Part shown: piece after piece, positions 1 to 64,000 of the stretch
Layout of the letters: each line of letters begins with the position of its first letter
Position numbering within the stretch: the first letter of the stretch is position 1
Assembly (NCBI RefSeq): GCF_026210795.1
Contig: NC_089448.1
Location: forward strand, 2,170,001 to 2,234,000
Reading direction: 5' to 3'
Origin: Rhizophagus irregularis
Lineage: Eukaryota > Glomeromycota > Glomeromycetes > Glomerales > Glomeraceae
DNA: 64,000 bases
Program-made: the position numbers and the translations under genes
Notes under the pieces: generated by a model
Databases searched by the model: none
Told to the model about the DNA's origin: nothing
The model's input: only the letters and a program-made list of their open reading frames with translations

Positions 1-874
1 TGCTGATGAGGTAAAGAGAATTAGAGGAAGACGGGAAGCGTTTATTTTTAATTTTCTAAATTTTTCTATTTTTAGAACATTTACGGCATTAAGATTGCGA
101 CATTAAGGATATTACGGCAGAATTTGATTTGTATATGCGAAATTTATATTTTTTCAAAGCCGTTTAATGTTTATTATTTATTTATTAATTACTGTTCATA
201 AAAAAATTTCATTTTATTCATGATTTAGAACAACAAACTTACGTACAATTGGATTTAGAATAGAATACTTTTTTTCTTAATTAGAGTTGAGTTTTTATGA
301 TTTATTTGCGACATTGAAAATAAAAATTAATTTGATCTTTAAATACAATTTTACGACATGTTAAATATACCTTTATATAAATCAAATGCAATATTACGAT
401 ATGTTAAATATAACTTGTATATAAATTAAATGCAACTTCACGATATGTTAACTATAAAGTAAACGCAAATTTACGATACATTAAATATGACTTTTATATG
501 CATTAAATATAACTTTTATATATATTAAATACAACTTTAATATATTTCTAATATATATGTGACTAATCCCGATACGATATTTGTACGACCCAGTTAAATC
601 AGGTGACGATCTCCTTAATATGCATCAACTTTATACATACGATTGACTTGAACGATGTGAGACCATATCGTGACCAAACCTTGTTATAAGGTTTATGATA
701 AAATTTCGACTTGGTCACGATATGGTTTCGATTTTAAAAATTTCTGCAATGAATGCTACTATTTAATAAAATTAACCCCTTTGACTGTTCTGATTAATCA
801 TTTTCATTCTTAATTGATGACCTACAAAAGAATTTTTTAAAATATTAATAATTATTTTTTAATAAAAAAAAGAC
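1..874. repeat. AT-rich downstream flank with diverged tandem repeat and a hairpin
   Basis: No gene is visible. About 350-545 holds four to five diverged copies of a 50-60 bp unit built around 'TACGATATGTTAAATATAAC' and 'TATATAAATTAAATGCAA'. At 662-677 and 711-726 a perfect 16-bp inverted repeat (ACCATATCGTGACCAA and its complement) surrounds a 33-nt loop. This is the 3' flank of the kinase gene that ends at 875, so the hairpin could be a small inverted-repeat element or a transcript-end structure. The sequence does not decide between these. Confidence 0.5.
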
Positions 875-3800
875 TTAAATGAATATAACATACTTTGTAA
901 AATCAATCATTACTGAATTATTATCACACTTTAAAAGATCTTTTGTATAAGGATTAAGTAAACGAGATGTATAATATGCTTCTGGATGAGTAGTTAACTG
1001 AATATTTTCAGTAGATGAAGGATTTGCCCTTATATATTCTTCTGATTCATCAAATTGCTTTCTAATTTCCTTATCTCCGTTATATACATTATATGAATTA
1101 TTATAAGAATTACAAAAAAGTTGAATCAACTCTTCCACTTTAACAGCATCTGGTCTATTCTTAGGATTTGGATCCCAACACTTTTTCATTAAGTCATTAT
1201 AACATTTTGGTATTTCTGACTCATTTATTTCGGGTCTAATTCCATTACATATACTTGATGCTAGATATTGATCATGTGCATAATTGGCAAAAGGTTGTCT
1301 TTTGGTTGCCACAAAATACATGACCATACCAAAACTATATATGTCTGCCGCTTGAGTATAAGTATTTCCTCTTAATACTTCGGGAGCTACATAGGGCATA
1401 ACTCCATAAATTTTTGTTTTATCTACATTACAAACTTCTCCACATGATCCCATATCTGAAATATATACAGTACAAGTACCACTACATAATATATTTCCTA
1501 TATGAAAATCACGATGAACCATCTGATTTTCATGAATTTTTTTAAGTCCATTAATAATTCCAATTAATAGTTCCAATTTATCTGGCCAATGATAAATCTT
1601 ATTAATGTACTCATTTAAGTTTCCTTCATTTGCATATTCAAGAACTAATATATAATTTCCTGTCTCTGGATTTTGAGATATCCCATATATTGGAAGAATA
1701 TGATTATTATTATTAAAGCATTCTTCAATTGAATATGATTTAGCCTATTAATATTGTAAAAAGGAAATTATTTATACATTAAAAAAGATGATAAAAGATT
1801 ATGAATAAATTTTATACCTCATTTAAAAATTCATTAGTAATATTTTGTGAGTCGTATAAACATTTTAAAGCGACTGTTAAACGATTTGGATTTTTGTATC
1901 TTTTATATTCCTTTTCAGAAGCATTATAATGCAATATATCATCTTTCCATTTTGCTGAATATACTGTGGCAAACCCACCTGTTCCTATTTCCTTAATATT
2001 ATCAAACTGGTTGTAAGGTATCCATTCAACTATTATATTATTAATACCATTAATCTTTAATTGCATTTCTTGAATGAAATTATCAATCTTTTCATTTTCA
2101 CTGGTCCAGTTTACAAAATTTTCTTTTAAATTATTTATTTGACATGGTTTACACCACTTCTTTTTTATATCTGTATATATTTCACCACATTTTTCACAAT
2201 ATCCATCTTGAAGCACTAAAATATAATCATTTGTACTTGGATTTTGAGATATGCCATATATTGAAGGAAGATTATCAGAATTTTTAATTGAATATGATTT
2301 AGCCTATTAATAAAAAAATATTAATACTACATTAATAAAAAGCATTTAAATTATGAAAATCATATACCTCACTTAAAATTTCATTTGTAATATTTTGTGA
2401 ATTATATATGCATTTTAAAATAACTCTTTCATTATTCGTTCTTATATATCCTTTTATAAATATAGCATCATCAAATTCCAATGGACCATCCTTCCATATT
2501 GCTAAATGTAATGTTCCAAACCTATCTTTTCTTATTTCTTTAATATATTCAAACTGATGGTATGGCACCCATTCAACTACTGTATCATTATAATTATCAA
2601 TTTGTAAATGCATTTCTTGAGTATAATTATCAATTTTCTCATTTCCACTGGTCCAATTTTCAAAAAATTCTCTTAAATAATTTATTTGACATAATTTACA
2701 CCATTCATATTCTGGATTTGTATACTGGTTACCACAATTTTGACAAAATATATTTACAGAAACTATAATATAATCATTTGTATCTGGATTTTGAGATATT
2801 CCACATTTATTAGAATATGATTTAACCTGTTAAGGGTAAGAAATATTTTTTACTATATTAAAATATTGAATTAAATTTACATAAAAATTTTATACCTTAT
2901 TTAAAAATTCATCAATATTATTTTGTGAATTATATAAATGTTTTAAAGAAACTTCAACATTGTCCTTCCATGTGGCTAAATGTAATGTTCCGAATTCATC
3001 TTTGTTTATTTGCTTAATATCATTAAACTGATTATATGGTATCCATTCGAATATTGTTCCACCAAACCAACCCATTTTTAATTGCATTTCTTGATGAATA
3101 AAATTATCAATTTTCTCATTTCCACTAGTCCAGTTCACAAAATTTTCTTTTAAATCATTTATTTGACATAATTTACATAACTTATTTTTCGGTTCACTAT
3201 ATGATATATATAGTATTTTACCACATCTTTCACAATATACTTCTTGAAGTACCATAATATAATCATTTGTATTTGGATTTTGAGATATACCATATATTTT
3301 AATATTATATTTATTAAAATAATATGATTTAACCTTATTAAATATAAAAAAAATTATTATTACATTAAACATATATACAAGAATTATATAAAAATTAGCA
3401 TACCTCATTCAAGAATTCATCAATAATATTTTGAGAGTTATATATACATTTTAAAATAACCTTCTTATTATTAATTCTTATATATAAATTTTTATATTTA
3501 TCATATCTTAATTGGCCATCTTTCCATAATGCTAAATGTAACATTTCAAACCCATTATTTTCAATTTTATTAACCTCATCAAATTGATCATATGGTATCC
3601 ATTCAAGTACTATATCATAACAACGATCAATTTTTGATTGCATTTCTTGAATAAAATTATCAATTTTCTCATTCCCACTTTTTATACAAACTTTTTTCAA
3701 TTCATTCATTTGACATGGTTTACACCATTTATGATATATTTGTGTATATTGATTACCACATTCTTTACAATATTCATCTCCTAAAATCATGATATAATCT

Positions 3801-5437
3801 TTTGTATTTGGATCTTGAGATATTCCATATATTTTAAGAGTATCACCAGAAAATTTTTTAATTGAATATGAATTGATCTATTAGTCAAATATAGTAAGAA
3901 AATCATTATTATATTTAAAAAAATTATTTAAAAAGAAACTTCATACCTCATTAATATTCTGTAAATATTTTAAAGTAACTTTCTTATAATTATTGTATGA
4001 TTTCCGCTTATATGTCTCTTTATTGTCTTTATAATATAATGGACCATCCTTCCATATTGCTAAATAAATTGTAACAAAACCATCTTTTCTTATTTCTTCA
4101 ATATGATCAAATTGATTAAACGGTATCCATTCAAATATTATATCATCACATTCATCAATCTTTAATTGCATTTTTTGAACAATATCATCTATTTCTTCAT
4201 TTCCACTTTTTATACAAATTTTGTTCAATTCATTTATTGAACATTGTTTACACCACTTACGTTTCATAAAACTCACATACTTATATATAGAATATTTATC
4301 ACCACATTTTTTACAACATGCATCTTTAATAACAATAATATAATCCTTTGTATTTGGATTTTGAGATATTCCATATATTTTAAAAATATCTCCATATTTA
4401 TTGAAGGAATCAGTAGGAATAATAGAGCATAATTTAACCTATTAAAATAAACAAATTTATTAGTCTAAAGAATTTAAATTGAATTTAAACAAAGATTCAT
4501 ACCTCATTTGAAAATTCATCAATGATATTTTGTGAGTTGGATAAAATTTTTAAAGCTACCTTTATATTATTAATTCTTATATATTCCTTTTTATAATGAT
4601 CATATTCTAATGGACCATCCTTCCATACTGCTAAATGTACTGTAACAAAATCACTTTTATCTATTTCTTTAATGATATCAAACTGATTATATGGTATCCA
4701 TTCAAATATTATATCATTATAACAATTAATTTTTAATTGTATTTTTTGAATAAAATTATCAATTTTTTCATTTTCACTATTTTCACTAATCCAGTTTCCT
4801 AAATTTTCTTTTAAATTAGTTATTTGACATGGTTTACACCACTTCTTTTTTATATCTGTATATATTTCACCGCACTTTTCACAATATCCATCTTGAAAAA
4901 CCATGATATAATCTTTTGTTTCTATATTTTGGGATATTCCATATATATAAGGAATATCAATACCATATCTTTTAATTGAAGATGACTTAACCTATTAAAT
5001 ATAGTAAGAAAATCATTATTATACTAAAAAAAAAAGTATTTAAAAAAGAAATTTCATACCTCATTTAAAAATTCATTGGTAATATTTTGTGAATTATACA
5101 AATATTTTAAAATAACTTTTTTATTTGGACATGTTTTTTTATATATCTGTTCATATTCATCATAATATAATGGACCATCTTTCCATATTGCTAAATTTAC
5201 TGTAGCTTTACCTATTTCTTTAATAATTTCAAGCTGATCATATGGTATCCATTCAAATACTGTACTATAATAATTAATTTTTAATTGCATTTCTTGAACA
5301 AGATTGTCGATTTTTTCATTTTCGCTAGTCCAGTTTCTAAAATTTTCTTTCAAATTATTTATTTGACATGGACCACACCATTCATGTTGACATTCCTTGT
5401 CACATTTTTTACACAGACTTATATTTACATCATACAT
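875..5437 (-). CDS. TKL-type protein kinase gene with seven tandem zinc-ribbon/N-lobe modules and one C-lobe
   Basis: I predict eight exons (minus): 5437-5060, 4991-4503, 4438-3947, 3877-3404, 3333-2896, 2826-2368, 2303-1818 and 1744-875. Introns are 64-73 nt with GTAT donors and AG acceptors. Every intron is phase 0 and every coding exon is a multiple of three, giving about 1361 residues. Exon 1 starts at an ATG and carries a CxxC..CxxC zinc ribbon, an 'NWTS.NEKIDN' linker, 'EWIPYDQ', and an N-lobe start with its beta-3 Lys. Exons 2-7 each run from alpha-C ('KSYS..IYGISQNP.T.DYI') straight into a new zinc ribbon and a new N-lobe start. Only exon 7 keeps a good glycine loop (IGTGGF). Exon 8 supplies the catalytic lobe: HRDFHIGN (D about 1151), DMG in place of DFG (D about 1169), and APE (about 1194). 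The family resembles the expanded Glomeromycotina TKL-like kinases. One long transcript, or alternative use of exons 2-7, are both possible. Confidence 0.8.
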
Positions 5438-6035
5438 ACTTGAATAATTTTTTAAGGAAAATGCGTCAAAATTTTAAATTAGTGATCAGCATATTATGGT
5501 TACATATAATTGACATTATTTTACACAAGGCACAAGGGTGTTGCTATACTGTATACTGTACACAACATAACAGTAATACAAAACTTTATTATTAATACAG
5601 TTTTAAAGATAAGGTATTACGGTACAATTATTATGATTTATGAGAACAAATAAAAAATTATAGTGCATTTTTTTATTATAAATTAAAAACTAATTTATTG
5701 TTATAGTTATTTGTACAGGGTAGTCTGACACAAAATGTATTAACAAACAAGATTGTCGATAAGGGTTTTACGAGATTTACGTGCAAACAAAAAAGTTTAT
5801 GACGTTGTAGCACTATTTAAAGAATTTGGTACGAGACTTTTTGTCATATTATTGAGCGGTATTTTTATTAGAGTTAGCCTGTAAAATAATTTATTAATTA
5901 GCAGGCATTATATATATTATTTATTTATTAATGATATTTGACATCTGAGGTAAATAATATAACTACATAATACAAATATAATAGAATTTAATAGGTTGAT
6001 AATTTACATAAAATTAGCATCAAGATAGTAGATAA
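5438..6035. other. AT-rich upstream region of the kinase gene, no gene seen
   Basis: This stretch lies 5' of the kinase start codon and ends at the retroelement target duplication. It contains only short AT-rich reading frames and no recognisable motif or repeat, so the kinase promoter presumably lies here. Confidence 0.4.
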
Positions 6036-8324
6036 TAAGTCAATTTTATTCTTTTTTTTTTTTTTTTAAATAGTAACGCGCTTTATTAATTATTTAAATT
6101 TGATACAAATTACATAATTAATCATTAAAACACTTAGAGCTTATCGAAGTTATCTTCTCAAAACCCTATAACTAAGTATTTTAAAAAAAAAACAAAATTT
6201 CTAAACTAAACTATTCTAAATTGTATCTAATCTAAAAAATTACATATTCTAACTGTTGTATCCCATGTATTTTTAATACTATTTCGATCCTGTTAATTTT
6301 TCTAACGTTACTAAACTAATTTTTTTATTAAATCTTTTTTATTTAATTTTTCTATATTTTCTTCTGTTTTTATTTTTTTAATTTTTTCCGTCCCGTCTTC
6401 TAATTTTTCATTTAATCTTTCCCTTTTTTTCCTAAGATCTAATTTTTGTATATTCACTTTATCTTCTAGTCTTTTTATTTCTTCACATCGTGGTATCCAT
6501 ATTCTCTTCTTTATTTCGTCATAAGTAAAATTCCAAAGCTTTTTTATTAAGACTTTCTCCTCCTTCTTGTTTGTTAAGCTATTAAACTTCTCATTGTATA
6601 CTCCTCTAACCCAAATCTTGCTTTTACCTCTCAAAATAATCAACTTTCTAGAATTCTTATAAATTTTATAAATTCAAAATTATAATTCCTCAAAATTTCT
6701 ACTTCCTCATTTTGATTAAGATCTTTCAAAGTTTTTTCAAAACGATAAATTGATTCTGTACAATTTTGTTAATCGTGAATTCGTTATCTTCACACAACCA
6801 TATACAGTATGTTCCCAATCTTCCTTTGCTTCTTTTCCACATCTTTTACACCAATCATTTTCCATTTTGTTAGTATTTCTTTTATATAAGACGTTGTAAG
6901 TAGGTTGTTCTTTCAATAAGTTCTTTATACGATAAGATCTTTCTTTCGTGTCCTTATCGTTACATTGCCTTTGTGAAAAATTGATCCTATTACTAACAAA
7001 TTCTAAGGTAGATTTCCAATCGAATTCTTGTTTAAAATTGTACATGAATAAATCGTTTAACTTTTCACTGTTGAGGATTTCATTTTTCCATATCGCGTTC
7101 GTTATTTTTTTCCGCCAGCCTCTATATCCTCCTGCAATTATTCTGTTGTTCTAAATTAAGTTATATTCATTTGTAATCAGAGCTTCATCAATTAACTCAA
7201 CCCCATATTTAATCGCCTTCACTAATTCTTTATCTTTTAACATTTCTCTCACTTTTTTCTTTAAATTCGTCAATATTTTATATTCTTTTTCATCGCTATC
7301 CACTATTTGAATCCCATTCTTTTCCAAAAATTGATCTATAAACAATAATTCTAGGTAAAATTCGTTGTCTATCTTTCGTCTGTTACTTAGATTGTTAATG
7401 AATTCAAATAATAATTTTTTAATATTTTCATTTACACCTAAAATTATTTCACTATTTATATTACAGAAAATTAATAATCCGATTATGATACTTCTTAATA
7501 TAATTTGAATTCATTTTCGTTAGTACATTCATATTTTGCTAAAAACATTATCTCTTTATTGAGATCTTCCTCACTTCCTAAATCTTTTATTATCCATATA
7601 ATATTATAATTATATGTTCTCTTCCCCTTGTCGTTAACTATAGATTTAGTCTTAACTATATCTATTGCTAGATAAAATCTTCTCTTTTCTCCATAAGTGT
7701 TATCACTATTTTCGAATATACTATTTTTAATTAAAGTAATGAATTCTTCTTCAGTTTTTATCAGATTATCAATTATTTCTATCCTTTCATTATATATAAT
7801 ATCTCTTCTATCCTCTTGCGTATATTTCTTAACCAAGTATTTTTTTAATAATATTATTTAAAGTCTCATATGGTTTAATTAAATTTTCTTCTTTTCGTCT
7901 TTCAATTTTCCTACTGAATTCACCTTCTAAGTAAATTAAACATTCGTTCGTTCCTTTTTTCTTGCTAATATTTTTACTACATCCTTCGCATTTTTTCAAA
8001 AAAGGTGAATTGTTTATATCTATTTCCTCTCCTTCTATCACTAAATGTATTCTTATTCTTTTGTGATTCTTACTTTGTGATCTTTTTTTACGCTAAAAAT
8101 TGGAAAGTTATTAACATCATTCCAAGTAATTATACTATTTTTCTCTTGTCTTTCGTTTTCATCAAAATAATTAACGTGTATTTTACTTTTTTCTACTTGT
8201 CCTATATTTTCTTTTTTTATCTTTCTTACGCTTCCACTTTGGTCTTCTAATACTTCTTTTCAATATCTTTAAACCAAATTGGTATTTTTCCTTTCGTATT
8301 CATACCTTTAAGTCAATTTTATTC
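6036..8324 (-). mobile_element. 5'-truncated non-LTR (LINE-type) retrotransposon with poly(A) and 16-bp target duplication
   Basis: The body (6052-8308) ends on the minus strand in an A tract (T run at about 6052-6067). It is bracketed by a perfect 16-bp direct repeat, TAAGTCAATTTTATTC, at 6036-6051 and 8309-8324, the hallmark of target-primed reverse transcription. The minus-strand frames are fragmented: about 8300-8050 ('KGKIPIWFKDIE', then 'NYFDENERQ'), 8041-7829, 7836-7495, 7345-7151, 7045-6737 and 6643-6311. The 7045-6737 piece has a CxxCG..EDWEH..xxC zinc motif of the kind found at the C-terminus of Glomeromycotina LINE proteins, preceded by 'LLKEQPTYNVLYKR'. The last piece is a basic coiled-coil tail. 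No reverse transcriptase core is present, so only the 3' part was copied. Stops and frameshifts make it non-functional. Confidence 0.8.
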
Positions 8325-8453
8325 CCAGAATTGAAATTGTTAAGTTGGCTTATATGGTGTATTTGATGGATGGTAGATCACATAAAAAGTATGGCGTAAA
8401 TGATAAATTCGAAATCAAATTTTTTAAATAAAATTTTATAGAAGTTTGCTATT

Positions 8454-9749
8454 TACCACCACTGGTGGTCAGCACCAGTATCATGTGATTATAATTAATT
8501 AATGAAACTTAATTATTTTATTTGTGTAATTTTTTTATACGACCGACTAAAAAATAAAAAATTGCGTACACCTTTAATTTTTAAGAACACCCCAGTCAAA
8601 TAAATAATAATGGCAAAAAGAGTATAAGGAATAAGAAAGAACAAAAATAGTAATAAGAATAGGATGAAATGATAATGGAAAAAGAACAATAGGAGACGAA
8701 ATAACAATGAAAAGAAAAGTATAGGATGAAATGATGAAGAAAAAGCAATATAGAATGAAGTGATGATAGAGAAAAAATGATATAGGACATGATGGTGATG
8801 AAAGAAAATTATAAAGTGATATAGAACGAAATGGTGATGAAAGGAATGGTATGAGGACGAAATTATAATGATGAAGTGATATAAACCGAAATGGTAATGG
8901 AAAAGAATAATAGGAGATGATTCAGACGAAATAGCAATGAAAGAACAGTATATATGGGATGAAATGATGATGAAAAGCAATATAAAATGAAATGATGATA
9001 GAAAAATAGGAGACAAAAAGGTGATTAAAGGAACGGTATGGATTGAAATGATGATGAAAACGTGATATAGAACGAAATGGGGATAGAAAAAAATGATAAA
9101 GACGAAATGGAATGAAATGATGATACAGAACAAAATTGTAATGAAAAAATGATATAGGATGAAATAGAGATGAAAAAATAATGTGGAACGAAATGGAGAT
9201 GGTAAAAGAATGATAGGAGATGAAATGGTAAAGAAAGAAACAATAGGCATAATAGGAAAGAAAAAAAACCATAAAGCCCAAAAAAGAAGTGAAAGTCCGA
9301 CCAAAAAAAGAAAGATATATAGTTAGTTAAAGAAAATTAAGTCCCAATCCCAAAAGACCAAAAATGAACTTACTATTTATAAGGATACTGGTGCCAAAGT
9401 TTTAAAGCCGTTAAAATGTGGAAAGAACTACTTACAAATAGTGACGAAGTGGTGAAGTGGAACGAAATGGAGGTAGAAGTGATGAAGTGGAATGAAATGG
9501 AGGTGAAAGAACGAAATGAAAGCAGAAGTGACAAAGTGGAACGAAAAGAAGAGAGAATAGTTAATATTAATAAAGGAAAAAAGACATACACAACGTTAAA
9601 AAATATGTATAACTTACTGAAAGCAAAGGAAGCAACTACAAAAAAAATAAAATCGCGTAAAAAAAACAAAAAATAAACTAATAAATCTGATGAGTGACGC
9701 AATAACAAATAGAAACACGTGACACTGGTGCTGAACACCACTGGTGTTA
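8454..9749. mobile_element. Non-autonomous element with about 35-bp terminal inverted repeats and purine-rich interior
   Basis: Positions 8454-8488 and 9715-9749 are inverted copies matching at about 29 of 35 positions. Each contains a nested palindrome of the form ACACCACTGGTGT and the motif CAGCACCAGT. The interior (about 8590-9600) is a degenerate satellite of purine-rich words such as GATGAAATGATGATG, GAACGAAATGG and AGTGGAACGAAATGG. Long open frames on either strand here are low-complexity by-products. I could not identify a clean target duplication, so the superfamily is undetermined. Confidence 0.55.
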
Positions 9750-10566
9750 CGTAGTAATTTTAAATTTTATATATCGATTATAATGACGACTAGTTTTGAT
9801 GTTTCTTGGTCAGTTCTAGGTTTATTTAGAAACTATTTTTTTATTTTTTTGAATCTTTTAGTCGATTTTTCTTTTTTTTGAAATTTGTTATCTGATGACG
9901 AGGAAACGATAAATCAAATATTTATAACAATTAAAACAAAAAGAACCTCAAAATGGCAAAATATTCATTATTATTTAAATAATTGACAAAATCCACTTTA
10001 TTACGTTATTATAAATGACGTAACACATTTCTTTAATATATGACCGTGCCACATTCGGTTACCATATGATGTAATATAAAAATAAATAATAAGCTAAAAT
10101 TTTATTAAAAAATATTATAAAATATCATCACCATTGTTTGAGTGTAACCAACAAAAAAAGCTCAGGCACATGATTCGTGATGTGGCTGTGTTTGATGCAA
10201 TATAAATAAATATTTTTTTCTCGCGTCCACCTATTTCTTTATACATTTTAGTTTTTGGAAACCTTGGAAACCTATATTATATAAATACTGTCTTTAAATA
10301 TTAATATTTTACGTTTCTTTGAACTTTTTAAAGTTTGTTTTAATAAGTATTAAAGTATGGATTTTGTTTTTTATCGCCATAGCGAAATATCGCCACACCC
10401 AAAATATTACATGATAAACAATTTCACGTGATTGATATATTTACATGTTCGAACAATTATTATTTATTAGCATAGCGAAAAAAAACAATATATTATTATA
10501 CACATTATTACAGCAAATAGTACATTAATTATACATTATAATAATATTAATGAATTAGTCATCCAT
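9750..10566. other. AT-rich intergenic region, nothing recognised
   Basis: There is no coding frame with sensible composition and no inverted or tandem repeat that I could see. Several CACGTG/CACGTGA words occur, as they do through much of the window. Confidence 0.4.
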
Positions 10567-11402
10567 TCATTGTTCTTTGCAATTCTTTTGATAATGCCCA
10601 ACTTTCCCACATTTTTTACATCGACGTTGTGTTTTTGTTTTAGAACTAGATATTTCACATGTTGACTTAAATTTTTCGTACCCAATGGTCTCCCTTTTCC
10701 ACGCCATTTCTGTAACAATGGTATTGATGGATCGAAATTCTCCTTGTCACTTGTGTCATCATATTGATAAAATTCTTCAGAGTCCGTTTCATCATCATCA
10801 TTTTTATCATCTGCAAATTCTTGTAGTAAACTGATAAGCTGTTCCGATTTAGAAGTTGTTTGTAAAGCTTTATTTAAGGCTTTCTTATATACACCATGTA
10901 ATTTACCATAAACAATTCTTTGTTCAAGAACTGTTAATCTTTCCTCACAATAATCATTATTGTTTTGATCAAATAAACATAAACTTGATACAAATTCGTC
11001 AGTATTATATTATCGCAAAATAAATAATAAAAATGTTAGTAAATATGACGAAATCTTAACACTAAACTGTAATCCTCTCTAACCCAAACACTAACCCTAA
11101 CTAATCCTAACCCTAACCCTAATCCTAACCAGATCCTAACCCTCTAACCAGACCCTAACCCTAACCCTAATCCTAACCAGACCCTAACCCTAACCCTAAT
11201 CCTAACCAATACCTAACCCTAACCCTAATCCTAACCAGACCCTAACCCTAACCTAACCCTAATCCTAACTCTAATACTAACATGAATTCAAAACAACATA
11301 TTTCATAGCAAAGATACCTGCAGCTGCTAATAAGTTTGATGATCCATCAGTATCGCCAGTACTGTCAGTAGCGTCAGTATAAGCTCGTTCATTTACATTC
11401 AT
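10567..11402 (-). pseudogene. Frameshifted zinc-knuckle (CCHC) gene of the MULE/FAR1-associated type, with a possible first exon
   Basis: Reading minus from about 11010, an open frame gives 'DEFVSSLCLFDQ', 'RIVYGKLHGVYKKALNKAL', an acidic stretch (DDKNDDDETDSEE), then 'DPSIPLLQKWRGKGRPLGTK'. A single frameshift near 10670 moves into 'CEISSSKTKTQRR' and a CCHC knuckle, CKKCGKVGHYQKNC, with a stop at 10569-10567. Known family: R. irregularis MULE/SWIM transposase-like proteins often end with GRPxGTK followed by a zinc knuckle. A plausible first exon is 11402-11318 (MNVNERAYTDATDSTGDTD.. up to a GTATCT donor). An acceptor in the matching phase was not found, so its link to the downstream part is uncertain. 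The intervening stretch holds telomere-like repeats. Confidence 0.55.
11076..11281. repeat. Degenerate interstitial telomere-like array (CCCTAA/TTAGGG)
   Basis: About 200 bp is built from CCCTAA and close variants (CCTAAT, CCAGAC spacers). A higher-order unit of about 30 bp, roughly CCTAACCCTAACCCTAATCC plus a TAACCAGAC-type spacer, is repeated about four to five times. TTAGGG is the usual fungal telomere repeat. The variants and internal position show that this is interstitial and not a chromosome end. Confidence 0.85.
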
Positions 11403-12096
11403 ATTAGAAGTGGTGTTGTTGTAATTAAGGTAGTAGGTTACGGGTAAAAATATCAGTGTTTTTATAAGGAATAGTTAGATAAAAAGAGTAAAAATGAATG
11501 GAATAACTTTATAAATACTTGTGTCGGTTAAAATGCTAAAGGAGGGAAAAAAAGTTTCGTGAGAAAGATAAAAAAGTTTCGTGGGAAGTATAAAAAAAGT
11601 TTAAGGATAAAAAGAAAGCGTGGGAAGAGATTTGATAATCTACTTCATATCACGTGACATATCACATGACAAATGGATACTAGCGATGAATCGCATACGC
11701 GATAAATGATAATTTTCTTAAAGTATTTACCTATATAATAATTTTATATATTTTGGCGTTTTTTGTATAAATAGCACAAACTTGTATATTTTTAGTTAGG
11801 TAAAAACAAAGAAAAAAAATTTTTCATTTCAAATTTTTCTGTATTGTTCAATAAAAATATAATAAAAAAAAAATTTAATTTATTTTTTTTTCAAAATGTT
11901 ACACAAGATCAACCAATCAAATTTAGACGCCACACTTTATATCACGTGCCCGAGCTGGTTATGGTTTATTTAAAGTTTTGTAGATGTTTTTACAATATTA
12001 AACATACAGTATTTTCAACGTAAACAAAAAGTTAACACTAACCTTCTATTTTAACAACTACATGGAGATTGGTACGCCATAATCTAAATCACTTGA
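11403..12096. other. AT-rich intergenic region, nothing recognised
   Basis: No coding frame or repeat is supported. Around 11520-11640 a purine-rich phrase (AAAAAAGTTTCGTG / AAAAGTTTCGTGGGAAG) recurs two to three times. CACGTGACATATCACATGAC lies near 11651. Confidence 0.35.
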
Positions 12097-12844
12097 GCCA
12101 ACAGTAGGGTTGGATCGGTCCCAGCAAAGACCGGTCTTGTATCGGTCTTGGGACCGGTCTTCACGGTCTTCAGTCCGAGATTTGAGGACCGGTCCGGACC
12201 GGGACGATTATATGAAATCTATCATTTACAGCTGTTTTCATAAGACCTGGGACAAAATAAATTTTTGAACCCGACCGCCGACCCACCGATCCGGTTCAGT
12301 TGCTATTTATTTTAACAAATCAAACTATCAAATCAGGATCACGTGCCCAGCTAAAAATACCGGATCGGCGGATCGGCGGATCCCAGGTCTTATGAAAACA
12401 GCTGTAATATAAAAATGTTAAATTATATATTATTAATAAAGTTTTCATTTCGAAATATCAAATTTTCATATGTTGGTATTTTGTAATATCAATATCATTT
12501 TTGATGCTAAAGTACGATATGCAAGTATTTTGTGTTACATGATCAGCATCAATTTGATAATTTATTTTTATTCCCGTTGCAATTTTTTTTCATATTTTTG
12601 ATAGTCAGTATTTTTTATATATTTGGGTCATACTTAGTTTACAATGATAACAAGGTAACTGATAATAAATAATAAATTAATGTCAATTATTATCTCGTTG
12701 ATCAACCCAACAATACCGCTATTAATAAGATAATTTAAAAAATTTTAAGGACCGGCCAAAAGACACGTCCGGTCTGGTCCTGGCTGAAAAGACCGGTCTT
12801 TTTGGGACCGGAGCGGACCGGACTAATCCAACCCTAGCCACCAG
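12097..12844. mobile_element. hAT-type MITE with nested perfect inverted repeat
   Basis: The element spans 12105-12836. It starts TAGGGTTGGAT and ends ATCCAACCCTA, with further GC-rich subterminal inverted words (GGACCGG, AAGACCGGTCTT) repeated inside both ends. Flanks GCCAACAG (12097-12104) and GCCACCAG (12837-12844) match at 7 of 8 positions, fitting an 8-bp hAT target duplication. Inside, 12227-12252 and 12381-12406 form a perfect 26-bp inverted repeat (CAGCTGTTTTCATAAGACC..). It encloses a GC-rich core with repeated CGGATCGG, which may be a second element nested in the first. No coding capacity. Confidence 0.7.
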
Positions 12845-13483
12845 TTTCGAAATAAATCCTTTTCAGCTTTATTAATACTTCGCCAATTGTTTCGTTTTCT
12901 TTTAATTTTGATAGAGATTATATTTCTGGGTTCTACGCACTCCCCTCAAAGAGGGGAATGGCTTTCCTAGAATCAGACAATTAATGTCGACAGAACGCAG
13001 TTTCCCGTGTAACTTTGCCTATTAAGGGAACATTAAGACATATTTCGGTGGCTTAGATATTGAACTGTATAACAAAATTTTTGTAGTCACATAAAGTGGG
13101 GTTAATGATATATTATATTAAACCGGTATAAATCATGATTGAAAATTTTTTATGAGGATTCATGATGTAATTATGATTCAAAATTTTTTTTATGAGGATA
13201 TCCTGATGTAATTATGATTCAAAATTTTTTTTTATGAGGTTATCATGATGTAATTCTGTAGACAAGTTTTATTACGCCAACATAATCGTTAATGCCACTT
13301 ATCGTTAAAGACAATTCATTGAACAATCTTGTTTGGTTTTTATGAATAATCCAAGAAACATTCCAAAGTAAGCATAAATCGTTACTCACGAGTAAATAGT
13401 TATACAAATAAACTTAACGAATAAATTGTCGTTTCTGAAATAAGTCCTCTCGCATTTTTCTGGTCGAATAACATAAGAGAAAA
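12845..13483. repeat. Intergenic region with three-copy tandem repeat of about 42 bp
   Basis: Three successive diverged copies lie at about 13131-13255, each with (TATGATTCAAAATTTTTT)-TATGAGG-(A/T)TATC-(C)TGATGTAAT. Elsewhere the stretch is plain AT-rich sequence upstream of the gene at 13484. Confidence 0.5.
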
Positions 13484-14781
13484 ATGAACGAGAGACTTGG
13501 TCGAAAAGTTTGTGACACCCAGGTTTCTTAATTTTTGTACTTTTGTATTATTTCGAAAAAGTAAATTTATTTATTTATTCATCATATTTTATTTAGGACT
13601 CAGGGGATCATATTGTCGCTCGGTACCACGGGTCTTATGGTACATCCTCCATTCTGCCGTCCGATTATAATGATAACAGTGTGGGATGTAATATGTTTGT
13701 TTTGGACGCATTACATCATGAAGATCACAAAGACGGCCTCCTTCGAGAGGATTGTATTCAAAAGCAAGATAAGATTCCTTGGCTTTATGTTGAAGGTCCT
13801 GGCCCAACAAGTCATTATGATGGAACCGAACCTGATAAGCCGCCCATCAACGCTGAATTTAACGATTTCGGTAAAAAAATGGAAGACCGCAATGTTCATG
13901 TTCGGATCGTCAATCCGCAGTGGACCATACGAAACAGAAACGAAAGAGATCAACAGATTAATAGCGACATCAAGAGTAGAGACGATGTCGGCGATCAAAT
14001 GGTGCAGTTTGAATGTTCGGGAAATATACGAGAACTTATCCCAAATTTGGGGCCACTGCTCAGAGTCGGTACCTTTGAGGGCTCTACATGGACTAATAAG
14101 AACCCGAAAACACCATGTCATGTTGTTTACCCGCACAGTGTCGTTAAAGACTCCGGATCTAAAAATAAAACCTCCATGTGCTCTGTGCAAACATGTAATA
14201 TCAACAATGATACGAATGGGCTTAGTAGAAAAAGCCATCCCATGGTAGTTGACACAATTACCAAACCAAACCGTAACTCCGTAGCAACCTCAATTAGATA
14301 TAAGCTCGAAGTTCAAGATCAAGACGATGATATCGGCTATGTGAAAGGACTCGATGGTTATATTGAAGAAGTTGGGTATTACGGATTTGAACATATCATT
14401 GTCATTGGGGAGCGCTACGATGGAATTCTTTTTATGGATTGCTTCGGCCGCTTGTTTGACTTGGATGCTATGAGCGGCTTGTTATGGTTACGTGGTGATT
14501 ATAATAAAATAGCGGAAAGAAAGGCAAAGGGGCTTGTAAATGACCCGGGAGCGTCATGGATTTTTGTAGTATCCGAAGGAATTGTTGTTGAAGTTACGAG
14601 TGGTATGTGCGAATTTTTGCTCATATTTTTTTTATATATATATCTTAAATTTTTATTATATTTATTTCTTCTAGATGTACCATATGGTCAACTTGGCATT
14701 ATTGAAAAAACCAAAAAGAACAAAAAGAACCGAAAAAAAAAAAAGATAAAAGAACCTTCATCACTGATTTGGATTTCTTGA
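13484..14781 (+). CDS. Conserved-looking protein of unknown function, three exons
   Basis: Proposed exons are 13484-13522 (MNERLGRKVCDTQ), 13597-14602 and 14675-14781, giving 383 residues in a continuous frame. The second acceptor is TATTTAG/GAC. The second intron (72 nt, GTATGT..TTCTAG) is also open in frame, so retention would add 24 hydrophobic residues. The first donor (GTTTCT) is weak, so the start is the least certain part. The body is much less AT-rich than its surroundings and has normal residue usage. It includes a His/Asp-rich 'DALHHEDHKDG', a central region rich in charged and Asn residues, and a C-terminal globular-looking part ('GYIEEVGYYGFEHIIVIGE', 'GILFMDCFGRLFDLD', 'LLWLRGDYNKIAERKAKGL'). 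A Lys-rich tail, possibly a nuclear localisation signal, precedes the stop. I do not recognise the family. No signal peptide or membrane segment is evident. Confidence 0.6.
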
Positions 14782-15478
14782 TTGTGTTTGCGCGTGCTTT
14801 TGATTAATTTTTTTACATGATGACGCGAAGGAAACTTTATTTTGAAAGTATACATTGTAAAAAAAAACGATTAGTTTTTTTAATGAGCGCAAAAACATAT
14901 TGTATAGATACAACTAAGCTGTATTTTTCTAGAGCGGATGCCCTTATATTAATTAGTTATTAATTAATCTTTAGCTAATTGTAATTAATAAATGTCAATC
15001 TTTAATAAAAAAATTTTGCTATATATAAATATTGGATAGAAAACAATTAAATAATCTCGGGAATCATCTCGAATATATTTACTCTTCTCAGAACCCACGT
15101 TTCCCGTTCCATTTTTACCACCAAAGGTGACATCGCCTTCGTAGTGGTTTGCGAATTACTTTCGGTTTTAGTTTTAAAGTCTGTAATTTGTACTGTAACC
15201 TCGTTAACTTTGTGAAATAAAAAAAAGTCATTTGTCATATAATGACCAATTAAAATTAACCAAGTGGAAATTAAAATGATTTATCGGTTGATCAATGATT
15301 TTTAATCAATCATTAGTTACATAAATCAGTTTAAATTACATCATAACAAATCTGCCAACCAATAGAATAATGCCAACGTTATTTTTATTACTTTTTATCT
15401 ATTTCTTTTGACGTAATTATCCGGTTAAAAACTTCTATTGTAGCTGTCTATTATCGATAATTCTTGAACATTTTAAAA
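14782..15478. other. Intergenic region with one short minus-strand open frame
   Basis: A 63-codon frame at 15238-15047 (minus) has better composition than most intergenic frames ('VNEVTVQITDFKTKTESNSQ', 'ERETWVLRRVNIFEMIPEI'). It has no recognisable domain and no obvious splice partner. It could be a terminal exon or relic. The rest is AT-rich and includes the promoter region of the BiP-like locus. Confidence 0.25.
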
Positions 15479-18391
15479 ATGAAGAAAGCTACTTTCTTTA
15501 AATTTATTGCATTGTTATGTTCACTGTTAATAACTATTCTTATTGCAAAAGTTATTGTAATTGATGAATCTGACGTTGGAACAGGTATAAAATTAATTGC
15601 TGAATATTGTTCTTTTGAAACTTATAAGTTCTAATATTATATCGTCAGTTATCGGTATAGATTTAGGAACAACTTATTCTTGTGTTGGAGTATACGTGAA
15701 CGGAAGAGTTGAGATATTGACCAATGATCAGGGTAACCGTATCACGCCTTCTTATGTTGCCTTCACCGATGATGAACGTTTAATTGGCGATGCGGCAAAG
15801 AATCAATATTCAAATAACTCTAAGAACACCATTTTTGGTTTTAAGCGACTAATTGGTCGTCGCTTTAGCGATAAAGAGGTTCAACAAGATATTAAGCAGT
15901 TTCCATTCAAGGTCATTGACAAAGATGGTAAACCTGTTATTCAAATCACTGTAAAAAGCGAAGAAAGAATATTTACTCCTGAAGAAATTTCGGCTATGAT
16001 TCTTGGTAAAATGAAAGAAATTGCAAAATCGTATTTAGGCAAGAAAGTTACACATGCAGTAGTTACAGTCCCAGCTTACTTTAATGACGCTCAAAGACAA
16101 GCCACAAAATATGCTGGCGTAATTGCTGGACTTAATGTCCTTCGTATTGTAAATGAACCTACGGAGGCTGCAATTGCATATGATCTTTATAAATCCGATG
16201 GGGAACGTCAGATTCTTGTCTATGATCTTGGTGGTGGTACCTTTGATGTTTCTCTCTTGTCAATCGATGATGGTGTTTTTGAAGTATTGGCAACTGCCGG
16301 CGATACACATTTGGGAGGTGAAGACTTCGACAACCGAGTTATTGACTACTTCGTTAAACTTTATAAAAAGAAAAATAAGGTAGACGTTTCACAAGATTTA
16401 AAAGCTATGGATAAATTAAAACGTGAAGTTGAAAAAGCCAAGCGTACATTATCTTCTCAAATGTCAACTCATATCGAAATTGAATCATTTCATGATGGTA
16501 AATATTTTTCCGAAATTTTGACCCGTGCCAAATTTGAAGAACTTAACAATGATCTCTTCCTTAAAACATTAAAGTTCGTTGAACAAGTGTTGAAAGATGC
16601 AAATGTTGATAAGAAGGATGTGCACGATATTGTACTCGTTGGTGGTTTCACACGTATTCCCAAAGTTCAACAACTCCTTGAAGAATTCTTTAGTGGTAAG
16701 AAAACTTTCAAAGATATTAATCCTGATGAAGCAGTTGCATATGGTGCCGCCATACAAGGAGGTATTCTTTCCGGAGATATACGGATATACCAATGATATT
16801 CAATTTATTAGACATTTGTCTTCTTACACTCGGTATTGAAACAACTGGTGGCGTTATGACAAAATTAATTCCTCGTGACACTGTAATTCCTACTAAGAAG
16901 TCACAAATTTTCTCTACCGCCGCGGATAACCAACCTACTGTATTAATTCAAGTTTACGAAGAAGAACGTTTTATGACTAAAGACAACAACTTACTCGGCA
17001 AGTTCGAAAACTTCGAATTAACAGGTATACTGCCTGCACCACGAGGTACAGTCGCGTCCGAAAGTGACGCCCGATTTGAAAATGAAGACAAAAGCAAAAA
17101 TATCTGTATTTTTTCACTAGTGTATACATTAGTAAAATATTCATACCTAGTTTGTTTCTCATACTAAATCAAATTTTCATAATGCCAGGGTGGCAACCTT
17201 CTCAAAAACAGAACTATTTAAATTTTTATTTTTTCTTTAATATAGCTTTAAATTCGCCTACAGCTCTTGGGAGAGGGACACACTTCTGGATAATATATTG
17301 GTTCATTTTTAAATGTTCTCTACTTGGTTTAAACCAAATAAATTTGTTGGAAAATTAGTAGTTGCAATTTTATTTAATTTTAGCTTATTTTTGGCCTAAA
17401 GATAAAGGATATAATCATCTGGAAACCTGTGATTATCTTGGCATCCAGTGATCAGAATTCGATGAACAAAGGCTCATTGGATTCGTCTCGTCAAGATGAG
17501 TTGAATGGTGAATGTCTCATATCTCTAGGGTTAATAGATACTAAGGTGTACCTTAAAACATTTTTTTGATGGTTTGGCCTTTATCCTGAGATATAATGAT
17601 GCTACATGTATGAACTGGCCACCATTCGACGTGTATCAATGAGACAAATCCAATGAGTCTTTGTTTGTCAGAATAGAATCACTGGATAGTGAGATATTCC
17701 CAATTTCGTGAAATTTAGAGTTTCGAAAAATTTTCAGGTAAAGAATGTTTTAAGTTATATCTTGGCATCTATTGATCCTAGAGATATAGGCCAACCACCA
17801 TTCACTTCGTCTTGACGAGATGAATCCAATGAGCCTTTGTTTGTCGAATTCTGATCACTGGATGCCGAGATGATCATAGTGACTTAATAATTATGGCCTT
17901 CATCTGTAAGTAATCGGGCAACACTTTCGGACGCGACTGTATACCGCAAATCGAGGTTACGTTTGAAATTGATCCCGATAGTATAATAAAAGTATATGCA
18001 AAAGATATAGGTACAGGAAAATTGAATCGATTACAATTACAAACTATAAAGGTCGTCTTTCTCAAGAAGAAATTGATCGTATGGTTGAAGAAGCCGAACA
18101 ATATGCTGAAGAGGATAATATTCAAAAGGAACGAATAGAAGCTAAAAATCAACTTGAAAGTTTTGCATACACAATCAAAAATCAAACTTCTGATGACGGA
18201 AAACTTGAACTTGATAAGAAAATAAGCAATGACGATTGGTTGAATGATCATTCAAATTCTGCGATCAAGGATGATTTTGATGAAAAACGGGAAGAATTAC
18301 AATCTATCATTAATCCGATAACTACTAAATTGTATGCTGATAGTCACGTTCCACCTCCACACGAGGAACCACCAAGGCATGAAGATTTGTA
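15479..18391 (+). pseudogene. KAR2: Endoplasmic reticulum Hsp70 (BiP/Kar2) gene, broken by frameshifts and a transposon
   Basis: Exon 1 (15479-15584) encodes an ER signal peptide (MKKATFFKFIALLCSLLITI..). A 64-nt intron follows, and exon 2 starts at 15649 with [20 protein letters not shown]. The nucleotide-binding domain is complete: [58 protein letters not shown]. Near 16785-16800 the frame is lost where the interdomain linker should be, so the first frame ends at 16796 after about 417 residues. The next frame resumes at [20 protein letters not shown]. At 17049-17939 a mobile element interrupts the substrate-binding domain. After it the reading resumes at PQIEVTFEID, with one more frameshift near 18022, then SQEEIDRMVEEAEQYAEED and a C-terminus ending HEDL at 18389. 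BiP normally ends HDEL or KDEL. At most an NBD-only protein could be made. Confidence 0.9.
17047..17941. mobile_element. Non-autonomous Tc1/mariner-like element inserted in the BiP coding exon
   Basis: The 891-bp element (17049-17939) begins CAGTCGCGTCCGAAAGTG and ends with its complement. Terminal inverted repeats are about 27 bp with two mismatches (..GTGACGCCCGAT versus ..GTGTTGCCCGAT). It is flanked by TA on both sides (17047-17048 and 17940-17941), a TA target duplication. Removing element and one TA restores the codons for R-G-I-P-Q-I-E-V, which proves the insertion site. Internally a second inverted repeat of about 95 bp (about 17431-17530 against 17778-17876) and a third partial copy (about 17641-17700) suggest a nested or foldback structure. 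No transposase frame is present. Confidence 0.85.
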
Positions 18392-21340
18392 AAATAATAA
18401 TAGTAGTAGTAAATAATTTAGGTCGAACTACAAAAAAAAAAAATTCGTTATTCATAATTATCATTTTATAAATTAAATTTAGATTGTTGGATATTCGGTT
18501 GCAGAAAAATGAATATTAAAAAATTTTAGCATTTCTACATTATTTCAAATAAAATTCTTATGTTTAATAAATTAATTTATACTTGGATGATTTTTAATGG
18601 TGTATGTATAAAGTCCATTTGATTACAATCTTGAAATTAAGCACCTCCTTTTTACGAGCAAAAAGTCTGAAGGATGTGCATAATTTTGAGACTGGGTAAT
18701 AATATAAGTACTGTACAATTAGGGATGGAAAATTAATGGTCAATTATAATTTGATTAATTAACGGTTAATTAAATTTTTTAATAATTTTGGTCAAAATTC
18801 CGAAATTAAAATTGATTTTCCGAGATCACGTCATTTCCTGGCCATTATTCACCGTTGTAAAATTTCCGAAATGCTGAAATGCCAAAGTCAAAATGCTGAA
18901 AAAAGTTCTAATTGATATTATTCACATAATTTGATTAAACTGTAACTTTTTTTAGCAATTATTTTAAAATATACTTAAATTGGTTGTAATTCGAAATATT
19001 GAAAGATCCAAATAATACGAAAGTTAATCTCCAAGGTCAGGTTGGTCAGGTTTGAGTTTACGACCACCTTCTTTTAGAAACTGACTTTGTATCCATCAGC
19101 AAGTTGGTTTCTGCCAAACTTAACCGTAATTTCTAGGAATACCAATTTAGAAAATAGAATTCGAATCGTGATATAATATGCTGCTGAATTATGTTTCATT
19201 AATTCCAGTCGGTCGTAGAACGTATAATTATTTCATTTTTATTTTATTTATATCCATAAACTAAGATAAATATCCGAATCGAATTTTTAACCATTTATAT
19301 ATTTCGACTTTAAGAGCATTTCAAATAGTAAAGTACTGTATATGCCATTTCCATTATTTTTTGTCAAAGAAAGCATTATACTTTCCATTTTAATATGTTT
19401 TGCTTTTTTTGGACTACTCGGACAACATTTTTTATATTTTTAAGGAAACTCCTTCTCTTTTTCATAAGCATTTGGCTTTAATCAGCTTTTTTTGGACAGT
19501 GGATTATAAAGTTTTAAAGTATTAATTATACTTTTAATTTTTTTTATTTAAAAATATTATTGCTTATGTGATACGTAAAAAAAAAGTGAGTTTTGAAGTG
19601 TTAACTTGAAATTTTATCTTTTTTTTTTAAAAAAAAAGTATTCATTACATTTTCTCTATTTCATTTTTGTAATAATTTTGGTGAGTCTCTCGACCACCAA
19701 TGTCCAATATGCTAAAATAATAATTACTACTTTTGGAACATTTTTTTTTTTTACTAAAGGAAATAGTTTATGGTTTCTCCTGAGAGTGAACGTAAAGTAA
19801 ATTCCAAAATTATTTTAACTTTGAATCAGCTTTTTTCGAAATTCTTTAAAGAAACACTTATTAACATTTTCTATTCTTTATTTTGTATATTCGGACATTT
19901 TCTAGACTATCGAAATTAAGAAAAAGTAATTGCAAAGCTTACTTCTTGATTTTTTTTTTAAATTTATAGGTTTTGGCCAAAAATCGTTGGATAGTAATGT
20001 TTTTAATATACAAAAAAAAAAGTCTAAATAATTTTATTTCCTTTTTTTTCGTAGGTCTTTTTTCCGATTAAATCCTGAAGCGTCATGATATGTAGTGTAT
20101 TAATTACTAATAGCTAAGAATTCTCCCATTTTTAATTTGTTTGATTAGCTAAATTCGACCATAATGGTGCGAAACAACTGCTAGTTACTAAATAAAATAA
20201 AATGAATATATTAAGATAAAATTATCATAAAATTACTATTAAGTTTTATATGTTAAGTGACCGTTAAAGCATCCGTGAAAATGATCAGATTGGCGTTATC
20301 CGGATATATTCCAGAATTGATACGTTACAATTTTATCTCGTAGAACAACTTGTTAATACAATTGATAACAGTTCCGACAATAGACTACGATAAAGGAAAT
20401 TGACACTGCCAGATAGGTCCCGCAGTATTACCTGCAAGAAATTAGTAAACATATTTTCTTTACCACCAGACCTAGTCAGAGGTGTAATTAATGGGCTAAC
20501 ATATATTTATTAGTAATAAAAAAGTTTAAATACAAATTGATAAAATTATCCCGAGTTCCAACTCGCGCTATATTTATTACTATTTTAGCTGATCAACCAA
20601 TCCTATCTTCCAGATTATGGTCATGTGGACATACCTAGAACCATAACTAATAATCCGTTAAAAATAAACTATAAGAAAATAAAACTAACTGAAGTACTAA
20701 AAATAAATATAAAACTGCGGCCTCTAAAATATTCTAATAATTTAGTCACTACATCTATAAAATCGAAAAAATCATTTTCCGAAATGAAGGACTACTGAAG
20801 ATGAGAAAATTAATTTGAGATATCTAATTAATTTACCCATAACGATAAATTTTTTAATTATAAGTTACGATTGAACTAGTCAATAAAACTATTTAAAATA
20901 ACATGATTATTGTATATCCGAATAATATATTTGTCTAATATATATTACTCTTTCTGGGACTCGTTTAATTAACGGCTTATTAACCGACTAGTACAGGCAG
21001 TGATGTTCACTTATTGGAAGATTGTAAGGAACCACAAAATTATGGTAATTGTGATGCCTGAAAGGTATTGAGTGATATTTTATTACATTTAAAATAAGCA
21101 ATAGTGCAACATTTAACATGTAGATAAAGTTTTTCATTAAATATAAATTTAATAAGAAATATGTAGAGTATTTTAACCACCATTAAAAAAAAAAAGGTTT
21201 GTCCTTTTTTTGGAATCATTATAAATTTGACCAATAAATTAGTTAATTGAACAAAATACGCTCTAAAATTATGTTACAAATTATATATAGTACTTAACAT
21301 AATGAATTATTTGTCAATTCTAATAATATAAACATAAAAT
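18392..21340. other. Long AT-rich intergenic region, no gene recognised
   Basis: I see no supported coding frame. Short frames are AT-driven. From about 21060 the sequence begins to resemble the region upstream of the peptide-precursor copy at 44.66 kb (shared words TTTATTACATTTAAAATAAG and TTGACCAATAAATTA/TTGACCATAATATG). The repeated upstream block of that family may therefore begin here. Confidence 0.4.
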
Positions 21341-21660
21341 GTTAATGTCATTAAAGCTTTTGAACATGTTTCAAGTAACATGGCGCAGTGTATAAAAACG
21401 TGGCAAATTACTCTTTATTTACAATTTTACAAATGATTACGGTTCAAAATAAATATTGACATCAAATCTTAAAGTGGCTCTGCTCTTCAATTGTAAATTT
21501 TAGCATGGCGTAATGTAGAAAAATAATCTTGTACGTCTCCTTTACTTCACTTTAATTGATAATAAATATGAAAAATGTAATCATGAAATACTTGTTACTA
21601 TAGAAAAATTTTCTTATATAAACACTTTAAGAAAGTGGAAATTTCTTCAAAGAAATTATC
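21341..21660 (+). repeat. Upstream module of the secreted-peptide family (partial copies)
   Basis: The stretch contains the family's conserved upstream words in gene orientation: AACGTGGCAAATTACTC, TACAAATGATTACGG, TTAAAGTGGCTCTGCTCTTC, ATGGCGTAATGTAGAAAAA, GTACGTCTCCTTTACTTC. It ends about 100 bp before the start codon at 21667. Similar blocks lie near 40.95-41.2, 47.6-48.2, 49.7-50.1, 54.2, 56.0-56.2 and 57.9-58.1 kb. Confidence 0.6.
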
Positions 21661-21666
21661 TGTATC

Positions 21667-21898
21667 ATGCAATTAAAATACTTACTGTTGATTTTCGTCT
21701 TTACTATTGCTTTAGCAAGTAAATAAATTTTTAAAAAATTTTTTTTTATATCAAATTACTAAAATGAATTCTTACACAAATGCAGAACCACAAGATGTAT
21801 TTAAACGTGACGCGGAACCAATAGCAGAATCACAAGATTTATATAAACGTGACGCAGATAATCATAATCATGATGAACGTGATGTCGGAAGACGATGA
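21667..21898 (+). CDS. Small secreted Kex2-type peptide precursor (copy A)
   Basis: Exon 1 (21667-21718) encodes a signal peptide, MQLKYLLLIFVFTIALA. A 67-nt intron (GTAAAT..TGCAG) follows, and exon 2 is 21786-21898, giving 54 residues. The mature part carries two Lys-Arg sites, each followed by dipeptidyl-aminopeptidase-type pairs: DVFKRDAEP-IAESQDLY and KRDAD-NHNHDERDVGRR. The layout matches alpha-factor-like fungal precursors: a signal peptide, then KR sites followed by Asp/Glu-Ala/Pro pairs. Known biology of that class: the serine protease Kex2 cuts after KR in the Golgi, and a Ste13-like peptidase trims X-Ala/X-Pro. The released peptide here would probably include IAESQDLY. Function is unknown. 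Confidence 0.7.
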
Positions 21899-22336
21899 CT
21901 ATCATATTCATTATATTTAAAATAAGGTTAATGCAAATAAAATATTTTAATAAATATAGACCTAACGAGAAGTATGTAAAAATTATTTTTAATCAGATTA
22001 ATGTTTTTTAATTTTAAAATTTGTTAGATTTCCTTAGTCATTATATTCATTAATCACAAAAATTCTCTCGAGAATATATAAATTATGTCTAGTCTATTTT
22101 AATAAAACATACTTAGAACACAAAAAATCAATATCAAATTATACTTTTTACGAGATATACGTTAATAATTTTAATACAATCATAATGTGAAGATACCGAT
22201 TATTCTTATAAACCTTTGTTGTCTGGGAACATAGCGGGATAATATAATTTCTAAAAAGAAAATTCCCCATTACATAAGAATGGACTAATCCTTTGGTAAA
22301 TTTACATATTTTAACTTATTACGGTGGAAACGTAAT
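21899..22336. other. 3' flank of copy A, AT-rich, nothing recognised
   Basis: No coding frame or clear repeat is visible between the peptide gene and the TA target site of the Tc1/mariner element at 22337. Confidence 0.4.
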
Positions 22337-23999
22337 TACACTCCCGGCCAAAAAGTTTAGGACCACCCGGTAAATAATAGAAAAAATGGAATTTTTTAAC
22401 GATAACTTTTTTTATTAAACTATAAAGATCATATACGTTTTCTCTACTAATTAATTAACAAATTTAATAATATTTAAATTCATTATAATAATAAATTATT
22501 GAAATTTAATATGTAACATTTTTATACCCCTTTTTTTAATAAAATAAACTAAAACTATTAATAAATAAAAAAAATTTTTTTATAATAATATATTATATGT
22601 AAATTATATTTATTAAACATCATATTAAACATAATATAATGTAAAAAACCCAGCTCAAAATCTCGCAATATTAAATACTTTTAATAATATTAAAGTTTTT
22701 AATAAAAAATCGGTATTTTTCTTTAAAAAAAATTAAATTAACTCATTAATTTATAATACTTACCCTTATAAAAATTTAATAAAAACGTCAATTAATATCT
22801 TGTGGGATAACCACGAGCTTTTATTACCTCTTCAATTCGACGTACCATGCTCTCAACAAGCTTCTGATAAACTTCACATGGAATTTCTGACCAGCACTCT
22901 TGAAGAAGCGCCTCCAATTCCCCTAAATTTTTTGGATGTTTTTGCTTGGCTCGAATACGACGTTCAAGCTCGTCCCAAAGGTGTTCGATGGGGTTAAGGT
23001 CAGGGCTTTGCCCTGGCCATGGTAACAAAATTATTTCCGTTTCTTCAATAAAATTCCGCGTTCTTGCACTTGTATGAATTGGTGCGTTATCTTGTTGAAA
23101 AAAATATTCACCATTTTCCTCTTCAAATTCCTCTAAAAACGGTACCACGTGATAGCCAAGGATGTCTTCAATATATCTTTCACTATTAATACGGCCATCT
23201 ATTCTTACCAATGGACCTAAACCATACCAGGAGAAGCACCCCCACATCATAATACCTCCTCCGCCATGCTTCATGGTAGGAACAAGGCAGTTAATATTAT
23301 ATTTTTCTTCTTGAAGACGCCAAACTCGTATTTTTCCATCATTTTGAAATAATGTAAACCTGGATTCATCGCTCCATACTACCTTTTTCCAATCATTTAT
23401 AGTCCATAAACGTCTTTCACGAGCCCACTTTAAACGAATTTTTCGGTTACGCTCACTGACATTGGGTTTTCTGAGAGCAGTACAACTATGATATCCCATA
23501 TTATATAATGTATTTTTCATAGTATTCTTACATATTACTTTTCCAGTGGATTCGGCAAAATTTTTTACTATTTTCTCTACTGGTTCACGTCGGTTTTGAG
23601 TAACAATAACTTTAAGATGACGTTTATCCCGTTCAGTTAATTTTTTTGGACGTCCACTTCGAGAAGCAATACTAAAAGCACCTGTTTTTTTATATTTTGA
23701 TATAATATTATGAATTGTGGTTTTACCATAACCAGTTTTTTCTGAAATTGTTCGTTCTGAGTCACCAGCTTCATAAAAACCGATAACTCTTCCGCGTTCG
23801 AAATCCGAAAGTTCTCTTGTTTTGACCATTTTGCAAAAAATAAAAATAAAAGAACGAAAAAAAAGATATGCATGACGTTCACTATTTATTGATTATCATA
23901 GGGTACAAATTTTAGGTTACACAAATATGTTATTGTTTATTTATTGCAGATCATTTGCAGATCATAGGGGTGGTCCTAAACTTTTTGGCCGGGAGTGTA
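22337..23999 (-). mobile_element. Complete Tc1/mariner transposon with TA target duplication
   Basis: The element spans 22339-23997 (1659 bp). It is bounded by perfect inverted repeats of about 30 bp, starting CACTCCCGGCCAAAAAGTTT, and by TA dinucleotides at 22337-22338 and 23998-23999. It contains one intact transposase gene on the minus strand and about 450 bp of AT-rich sequence on the transposase 3' side. Intact ends plus an intact gene suggest recent insertion. Confidence 0.92.
22792..23829 (-). CDS. Tc1/mariner-family transposase
   Basis: A single uninterrupted 345-residue frame, the usual length for Tc1 transposases. Residues 1-60 form a helix-turn-helix ('DFERGRVIGFYEAG', 'KTTIHNIISKYKKTG'). 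A GRPKKLT hinge and a second DNA-binding region follow. The DDE domain has D154 (WSDESRF), D247 (FQQDNAPIH) and E282 (DLNPIEHLWDELE), giving DD34E spacing typical of Tc1. The protein would bind the terminal repeats in the nucleus and catalyse cut-and-paste transposition into TA. No stop, frameshift or missing catalytic residue is seen, so it may be functional. Confidence 0.95.
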   Translation of the reverse strand: MVKTRELSDFERGRVIGFYEAGDSERTISEKTGYGKTTIHNIISKYKKTGAFSIASRSGRPKKLTERDKRHLKVIVTQNRREPVEKIVKNFAESTGKVICKNTMKNTLYNMGYHSCTALRKPNVSERNRKIRLKWARERRLWTINDWKKVVWSDESRFTLFQNDGKIRVWRLQEEKYNINCLVPTMKHGGGGIMMWGCFSWYGLGPLVRIDGRINSERYIEDILGYHVVPFLEEFEEENGEYFFQQDNAPIHTSARTRNFIEETEIILLPWPGQSPDLNPIEHLWDELERRIRAKQKHPKNLGELEALLQECWSEIPCEVYQKLVESMVRRIEEVIKARGYPTRY

Positions 24000-24186
24000 T
24001 AAGTGATTAGCAGGCAAACAGATATCTTAAAATAAATCGTTTATTGAATTCTTAAAAATTTTACCATAACTGAAATTTTTCACTTTTTAGTACTACTTTA
24101 GAGAAGTAAACAATTTCTTTTTAGTATTACTGTAATAAAAAAAAATAAGAAAATCGATCATCCCAATCCAAAATGTTCAATAATCT

Positions 24187-24340
24187 CGATTGATCACCCA
24201 GAGAGTTACGATACGTTTCGCCGAAGTTCATTTCGCCGAAGTAAAGTCTCGCTGAAGGGACATTTCGCTGAAGTTTATTTCTCCGAAACCATTTCTCCGA
24301 GAGGCCATTCTGCTGAATCCTTTTCCCCGAATCATTCATG
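24187..24340. repeat. Cluster of TTTCGCCGAAG palindrome-like repeats (element end or relic)
   Basis: After 'AGAGAGTTACGATACG' come about eight variants of a near-palindromic 11-mer (TTTCGCCGAAG, TTTCTCCGAA, CTCGCTGAAG and similar) within 130 bp. The same start (AGAGAGTTACGGTACG, TTTCGCCGAAG) recurs at about 26756, marking a related element. Confidence 0.6.
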
Positions 24341-24539
24341 AAGACATCCCAGATACCAAATTACCTACTATATAATGAACCTTTTCCTAGAATCTACTTC
24401 ATTATCTATTTTAAATTCTTTTTTTATGATTTCATTTTTTGATCATTTTCTAAATTATTTTATGTCTACTCACATTACTATCACTTACTGTACCTTCCAA
24501 TCCATCATCTAATTGATCGTCACGTAACTTTTCCTACAT

Positions 24540-25330
24540 AATATCCCTTGACACTACACCTCGGCAACTTTAGATCGTATTTCAAGAATTCATTACATAC
24601 TGCTGTACTTGAATAATATTTGTTCTTTCTTTTCTTACTTCCGAATCTGAGAATTCTCTAATAATTGAATATCCGTGTATAATTTTAGATGGTATCATAC
24701 AATCTCTTTCAATTTATCTGCCTATCTAAAACTTCTAAAACTTCATTCCATATCTACCACTCTGTAATTATAAACGACACCTCGCACATTTGTTAGATTT
24801 AATCCCAAATACTTTACTTTGTATAAAATATCATAAATCGGTAATGTTTAAAGGAAGTTTTTCATTCTAAAAGCTCGTATTTTTGTATCTAACTCGTTAG
24901 TTGTAAATTTATCAGTTGAAATTCCATTCTTAATTAATTTGAATGTAAGCGCCCACTCCATATTGTAACAGATAGTACTCGTAACAAATAAATTTGTTAA
25001 TTGATCTAGTCCACCTTATTAGTGATATATGTTAGATTTTTGCCCACTGTCCATTGTTGATATCATTCCATTTCAAATCAAATTCATCTACTAGTATATT
25101 ATTCCATATTATCCCTATAACTTCTAAATTAAGATATTCTTCATATAACTCTTTCTTCATAGCTTCCATTTTAATATTATAATCTTCGTCCTTATATTTA
25201 AATGACGTTAAGAAAAAAACCTGTAACTTTTTTCTTCTATCAATTGCTTTAAAAATTTTAATAACATATAATTTTTGTAATCAATTTCTTTTCTAGAGCT
25301 TGTTTTTTCAAAAAATTTCATTATAGATGA
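24540..25330 (-). pseudogene. Decayed C-terminal fragment of a non-LTR retrotransposon
   Basis: Minus-strand frames around 24985-24760 give 'VTSTICYNMEWALTFKLIKN', 'ELDTKIRAFRMKNFL', an internal stop, then 'TLPIYDILYKVKYLGLNLT'. The last parts align in style with the 'YRIKNLLKEQPTYNVLYKR' region of the element at 6.0-8.3 kb, so they belong to the same broad LINE family. Further in-frame stops and shifts occur on both sides. Boundaries are approximate. Confidence 0.5.
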
Positions 25331-25899
25331 TATGAACTTTTCATTGATTACTATATTCACTGTATTATTGTCTTAATTAAACTAAAAAAATTAACACTAT
25401 TATTACTCCCTTTAAATCTTTCATATAAATTGTCCCTTTTGAATTTTTTGCGCTATACGAAATATTATCCTATTAAATTAAATATATTTATAAATTTTCA
25501 AATAAATTTGATGTTACATAATCGCTAAAGCCTAACTACGAAATTACTTGTTATAAGTTAAAACAGATAAATCTAGAAGAAAAATGAATAAAGACTTTTA
25601 CATTTATCCTTAGGTGGTTCTTTCTTGGCGTAGTGTAGCACTACTTATTTAATAACACTATTCTTGTGGCTGATAGAATGATTCTCCCAATTATTATCAA
25701 TGCTGATTAGCCTAGACCCCATTATTATTTGCGAAATATAAAAAGTTGCCAAAGCAACTAATACAAAAATAAAATTTATGAAATATGCTAAGCACCTACG
25801 GCCAACAGTAGCGATATTTTCGATAATTTTACTGAACAGAGCATAATTTTCTGTATTATATAATACTACATGGATGTAAAACATTATGTAATTAAACTA
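25331..25899. other. Intergenic region, nothing recognised
   Basis: AT-rich sequence between the LINE fragment and the foldback element. No supported frame or repeat. Confidence 0.35.
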
Positions 25900-26561
25900 G
25901 GGTCTGGTTCACATTACCGACAATTATATTACCGACAATCATTTTACCGACACTCACTTTACCGACAGGTACGTTTTACCGACAATCATATTACCGACAA
26001 TCATTTTACCGACAAAATAATAATTATTTTTACAGCAAAATTCAAAATATATGGGACACTTGAGAATTTGATTGTCGGGTTGTCGGGTAGCCGGTTTACT
26101 CAGCAGTAGGTAAAGTAATTAATTGTTACATGTTATATACTATTATACTATATTTATTTATATAATACGATTATATAATCTGATATACTATTATTATACT
26201 CATGTCACGGGTTTATTTATACTTTTCTAATAAATAACCTACTGCCGAGTAACCCGGCTACCCGACAACCCGACAATCAAATTTCTCAAGTGTCCCGTAT
26301 ATTTTGAAATTTGCTGTAATCAATTTTTTATTTTACATATTATGGTAAATTCTTTTATATTAAATATGTATTTTAATTTTCATAACTGAAGTGGGTAGTG
26401 AAATAGTAATAAATACTGTAAGTGTTGATGGTAAAATTGGGTGTCGGTAAATGAGTGTCGGTAAAGTGTACCTGTCGGTAATATGATTGTCGGTAATATG
26501 AATATGAGTGTCGGTAAAATGATTGTCGGTAGTATGATTGTCGGTAATGTGAACGGGTCCC
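25900..26561. mobile_element. Foldback element with TACCGACAATCAT subterminal repeats
   Basis: Both ends consist of inverted arms. The left arm starts GGGTCTGGTTCACATTACCG and the right arm ends with the near-complement (..CATTACCGACAAT read inward on the opposite strand after GGGACCCGTT). Each arm carries five to seven copies of TTACCGACA followed by ATCAT or CTCA. A second inner inverted repeat (about 26035-26115 against 26229-26310) contains GACAACCCGACAATCAAAT. The arms could fold into a hairpin of about 200 bp around a short AT-rich loop. No gene inside. Confidence 0.7.
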
Positions 26562-26745
26562 ATAATAATGCATGTACAGTATTCCTTCGTTAAAAGTCAC
26601 GTGTACGATGCAACGCCTGTGCGACATAAAAACCTATATTTAACGCTTAGCCCTTTTTCCAGAAATAAATTTTTATTTCACTCCGGAACGTAACACAATT
26701 TTTTATCCGAGCCAACTATCTATAAAAAGCGCTTTGTCTATCTCA

Positions 26746-27140
26746 GTCACCTAGAGAGTTACGGTACGTTTCGCCGAAGTTCATTTTGCAGAAGCAATTT
26801 CACCGAAGGGAAGTTTCACCGAAGGGACATTTCGTTAGTGATTAACATATTCCTTGATCATTAACAATTCGATACAAAGGAAATAAAAATGTTCTCAAAG
26901 TACAAATTCTCTTTAAGCTATTTCATTTTATGATGCATTTTGTTATCATTTTTTAAACAAACGTGACTTAATTTAATGTATTAAATAATTCGTTTATCTT
27001 CTCTAAGAAAAAAAAAATGAAAATTAAAAAATTCCATAGCGAAATGTCCGCTCGAGGAAATGGCACTTCAGTGAAATATTCCTTCGGCGGCGAAATGGGT
27101 TGTGAAAAGGACTTCGGCGAAAATCCTGCTGAGGTCCCAT
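26746..27140. mobile_element. Inverted-repeat element with TTCGCCGAA/TTCGGCGAA terminal clusters
   Basis: The left end (about 26756-26840) carries TTTCGCCGAAG-type words in one orientation. The right end (about 27040-27130) carries their complements (CTTCGGCGAAA, CTTCGGCGGCGAAA). The start matches the cluster at 24187-24340. The open frame at 27017-27361 runs out of this repeat and is not a credible gene. Exact termini and target duplication were not resolved. Confidence 0.5.
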
Positions 27141-27413
27141 TTAATGATACTAAATCGCTACCGTATATATGCAGTATTCTGATTAATAATTATATTATCA
27201 ATTATTTCACATTTTATTTTACTCAAAAAAATTTCTTTTTTTTTCAAATTAAAAGGTATTGCCTCAGTTTATTGAGATTAAGTGTATGCAAAATGATACA
27301 ATTGAAAATAAAAGGGTCCCGCCTCAGATTATTAGGATTAAACATTACATTAGTATATTAAATGATATAATTAATAGAATATTATATTAAAAAAAAATGA
27401 AAGTACAATGATC

Positions 27414-29090
27414 TCAAACAGCATTACCACTAGTATTATCATATCTCTGAACTTTAAATACTTTGAAAGTTCTCAAATTTTCGCGTGATTTACTAATATT
27501 CATATACTTCAAGAATTTAGAAGGATTTGTTTCTTTTGTTATTTTAGTAGAATTTAAATTATGAACCGTTTTTCCAGGCCTGATTTCAACATAATGTCTT
27601 TTGAAAAAATCTAGCCAGATTAAAACATCCTCAATAGTGGTCATTGCACCTATTGATACACGGGCTGCACCATATAATTTCCCTTTGTATATATCTTTAT
27701 CATCACTACATTTTCTCTCTTCACTATCCTGTATAACTTCCTCAGCAGTAATATTATTCCATCTTGAAATACTACCAGGATTACAATTACCACCAGATCT
27801 AATATGAATACCATAAGTATTTGCTAATTTTTCCAATTCAACATATCCTACAAAACTACCATCTGAACGTTTTACGTTAAAACTTAATATACCACCTTGC
27901 TTTTCACTATCTGAAAAATCCCTATCCGAATTTATCGTACAAACACTTTTTCCATTCCAATGATGTAATGATCTCATATTTCTACTGAGGTATGTATTTA
28001 AGCTAGTCACATGATTTGATACATTTTTAATGTTTCCATAAATCCTTTCAAACGCATCAAATGCATGATCTAATGCTATAATATTTAAGAAATTAATGGT
28101 CCCGTCTTCGTATCGTGTTGCAATATCTTCAGAGAATACTTGCCATGTTTTATCATAAACAACTGAATTAGTAGTACCACCACCAAAATATCCTTTTCTT
28201 AATATAGGATTTAATTCTGATTTTATTATTAAGGCTCCTAATCCAGTAGGAAATCCGAACATTTTATAAAAACTAAGGCAAATAAAATCTGGTGAAGTTT
28301 CTTTATCAGCTAAAGAAAGTTGTGCAGATGGAACGTAAGCAGCCGCATCTAATAAAACTAAATTTTTTGACTTTTTTGTATCCAATTTCTTGATTTTACT
28401 AATCCAATCTAAAGGAAATCTCATTCCAGAGAAGTTACATTGAGCTGGATAAGCGAAAAGATTATAAGTAATTTCATCATCTTCAGATTCATCATTAACT
28501 GGTGGATTATTTATCATTTCTTCTACATCATTTTCAGTTACACCTTGAATATTTTTCGGGTTGATTGTTTCAAGAAATCTTCTTAATCCATTAATACTAT
28601 TATGAGATTCTCTTAAATATTTATAGGTACTCTTTCCCGTCCAAGGAAACATCTCACCGGTTAGTTTAATAGCAGCCGTAGCATTTTGAGTGAAGATAAC
28701 ACTATAATCATTTTCATCAGCATTAAAATATTTAAGGATTCGTCTACGTACACCTTCTACTCGCATAGAACTCGCCTGAGAACTAGCAGAATTTGAATGA
28801 GGATTTCCGTAAAGATTACTTAATAGATCATTATTAAAATTTGTTAACGCACTTTTAGTGAATGTTGTAGTGCCTGTATGATCAAGATAAATTGCGTTTC
28901 TTAATTGTGGATATTCTTCTTCACGTATTTGATCTATTTTACCATTATACCCATATTTCGTCGAAAATTCCTTTAAAAATTCACGTTTTTCTGTGCGTAA
29001 CTTTTCTTTATTTGTTTTTGGTTTATATTTTTGTGAATTAAAAGGACCAAAAGTATACTTCTTTTCAGTTAATAAGTTTAACGTCTTCAT
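27414..29090 (-). CDS. MOCOS-like PLP enzyme (aminotransferase class V), no MOSC domain
   Basis: Single-exon gene of 558 residues starting at the ATG at 29090. It matches the N-terminal NifS-like half of molybdenum cofactor sulfurase: 'IYLDHTGTTTF' (about 67-77), 'NPHSNSASS' (about 96-104), 'LVLLDAAAYVP' with the PLP-pairing Asp (D248), 'CLSFYKMFGFPTGLG' with the PLP Lys (K276), and 'RSGGNCNPGS' with the candidate persulfide Cys (C436). In MOCOS this domain takes sulfur from L-cysteine for the xanthine dehydrogenase/aldehyde oxidase cofactor. Canonical fungal and animal MOCOS are about 800-900 residues because of a C-terminal MOSC domain. Here the protein stops after a basic tail, with no MOSC visible upstream or downstream. 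The persulfide loop is RSGGNC rather than RTGCFC. It may be a stand-alone paralogue with changed substrate. Confidence 0.85.
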   Translation of the reverse strand: MKTLNLLTEKKYTFGPFNSQKYKPKTNKEKLRTEKREFLKEFSTKYGYNGKIDQIREEEYPQLRNAIYLDHTGTTTFTKSALTNFNNDLLSNLYGNPHSNSASSQASSMRVEGVRRRILKYFNADENDYSVIFTQNATAAIKLTGEMFPWTGKSTYKYLRESHNSINGLRRFLETINPKNIQGVTENDVEEMINNPPVNDESEDDEITYNLFAYPAQCNFSGMRFPLDWISKIKKLDTKKSKNLVLLDAAAYVPSAQLSLADKETSPDFICLSFYKMFGFPTGLGALIIKSELNPILRKGYFGGGTTNSVVYDKTWQVFSEDIATRYEDGTINFLNIIALDHAFDAFERIYGNIKNVSNHVTSLNTYLSRNMRSLHHWNGKSVCTINSDRDFSDSEKQGGILSFNVKRSDGSFVGYVELEKLANTYGIHIRSGGNCNPGSISRWNNITAEEVIQDSEERKCSDDKDIYKGKLYGAARVSIGAMTTIEDVLIWLDFFKRHYVEIRPGKTVHNLNSTKITKETNPSKFLKYMNISKSRENLRTFKVFKVQRYDNTSGNAV

Positions 29091-31322
29091 CTTGTTTTAA
29101 TGATTATAATATATGATTAGGAGGGAAAAAAAAGGAAGAAGGAATGTACGTAAAAGAACGTTAATTTTATTCTTATTAACAATTTTAATAATTATTGTTT
29201 TACTTTTTTGAATTACAATCCTTTATATAAAACTCTAATTACCGCAGTAAAATGTTAGGGGTCAACCAATCTGATTAAGAGACTTGATTTAAAATACTTT
29301 TCCAAAATAAGATTATATCCGTTATCGGCTATCCGTATGAATAAAAGAAATTAAGAGTTTAATGAAGTTTAAAGATCAAAATCGATAACAAATCTATATC
29401 GGTTTATCATTTTTGAGGAGATTTCAGGTTATTGATTGGGGTATTGATATGATTGATATCGATATCGACATTGATTGCTAAAAATTAAATTATTTTTTAA
29501 TATATTTTTATTAAATTAAAATAATAGTGAAAAATTAAGATTTTCAAACAATAAGAATAATTGCTCAAACATTGTAATTAATTTTAAACTTCCTACCTTA
29601 TTCATTTTAGAAATTTTAAAATTAACTTTATATAGTAATTTAATTTAATTGAATGAATTAAATGAAAGGGGAATTGGAAAAAAAATGAAATAATCATCAT
29701 GATAACATATGCCCGTCTAGCAATAAAAACGTGGTTATTAAAGGATAAAATATACACGCGAAATATCACTTGATCACTATAGAACTCGGTAAAATGGGTA
29801 AAATGACAATTTAATATGATAACATGTGCTTGTGCTTATGTTTTACAGCCCTATAATGATTATAATAGTCTATGGTTACACGAAAATGTTCATTTTAATA
29901 TAATCTTACTATATTTCTCTTATCCAATAATCAATCGATATACAATATTACGAACTTTTTTCGTCAGTATTCTATGTAGATCATTTCACATGACACATCG
30001 AATTCACTTTTAGTATTCTTTATTTTTGAGTCATATGTTCACAGAATTATGTTGTTGTTTGTGATACATGTAAACTCAGACCTGTCCAGACCTAGTACAC
30101 GATGTAGGAGGTACTTTCCGACTTTGGACGAATATATTAAACTTTGAAAATTATCGAAGTTTGCACCCTTAGTATCGACCCAATAAATTTATCACATTAT
30201 TATGTTCCTCTACCAACATTGTAGACGCTCGGTCAGACAGGTTAGCACTAGGAAAATTACATCTTCTACTAATATTAAATAAATATTTTTCACTTTATAA
30301 TGAGTAACACAAAGTGAGGGATTATAGTACAGCAGAAACTTAAAATGATCGTTGCGTAGGACGCCGTACCATTATTAGATTGAATATCTCTTCTTCATCA
30401 ATTGATAATTAATATTCTAGAAGGATTGGAAATATATTAAACATATTTAAATTTGGATCATTTGGAGAGAGATACTAGAACTAATCGTTTTATTATAAGA
30501 TTGTATTATAAGAATATTATTATAGGAGAAGTTCTATGTACGAAACATGTTTAAGGTTCTGTTTAGCAAAAAGTTACCTTTTGACAAAATTTTAAAATTT
30601 TGAAAAAATAAATAAAACCATCCATAGTTGTTTCATCATGTTATATATACTTTTATTGCATGCATGTATATTTCTAATCTTATCACGACTAAATTTTTTT
30701 TGAAAGAAAATCTTTTACCATATTTGAAATTTTTTGAAATTTTTTTAATAAATTTGCAAGTTTGCATCAGAATCACGTAATGAAAATCACTTACTATTAT
30801 AATTCCCGTATTGCCGAATTGCCGAATGATCATTGATCAAATTCATTGTATGATCAACTTGTACAACTTGTAATGTTTGACAACCTCATTTTTTTAAAAA
30901 AATATAACAAGAAATTAAAATATAACAAAGAGAATCACTTATTATGACATTAATGTAGTACACGTCGTCAATGAGTTTCCGGATGATCATTGATAATTCA
31001 TTGTATGTAATGTAGTATCGTATGACTGTGACATTGAAAAATTTTCATACAATATTTTAACTAATTATAAATTGACGTGGGTATATAACTTGTCATAACG
31101 GGACTTTTATTACGATGGTTTGATTAGATAAAGAAAAAAGGATAGTTACTTATAAATTTACATTATTTGCACTTCTTGAAAGTCCCTACAATAAAAAAAA
31201 AGGAAAATCTATACTAAAAAAAAATCATTATTTCGACGGATTATATTGATCATGCGATCATGCATATTTGTATTTCTAAGGTTTGACTCTCCGCTGTATT
31301 TAAGGCAAAAATGATTGTAGAC
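29091..31322. other. AT-rich intergenic region, no gene recognised
   Basis: This includes the presumed promoter of the MOCOS-like gene. Short frames (such as 29816-30013) have no sensible composition. An imperfect phrase 'CCGGATGATCATTGATAATTC' / 'CCGAATGATCATTGATCAAA' recurs at about 30820 and 30980, possibly part of a diverged duplication. Confidence 0.35.
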
Positions 31323-31534
31323 TAACCGATGGGTTTGGTACGAAATCTCGAAAATCATTTGAGCGAGAAAAGTCAAATCCCGACAAAATTATAACACATT
31401 TAAACTAAATATTACATATTGCAACAAATTATTTTATTAGAACACATATCACAAAATTTGTCGAGATTTTGTTATCGATCTTGTGTTATTAGTGCAAGTG
31501 ACTGTCGAGATTTTGATCGGATACCCTAACCGAT
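31323..31534. mobile_element. 196-bp MITE with perfect 8-bp target duplication
   Basis: TAACCGAT occurs at 31323-31330 and 31527-31534. Between them, 31331-31526 has imperfect inverted ends: GGGTTTGGTACGAAATCTCG on the left, and GGGTATCCGATCAAAATCTC read from the right on the opposite strand. The 8-bp duplication fits hAT, but the GGGT termini are not the usual hAT start, so the superfamily is left open. Confidence 0.65.
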
Positions 31535-31734
31535 ATGGGAAATTTACCATTGTTTGAACTATTTTTACTACGTGACGCAATGGTTTCACGCTAAATCAGA
31601 GTCATATGCCATTTAAAATTACTAATTCTCTAAATCAGTGTTAGTAAAGATGACTCATATATCAAACCAACTATTAGTCATCCACAATGGACTATAAATA
31701 AGACTTATATCACATGATAAGAAAATAATATAAA

Positions 31735-32660
31735 AAGGGGACACTTTCCTAACAAAAAAACCACTAATAAAAAAACTCTCCTAACCTAACAAAAAAATTG
31801 TTTCCGAGTTCTAAACTCTCTTAACAAAAAAGATGACGGGACGGTTCATACGAACGAACAACAAAAGGCTTTATGGATAATAACGTTGCCTCCGACCTAA
31901 CTGAGAGAAAATGTTTCCATACTAGAATCTTTTTGAGTGGAAAACGGATCTTAAAAGTCAAAAGATAATCAGAATATGTTTACTGGAATTTTTAAAAGAG
32001 GTGGGTAAAGAGTTTTCTATCACCCACTGGCCATAATCCTTGACTGCACACCGCGAAAGCAACGTGCGAAGGTTTATGAGGGCTGACCGAACGGCTTTAA
32101 AGGGTTGCAAATAGATGACTGGGGCCCATCGTACGAGAACCCACCCCAAGGTTATATCTTTGAAAGTGGAGCCTTGGCTAAGGTACCTGAATATAAGTCA
32201 TCAGGTTCAAATTCACCGTCTTGAAGATATAGTAGTTGGTCTGACAAGTGCTCTGGAGCCACTCTTGCAAAGGATCTGATGGTCATAATAAAGAATATAG
32301 ATGGTGGTGAAGGATACCATAATATATATAGTCACTCCCGAAACGTATGCTTATCCCTAAGGTAGTTGGGTTATGGTGTACAACCACTTGTCAAAATGGT
32401 CACTGTTTACAATACCATTTTGGTATTCACTATTATGGTCTGAAGTGAATGAGCTAGAACTAATATAAGTTTTCAATGTTAATTTATAGGGACCTGTGGA
32501 ATGGCATGAGTGGAAAGAAATGCAACAAAAAAATTCCACTTCAAGAAATTAAATCGATTCTTATTGCTTCAAAAGAGAACGTTTATGGAAGTTCAGTGTT
32601 ACCTAACTTCCATGGATATTTTTTGACTTAATATCATTGAGCGGAGCCGGTCTAATATAA
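31735..32660. other. Unusually G+C-rich, gene-poor block of unknown origin
   Basis: Between about 31800 and 32400 base composition is clearly richer in G and C than the flanks. Words such as ACTGCACACCGCGAAAGCAA and ACTGGGGCCCATCGTACG occur, but no frame is open for more than about 65 codons. A box-A-like TGGCTAAGGTAC (about 32173) and box-B-like GGTTCAAATTC (about 32209) sit 36 bp apart, yet a tRNA fold does not work. Around 32490-32550 an acceptor-like TTATAG is followed by 'GPVEWHEWKEMQQ', possibly a lost exon. It looks like a relic of an element or a non-coding transcript unit. Confidence 0.35.
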
Positions 32661-34777
32661 GTTTCATTCAAAACAATTAAAAAAGTGTTTTATTTTACAA
32701 CGAATTTTTGCGAAAGTTAGATGTGGTGGCGAGGGTTCTCATAAGTTCTCATCCACATCTATTTATTGTAGCGTGATGCTTCCAATTCACGTGATCATTT
32801 TACGATAAGTTTTTAAGTTTATTAGACTGTAATAAAAGCATATAGAAAAGTGAGCGAGATAAAGAAAAAAAAATATCAGTTATCAGTTGTAATAGAAGTA
32901 AATGTATGTAAATGCTATAATTGAACACCTGAAAAATAACCGTTGCCTCTATATATTACGTTACTTCAAAACTTTCCTATTAGTTTGCGGTTAATATATA
33001 TTACGAAGTTAGTAGTGCAAATTTACCAGTTAATTATATATAAAAAAAATTATTTTTTATTCTTCGTCAAAAGAAAGATATCGGTATATTGTTAACTAAA
33101 AATAAAAATAAACTATAAAACATTTAAATCAACGTACAAATTTTCATTATCGCTAAAATTTATTCCTTCCATAAATGATTTATTTACTTTTGATACGAGG
33201 TGCAGTGACTGGTTGATCATTATTGATTTAGTTAGATTTCTTTATTACCCTACCCTATTATTAATATTTAAATGTATATTAGGTTTTTTTCATTGTATTA
33301 TTTTAGTTAGAATTATTTTACAATTACTGTTAGCCGCTGGATGACCATGATTAGGTAAATCTATTGGCGCAGGACAAGACAAAGTTGATCTACCGGCAGG
33401 TTAATTTGACGTTTAATCAAATTGTTCATTGAAATTTACGTTATAATATCCCTCAAGATCGAGAAGGGAGGAAGGGAAGTTGCCTGGAAGTTTATTTAGG
33501 GTTTAAAAAGTTTTTCTTTTGAGAAAAATTTGATTGAGAATTTTTTTTTTTGTGTTAATAGTATTGGATTTACTACAGAGAGGCAGTACTAGTAAAAATT
33601 GTATTGATTATCAGCGCACCTGTATTAATCATTTTAGATTTATTTCAAAACCTTAACGTGATACACATAAACTGTTACCCTTTTGATTGTAAATTATTAT
33701 TTTATTTCTGTTATCACTTTTGTAACCGAATCTAATGATACCTCATTCTGAGCTTTACCGAGTTTCACTGAATGTACTGCTCATCTAATATACAGTATTT
33801 TTACTTGCAACATCTAAAACATCCTTGGCGTTTTTGTTAATAAAAAAAAATGATAAAATCACGACTTACGTCATCGTCGTTTTCAAAATGTTCATTTGTG
33901 ATTGTACCAATATTCGTCCTGTTTTCATCCGTTTTTTTGTCCGGTATTCGTCCGATATTCGTCCGATATTCGGGTTTCTTTTTTTCTTATTCAAATATAA
34001 CTGCATACACCATTTTGAAAAATGGCTGATAATTTATTGATAATGGTTATTTGCCTATAAATTACGGTAATTTTGACGTGGCTGGCACCTGACCTGTATA
34101 TGTTCCGGTTCTAGACTGGATACTGATGTTTTGAAACTTACTAAATTGGTAAAAATGATATGGAACATTATGGAACGATCTCAGCATTATCGCACGGGAC
34201 GTATTTGGGCGAAGTATGTATTGTAGATCAACTCATCTACAATCCCGATAAACTATAAGTTATTTATTGCAACTATACATATATTGTAATGTATTTAAGA
34301 TGCTGTTTAGAATTTCTATTTGATAAAGCACTTTACTTCAAGATTAAATTAAAGACAAATGTTTCATCACATGTCATCTAATTTATAATATCTACTATTA
34401 TAATTAAATTGGTATGTGGTGAAAGATACGGTATAAAGATGCAGACTTTCGATTAAATTCGATATGTTTTATTTTTAGTTTCTTCAATAAAAATAAACTT
34501 TATTATAAATAATGGGCATACGATAAAAAACGGTAACCTTATATTAAATAAGCCAATATTTATTTTAAATAACTAAAGTTTGTTAAAAAAAAAAAATTAC
34601 AAATATTTTTACTTGACAGTAATTTAACATGAAAAAGAAATACAAAGTTTACTTATCAATACACATTTTTTTTTTAGTACTACAACGTGCAAAAAATAAA
34701 TTACTTTTTGTGAGAACCATTTAATTAAATATATATTATATATATATATATATATATTTTATTGAATGTTAGTTAAA
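32661..34777. other. AT-rich intergenic region with a short TATTCGTCCGA tandem
   Basis: Nothing coding is supported. At about 33948-33977 TATTCGTCCGA is repeated in tandem. A TA microsatellite lies at about 34731-34757, just downstream of the next gene. Confidence 0.4.
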
Positions 34778-35845
34778 TTAGCGATTTCCACCACGACGAT
34801 CACGTCCACGTCTTGACCTTTGAGATGAACCAGGTGAACTTCTTTGTAATGGACGTGGACTTGGAACAGTAGGTCCAGGATTATCATCGAAAGAATAAAC
34901 ACTGTCCGGTCTTCCTCTAGGAGGAGTGCCCGTTGGGTCATCATAAGGAGATTGAGGGGCAGGATAAGGTGGCATTGAAGTTTCAGACTGAATATTTGTA
35001 GTTTCCGAAAATAGTGAAGTATCTAAACCTCTAGTTTGAGTTTGTAATCTTGGATCAATTGGAGTATCAAAAGTTTGTTCATATTCATGATATTGACGAT
35101 ATGGAGAAGTATCTCTACTTCTCGTCGCTTGTTCAAGTTGGCCTTCAATAGATGCAGAACCTTCAGGATAAACTTCAGATTGTGGTCCATGAGGTTGAAT
35201 TGTAGGAGGCATTGAAAATCGAGATAAATCTGATGAAGAACGTGATTGTGGAGGAGAATCTCTTTGTTCTATAGTATGAGGTCTAGGACGGTGCGATTCT
35301 GTGACTTCAGTAGTTACAATAATTTCGGTTGTTGATTTACGTGTTGGATATGAGATAGAGTCTTCAAGAGATTCAGTTACTTTTGCTAAAGTAGTTTGAG
35401 TGGCACTTGGAATTGCCGAATGTTGAGGTTGAGGTGGAGTTAGAGGTGTTTGAGGTGGTACTCTGGATGGGGTTGTGGTTCCTGAAGGTTGTATTAAACT
35501 TGGATTCGTAGTTACAGTTAATCGAACATCGGGAGTGGAAGTAGTCATTAATGGTTCGCGAATATTTTCTTTTGAAGTATTACTAACACTACTACGAGGT
35601 TTTTGTTTTTTTACATCTCTTTTTCCTGCACTACCTATATCCCTAATTTTCCTTTTCTTAGGTTTAGCTTTACGAAAACAATATATAAGAGTCCCAATAA
35701 CAAAAACTCCAATTACAGCAACTACAGCAATTATAATTTTTGTTGAAGTTTTTAATCCTGAAGAATCATTACCATTAGAACTATCTGCTGCGGCTGCAGT
35801 ATCGAGAAATTTATGAATTAAAAAAAATATAATCATCGACTTCAT
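34778..35845 (-). CDS. Single-pass membrane protein with long Pro/Ser/Thr-rich tail
   Basis: Single exon, 355 residues. The first about 20 residues are hydrophobic (MKSMIIFFLIHKFLDTAAAA), a probable signal peptide or signal anchor. A short Ser/Asn-rich stretch follows, then one strong transmembrane helix ('IIIAVVAVIGVFVIGTLIYC', about 38-57) with a basic stop-transfer stretch (FRKAKPKKRKIR). The remaining about 290 residues are disordered, rich in P, S, T and Q, and end in an Arg/Gly tail (SRRGRDRRGGNR). Topology suggests a tiny exterior domain and a large cytoplasmic tail with many phosphorylation-type sites. It shares layout and a motif ('LEDSISYPT') with the protein at 37733-38254 ('LPDSLFYPT'), so the two are probably paralogues. 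Family unknown. Confidence 0.75.
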   Translation of the reverse strand: MKSMIIFFLIHKFLDTAAAADSSNGNDSSGLKTSTKIIIAVVAVIGVFVIGTLIYCFRKAKPKKRKIRDIGSAGKRDVKKQKPRSSVSNTSKENIREPLMTTSTPDVRLTVTTNPSLIQPSGTTTPSRVPPQTPLTPPQPQHSAIPSATQTTLAKVTESLEDSISYPTRKSTTEIIVTTEVTESHRPRPHTIEQRDSPPQSRSSSDLSRFSMPPTIQPHGPQSEVYPEGSASIEGQLEQATRSRDTSPYRQYHEYEQTFDTPIDPRLQTQTRGLDTSLFSETTNIQSETSMPPYPAPQSPYDDPTGTPPRGRPDSVYSFDDNPGPTVPSPRPLQRSSPGSSQRSRRGRDRRGGNR

Positions 35846-37732
35846 TATGACAATACATAATTTAACGAAAAGAGCACAATAAAAAAAAATTCTCTCTCTT
35901 TTTCTTTTGATTAGCTATTTACGAAGAAGTAAATTTTTTTTTTTTCCCTTTGTTGCGTGATCAAGCAACAAAAAAATAAGCTAATTGCTTCAAATCAAAA
36001 AAATGCTTTTTTATGAAAAAAAAATAACGTTAATATCTCCTCAATTACTTAAAAATTTTTTTCCTAGCGGAAAAAATCGCTAACCGTAAGATGATGATCG
36101 TGGCTGTGGTAATCGTAATTTTACACAGCCATAATTTTTGTATAAAGCATAATTAACCGCGTTAGATCGTAGATTAATTCTTTTAAAAATAAATTTTCCC
36201 TCTCTTTTTTTTTTTCTTAAGAAAAGCATCGGAAAATTACAAAAAAAGTGTTTCTCATTCATCTAAAAATAATTTTTTCATAATAATATCATTAAATTTT
36301 ATTAATTAAGTTTCTTTTTTAAAAATAGTATTTCTTTGTACTACTAACACTTTCACCTGATCTTCTTTTTCAATTAAACGGAAAATTTCTATCATAAAAT
36401 GTGCAATATATAAAATTTGATAAACAAAAATTTTCAGAGCTTATATAGCTTTAAAGAGAGGCTTTTACGAAAAAAAAAAATGTTTTATTTAAAAAAAAAA
36501 AAAAGAACATGGAAAAAAAAATAATTAACATATTTTTAAGCGAAGCCTCACGATAAAAAAAAAGTATTTATAGTCCGTTAATTTTTTTTTTCGTATGTCA
36601 TATTTGATTTACATTTTAAAAAAAAAAAAATATTTTTTTTTTGATATTATTTGATTTTATTTTACATAATTGTTTCTTTTTTTCTTTTTTCTTTTCTTTT
36701 TACGAGTTATTAGAGATTTAGAGTTATTAATAAAATTTTTTTTTAGATTCCATTCATTCGTAGTATATGTATATGATATTAATATTTTATTCTTATTTGA
36801 ACTCTTCCCCCCTTTCCTTGATTTTAATTTAAAATACTTTTTGGTGTATTTTTATTTTCTGTGTTCGTAAATAATTCTAATAATTTACTAAATTGAATTT
36901 TTCAACATAAAACAATATCTATTGAATAGTCTGGAATTACTCAAAACAATACATATATTATACTAAACATGTTCCATTTTATGAATGAATTTATAAAATA
37001 ATAATAACATTTTGTACGTGGCGGTGTAAAAAATACTATACAGTACATTTATTTATTATATGAATCGTCATAAATAGGTAGTGACAAAAAAAATCACAGC
37101 CACAGCACAGCCTCATTTATTTACAGTCAATAAAAGGTGGCTTAGTGCCTTAATAATGCAACTTTTTATTTACGCTAATATTCATATTTTAGAATGCAAT
37201 TTTTTGAATTTTGTGATGGTTTTTAACTGATCACCTTAATTACGAATATATATATATGTAATTTTTTTTTTTTTGTTAAAGATTTGTAAAAATTCCGAGA
37301 AAAACCCTCCCAACTAATTTTTTTTAAAAAAAGAAAGAGATAAACATTCCAATTAATTATCTTTTTTTTTTTTTTGAAAAACAAATGAAAAAATGATGAA
37401 ATCTATCCAAATACCCAAGGAAAATAAATAAATAAAAAAAAAATAGTTTATTATATGTTTAAATACAAGAAAACGAAGGAAAAAAAGAAATTTCGCAAGT
37501 GAAAAACAACCCCAGGTCAGAATTTAAAAAAAAAAGTTGTAATAATAATAATACATTATATGTGTTGCATTTCATTAATATATATATATATATACAAATT
37601 ATATTAACCTTTTTTTTTATCCAAAGAAGTTTAATTCATTATTCTAATTTTTTTTATTATTATCGAGATTATCTACAAAATGTATAATATGGAATGTCCC
37701 GTCCTTAACCGCCTCTCTATATAAAGGAAAAT
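35846..37732. other. AT-rich spacer with many poly-A/poly-T runs
   Basis: No supported gene. Runs of 8-14 A or T are unusually dense (for example about 36470-36670 and 37260-37450). Small frames on both strands are by-products. It separates the two paralogous membrane-protein genes. Confidence 0.4.
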
Positions 37733-38254
37733 TCATCCGGAATGAGATCTTATCATTTCTTGACTTTCAGCAGAAGATAGATTAGGTTGTTGAGAAGGAG
37801 CCAAATTAATCATAGAATTTGAAGCTTGTTTAGATTCATAAATTGTCTGTGTAGTAGGATAAAACAATGAATCTGGAAGATCATCAGATTCTGTAATATC
37901 GATGGCGGGGCCATGTTGTTTTATGACGATTGGTTCATGTTTTGATGAATTACCATATTGTGGTATTTTTAGCTGCTTAGAAGTCGATGTGCTTTCTCCC
38001 TTAGGTATTGCACCAAGTTCTCTAGTTTTATTACTTGCAGAAGGATGAATATGACCTCGTTTTCGCGAACAGTAATAATTAAAAAATATTCCTAGAGATA
38101 TTCCTATAATTGCTATAACAATTCCAATCATAATTATTATGATCAGACTTATTGGCCGTGTTGATGTTGTATGAGCTGATTCATCCCTTATTCTTAATTC
38201 AACTCCCGTTGATTTCGAAACGAAATATAGCGTGAATAACACGAATAATATCAT
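37733..38254 (-). CDS. Small single-pass membrane protein, paralogue of the 34.8-kb gene
   Basis: Single exon, 173 residues. A signal peptide (MILFVLFTLYFVSKSTGV) is followed by about 17 polar residues, then a transmembrane helix ('LIIIIMIGIVIAIIGISLGI', about 37-56) and a basic YYCSRKRG border. A polar tail of about 105 residues contains 'GPAIDITESDDLPDSLFYPT'. The 'DSLFYPT' motif, the membrane segment near the N-terminus and the same strand match the 355-residue protein 1.9 kb away. This tail is much shorter and lacks the Arg/Gly end. Function unknown. The two may be type I surface proteins with signalling tails. Confidence 0.7.
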   Translation of the reverse strand: MILFVLFTLYFVSKSTGVELRIRDESAHTTSTRPISLIIIIMIGIVIAIIGISLGIFFNYYCSRKRGHIHPSASNKTRELGAIPKGESTSTSKQLKIPQYGNSSKHEPIVIKQHGPAIDITESDDLPDSLFYPTTQTIYESKQASNSMINLAPSQQPNLSSAESQEMIRSHSG

Positions 38255-39785
38255 TATTTTTATCTTATATGTATTGACTTTCGTTTCAAAAAAGAAAAAA
38301 AGATGAAAAGAAAAAAGATAATTTTTAACTGGCGCAGGCTTTTTTTACATAACCTTATATTCTTTTTCGATTAAAAAAAAGTAAAAATTGAGCAAAAAAA
38401 TTCTTTAAATGTAAAAGCATCGAATAATTATAAAATGGTGGCTGTGTGCGAATTATTTATTGGGCTTAATATACAACCGGATTTTTTTTCCTTTATCATT
38501 GTTAATTTTTATAATTAATTTTTTTTTTATTTTCAAAGCCTCATTTTTTGAATTAACAATTAGGTAAAAGGTGTGTTGAGTTACACATAACATTTACTAA
38601 TATCATAATCAATCGTGCATACATAAAAAGGGAGTGGATTTTATATAAAAATTTGCCACAAATAAATCATGATGAGTGATCATTAACAAAATAATCAAAA
38701 AGAAATTACTGTGTTGGGAAAATTTTTTTTGTTTTTGCGGATCTTTTTTTAATTTGTTCAGAATCATATGATTTGACTTTTTTTGTTTGACAATATCTGT
38801 TGAAGCGTGGCTAATTTGTAAAAAAATTGCGCGGAATTTCAAATTTAGTATTATACCGTATAAAAAAAAAAAATTCATCATGTGTTGTCGTTTTTAAACG
38901 AATTTGTTTATATAGTATTACATACGGTTATCATAATTCTTCATTCTGTCCGTGTTTTTTATATATTATATATATAAATGTAAAATAATTAAGGTATTCT
39001 TGATAGTTATCCAAAAATTTCCAACACGTGTAACGCATTATCATTAATTGTCACGTGGTAGTTTTGCATACGGTAAATATTTAGATATTTTTTTCATTAT
39101 TTACTTAAAATTAATTATTGTATGTTGCATGTACAATTTTTTTTTGTTTTTCGATGTCGCTTTGCCTCTTTTGATAACGATAAGAAAAAAAAAAATACGT
39201 ACATGATTTATCTAAAGTATCTACGGTAACAAATGAACTAGTTCAAAAAAAATTGATTTTTTATTCGGATGTATTCAAATTAATAGAATATTAATTCTTT
39301 TTCTATGCTAACCGAAGCATATGTTAAATTCACCGTTTAATTTATACAAAAATTCCTAATCTGCTATAAAATCTTCTTTAAAGATTACCATCATCACTAA
39401 AAAATAAACATTACGTAACTTATTGCGCCACTAATCATAAAAAAAAGTGACGTTTAAATTATAACACTAGGCAGTATTCATGCTTGATCGTATAAACAGA
39501 TTTAGAATTAGTACTTTACATTATATAATAATTGAAAAAGATACGTGAACCGATTTTGTTTTTTGATTTTACGCGTTAATCAAATTACCGATTTATTTTA
39601 AATACCATAAAGAGCGTCTAAGGTTTGTGTAACCAATTTATTCTTGTATATTTCATGAGAATATATATATGTGTATATATATATTATATATATATATGCT
39701 ACCGAATTCAAGCTCCAAAGTCCGGCCCGGAATTAAAAATATGTATTCCTGACCTAACCGCCTGACCTAAGCCCTGAGGTATGAA
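38255..39785. other. AT-rich intergenic region with TA microsatellite
   Basis: No supported gene. The 38609-38881 minus frame has no recognisable feature. An imperfect TA/TATATG microsatellite lies at about 39660-39698. Confidence 0.35.
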
Positions 39786-40180
39786 ATTTAATTGCCGATT
39801 CGGCTAAGAACGGTACTATCATAAAATTTGATGAGCGTACAATATAAACTCATTTTTACAATAATGAAATATATAACTTTTTTTTTAATTTATTCTACTT
39901 GAGATTCTTTGCATACATGGTACGATTTTCATGGCAAATTATTTGATTTTTTGCAATTTTTTGGTTTATAAATCATGCAAAAACATGAAATCCGATGCGC
40001 GTACAACTTTTTACAATAATAAACATATATATATATTTTAGCTCTTTTTCTGGAGTTTTTTGCATATATTTTACAAATTTTACTAGAAAACATCGAGTTT
40101 TCGTGTTTATGTATTTATTCCTAATTACGTGCGAAACGTTAAATTTTTGCCCCGACAAGTGGACGAATCGGCAATTAAAT
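39786..40180. mobile_element. Candidate MITE with 17-bp perfect inverted termini
   Basis: ATTTAATTGCCGATTCG at 39786-39802 is exactly complemented at 40164-40180. The interior (about 360 bp) contains two diverged tandem halves (GCGTACAA..TTTTTACAATAAT.. twice), so part of it was duplicated. No coding capacity. A target duplication was not evident. Confidence 0.45.
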
Positions 40181-40606
40181 ATTGACCACGTGATGAGAAC
40201 CGACGGATTATTGTGATTATTGTACAATGACAGAACTAATCGAGTGGGCGGACAACGGGACATTCTGTGTCATCATGCTTAGATTCTAGAATTCTGTAGT
40301 CGCTCCGGAATAATAAGTTTTACACGTACTCTATAACTGATGATTTTTTTATTCACAAATTATTTTTTGATTATCACATGATCATTTCACATGATTGAGA
40401 CTACAGACTTACAATATTTTCAATTTTATTAAATTTTAATAACTTTTCAATATATATATATAAAAATGAAAACAAATAATAAAGTCAAAAAATACGATCT
40501 TTATGAGGGACTAAGTAATTGAGACTTTTGAATGTGTAATTACTTGATTATTTTCATATATGAAGGAATTTGCTTTTCTGTAATCTTCCGATCCTTTAAT
40601 TTACTT

Positions 40607-40804
40607 TCATAAAGCAAATGGTAAGTCTTCTTGTGGTTCTGCATCTGCGTCACGTTTTAAAAAATGGCCAGCTTCTATAAAATTATTAGAAGATTCCATT
40701 TTAATAGTCATTTAATAAAAAATACTTGGCATAAAGAAATTATTAATACCTGCTGAAACAATTGTACTAAAGACAAAAATAAACAATAAGTATTTTAATT
40801 GCAT
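40607..40804 (-). CDS. Minimal secreted Kex2-type peptide precursor (copy B)
   Basis: Exon 1 (40804-40750) encodes MQLKYLLFIFVFSTIVSA. A 75-nt intron follows, and exon 2 is 40674-40607. The 40-residue product continues EAGHFLKR, then DADAEP, then QEDLPFAL at the C-terminus. It has the classic form of an alpha-factor-like unit: one KR site, three Asp/Glu-Ala/Pro pairs for stepwise aminopeptidase trimming, and one terminal peptide, QEDLPFAL. Codons, intron position (end of the signal peptide) and upstream repeat match the other members. Both exons are open and in phase, so it may be functional. Confidence 0.7.
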
Positions 40805-40929
40805 GATTCCAGTTTTTTTTTTTCGTGATATATATGGTTAATTTTTAATTCGTTATTTTCTAATTTGTTTAAAAATTTTCTCTCTCTTTCTCAAAGTGTT
40901 TATATAAGAAACATTTTATAGTAACATGT

Positions 40930-41230
40930 ATTTCAAATTACTTCATAATTATCAATGAAGGCGAAGTAAAGGAGACGTAAAGTATATAATTTGCTACGTT
41001 TTTTTACATTGCGCCATAATTGAAGAGCAGAGCCACTTTAAATTTATAAAGTGAAAATGCGAGATTTGATGTCATTAATTACAGACATCTGTAAAATTGT
41101 GAAGGCGAAGTAATGGAGGCATATAAAGAGTATTTTTGCCACGTTTTTATACACTGTGCCATGCTAGATTAGTTAAATCAACTACTCGAAATATGTGTCA
41201 AAAGCTTTGTTGACATTGGAATTTAAAGTT
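40930..41230 (-). repeat. Upstream module of the secreted-peptide family, two copies
   Basis: Lies 5' of copy B. Two successive blocks begin GGCGAAGTAA(A/T)GGAG (about 40960 and 41103). They carry TTTGCTACGTTTTTTTAC / TTTTTGCCACGTTTTTATAC, ATTGCGCCATAATTG, GCAGAGCCACTTTAAAT and GTGAAAATGCGAGATTTGAT. In the gene's orientation these are the complements of the block upstream of copy A. Confidence 0.6.
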
Positions 41231-41428
41231 TATATTAGAGAGTATTTTATGTTTAACATACACTATACGGCCAACAGTATATGTATATTAAATAACACGG
41301 TAAAACTCATAATAAACTGAATATTACGTCAGCCCCCTTATTTGTTAATCAAATATATCTTGTATTACACACAAATAAATCTATGTAAATCTATCTTCCG
41401 CCACTTTTTTTTTTAAATAAAATCTGAT

Positions 41429-41623
41429 ATGCCGATAATAATTGTACGTGTTTTGCTTCGTTCTAGAACAGTATTTGAGTGGGAAGGGCTTCCTGTTGAT
41501 GAGGATATGAATATAGAAGATTTTTTCAATGATGTAGTAGTTAATGAATTAAAGACAGAATTATGGGAAAAAATTGTATTGCATATTTTAGTCCTACAAA
41601 AACGGGCGAAATGGAAAAAATAG
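41429..41623 (+). CDS. Short hypothetical protein, possibly a fragment
   Basis: A 64-codon frame with good composition: 'MPIIIVRVLLRSRTVFEWEG', 'DEDMNIEDFFNDVVVNELKT', 'LWEKIVLHILVLQKRAKWKK'. A leading beta-strand, then an acidic helix, is compatible with a ubiquitin-like fold, but that is only an impression. The overlapping +1 frame (41563-41901) is hydrophobic and related by repetition to about 48.6-48.75 kb. Sequence near 41.9-42.05 kb is likewise echoed at 45.5-45.7 kb, so this may be the start of a broken, duplicated gene. Confidence 0.35.
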   Translation: MPIIIVRVLLRSRTVFEWEGLPVDEDMNIEDFFNDVVVNELKTELWEKIVLHILVLQKRAKWKK

Positions 41624-42237
41624 GACTGAAATGTAATGCATGGGAAAACATAAAATATAATAATAAATTCTTAAGAAATACTGTAGCTTTTATTTATATT
41701 ATATTTGTATTTACTATTTGTTATTATTTATTATATAATTATCATGCATGTGATATGTATAATCGCTTTTATTTTGTTTTGTTTTATTATTGCATCAATC
41801 TAAATCATCTACATCGGGTTCGAAAATATACAATTACCGTAATAGTATTTGATGCGATTTTATTGTATAAACTAGTCAAACATTTGTTATCGACTAAGTA
41901 AAGAAAACAGGATCCTGAAATATATATAAAGGTCAGAGGCAGCCAAAAAATTTACTATTAGCTGTACGAGTCGAAATTATGGTAATTTCGGTTAGTATCC
42001 AAAAAAGGGGGATGTCTAAAGCGGTAGAGTCACGTAATAATCTTAGTTATACCCCGTCGCACTAAGTGTGACTTATGACATAGAACATTGTAATTTCCCT
42101 AATTAAAAGTATAAGCTTTTTTTTCCCATGAAATTTTTATACGGTTTTTTTCATAGCAATAAACTTTTTTATACTCCTCAAATTATTTTTTCATTATTAC
42201 AAATATATAAAATTACATTACTACACTATTTATTTAA

Positions 42238-43762
42238 CTATTCAAATGGTTTAACAATAACTTCTACTTTTACATTATTACAATTTTGAATATTAATATT
42301 TTCAATATTAATTATTGGTAATTTTGATGAATCTTGAGGTATTTTATGGTCTTGTTCTAAAGATTGTATTTCAAGTTGATCATATCGTAATAATTGAGAA
42401 GCAGGAATAAAACCTAAAAAGAATATGTAATTTTTCAGATTAAAAGTAAAAAAATAAATATGGAAAATTATGGTACCTTGATTTCCCGATGTATTTTCTC
42501 TTAAAGGATTTTGTTTTTTGTTAGAAAAATTTTTAGTTAAACATTCTTCATTAAGATCATCCGCATTTCTTTTTTGGGGAATAAGAAGTGAAACATTTTT
42601 TTCTTTGTTGAGCAGTTGAAGTTGAATATGCAGAAATCCCAGCAAGTGTTCTATGTCCTGTAATATCCATCTGTTCTGCATGAGATATACCAAGTAACAT
42701 CCATAAAGAAATTCCAGTTGAACGCATTGAATGATTGACAAGATTACGTCCATTTGCATCAATTTTACAATCTGCCACAATATTTTTAAGCATATTATCA
42801 TGAGAATTTTGCTGAGTTTTAAATCAGAAAACCAATTACCATGATATATTTCTCATGGTGTATTTATTCTTAAAAAAAACTCTGAAGTTTTGCAGTTTTT
42901 TGGTCTTTTAGATTGATATAATAGAATACTGCCACTGGTGAATAATTATTTGGTAGATCTGGAGGAATATAATTATGCCGACCAGAATTGTAAGGATTTT
43001 TGGCACCTCCTGCATTATTTTTCTCACGAGGTATATTTACTTCAATACTGTGATCTTCATTGAGAACAATCCAGGAATTTTTTAGTCTTTTTGGATCACC
43101 ACCACGCAGATTGCAAAGAAGTGTTAACCAAAACCAAACACGGTATGTAAGACCCTTTGGTGTATCAGTTTGTATATTTGGTGAATCAAGGATAGTTTTA
43201 ATCTCACACATTTCAAGTGCATCAGTTTTCTTACAGGATGTATCTTGATTGTCTTGAATTTGTTTAATTCGACCATCAAAAATTTCATGTAATCGTTTCC
43301 ATTTGTGTTTATCATGAATATTAATAATTCTATTTGGATAAAAAATATCTGACAATCCTCTAGCAATTGCAGCAAAGCCTACATGTAATGAAGAAGGTGC
43401 ATATTCTTTTTTTCCTGATTTTCTAACACCACAAAAAAATTGACAAAGCTGTTCTTGTAATGTAGTATCATCCAATAGTTCAAGAGGATTAGTAAAATTG
43501 GCTGCTTCTCTATAGGAATTAAAAAGATTCATCCAAGTTTTAGTACTATCATCTGTATTAGCAACGCGAGAATAAGCTTGAATAGCTTGTAAATCTTTAT
43601 TTGTAGGAATAACAAATCGTTCATATGTTGTTAACTTGTTCGTTTTAGTAGAATTATTTGAGCTAGTTGATAAGGTTTCCTTGAAATATCAATTTTTTTT
43701 ATTAGTTTATCTATTTATTTCAAAAAAAAAAAGAAAATAGAAATATGCTTTTTAATTACCAT
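42238..43762 (-). pseudogene. Crypton-type tyrosine recombinase (DUF3504/ZMYM-like), decayed
   Basis: A plausible start is a tiny first exon (ATG at 43762-43760, GTAATT donor), then exon 2 from 43679: ETLSTSSNNSTKTNK, 'YERFVIPTNKDLQAIQAYSR' and 'WMNLFNSYREAANF'. The recombinase core follows: 'PSSLHVGFAAIARGLSDIFY', 'LTLLCNLRGGDPKRL' (first catalytic Arg), 'NHSMRSTGISLWMLL' (HxxR), 'GHRTLAGISAYSTST' (GH(R) plus Tyr nucleophile). The C-terminus ends 'NIQNCNNVKVEVIVKPFE'. The frame is broken at a T run near 42866, by a TGA about 42848, near 42800 and near 42590. A short intron is predicted at about 42414-42478. Family knowledge: these recombinases move circular DNA intermediates and are common in Rhizophagus. 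This copy is dead. Confidence 0.75.
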
Positions 43763-44210
43763 CTTTATCCTTTCAGTCTTCAGTTGTATGTAAAAGAAAA
43801 TTATTTGTTTAAAGAACGTAGAAAAATATTTAAAGGAAGAAAATAAAATAATTTGTACGTGTGATAGTAAAAGTATAAAAAGTATAAAAAAAGTATAAAA
43901 GTTTATAATTATACACGTGATAATACAGTGATCATAAGTCACACGCTCCTGGGTATAACTTAGTAATTTCTTTTAATCTATATCGTGATCATAATTATCG
44001 TCCTAAGCTCCTAACTCTTTCAAGCCTTGTACGTCATTATGTTTTTTCTTTTTTAATTTGATATGATGTGTTCTTTATGTTTTTCTCTCTTCATCTTTTG
44101 GTCTAAGACTTTCTAAAACTTCTTGTTCTCTTAATTTTTTTGCGTTTTCTTCTCGTTCAAATCCTAATTTTTCTAGATTTATAATAAAATCTTGTTGTCA
44201 TTTTATAAAA
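43763..44210 (-). other. AT-rich region with a short relic coding stretch
   Basis: At about 44200-44070 (minus) a short frame reads 'DFIINLEKLGFEREENAKKL' and 'EQEVLESLRPKDEERK' then stops. It is coiled-coil-like and may be a relic exon. Nothing else is supported. Confidence 0.25.
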
Positions 44211-44656
44211 GTGATACTTTATTACATTTAAAATAAGCACTCGTGTAACATTTTATACGTAAATAAAATATATTGTTTTTAATTTGGGATGCACTCTACC
44301 ACTGTTAAAAAAACCTTTGTTTTCATTTTTTTTTTTTGGATTCACTGTAAAATTTGACCATAATATGCGTCTAAAATTAAATAGTATATGATGATGACAT
44401 AAAGCATATTTCAAGTTATCAATTCAAGTTCAATCAAGTTGCTCATCTCATACCTTAACATGATGCAATACCAGATACGGAAAATAATTGGCAAAAATAC
44501 TTTTGTCTACGCCTCCTTTTCATATGAAACAATATAATTATGAAGTATGAATTACTTTATATAAAGGAGAGAAAATTACTTTTTAAAAAAATAAAGCTAA
44601 CAAACAACACAAACAACGAATTAAAAAAATTTTATATAACATACATAAAATCAATC

Positions 44657-44940
44657 ATGCAATTTAAATACTTATTATTGATTTTTGTTTTTATTATTGT
44701 TTCAGCGGGTACTAATGAACAATTTCTTTGAGTTTTTTCTTTCTTTTTTTTCTTTTTTATTAATTTTAAAAATTAACTATTAAAATGAAATCTTTCAATA
44801 ATATTATAAAAGCTTGGGAAGCGGAAGCGTGGATTAAACGGAATGAGTATAAACGTGGCGCAGAACCAGGGGCAGATGGGGAACCACATGACGCGGATGT
44901 AAATACTTCAGGGTTTGCTGCTAGATGGGGAACCACATGA
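44657..44940 (+). CDS. Secreted Kex2-type peptide precursor (copy C)
   Basis: Exon 1 (44657-44708) encodes MQFKYLLLIFVFIIVSA. A 104-nt intron (GTACTA..AAAAG) follows, and exon 2 is 44813-44940, giving 59 residues. The mature part starts AWEAEAWIKR, then NEYKR, then GAEPGADGEPHDADVN.., so two KR sites with Glu-Ala, Gly-Ala, Glu-Pro pairs. After the stop the sequence continues with a frameshifted stretch that still spells SFKRDAKPIAKPQDF and KRDADGF. The ancestral precursor was therefore longer and the stop at 44940 reflects a frameshift. The upstream 450 bp resembles that of copy A. Confidence 0.6.
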
Positions 44941-45863
44941 TTCATTTAAACGTGATGCGAAACCAATAGCAAAACCACAAGATTTTTTTATAAACGTGAC
45001 GCGGATGGTTTTGTTGATTATCATACAATATTGACCGACGGAATTATTTTCAATAAATATTATATACGATGAAAGTAAAGAAAAATATAAAATATTTTTT
45101 AAATCGGATATTAGTTAATTTTATCAATTTCAGAATAAAATTTGTGATGTACCTCAATAAATTAATAACATATGTCTAAATACAGTATATTATATAAAGC
45201 ATGCCCTTGATGTAATTAATTCCAAATATCAAAATAATATCATATTTTCATTAAAACTTTTTAATCCATGTTATTTTAAGTTCACTACTGAAAAACGTGA
45301 TATAAACATTCTTGTACACCTTTACTTCACCCTCGTTAATAATCTACACATTTAAACGTGATGCAGATAATCAGAATCATGATGAACATGATTCCAGAAA
45401 TACAACATTGACCGATGCTATCTTTTTTTTTTGACTTACTATAAAATTTGACACAATAAATTAAAATTGAATGTGCCTACTAAAATTATATTACTTACTG
45501 ATCTTGATAAATGATTTATTGTTCGGTTTTCTTAGGATCCCGAAATATACGGGCACAGTACATAAAAAGGTCAGGTGGTTCGAGTTTGCGTATAACCAGC
45601 CAAAAAATTCCATTATAGATAATACCTGGTGGAAGTCTATTATTTTTTTGGGGGTGTCTAAAGCGGGCAGATTTGACCGGAATTACGGCATTAAGAAATT
45701 ACGAATGCGACAAATAATTGCGTGAAAAATAGGTTTTTAGTCCTCATAAAAAATGGAGAGTAGAGGCTTTTAATATAAGTAATTTTATGGGGTTTAGGAA
45801 TATCAGGGTTTTTTTCCCGAAGGGAAAAAAACCATGGTATTCCACCCACATGAGACGAAACTA
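44941..45863. other. Relic second exon of a peptide precursor and degraded duplicate sequence
   Basis: 44941-45030 is the decayed continuation of copy C. At 45353-45420 a plus-strand piece reads KRDADNQNHDEHDSRN, very like the end of copy A's exon 2, without a signal-peptide exon nearby. 45500-45730 repeats, in diverged form, sequence near 41.9-42.05 kb. At about 45807-45829 a short perfect hairpin (TTTTTTTCCC-GAA-GGGAAAAAAA) stands alone. Confidence 0.45.
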
Positions 45864-46082
45864 CCCTAGCGTTACCCCAAAAAAAGCACTGGTTGCCGGC
45901 ATTATGCGGAATTATGCACTGTCACGTGAACAGTGCGGTGACAGATAAGGTGTGACGAATAAGTTCTTATCAACTCGAAAAAACTGTCCCTCAGATAAAT
46001 ATAACACTGAGGGGTGTGACGGATGTGATGATTTTTTACATGGTCACGTGTCCAGTGCTTTTTTTTGGGTAACGCTAGGCTA
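45861..46082. mobile_element. 216-bp MITE with CTA target duplication
   Basis: The element at 45864-46079 has inverted termini CC(C)TAGCGTTACCC plus a run of A and AGCACTGG on the left, complemented on the right (CCAGTGC, run of T, GGGTAACGCTAGG). It is flanked by CTA at 45861-45863 and 46080-46082. A 3-bp duplication is typical of PIF/Harbinger elements. No coding capacity. Confidence 0.65.
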
Positions 46083-47217
46083 GATGACGAAACGAATGCA
46101 TGTACAGTAGTTGTACAGTATGCTATTATGTTATTTTATGTTATTATCGTTGTTGAATTATTATTATCTTATTATTATTTATTATTTTTATTTTAACAAA
46201 TTAAGGTGCGAGATTACATATTTCACGGCTGTCTATTGATTTCCGAGGACGCGATGTGTCTAGGGATGTAGATGTTATTTTGCTATTACAATTTATAATT
46301 ATATATGATTCATGTCGACCCACTAAATTTCTAACAACTATCCTTTAAACGAAAAATATGAATTTATGAATTGAAATTATCATAATAAAGTCCTATAAGA
46401 AAATAATGTTCGATCGGATTATAAGTACAAAGAACAAACGAATTTTATGATGGAAAAATGATAATTGTAAATGATTTAATAATCTTTTAAAATTTTATGG
46501 TTTTGCGTCAAAATATAAATACAAATTATTTTAGAATGGCTCCCAGCTTATGTTTATATAATAATAATAATAGAAGTTTCAAGTTTGTAATGTTTATCAA
46601 GAAAGTTTTTTAAAGTCATTTGATATTTTATGTTATAACAAATGTCAAGTAAATAAAGTTATATGAGAAATATTTTTTTTAATAAAACATAAATTATCAA
46701 ATTTATTATTCTAATCATAAAGATATAATAAAGACATGAAAAGGATAAATGAAAGGTATTCTAGGTTACATTGTAAAATATGAGTGAGTTTTTGTATAAA
46801 GCTATTCATTTTATACTTTTTTGTGCAATCGTCCTAATGATCACCTGATCAGACATAATTAGAATATACTAGGTTATTAAAAAGCCATAAACGGTTAGCT
46901 TAATATATGAACAGTGTACGTATATTGTAAAATTCCATATAAATGGAAGAAAAACCAAAGAATTTATGGAAATACTGTATGTAAAATTTCATGAATATCA
47001 GGGTATTAATAATTCAAATTACTCATTGATGCATCAATAATCAAAAAAAGTAATTTTATTATATAATTGATCCACGTTGGGACAGTAAATATTGTATATG
47101 ATTTATAACGAACAGTTCACATTTTGAACTTTAAAATTAAAAGTTTCTTGATGATCTGATATCCAAATAGCTTCTGCGTCTGCGTCACGTTTAACGAGAT
47201 CGGACCTGCTTCACGTT
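46083..47217. other. AT-rich intergenic region, nothing recognised
   Basis: No supported gene. Just left of copy D (47150-47217) the sequence spells frameshifted precursor units (AAACGTGAAGCAGG, AAACGTGACGCAGACGCAGA on the minus strand), a decayed extension of that gene. Confidence 0.4.
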
Positions 47218-47445
47218 TTACTCATTCCGTTTAATCCACGCTTCCGGATCTGCATCACGTTTAATATCATTCCGTTTAATCCACGCTTCCGCTTCCCAAG
47301 CTTTTATAATATTATTATTTCATTTAATAATTAATGTTTAAAATTAATAAAAAAAAAAGAAAGAAAAAACTTAAAGAAATTGTTAATTAGTACCCGTTGA
47401 AACAATAGTAAAAACAAAAATCAATAATAAGTATTTAAATTGCAT
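47218..47445 (-). CDS. Secreted Kex2-type peptide precursor (copy D)
   Basis: Exon 1 (47445-47394) encodes MQFKYLLLIFVFTIVST. A 93-nt intron follows, and exon 2 (47300-47218) gives 44 residues in total. The mature region reads AWEAEAWIKR, NDIKR, DADPEAWIKR, NE. Three KR sites release two related 'EAWI' units, so this copy shares its core peptide with copy C. Beyond the stop, further KR-containing units continue out of frame, so the gene has been shortened by a frameshift. Whether the short form is used is unknown. Confidence 0.55.
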
Positions 47446-47574
47446 GATTGATTTTATGTATGTTATATAAAATTTTTAATTCGTTGTTTGTGTTGTTTGT
47501 TAACTTTGTTTTTTTTAAAAAGTAATTTTCTCTCCTTTATATAAAGTAATTCGTATTTCAAATTACATTGTTAC

Positions 47575-48370
47575 ATATGAAAGGCAAAGTAAAGGAGGCG
47601 TAGACAATAGTATTTTTTCCACGTTTTTCTAAATTGTGCCATGTTAAAATCTACAATTAAAGAACATTGCCACTTTAAAATTAATAATGTGAGAATGCGA
47701 GATTCTGATGTCAATAATTATTTTGATCCGCAATTACCTGTTAAAATTGTCATTCTATTAATGAGAGCGAAGCCAAAAGAGACGTCACGAGAGTAATTTT
47801 AGCCACATTTTTCCGTATTGCATCATGATAAATTAAAATTGGTATGAGACGAGCAACTTGATTGAACTTGAATTAACAACTTAAAATATGCTTTATGTCA
47901 TCATATGAAAAAATTTTACACGTATTTAAAATTATTTCATAATTACATTGTTTCATATTATTACCAATGAAAGAGAGATGTGGGCAAGAGTATTTTTGCC
48001 ACGATTTTCTACATTGCCACTTTAAGTTAATTATGTGAAAATGCGAGATTTGATTTCAATAATTATTTTGAGCCGTAATCATCTGTAAAATTGTAGCTAA
48101 AAGAGACATTACAAGAGTTATTTTACTACGTTTTGCTGTATTGCATCATGTTAAATTAAAATTGGTATGAGATGAGCAACTTAAAATCTTGAAATAACAT
48201 TTGAAATATTGGTCAAAAGTTTAATGACGTTAATAGCCTTTGAAATCAAAAAAAAAAATATTTGTTTTAAAAATATAATATTTAGTGAATGCTAAAAAAT
48301 ATTTTATCAACGTGTTAAATGACAAGTGCTTATTTTAAATGTAATAAAATATCACTTTTATAAAATCAAT
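47575..48370 (-). repeat. Tandem upstream modules, three copies, mostly without a gene
   Basis: Three successive blocks (about 47580-47760, 47765-47965, 47970-48195) repeat the same words: AAAGGAGGCGTAGACAATAG or equivalent, TTTTTGCCAC(G), ATTGCGCCATG / TTGCATCATG, GCCACTTTAA, TGTGA(A/G)AATGCGAGAT, AATAATTATTTTGA and TGTTAAAATTG/TGTAAAATTG. Only the block nearest copy D sits directly upstream of a signal-peptide exon. It looks like amplification of a promoter-containing segment. Confidence 0.6.
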
Positions 48371-49124
48371 CAAAGCCAGCATTATAATTATCATCATAAT
48401 ATTTTGGTTCTGCATGTCCAGATCACGTAGTATTCCACACGAGTGAATTCGGATTCAAATTTAGTTTGGATTAAATCGAATCAAATTGGCAAATGAGATT
48501 ATAAAAAAAATAATTTTTATTGATTTTTTTTTAATTAATTCTAAAACACTCGAAATGAAATTAATTCTTAAGATATGATAAGAGATGGCTTTTATTTATA
48601 TTATTTATATTATTTATTATTTATTTATTATTTGTTTATTATTTATTATATATCATACATGTAATAAGATAATCACTTTTATTTTAAGTATTTTGTCTCT
48701 ATCATTGCATCATCTAAATCATCTAAATCGGGTTCAAAAATATACAAAAAATAAATAAAATAAAAGATCTGATATGCATGCACTTAAATAAACCCGATTT
48801 TATTGTATTCTATAGTCCTTACTCCTTAGCTTTCGCTCTGGACTAACATACCCTATGTATAACTGATAATCAATGTTGAAAAAATATACAAAAAAAACAA
48901 AAATTATTTTTTTTTATCAATTTTTATCAATGTAAGGATCATTACATGATTTCACATGATTTAGACTATTTTCATTTTATTAAATTTTCAACATATATAT
49001 AAAATGAAAACAAAAAATAAAATCAAAAATATGATCTTTATAAGGGATTAAATAATTGAGACTTCTGAATATGCAGTTACTTGGCTATTTCCAATAGATC
49101 AATAGATGTCTTCTGATATGTGAG
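48371..49124. other. AT-rich region with diverged duplicate of the 41.7-kb sequence
   Basis: About 48575-48760 repeats sequence from about 41680-41840 (GGCTTTTATTTATATTAT.., TAATCGCTTTTATTTTG-like, ATCTAAATCATCTAAATCGG). 48900-49060 resembles 40370-40540 (TATAAAATGAAAACAAA, ATCTTTATAAGGGA). No gene is supported. Confidence 0.4.
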
Positions 49125-49327
49125 CTCCCGGATCTGCATCACGTTTAACATCTGGTTCTGCGTCACATTTATCCTCATTCACGCTTCCGCTTCCCAAGCT
49201 TTTATAATATTATTAAAAGATTTCATTTTAAAAAGATAATATTAAAATTAATAAAAAAGAAATTGTTTATTAGTACCTGCAAAACAATAGTAAAGACAAA
49301 AATCAATAATAAGTATTTAGATCGCAT
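49125..49327 (-). pseudogene. Decayed secreted-peptide precursor (copy E)
   Basis: The signal-peptide exon (ATG at 49327) reads MRSKYLLLIFVFTIV, but a one-base loss near its end changes the phase at the intron (TTGCAG/GTACTA). Exon 2 begins with the family's CTTGGGAAGCGGAAGCGTG at about 49205 and then reaches a stop. Later remnants spell GATAAATGTGACGCAGAACC and AAACGTGATGCAGATCC. The layout is as in copies C and D, so this is a recent pseudogene. Confidence 0.65.
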
Positions 49328-49599
49328 GATTGAATTTATGTATGTTATGTATGTTATATAAAATTTTTAATTCGTAATTTGTTTAATTTGTTTTTATAAG
49401 AAATTTCTCTCCTCTTTCTCAAAGTGTTTATACAAGAAAATTTCTCTATAGTAACACAGGGTTTACTTAATGTACAGCGTGGGTGTAACATATTAACGTA
49501 CGAACTGGAGTTAACGTTAATGCTATCACGTGCAAGTGCATAGCTCCTAAACTCTGGTAGGATGTACGTACACCCCACAGTCCCCACTGAAACACATTT

Positions 49600-50115
49600 C
49601 AAATTATTTCATGATTACATTGCAGCAATTTTTTTTTCGGACTTAATTTCCAAAATCGCCATAATGCGGGCCAGTGTTGCTTATTTTCTGGGTATTACAA
49701 GAATATTTTTGCCACGTTTTTCTACATTGCGCCATGTTAAAATTTACAAATGAAGGGCAAAGCCACTTTAAATTAATAATGCAAAAAAAGCAAGATTTTG
49801 ATGTTAATAATTGTATCAACCCGCAGTCATCTGTAAAATTGTAGTATTATTAACGAGGACGAAGTAAAGGAAGCGTACAAGTCACGTTTTACTATATTGC
49901 GTCATGTTAAAATCTACAATTGAAGAGCAGAGCCACTTTAACCTTTAATTAATAATGGAGATTTGATTTCAATAATTATCTCGAGGCGCAATCATCGTAA
50001 AAAATTGTTGTTTTATTAACGAGGGTGAAGTAAAAGAGCGAGAGTATTTTTGCCACGTTTTTTACATTGCGCCACAATCGGAACAACGGTGCCACTTTGA
50101 ATTAATAATGCGAAA
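49600..50115 (-). repeat. Tandem upstream modules upstream of copy E
   Basis: At least three blocks (about 49695-49850, 49855-50000, 50015-50110) carry the family words (TTTTTGCCACGTTTTTCTAC, ATTGCG(C/T)CATGTTAAAAT, GAAGAGCAGAGCCACTTTAA, GAGATTTGATTTCAATAATT, ACGAGG(A/G)(C/T)GAAGTAAA). The same core also occurs once at about 54200-54265 upstream of the large precursor gene. Confidence 0.6.
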
Positions 50116-51115
50116 ATAGATGATCTTTTTTTTTTAAAAAAAAAAAAGCCTTATTTTGAACTGATTTACTGATTTTGAATAATTGTCTTTACTTCAAAAT
50201 TTATATTTTAAGTTACATCATTGTTTTTCACTTCACAGCAGCCCACTTCAGCAGAAGTGGCTCTGACAATTTAATCACATCATCACGTGATTTGTAAAGT
50301 AGGGATCACGCGTTTTCTATATAGTAAAAAGTAGCAAAGATAATAAAATAAAAAATTTTAAACTAATAAATCGCGTGATGAAAAATCTTTCGCTATTCTT
50401 AAAACCTCTTTTATATATATATATAAAATATTCTTATATTTGAGTTTCTTTCTCGGAATACATAATATTGATTATAATGATTTATACGATTTTGAAAAGA
50501 CACATGATTTGTCTTCAAGTCATTTTTTCCGAACACTGCTTCAGAAATATTGGCGCAGATACTTAGTATATTTGAATATAAAATTTAATTTTTTAAAAGT
50601 AACGAAAATTTTATAGTATTTCATTTTAAAATAATATTAACTAATGTGCCGTGTAAAGAATTTTTTTTTTATGAGATTTCAGATGGTTTTAAATATTATT
50701 CACTTCAATAAACTCATCTCTATGCATCTTGACGTTTTTTACTTGAATTTTGAAGAAAAAAAAAATGACAATTAATATTTGATTTCTTACTTTATGGAAA
50801 TGTAATGACGCACAGAAAAATCTATCCTTAGTAATAAGATTGGTTTCAATTTTATTAAAATTAATAAAGTAAACCATTGATACAAAACATTAAAGAAAAA
50901 TTGGTTCCTCTATTCATTCCCAACGAAAAAACGTTGCGAAACGTTTTTTCATAACTTTTCCATAACAACATTACCTAGGATTTCACATTTTTCACCAATA
51001 ATTAACAAATATATTCTTCTGAAACCTTAGCTTTTTGCGCATCTCACGTTAACTACGAGAAAATTTTGTAAAAAGTCTTTTACTGGTAAAATAATAGATG
51101 TATTATTGTATAGAA
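50116..51115. repeat. Segment duplicated at about 54.27-55.3 kb
   Basis: Shared landmarks in the same order: an A/T homopolymer after AATAGATGAT, a block with TTCACAGC..CA(C/T)(A/T)TCA..GGAAATG-like sequence and TCACGTGATTTGT, then CGAACACTGCTTCAGA, then TTTGTGAGATTTCAGATG-like words and AATTTTGAAGAAAAAAAA. The copies have diverged with many indels. No gene is supported. The 50689-50877 minus frame is not convincing. Confidence 0.45.
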
Positions 51116-51629
51116 CCTAAAAGTAGTGATTGTATCCGGATTCAGCATATCCGGTTAAGCTAAAGGATATCTGATAAAAATGGATATCCGGATAGATTTT
51201 TTTTAGTTTATGGGTATCCGGATGAGTATCACGTGACCCGATACACCCGTTTACCAATTAAATTTTTTTGATTACATTAGTTTGTGACTTAATTCTTACT
51301 TATACTCAGATTTTATTAAACTCGTGTTTAAGTCCGTGACTGATTTCTTTTTTTGTTTTATTTAACTCTTACTAAACAACAATATTAATTAAATTACTTG
51401 GCTTTAAAATTTATACAATTGATACATGATATTGACGGATTATTTTCAGATATCTGCTAAGAAACCCTTTAGCTATCTGCGAAATTAACGGTTTTATCCG
51501 GATGCTATCCGGATGCTATCCGGTTTATTTAAAACAGATATCCAAATATGAAAATCCTTAACGGTGACGGATTTTTTTATCCGGATACTTACAGTATACT
51601 TACCGGCGGATATAATCACTACCTAAAAG
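51116..51629. mobile_element. 498-bp hAT-type MITE with perfect 8-bp target duplication
   Basis: CCTAAAAG lies at 51116-51123 and 51622-51629. The element (51124-51621) starts TAGTGATTGTATCCGG and ends CCGGCGGATATAATCACTA. Subterminal regions contain many TATCCGG(A) words in both orientations (ATCCGGATGCTATCCGGATG on the right). Termini and 8-bp duplication fit hAT. It carries no gene. Confidence 0.75.
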
Positions 51630-52516
51630 TTATTGTTCTTTATTATTACTATTTATTTTATTATAGCTTTTATGAACTGGAAAGTAATTGGAATAGGCAT
51701 ATTGGATCATGATGATCATGATGATTCAATAGCTGTTAGAGAAATTTTGCTTAATAAACTATTATTACAGACCCTGGCGGCCTGGCGAAAAGAATAACGG
51801 TCAATTTCAATAATATATACAATTCTTAATAATAAATTATTAAAAAAAATTTTTTATTTTCCGAAATGTGAACTAATTTTTACGATGAAACATTTACTAT
51901 TTTTTCAATAGTAAAATAAAGCATATTTATAAAGGAAATTTGATTTTTTGTTTTATGGTTGATTTCTATTTTTAGTTTTTAGTTAAAAAAAAAAAATAAA
52001 ATAAAATTGTTTTTCCTTTTTAATTTAAAATTTTTCTTGGAACAATTTTTATATAATAAATGTAAAAGGAAATTTGATACTCATTGTTTTTGATAATAAT
52101 TTTCCCTTTTATTAAAAAATTTTTCAATAAAAAAGATAATTACAGTATACTTTATACTAGTAAATGGAGTCTCAGCTAGGCGAACTCAATTTCCTTTACA
52201 AAATACTGTTCATAAAATACATACTTGTTATTTCATGGATATCAATGAATAACTAAAATATTCCCCGATGCCTTAGGGTCCCCTGAAGTAGTGATGCCGT
52301 CTTAACTGAAACTAAAATAATAAAACGATCTAAACATTTTATCTTTTAGTATCAGCAGTTATTACAATTATGAAATGCTTTAAAAAAGTTTAAATGATGA
52401 TTAAACTCATGTTTTTAAGTCAAAATTAACTTTTATATGTAAAGAAAGTATGTTTAATAATAAATATTTTCAGTTGTCAAAATTGTTCTATAATTTTCTT
52501 TTCACAATTTAATAAA
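51630..52516. other. AT-rich intergenic region, nothing recognised
   Basis: Poly-A/T-rich, with no supported frame or repeat. Confidence 0.35.
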
Positions 52517-52879
52517 ATGTCCGTCCCAACTTCGCTAAATACATTGTCTCAAGTTGATACATATTCTGAAGAACATCAGGATCAGAATCATGGAAAATGT
52601 AAGCGCGTTGGAGGATGACCTAGAGAGAAAATTTGGAATTACTATAAAACTGGTAATTCCGATGCACATGGATAACGAAGTGCAGCTTGTAATTATTGTT
52701 CGAAGTATTGGGGACGTGGACGTCTAGGAGAAATGGAAGCACATCTTGCCAATACTTGTTCTGAAGTCCCCAATGATATTAAAGATTATTGGCAAGAAAT
52801 ACTTGCAAGCAAGATTAATAATTATAAAAGAACAAACAATACAAAAAGTTCTAATTTAAAGCAACATAATAAAATTTGA
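52517..52879 (+). pseudogene. BED zinc finger N-terminal fragment of a hAT-type transposase
   Basis: One frame from ATG 52517 to TGA 52879 reads MSVPTSLNTLSQVDTYSEE.., then GKCKRVGG, a TGA, PREKIWNYYKTGNSDAHG, a TAA, RSAACNYCSKYWGRG, 'MEAHLANTCSEVPNDIKDYW', and 'QEILASKINNYKRTNN'. The W..C..C..H..C pattern (CNYC..HLANTC) is a BED finger as found at the start of Rhizophagus hAT transposases. The two internal stops are single C-to-T type changes (CGA to TGA, CAA to TAA). The catalytic part is absent. Confidence 0.65.
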
Positions 52880-53268
52880 TCAGTAATAAATCAATTGAAC
52901 CATTATCAATATATGAACAAATAAAATTGATAAAAGCATGAGTCACAATTGATAATCTCGATTTATTTAACCATCATATACAGTATTTAATTCATTTACT
53001 ATCAATAATCAAAAAAAGGTTTAATGTGTTAAATTTATTTTATTATATAATTGATCTACGTCAGGACAATATATTAAACTAATAATATCATATAGTATAC
53101 ATATTATGAATTAAAAAAAAAATTGAATATTAATTATTATACAATATAACCGAATAAAATAAATTTACATAAAAATCTATTAATTTTTGAATTTTAAAAT
53201 TAAGCTTCTGCGTCTGCGTCACGTTTATAATAGCCATAGTGCGCGCCTCCAACGCGTCTGCATCACGT

Positions 53269-54037
53269 TTAGTAGCCATACGCTTCTGGTTCCGCATCAC
53301 GTTTATAGCCATATGCTTCTGGTTCCGCGTCACGTTTATAGCCATATGCTTCTGGTTCCGCGTCACGTTTATAGCCATATGCTTCTGGTTCCGCTTCACG
53401 TTTGTAGCCATAGGCTTCACGTTTATAGCCATATGCTTCTGGTTCTGCGTCACGTTTATAGCCATATGCTTCTGGTTCTGCGTCACGTTTATAGCCATAG
53501 ACTGGTTCTGCGTCACGTTTGTAGCCATATGCTTCTGGTTCTGCGTCACGTTTATAGCCATAGACTGGTTCTGCGTCACGTTTATAGCCATAGACTGGTT
53601 CTGCGTCACGTTTATAGCCATAGACTGGTTCTGCGTCACGTTTATAGCCATAGACTGGTTCTGCGTCACGTTTATAGCCATATGCTTCTGGTTCTGCGTC
53701 ACGTTTGTAGCCATATGCTTCTGGTTCTGCGTCACGTTTGTAGCCATAGACTGGTTCTGCGTCACGTTTATAGCCATAGACTGGTTCTGCGTCACGTTTA
53801 TAGCCATAGGCTTCTGGTTCTGCGTCACGTTTATAGCCATACGCTTCTGCTTCCGCGTCACGTTTATAGCCATACGCTTCTGGTGCTGCGTCTGCGTCAA
53901 TGATGAATTAAAATATTATTAGAAGAATTCATTTGACTAATTTCACTTGATAAAAAAAGAAAAAATTTTTTAATAATTTATTTACTAGCTAAAGCCATAT
54001 TAAAGCCGAAAATCAACAATAAGTGTTTTAATTGCAT
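53269..54037 (-). CDS. Large secreted precursor with 20 Kex2-separated YGY peptide units
   Basis: Exon 1 (54037-53986) encodes MQLKHLLLIFGFNMALA. A 94-nt intron (GTAAAT..GACGCAG) follows, and exon 2 (53891-53269) brings the total to 224 residues. Exon 2 is almost entirely repeats: DAEPEAYGYKR (33 bp, with variants DAEAEA, EAEPEA, DADAAPEA and a short EAYGYKR) and DAEPVYGYKR (30 bp, seven copies). There are 20 YGY units, 19 followed by Lys-Arg. The last ends YGY then TAA, created by a one-base insertion before a decayed final unit. Kex2 would cut after each KR. Ste13-like trimming of DA-EP-EA would leave YGY, or VYGY-type products. Tyr-containing short cores between KR sites also recall fungal ustiloxin-type (dikaritin) RiPP precursors, but no UstYa-like gene is nearby. 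The longest ATG-initiated frames on both strands here are shadows. The true frame has no internal ATG. Confidence 0.85.
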
Positions 54038-55320
54038 GATTAAGATAATATATTTTTTTTTTCGTGATATGTATAACTATTAATTCGTTGTTTGTTTAAT
54101 TTGTTTGAAGAAATTTTTATTGTCTCAAGGTGTTTATATAAGAAAATTTTTCTATAATAACAAAATTTTCATAATTACATTTTTCATATTCGTACAAGGG
54201 TATTTTTGCCACGATTTTTTACATTGCGCCCATTGCGCCACAATCGGAACGAACAGTGCCACTTTGAATAATAATGTGGAAATAGATGATTTCTTCTTTT
54301 TAAAAAAAAATATCGTGTGTATAATTGTAAATATGCCACATTTTTACATAATGGATTATGTTTTAGCTGGTTTTTAATAATTGGCATTATCGTTCATCCC
54401 AATAGGATCATGCAGATTTTCATAGACCGATATTATAGCAATAACACATGATTGATATAATAAAGTGGAGTAAAAAAAATGGCGTAAATGAATATTTTGT
54501 AGGAAAAGTTTAAATAAAGCTTATAAAGTGGATTAAAAATGAAATTTATAGAAAGCTTATTTATGATGTTATTAATTAATGCATGATCAAAAACGTCAGA
54601 ACGATAATACACTTATTGGATGTGGGGCTACGTGGCCCATTTTCATCCAATCATTCGGTCCTGTGACCGATATAGCTACTCCCCCCATTCAATAATATGT
54701 ATTTATACTTATTATCTTTACTATTTGTTTTCATTTCACAGCCACATCAGTGGAAATGTCTCGGACAATTCAATTTAATCACATTATCACGTGATTTGTC
54801 AAACATATTCTAGAGATCGCATTAAAATAATAAATCACGTGATGCAATTTTTTTGCTACTCTTTCTTTTTTATTATTATACACATATATAATATACGGTA
54901 ATATAACTTTCCTTTATTTTAAATAAACGGAAAATTTTGGAATACACAATATTGTTTAATATGATTTAAATGATTGAAAAAGACAGATGAGAATCTTTTA
55001 TCATTTAAGTTATTTTCCGAACACTGCTTCAGACATTACTAAAAATATTGATGAGAATAACGAAAAATTTAAATTTCATTTAATAATATAGTAGCATACG
55101 AGATTCTAAGTATATACTATGTAAAGAATTTTTTTTTTTTTTTGAGATTTCAGATGACAATAAACTCGTCTATCTATTTTAACACGAACTTGAATATCGG
55201 AATTATTGTTGAAACGAATTCATATTTTTTTCCCAAATTTATATTATTATTTTCTAGAATTTTGAAGAAAAAAAAGAGTTAATATTACTTTATTCATCTC
55301 TATATAAGGTTTTTAAATGA
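54038..55320. repeat. Upstream region of the large precursor, duplicated segment
   Basis: 54120-54270 resembles the promoter-side sequence of the other copies (AAGGTGTTTATATAAGAAAA, TTTTTGCCACGATTTTTTAC, ATTGCGCCACAATCGGAACG, GTGCCACTTTGAAT). 54270-55300 is the diverged duplicate of 50116-51115 (CACGTGATTTGTCAAACATA, CGAACACTGCTTCAGACATT, GAGATTTCAGATGACAATAA). No gene is supported. Confidence 0.5.
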
Positions 55321-55339
55321 TAATTTTAAATCTCCATCA

Positions 55340-55690
55340 GATAATAACTGAAAAACTGAAATGCTTTTGTTGTTGTCAACGTTAAGTGTTACCCATGGGT
55401 GGTGTTGCATTGTGATTTAACGTTATAAGTATTTCGTATTTATCGTGGATTCGTGGTTAATTTTAATGTTAGCAAATTTGTAGAGTCTATTCACAGTTTG
55501 AAAATTTCGTTTCAAGGCTTCTAAAGACGAAGCGAACCAACTTGTATCATCTAAATATCCAACTATAGTCGTATTAAAAGGAATAGGAGTGTTTTATTCT
55601 TCGTTGTATATTGTTATATTTTTGATAGAAATATTAAGATGTTGTGATGTTAATTTGGAACATTTAGTCATACGTATAGTATATAATCCG
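55340..55690 (-). pseudogene. Reverse transcriptase fragment of a non-LTR element
   Basis: The minus frame around 55595-55440 reads 'TPIPFNTTIVGYLDDTSWFA', 'SSLEALKRNFQTVNRLYKFA', 'NIKINHESTINTKYL' then a stop. GYLDDT corresponds to the catalytic Y/F-x-D-D motif of the palm domain. Flanking pieces ('LNISIKNITIYNEE' upstream, 'FQLLSDGDLKLSF' downstream) fit the same region but are separated by stops. It is an isolated internal fragment with no element ends seen. Confidence 0.7.
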
Positions 55691-55779
55691 TAGTACAATG
55701 TACACTATATGGATTAAATTTTTTATTTTTAATATTACGATAGAACAGAAGTTAAACGCGTCAAATGGTGATATCATAA

Positions 55780-56180
55780 GATCGATATATGTTATGTTTG
55801 ACAAATCACGAGATGATGTGACTAAACATTGTGGCTATGAAGTGATGTAATTTAAATAAACCCAGTTTAAAACATATTCAACTTTTACAAATTTGATACC
55901 ATATAACTATACACACGATTTTTTTTCAAAAAAAAAAATCATCTATTTCCACATTATTAATTCAAAGTGGCACTGTTCATTCCGATTGTGGTGCTATAAA
56001 TAAAACGTCACTTTTACTTCGCCTCGTTAACTAAACAACAATTTTACGTTGTTTGCGGCTCAAAATAATTATTGATATCATAATCTCGCATTTTCACATT
56101 ATTAATTAAAGTGGCTTTGCTCTTCAATTGTAAATTTTAGCATGGCGCAATATAGAAAAACGTGGCAAAAATACTCTTGC
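55780..56180 (+). repeat. Inverted copy of the 54.18-54.82 kb upstream segment
   Basis: 55780-55870 complements 54735-54815 (CATTGTGGCTATGAAGTGAT; TTTGACAAATCACGAGATGA). 55925-56015 complements 54250-54310 (GTGGCACTGTTCATTCCGAT). 56015-56175 carries the peptide-family module in plus orientation, ending ATGGCGCAATATAGAAAAAC, GTGGCAAAAATACTCTTGCC. The large minus-strand precursor and plus-strand copy F are therefore a divergent pair with mirrored upstream DNA. Confidence 0.55.
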
Positions 56181-56313
56181 CTGAAACAATTAACACATGG
56201 GCGGATTGATGATCAGAATGTCGATCATTTTGGCTGTCAAAATAATCGACATTGAGCTCATACAAAACTTTGAGAAAGAGGAGAGAAATTTCTACAAATT
56301 AAAATTAACAATC

Positions 56314-56526
56314 ATGCAATTTAAATACTTATTATTCATTGATTTTTGTCTTTACTATTGCTTCAGCGGGTACTAATAACCAATTTAATTTTTTTTTTCT
56401 TTTTCTTTTTTATTAATTTTAATATTAACTGTTAAAATGCCATCTTTTAATAAAGCTTTTGGAGAAATCGATAAACGTGACGTAAACGCAGAATTAAACG
56501 TGGACGCAGACCCAACCGTTTTCTAA
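56314..56526 (+). pseudogene. Secreted-peptide precursor with disrupted signal peptide (copy F)
   Basis: Exon 1 starts MQFKYLLF, but a 4-bp insertion (CATT) shifts the frame inside the signal peptide (..TTATTATTCATTGATTTTTG), so the hydrophobic run is lost. The intron boundaries (GGTACTAATAACC; AATAAAG) are preserved. The second exon still spells AFGEIDKRDVNAELNVDADP then VF-stop, with a KR site and Asp-Ala/Asp-Pro pairs. It is probably a recent pseudogene. Confidence 0.6.
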
Positions 56527-57120
56527 CAAATAACGTATAATCATATTTCTTAATTTTAGGAAACCTCAATTTTTAAAGTCCAAATGTTAAATGTTTCATA
56601 TACTGACGTAGATCAATAAAACAAGTTTAAACAAGTAAACATTAAAAATGACAGGGAGCTTTAAATATTAACGAATAGTAAAACTTTATTATGATTAGAA
56701 TTTTGAGATGAAATTATTAACAAATGAAAATATTCTTATTATGTGAAAAAATTTGTCAAATATAATAAATTCAAATCATTCAAAAAAAAAAAATTCCTTT
56801 CGTAACTGTTGTTTATTTCTAATGAAAAAAAGAATCTCGGATGATTATGCCCTTTGATAAAGAAAAAAATTTTAGATAATTGTTTATTATTAAAAAAAAC
56901 ATTAGGCTTGCAAAATCCGATTTTGTGCGGTTTGCGCCAGATGACGCCGGCCTACATTATCGGCTCATTAAACTTATATATCACAACATCACAACTTAAT
57001 TATTGGGATTTTCAGGCTGGATATCTATCGATTTTGCAACGAAGTATGGACATTCATTATTAAGAATCCTGAGAAATCCATTTAATTATATATTTGTAAA
57101 ATGATGATAATTATTAAAAT
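56527..57120. other. Intergenic region, nothing firmly recognised
   Basis: About 56905-57060 is less AT-rich than its flanks (GTGCGGTTTGCGCCAGATGA) and open for 69 codons, without recognisable features. It may be part of an element. Confidence 0.3.
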
Positions 57121-57330
57121 ATACTAGCCGTTGAACCCGTTGCTCCGCAACGTCAGATAAACATACACGTGATTGGTACGACGGTTAAATGTTATACGCG
57201 ATTTTATACAGTCTTTCGGGTGCACAGGTATAAATTGTAGTCTAAACGTTACGGGAACACAGATATAAATATGTAATCTAAACGTGACTGTCACACAGGA
57301 AAACAATTATTATATAGTAGATATATATAT
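57121..57330. repeat. Candidate short interspersed element
   Basis: It starts ATACTAGCCGTTGAACCC with an adjacent hairpin (CGTTG-CTCCG-CAACG). It has internal repeated phrases (ACAGGTATAAATTGTAGTCT / ACAGATATAAATATGTAATC, then TAAACGT) and ends in TATATAGTAGATATATATAT. The GC-rich head and microsatellite-like tail suggest a short non-autonomous element. The class is not determined. Confidence 0.3.
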
Positions 57331-57935
57331 ATTTTTCCAATTGATATCGACAAATTAGATGGTTTATTTTTTCTTTAAACTAATTTTTGATATAGTATAA
57401 AAAAACGGAAATTTCTGAGCTTGTAGCTAGACCAATCTCAACAAATGCATAAATTATTATCTATTATTAAAGTTTACCTTTATCATAATCATCTTCAGTA
57501 TAATCAACAAGTAGTACATGTTCATAAATGAAAAAAGTCTTCACTTTGAAGATTTAGCCGATGTAAATAAATATTTTGCATATTTAAGAATTTTAACTTT
57601 TAAAATATAAAACGTAAAAGTTATTTTCAAAAGTCAATTTAACATTATACATTATAAAATTTATTAATGATTAATAATAACTTAATAAATTTCTCATACT
57701 AGATTCATATATTCACTTTACATATCTTAAAATTGTAGCACGTAGTTCCGACTCCTTTACACATAATATATTATATTATTATAATGTTCCACAAAATATT
57801 CGGTCGATTCGATTTGAATTTGATTTTAACAAATTGAATTGAAAATTGAATGTTTGATTTAATTCGATTAAAATATGGCCGGAAGATGTTGGCTTTGCTG
57901 ATTTTTATAATATGGAGCAATACAAAAGAATGTTG
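57331..57935. other. AT-rich intergenic region, nothing recognised
   Basis: No supported coding frame, inverted repeat or tandem repeat. A phrase with the alternation AATTCGATTTGAATTTGATT near 57800-57870 is similar to 48450-48500, hinting at a diverged duplicate. Confidence 0.3.
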
Positions 57936-57939
57936 ACCC

Positions 57940-58420
57940 TTATAACAAAAGTACTCTTTACTTCGTTCTCATTAATAACCTACAATTTTACAGATTACTG
58001 TGGTTCGAAATAATTATTGACATCAGAATCTCGCATTTTCACGTTATTAATTTAGTAAATTTTAACATAGTGTAATATAGGAAAATGTGACAAAAATACT
58101 CTTGTATCTCCTTTACTTGCCTTCATTGATAATAACTATGAAAAATGTAATCATGAAATATTTTAGAATATGTGATACTATAGAAAAATTTTCTTATATA
58201 GACAACTTTGAGAAAGTGATAAAAGGTTATACATATCACGAAAAAATAAATTATCTGAATCATGCAATACTTACTGTTGATTTTCGCCCTTTACTATTAT
58301 TTTAGCAAGTAAATAAATTATAAAAAATTTTTTCATTTTCATAAACGAATTCTTTTAATAATATTTAATTCATTATTGAATCACAATACGATAAACGTGG
58401 CGCAGATCCTCCGCTTTGAT
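57940..58420 (+). pseudogene. Decayed secreted-peptide precursor (copy G) with its upstream module
   Basis: 57940-58240 carries the family module (AGTACTCTTTACTTCG, TACAGATTACTG, TCTCGCATTTTCACGTTATT, AATATAGGAAAATGTGAC, GTATCTCCTTTACTTGCC). From ATG 58262 the signal exon reads MQYLLLIF and then runs into another frame. It lacks the usual TTAAAA codons and has an extra C. The GTAAAT donor is still visible at about 58308. A remnant second exon at about 58393-58420 spells KRGADPPL then stop. Confidence 0.6.
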
Positions 58421-58639
58421 AAACAGAATGAGGTCAAACGTCCTTTCTCCAACAAACAACGCGTAAAATCACTTACGACTCGTGTCACATGAAAAATCTC
58501 GATTTTTACGTAATATCAATAATAAATTTACGATATAATATTTAATTTATATAATATTACTATCACTTAGAAGTACTTTATTGAAATAATAACTGACAGT
58601 AATTGTACTTTTAAAATATGAAACTATTTGAGCTTTAAT

Positions 58640-60560
58640 ATATTACCAGTATGTAAATCTTGATGAATTAAATCTTTTTTATTATAATATCATGTAATAA
58701 CTAAACATATATGACCATCAAACCGTGTTCCCATAAACTGACTATGTAGTTATTATATCAATTCAGTTATGTTAAGATGAAAAATCCCACCAATAATTTT
58801 AATTTTTAGAATTATGACAATTGAAATATAATTATATAAATAATTGAAATAATAATACATTTATAGTAACACTATAAATTTTTACACGAAAATTCACAAA
58901 AATGTACTTACATCATAAATTTACAATGTTTCATGTTAATTTACTAAAGAATGTCATTGCAAATTTGCAATCATCTTATGCAACATCAAATCGAAAATTT
59001 TCATCATCGCGGCCATCAGAATTATATGACGTACTATCACAAGTTTGATTATTATTATATTGGGATTGGCCAGTGCGAAGATCTAAACTTTTTTTAGTTA
59101 ATATTTGTGACATGTTGCTGTGACGGTTGTTGCGTCATCGCAAAAAAAAGTGGCTGCCACGTGACTTTTGGATTATCGTGACTTTCTTATGGTGTTGTAA
59201 CCTAGAGAAACATTAAACATCTTATTTTACAAGACTTATTAATATTTAATTAAATCGTCACGTTTCTTATTCTAAATAATACTATTTTTTTCCAGTTATC
59301 GTTCCGAACTTTTGTTTGTAATTACTAACTATTGTAATTACTAACTATTGTAATTACTAACTAAGACATCCCGTTCTATCCTACCCTAATACAATCACCT
59401 CACTTTTTAACGAAACATTCATCCTGCACAGTAAAGAATCTGAAGATTTTAATTTATTTGTGCCAGAATATTGTAGAGTAATTGGCTTTATTCCCAAACT
59501 TCATTATTAGGTTCGATAAAATCTTATTTATTAAAAAAATCTTGCATTTCACACCGTTTCAAAGAGCAAGAACTTTCTACCCTTAGGTAATTTTTTTTTA
59601 AAAAAAAAATCTCGCTTGTAGCACATGTTAACGCGTATCACTTTTAATAGTCATGTTGTTGGTTCATATGAAAGAACATACGCCACAATGACAGCATATG
59701 ATGAATATAACCAAAAAGAGCAGCTCTTTGGGGTTGTGACAGGATCCTGAATAATTATAGATATTCAGCCTCCAGCATATATTTTAAACTTTTATATCTC
59801 ATCCTTGGTTAGTGAGTTAATAACATAAGGCGATATGTAAAATGCAGTTTTTTCGAAGGAAAAGGTTTCGAAGAAAAAGATCGTTTAACGCCAAAAGATT
59901 ATAGATTGTGTTGTGTATCATATTAATTACTTATTGATAAAATAGTTATGTATTATGTACAATTCTTGGGTCCCGGTACAACTATTGATTTTTTTAACTA
60001 TTAATAGTTAGTGGAGTTCTTACCATTGTTAAAAGTCCCGAGTTCTGGCACGACCAACAATTATAGAATTATAGAATATATGGCTTTGACTTATGATATT
60101 CTCATTTTTGTGTATCCTCGCAAAAAATATAATCCGTAATTTCTGTAATAACTCCGTAAATATGATACATTTACGGAAATAACGTGGAAAAAAAAAAAAC
60201 GGAATAAATTTTTTGGATATCCGGATCTGCATCTAAATAAAAATAGCAGATTCAACTTTAACTCATATCATTTTAGTATTTCATTTCTTACCACTGTCAT
60301 ATTTTCCTTTTTTTTAAAAAAAAAAAATAAAAAAAAAATATGATTATTACAATCACTTTTAAAGAGATATAGAGATTACTATTTTTATGTATACTGTATA
60401 CAGGAAAGATGCGGGTGATACAGATCAAGAGTCACATAAAAAAATTTTTGACGGCTTGTTTTATCCTATATAAACGAACTTTTTTTTTGTTCCTCTATGT
60501 TAAAATATTAAAATTTTCTTCTTTAAGGTGCTTATTATAATAATTTTTTTCATTACTGTT
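58640..60560. other. AT-rich intergenic region inside the inverted pair
   Basis: No supported gene. At about 59318-59362 an 18-bp unit (TGTAATTACTAACTAT..) is repeated nearly three times. 58900-59160 and 59640-59750 are less AT-rich but without an open frame. Confidence 0.35.
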
Positions 60561-60572
60561 TGTTTTTATAAG

Positions 60573-61073
60573 AATCCAAGAAAAATTTTCATTTGCTTTC
60601 TTTATTCCACAAAGATCATACAGGGAAGATATACAATAATAGTACCAAACAAGTTCCTGAAATGTGGCAAAATCTCTCGGAAAACAATAAAATTGAGCGG
60701 AGAAAACGATATGAACTTAATCGTAAGCCAGTAAATGAACGGTGCGTTCATTAAATTTTTTTTTTTTTGATCCTTTAACGTTGCTCTTTTTTTTCATTTG
60801 TCCTTCCCGAATATCAAATACAATAAATATTATTTTTTTTCGCTCTTCTTTTTATCTTTTTTTTTATTTTATCTTTTTTATATAAATAAAATGATGTTAA
60901 TCTCATTATTTCATTCTTTTTATTCTTTTAGATGTCATCAACGACGAAGACGTAGCATTATTAATAGGATATATTATAACACTGATACATTAAATCATTT
61001 TACACAAATACCCTTACAAATTACAAATGATCCATTTGCAATCCAATTGTTTAATGGGTCTTCTTTCTACTGA
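60573..61073 (+). CDS. Partial HMG-box protein (MATA_HMG-like), two 3' exons
   Basis: The exon at 60573-60741 (acceptor TTATAAG) reads SKKNFHLLSLFHKDHTGK, IYNNSTKQVPEMWQNLSE, NNKIERRKRYELNRKPVN. A GTGCGT donor and a 190-nt intron follow, and the exon at 60932-61073 (acceptor CTTTTAG) reads CHQRRRRSIINRIYYNTD.. to a TGA. The pattern N-x-F..FHKDH..K-x-x-x-x-MW-x-N-L-S-E-N-x-K-x-x-x-x-x-x-Y-x-x-x is that of an HMG box. HMG-box families are greatly expanded in Rhizophagus. The start codon and the first part of the box were not found, so this may be a partial or broken gene. HMG proteins bend DNA as transcription factors in the nucleus. Confidence 0.5.
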
Positions 61074-61374
61074 GTACTATCTTTCTGTGACATGATTAAT
61101 GTTAATCAACGTATTAGATCATGACCATCACGTACCATAATACAAATATTTTTTCATATTTTTAATCGTGTCACTTATTTTTAAGTTCCCTATCTAATAT
61201 AGTGCAAAATTAATTTGAAATCATTAAAGCAAGTCATGAATATTATCACTTATTTCAATAGTTTCATATTTTAAAAGTACAATTACTGTCAGTTATTATT
61301 TCAATAAAGTACTTCTAAGTGATAGTGATATTATATAAATTAAATATTATATCGTAAATTTATTATTAATATCA

Positions 61375-63035
61375 CCTTAGGTTTGTTTATTTGCTTGCTT
61401 TAGCAAAGATTTGAAACCTTTCAGTGAAATGTCAGGTATTCCAATTTTATTTTATATCTCACTCTATTTGTAATATTTCCCAGAAAAGAAAAGAATGCGC
61501 ACAATCAATTATTATTAATGACAGATAACCTATGAGATATTACACGAAGCTAGAATTGCTTGCAGAACGTAACTCATGTTGCTATACTAATGTTATATTT
61601 TCTTTTCTCAAAAATGTAGAATAACCTTGAATCAGTATTTTGAAAAATCAATTTTGTTAGTCTCATACGTCGGTTAATTTTGTTGGTGTCGTTAACTCTG
61701 ATTGGTCCCATTGGCTTTGTTTCGTAAATCTGCTGTCGATTCCGTGAATTCTGTATAGGAGTTTCGCTGGCAGTTATTTAGTATTTAATGCCCATTAGGT
61801 ATTAAAGCTATTAACTACTTATTATAACTGTTCCTCTCCGAATTATAGATAATCAGATAGTTGTTTGCACATATACGTTTAATTAACACGAATTATGATT
61901 AAAGTTGAATAGAGAACATTTTCTTTATGCCAAGAACTTAAAAAAGTTTGTGTCTGATTAAAAATAGTCATTAATAATTTTACATAAAAATTGATGTAAA
62001 ATATTTTATTTAATTTCTTTAATTCTGTTATTTTGAACAAAAATAAAGACAAATTTTTTTTTAACTAAAAGAATATATCACAGTTTAAGTTATGATCGTA
62101 TGAAATTTTTCTTTTTTAGTACTAAGAAGATAAAGCATGACCAAAGTTAAAATGAGGAGTACTACATAATATAGAGAATTTTTAAATTTTAACATTATTT
62201 CATTTTCATGTCTTTATATTATGTAGTAAAAATATATTAAGTTTGTAATGCTAAACGCACATAAACTATTAAAAACACAAAGTTCTAATAGATATTTAAG
62301 AGTAAGGATCGTCCAAGTTAGCTGAAAATAACGTCAATATATATCATAGTTACAAGAAAACAAGGTGATATAGATAATTTTTTTTTTTTTTTGGTTATTT
62401 AAATATAAATTGAAATTCCAAATGTTGTTCTAAATATCAAAAAATTCGTTAAAGAAGGCTCTAATATTTAAAAAAAAATTTTAACATGAGTGAGTGATAA
62501 AGACAAGATCTTAGACTAGAATCGAATTAGCAAAAGCACAGAAATATCCATTGGGATAATAAATTTTTTTTTTTAAAAAAAAAATGACTGTTATAATCTT
62601 TAAATAAATACATAGAAGAAAAAAAAGAAACTACAAAATGGAAAGATCTAACTAGAACTATGACTTTAAACACCAATTACAAACTCAGAGATATGCTATC
62701 CAGAGGACAAGGGCATATGCTATGGTTTATCACTTTATCTTGTTTCCAATAAACCAACGATTCTTTAATTGTTTACTTAACTGCACGAAAGGATTTTTAG
62801 GATTTTTTTCGCGTTTTTTTCCATTCTTTCATATAATTTATAATAATTTTCTTGTCCAAATAAAAGAAAAAAAAATTCAATATGAGAAAAAAAAATTAAT
62901 AAAATATTTTTTCTTTTTCGATTAATGTAATACGAATAAATTAATTTCGTCTGAATTTATATGTAGTCGCTTATGATCTAGAGAAATAATGGACATTTTA
63001 ATAATAAAACTGCAAATTTTAATCAATTTTCAAAT
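61375..63035. other. AT-rich intergenic region, nothing recognised
   Basis: Short frames (such as 62722-62925) are AT-driven. No repeat or motif is supported. Confidence 0.35.
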
Positions 63036-63234
63036 TAAGGCCACTCCAACTTGATCCTTCGTTTAACATAACCCCGTTTTCAAGAGAATAATACATATAA
63101 TTTAGGCCGGAATTATAAAATTTGGTTATAATTATTAAAAATCACATGACCTGCTTATAACTTTGGCCGAAATTATGTTAATTCTGGTTGTGATTTGTGA
63201 TCCTCAAGTTATGAATTTGGCTTGGAGCGCCTAA
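63036..63234. mobile_element. 193-bp MITE with TAA target duplication
   Basis: The element at 63039-63231 starts GGCCACTCCAA and ends TTGGAGCGCC (inverted termini, about 10 bp with two mismatches). It is flanked by TAA at 63036-63038 and 63232-63234, as in PIF/Harbinger insertions. Internal inverted words (CCGGAATTATAAAATT / AACTTTGGCCGAAATTATG) add to the foldback character. Confidence 0.55.
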
Positions 63235-64000
63235 GGATAAATCACCACAACCATTAAATGAAATATATACACAGTAAAATATGAAGAGTTACCCCCATGC
63301 AAAGCATGAGTATTTCTTTTATTTGTTTCTTAGACAAAAAACAAATACCCAACGTAAATACCGTCAAGTTGGGAATGTTGTAACTAATTAGTGTCAGCTA
63401 TAAATGTAAACTCTAAAAATTTAGCTTGATAATACAATTAGAATAGTAAACATTAATATTCTTTCATGTTCCTTCTCCTGTCACTTCTGTTCCTTCCCTA
63501 TTCTACCAGAAATCTAAATTATATAATTATATCCTTCTGTTTACTTCTCTTTGACGGAGGTAGGTTTAACCTGATTCCAAGCAGAGTTGATCACTTCTGA
63601 TATCCTTCTTCATCCTTCGTAGTATAGAAGCCAGTCACATGAGGAAGACTAGCTCTCGTCACTCACAACACCTTACATGATCGTCACCTTACGGGCCCAT
63701 TTAAAAAAAGTCCCACAAAAATTATGCCACTTCGATCGACATTCCAATACCCCAAGGTTTTTCCAAAATAATTGAAATGAGAAGGAAAAAAAAAGAAAAA
63801 ATAAAAAGGAAAAGACAAAACCACTCCTACACCAAATGAAACACCAAAGAAACAACCTGCTGCGTCTAATAACACATTTTATCTCACTTTTCTAAGGTTT
63901 TCCCTTTGATCAAAAAAGTTACATAGTCCAACAAGTCCAAACTTTGCAGACTTTTTAGGCTCTTAAAAAAAACTATTTTTTCCAGCTTATTTCACTATGA
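63235..64000. other. Window end, no gene established
   Basis: About 63450-63900 is richer in C on the plus strand. Minus-strand frames there ('MLLDAAGCFFGVSFGVGVVL') are hydrophobic and could be the end or an intron-containing part of a gene outside the window, but no domain is recognisable. Confidence 0.25.

Follow-up and report, generated by a model that had tools for sequence, protein, structure and literature searches.

At one locus of Rhizophagus irregularis, within a 64,000-nucleotide stretch of DNA that was analysed as a whole (the window), an exon carrying a zinc ribbon and the start of a kinase N-lobe recurs seven times ahead of a single catalytic exon. The question raised by this arrangement is what the repeated exons are for. 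A first-pass annotation of the sequence offered two readings, a 1361-residue repeat protein and a combinatorial or mutually exclusive exon array that would let the kinases differ in their N-lobes. The former is supported by the results described below, while the latter is opposed by the distribution of the glycine loops and by fused exons found at other loci.

Exon-intron organization of the gene

Reading of the exons in the window placed the gene at positions 875-5437 of the minus strand, with eight exons and seven introns (Table 1). The main points of the annotation could be confirmed: a seven-fold array of phase-0 cassettes with one catalytic exon, intact splice signals, and stop-free exons which give a spliced frame of 1361 residues. 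In the spliced protein a zinc-ribbon/kinase N-lobe module occurs seven times and a C-lobe once. All seven introns (64-73 nt; 68, 64, 69, 70, 69, 64 and 73 nt from the first to the seventh) start with GTAT, end with AG and are in phase 0, and each of them would bring an in-frame stop into the message if retained. Their mutual likeness exceeds that of 200 shuffles, and the direct-repeat families at the gene, with up to seven copies in register and references of up to 300 nt, lie far above chance.

Exons 2-7 begin with a beta4-beta5-hinge head (YGISQNPNTKDYIIVI in exon 3) and continue without a break into a further zinc ribbon and the beginning of an N-lobe, exactly as first described; exon 8 opens with a head of the same kind, followed by the C-lobe. 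The common end point in alpha-C was also found, with the motif NEFLNE and its variants FSNE, NINE, FLNK and ILSE, the shared last codon being glutamate except in exon 5, where it is Lys. The glycine loop is full only in cassette 7, and the beta-3 Lys is present in all seven cassettes, again in agreement with the annotation. The phase-0 symmetry itself is not diagnostic, since tandem duplication of an exon together with its intron yields the same pattern.

Table 1. Positions of the kinase gene parts and of other features in the window
Feature	Position	Strand	Content
Exon 1 (front cassette)	5060..5437	-	start codon, zinc ribbon CKKC..WCGPC, linker, pseudo-N-lobe beta1 to alpha-C; loop reduced (IGKATV); donor GAG/GTATGA
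Exon 2 (internal cassette)	4503..4991	-	beta4-beta5-hinge, zinc ribbon CEKC..WCKPC, linker, pseudo-N-lobe IDKSDFVTV
Exon 3 (internal cassette)	3947..4438	-	zinc ribbon CKKC..WCKQC, pseudo-N-lobe IRKDGFVTI
Exon 4 (internal cassette)	3404..3877	-	zinc ribbon CKEC..WCKPC, pseudo-N-lobe IENNGFEML
Exon 5 (internal cassette)	2896..3333	-	zinc ribbon CERC..LCKLC, pseudo-N-lobe INKDEFGTL, beta2-beta3 shortened
Exon 6 (internal cassette)	2368..2826	-	zinc ribbon CQNC..WCKLC, pseudo-N-lobe IRKDRFGTL
Exon 7 (last cassette)	1818..2303	-	zinc ribbon CEKC..WCKPC, intact N-lobe IGTGGFATVY, VALK
Exon 8 (catalytic exon)	875..1744	-	beta4-beta5, hinge, C-lobe with HRDFH, DMG, APE, tail
Seven introns	span 1745..5059	-	4992-5059, 4439-4502, 3878-3946, 3334-3403, 2827-2895, 2304-2367, 1745-1817
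Frame beside the kinase gene	6737..7150	-	WCKRCGKEAKEDWEH; no Pfam match
HSP70 gene	15597..16796	+	
Tc1-type transposase frame	22792..23817	-	HTH_Tnp_Tc3_2 and DDE_3
Aminotransferase class V gene	27414..29087	-	
Repeat frame	53269..54037	-	signal-peptide-like exon (MQLKHLLLIFGFNMALA), intron, then many YGYKR copies spaced by DAEPEA/DAEPV

Three of the other features in the table deserve a comment. To us the repeat frame resembles a pheromone-like precursor or a repeat peptide that is secreted and processed by kexin, the frame beside the kinase gene is presumably the terminal part of a LINE-type reverse transcriptase, and the aminotransferase gene is, we assume, possibly molybdenum cofactor sulfurase-like.

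Domain and fold assignments

In the Pfam search the only kinase domain of the spliced protein was PK_Tyr_Ser-Thr (PF07714; residues 1013-1276, E = 3.7e-42), contributed by exons 7 and 8. Exon 8 alone matched Pkinase (E = 1.9e-31), and a C-lobe match was absent in exons 1-7. Exons 7 and 8 together possess the full set of a PF07714-type kinase, i.e. the glycine loop, the beta-3 Lys, the HRD Asp, the DxG Asp and APE, and the terminal kinase is predicted to be catalytically active. Cassettes 1-6 joined to exon 8 do not make a full kinase domain and are without the full glycine loop. The nearest solved structures to exon 8 are RIPK1 and TAK1, which together with the PF07714 match would place the terminal kinase among the TKL kinases.

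Two CxxC knuckles are conserved in all seven cassettes of the window, and the modules presumably bind zinc. Zn_ribbon_NOB1 was matched by exon 7 with 18.9 bits (E = 0.0016) and by the whole protein with 20.1 bits, the Pfam cut-off being 24.9. The profile search against the PDB returned only eL37 zinc ribbons, none of them significant (E of 0.06 or worse), and Foldseek gave zero matches at E <= 0.001, the fold matches being weak. The AlphaFold2 model of exon 2 had a pLDDT of 81.7; that of exon 7, built from 20 rows, was poor (61.8) and was discarded.

A Pfam match to BCS1_N, above the cut-off (E = 2.4e-10), spans the junction of exons 6 and 7 (protein residues 887-928). It was not obtained with single exons.

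The cassette family in the genome

The genome searched comprises 146,748,485 bases in 32 contigs. With exon 7 as the query the best 150 of 5188 candidates were scored, among them the copies in the window; outside it the top hit had an E-value of 4.5e-99, and 148 of the 150 places had no internal stop, although a best-match list favours intact copies. A second query, taken from exon 4 and covering its hinge, ribbon and linker, gave at least 150 scored places. When cassettes less than 1.8 kb apart on the same strand were taken as one place, the merged searches, whose listed matches likewise favour intact copies, yielded at least 222 cassettes at a minimum of 105 places on at least 22 contigs, and at least 58 of the places hold two or more.

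Nine arrays, that of the window and eight more in which every cassette was read, contain 7 (the window), 7, at least 9, 6, 7, 7, 13, 7 and 4 cassettes, 67 in sum, of which three are interrupted (cassette 4 of L031 and one cassette each in L032 and L035). The introns following complete cassettes start with GT at the same codon in 119 of 121 cases and with GC in one, their median length is 71 nt, and an in-frame AG lies near the expected place in 118 of the 121 by a lenient test.

The closest paralogue of the window array is L031, whose cassette 7 is 94% identical to that of the window. Comparison of the two gave dS values of 0.03-0.09 by exon and an intron difference of 0.056, thus their introns diverge like synonymous sites. 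Copying of whole arrays is visible in this pair and in L034/L037, which match largely position by position. Local and recent multiplication could be seen in L036, where each of cassettes 7-9 shares 96.6-99.6% identity with the neighbour closest to it.

L031 (G000:C20:2136500-2145499) lies about 30 kb away, is a close paralogue of the whole window array and has a stop in cassette 4. L036 (G000:C3:5526500-5535499) has 13 cassettes, the last one with the glycine loop, and a catalytic HHN instead of HRD; the kinase head of L036 itself may be dead.

Among 32 rows of catalytic exons the HxD motif was readable in 28, and the aspartate is kept in 26 of these (23 HRD, 3 HHD), while L027 and L036 read HHN in its place. 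Most of the kinase heads, but not all, look active, and going by the HHN some may be inactive. In L006 and L027 the catalytic exon is split across two open frames. No relatives outside this genome were confirmed in the viral or genome contig collections, in which entries close to this genome may be missing. In a tree of 158 cassettes, based on few columns, the last cassettes are clustered, the labels changing 12 times compared with 28.4 times after shuffling; a single origin of the last cassettes is neither shown nor excluded by it.

The glycine loop depends on the position of the cassette

Cassettes were classed as last when the next exon is catalytic and as non-last when another cassette follows. 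Out of 198 distinct cassettes or pieces 30 were last and 157 non-last; the remaining 11 could not be assigned to either class and were set aside. The full GxGG(F/Y) loop was present in 28 of the 30 last and in one of the 157 non-last cassettes. The single exception, at the clipped end of L050, precedes a catalytic exon reading VLGYASGGSLYYQL, and after its reassignment the loop was found in 29/31 last and 0/156 non-last cassettes (154 of the latter reach the loop columns), counts which are not independent trials since the sampled cassettes and genes are paralogues. The two last cassettes without a full loop (L020 and L051) are each one residue off.

The alanine of VAxK follows the same division (30/30 last, 31/154 non-last), whereas the beta-3 Lys shows no such split (30/30 and 141/154). 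The two core tryptophans are kept in 30/30 and 29/30 of the last and in 152/154 and 151/155 of the non-last cassettes. The four zinc-ribbon cysteines are present in 30, 30, 30 and 29 of 30 last cassettes, and in 128/128, 128/128, 135/137 and 138/141 of the non-last ones.

Since the first 30 loci had been found with a loop-bearing cassette, those new from the loop-free exon 4 query were scored apart. In this set of 59 cassettes, 8 of them unclassable, the full loop occurred in 3/4 last and 1/47 non-last cassettes, or in 4/5 and 0/46 with L050 corrected. The later loci L063-L066, inspected by eye, had an intact loop in all three last cassettes (GKGGFAKVY, GEGGFAKVY and GKGGFAKVY) and in none of the seven non-last ones.

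Since the loops of non-last cassettes are absent, any of exons 1-6 joined straight to exon 8 would lack the ATP-binding loop. The suggestion of the annotation that any internal exon could be joined directly to exon 8 is thus not supported as a source of complete kinases: cassettes 1-6 have no full loop, nor has any of the 156 non-last cassettes in the sample.

Selection on the cassettes

dN/dS, which the annotation had proposed to determine per cassette, was compared between the two classes with the substitution spectrum of 45 adjacent-intron pairs (187 differences, 2160 sites) as neutral yardstick. From 62 cassette pairs 46 non-last and 12 last pairs were used and the other four were left out. 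Overall constraint was equal, 0.58 in non-last and 0.59 in last cassettes. In the same order, the values were 0.01 (one change in 46 pairs) and 0.00 at the cysteine codons, 0.90 and 0.98 in the zinc-ribbon loops, 0.61 and 0.60 in the linker, 0.59 and 0.80 in the beta4-beta5 head, and 0.50 and 0.53 in the N-lobe minus the glycine loop. The glycine-loop segment gave 0.61 (0.51-0.71) in non-last against 0.32 (0.23-0.39) in last cassettes. At the five key loop positions the Nei-Gojobori count was 138 nonsynonymous changes in non-last pairs, with 99 expected, and 1 in last pairs, with 14 expected.

This pattern indicates that the upstream cassettes are maintained as protein modules and are released from ATP binding. 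The non-last loop value is still 0.61, and not 1. The uncorrected Nei-Gojobori dN/dS of the non-last pairs was 0.83 overall; we attribute the higher Nei-Gojobori values to the AT-rich spectrum.

Positive selection on the zinc-ribbon loops was considered and is not claimed. By Nei-Gojobori the non-cysteine positions reached 1.21 when all pairs were used and 1.86 for the young ones, but the intron spectrum with pairwise alignments gave 0.90 (0.76-1.07) for the loops and 1.22 (0.87-1.67) in young pairs.

Fused double-cassette exons

At two loci neighbouring cassettes are not separated by an intron. In L063 (C5:3321300-3323300) a single open frame, 330 codons long, holds both a non-last (GKDEFFTIY) and a last cassette (GKGGFAKVY), with just a few codons in the place of the intron, and in L066 (C25:2482700-2484700) two non-last cassettes lie in a 334-codon frame. 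Since each is a single uninterrupted exon, the neighbouring cassettes form one polypeptide here without splicing. Such exons are hard to reconcile with exclusive exon choice.

Discussion

The positional rule of the loop, the equal constraint on both classes and the fused exons indicate that the arrays most likely encode one long repeat protein each. For the window gene we regard it as probable that constitutive splicing gives one mRNA and a 1361-residue protein, in which six [zinc ribbon - linker - pseudo-N-lobe] modules would precede a single complete zinc-ribbon TKL-type kinase formed by exons 7 and 8. The most economical origin of the internal exon would be a chimera, to which a catalytic exon contributed its beta4-beta5-hinge head and the following gene copy its zinc-ribbon/N-lobe exon. 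This chimera would then have multiplied with its intron via unequal crossing over between phase-0 introns. With this layout each module could complete a whole N-lobe (beta1-beta3 and alpha-C from one exon, beta4-beta5 from the next) without a C-lobe. In the upstream N-lobes the glycine loop is gone, and in most of them so is the VAxK alanine. Since the fold core and the cysteines are kept, the upstream modules probably bind or scaffold, presenting or regulating the terminal kinase, and a sensor role is conceivable.

Some observations count against this explanation. Under constitutive splicing the product of L031 would be truncated by the stop in cassette 4; the three interrupted cassettes among 67, the split catalytic exons of L006 and L027, the HHN heads, the loop value of 0.61 instead of 1 in non-last cassettes and the weak fold matches point in the same direction.

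The stop in L031 would be harmless if exons 2-6 were variably skipped and exons 7 and 8 retained, so that a single kinase head would carry differing numbers of zinc-ribbon modules. The frame survives the loss of any internal exon, all introns being in phase 0, and the glycine-loop rule is no objection to it, since exon 7 is always retained. Still, we consider this unlikely: no pairing device was found, since the duplexes that introns 1-6 can form with intron 7 surpass shuffles in strength by a fraction of a standard deviation at most, the introns of the window and L031 diverge like synonymous sites, and at L063 and L066 joint inclusion of two cassettes is fixed.

Even less probable is that tandem gene duplication left the upstream cassettes behind as decaying relics, with fused remnants that are transcribed and functionless. 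The loss of the glycine loops, the interrupted cassettes and the uncorrected dN/dS of 0.83 would agree with decay, but with the intron spectrum the non-last cassettes are as constrained as the last ones and their cysteine codons hardly change, splice donors are kept in 119/121 introns, and the best matches, which favour intact copies, are nearly all free of stops. The combinatorial or mutually exclusive array, which the annotation favoured, has homologous, frame-compatible, symmetric phase-0 exons with a shared end codon and the near-universal in-frame AG (lenient test) on its side, but is very improbable, given that the loop distribution makes the cassettes functionally non-interchangeable, that the loop segment is more relaxed in the non-last class and that double-cassette exons exist at two other loci.

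The arrays might represent a new architecture, in which N-lobe-only, zinc-ribboned kinase repeats form a multivalent recognition or scaffold array ahead of one active kinase. Exon-level unequal crossing over would extend, trim and diversify the array and so produce fast-changing sensor kinases in an arbuscular mycorrhizal fungus; we offer this tentatively. The positional rule, seen across about 30 arrays, would mean that kinase N-lobes are reusable as repeat modules without a C-lobe, and it yields testable predictions on the ligands of the extra modules. It would be a mistake for gene models to split the arrays into separate kinases or to count every N-lobe as one.

The expansion of kinases is among the most striking features of the R. 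irregularis gene set, and to our knowledge the roles of these many kinases are largely open. According to earlier reports, PF07714 kinases are the commonest motif among the expanded genes (PMC6123716), the DAOM197198 assembly has 2,533 kinase genes (PMC10234402), and expanded families are sometimes tandem arrays of duplicate genes (PMC8647823). The last cassette and the catalytic exon form a kinase with this same domain, whereas in-gene arrays of zinc-ribbon/N-lobe exons and pseudo-N-lobes are unmentioned in the available portions of PMC10234402 and PMC8647823. The mostly open-access literature, as far as its text was available (including PMC6123716, PMC8647823, PMC3886924, PMC10234402 and PMC9013439), yielded no description of a gene with an internal array of N-lobe/zinc-ribbon exons. 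The kinase expansion is thus already known, and for the seven-module architecture no description was found.

The repeat arrays of fungal NLR-like recognition proteins differ in copy number and have been amplified locally in recent times. The present family shares the varying copy number and the recent local amplification (cassettes 7-9 of L036), but its repeats are kinase-derived and no positive selection is claimed for them. Arrays of the Dscam type consist of tandemly duplicated, mutually exclusive exons. Mutually exclusive exon arrays, as described in PMC9013439, resemble the present ones in having homologous, symmetric exons that arose by tandem exon duplication. The cassettes here differ from those in being functionally unequal, and at two loci two of them share one exon.

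In JAK kinases an active kinase domain is covalently joined to an inactive kinase-derived unit. The plant tandem kinase-pseudokinases, for example Yr15 (PMC6170490), are similar to the present proteins in that an active kinase is covalently joined to inactive kinase-derived units. The window protein has one kinase domain and no whole two-lobed pseudokinase. In contrast to both of these systems, its inactive units consist of the N-lobe only, each with its own zinc ribbon, and in this family there are up to 12 of them per protein (L036).
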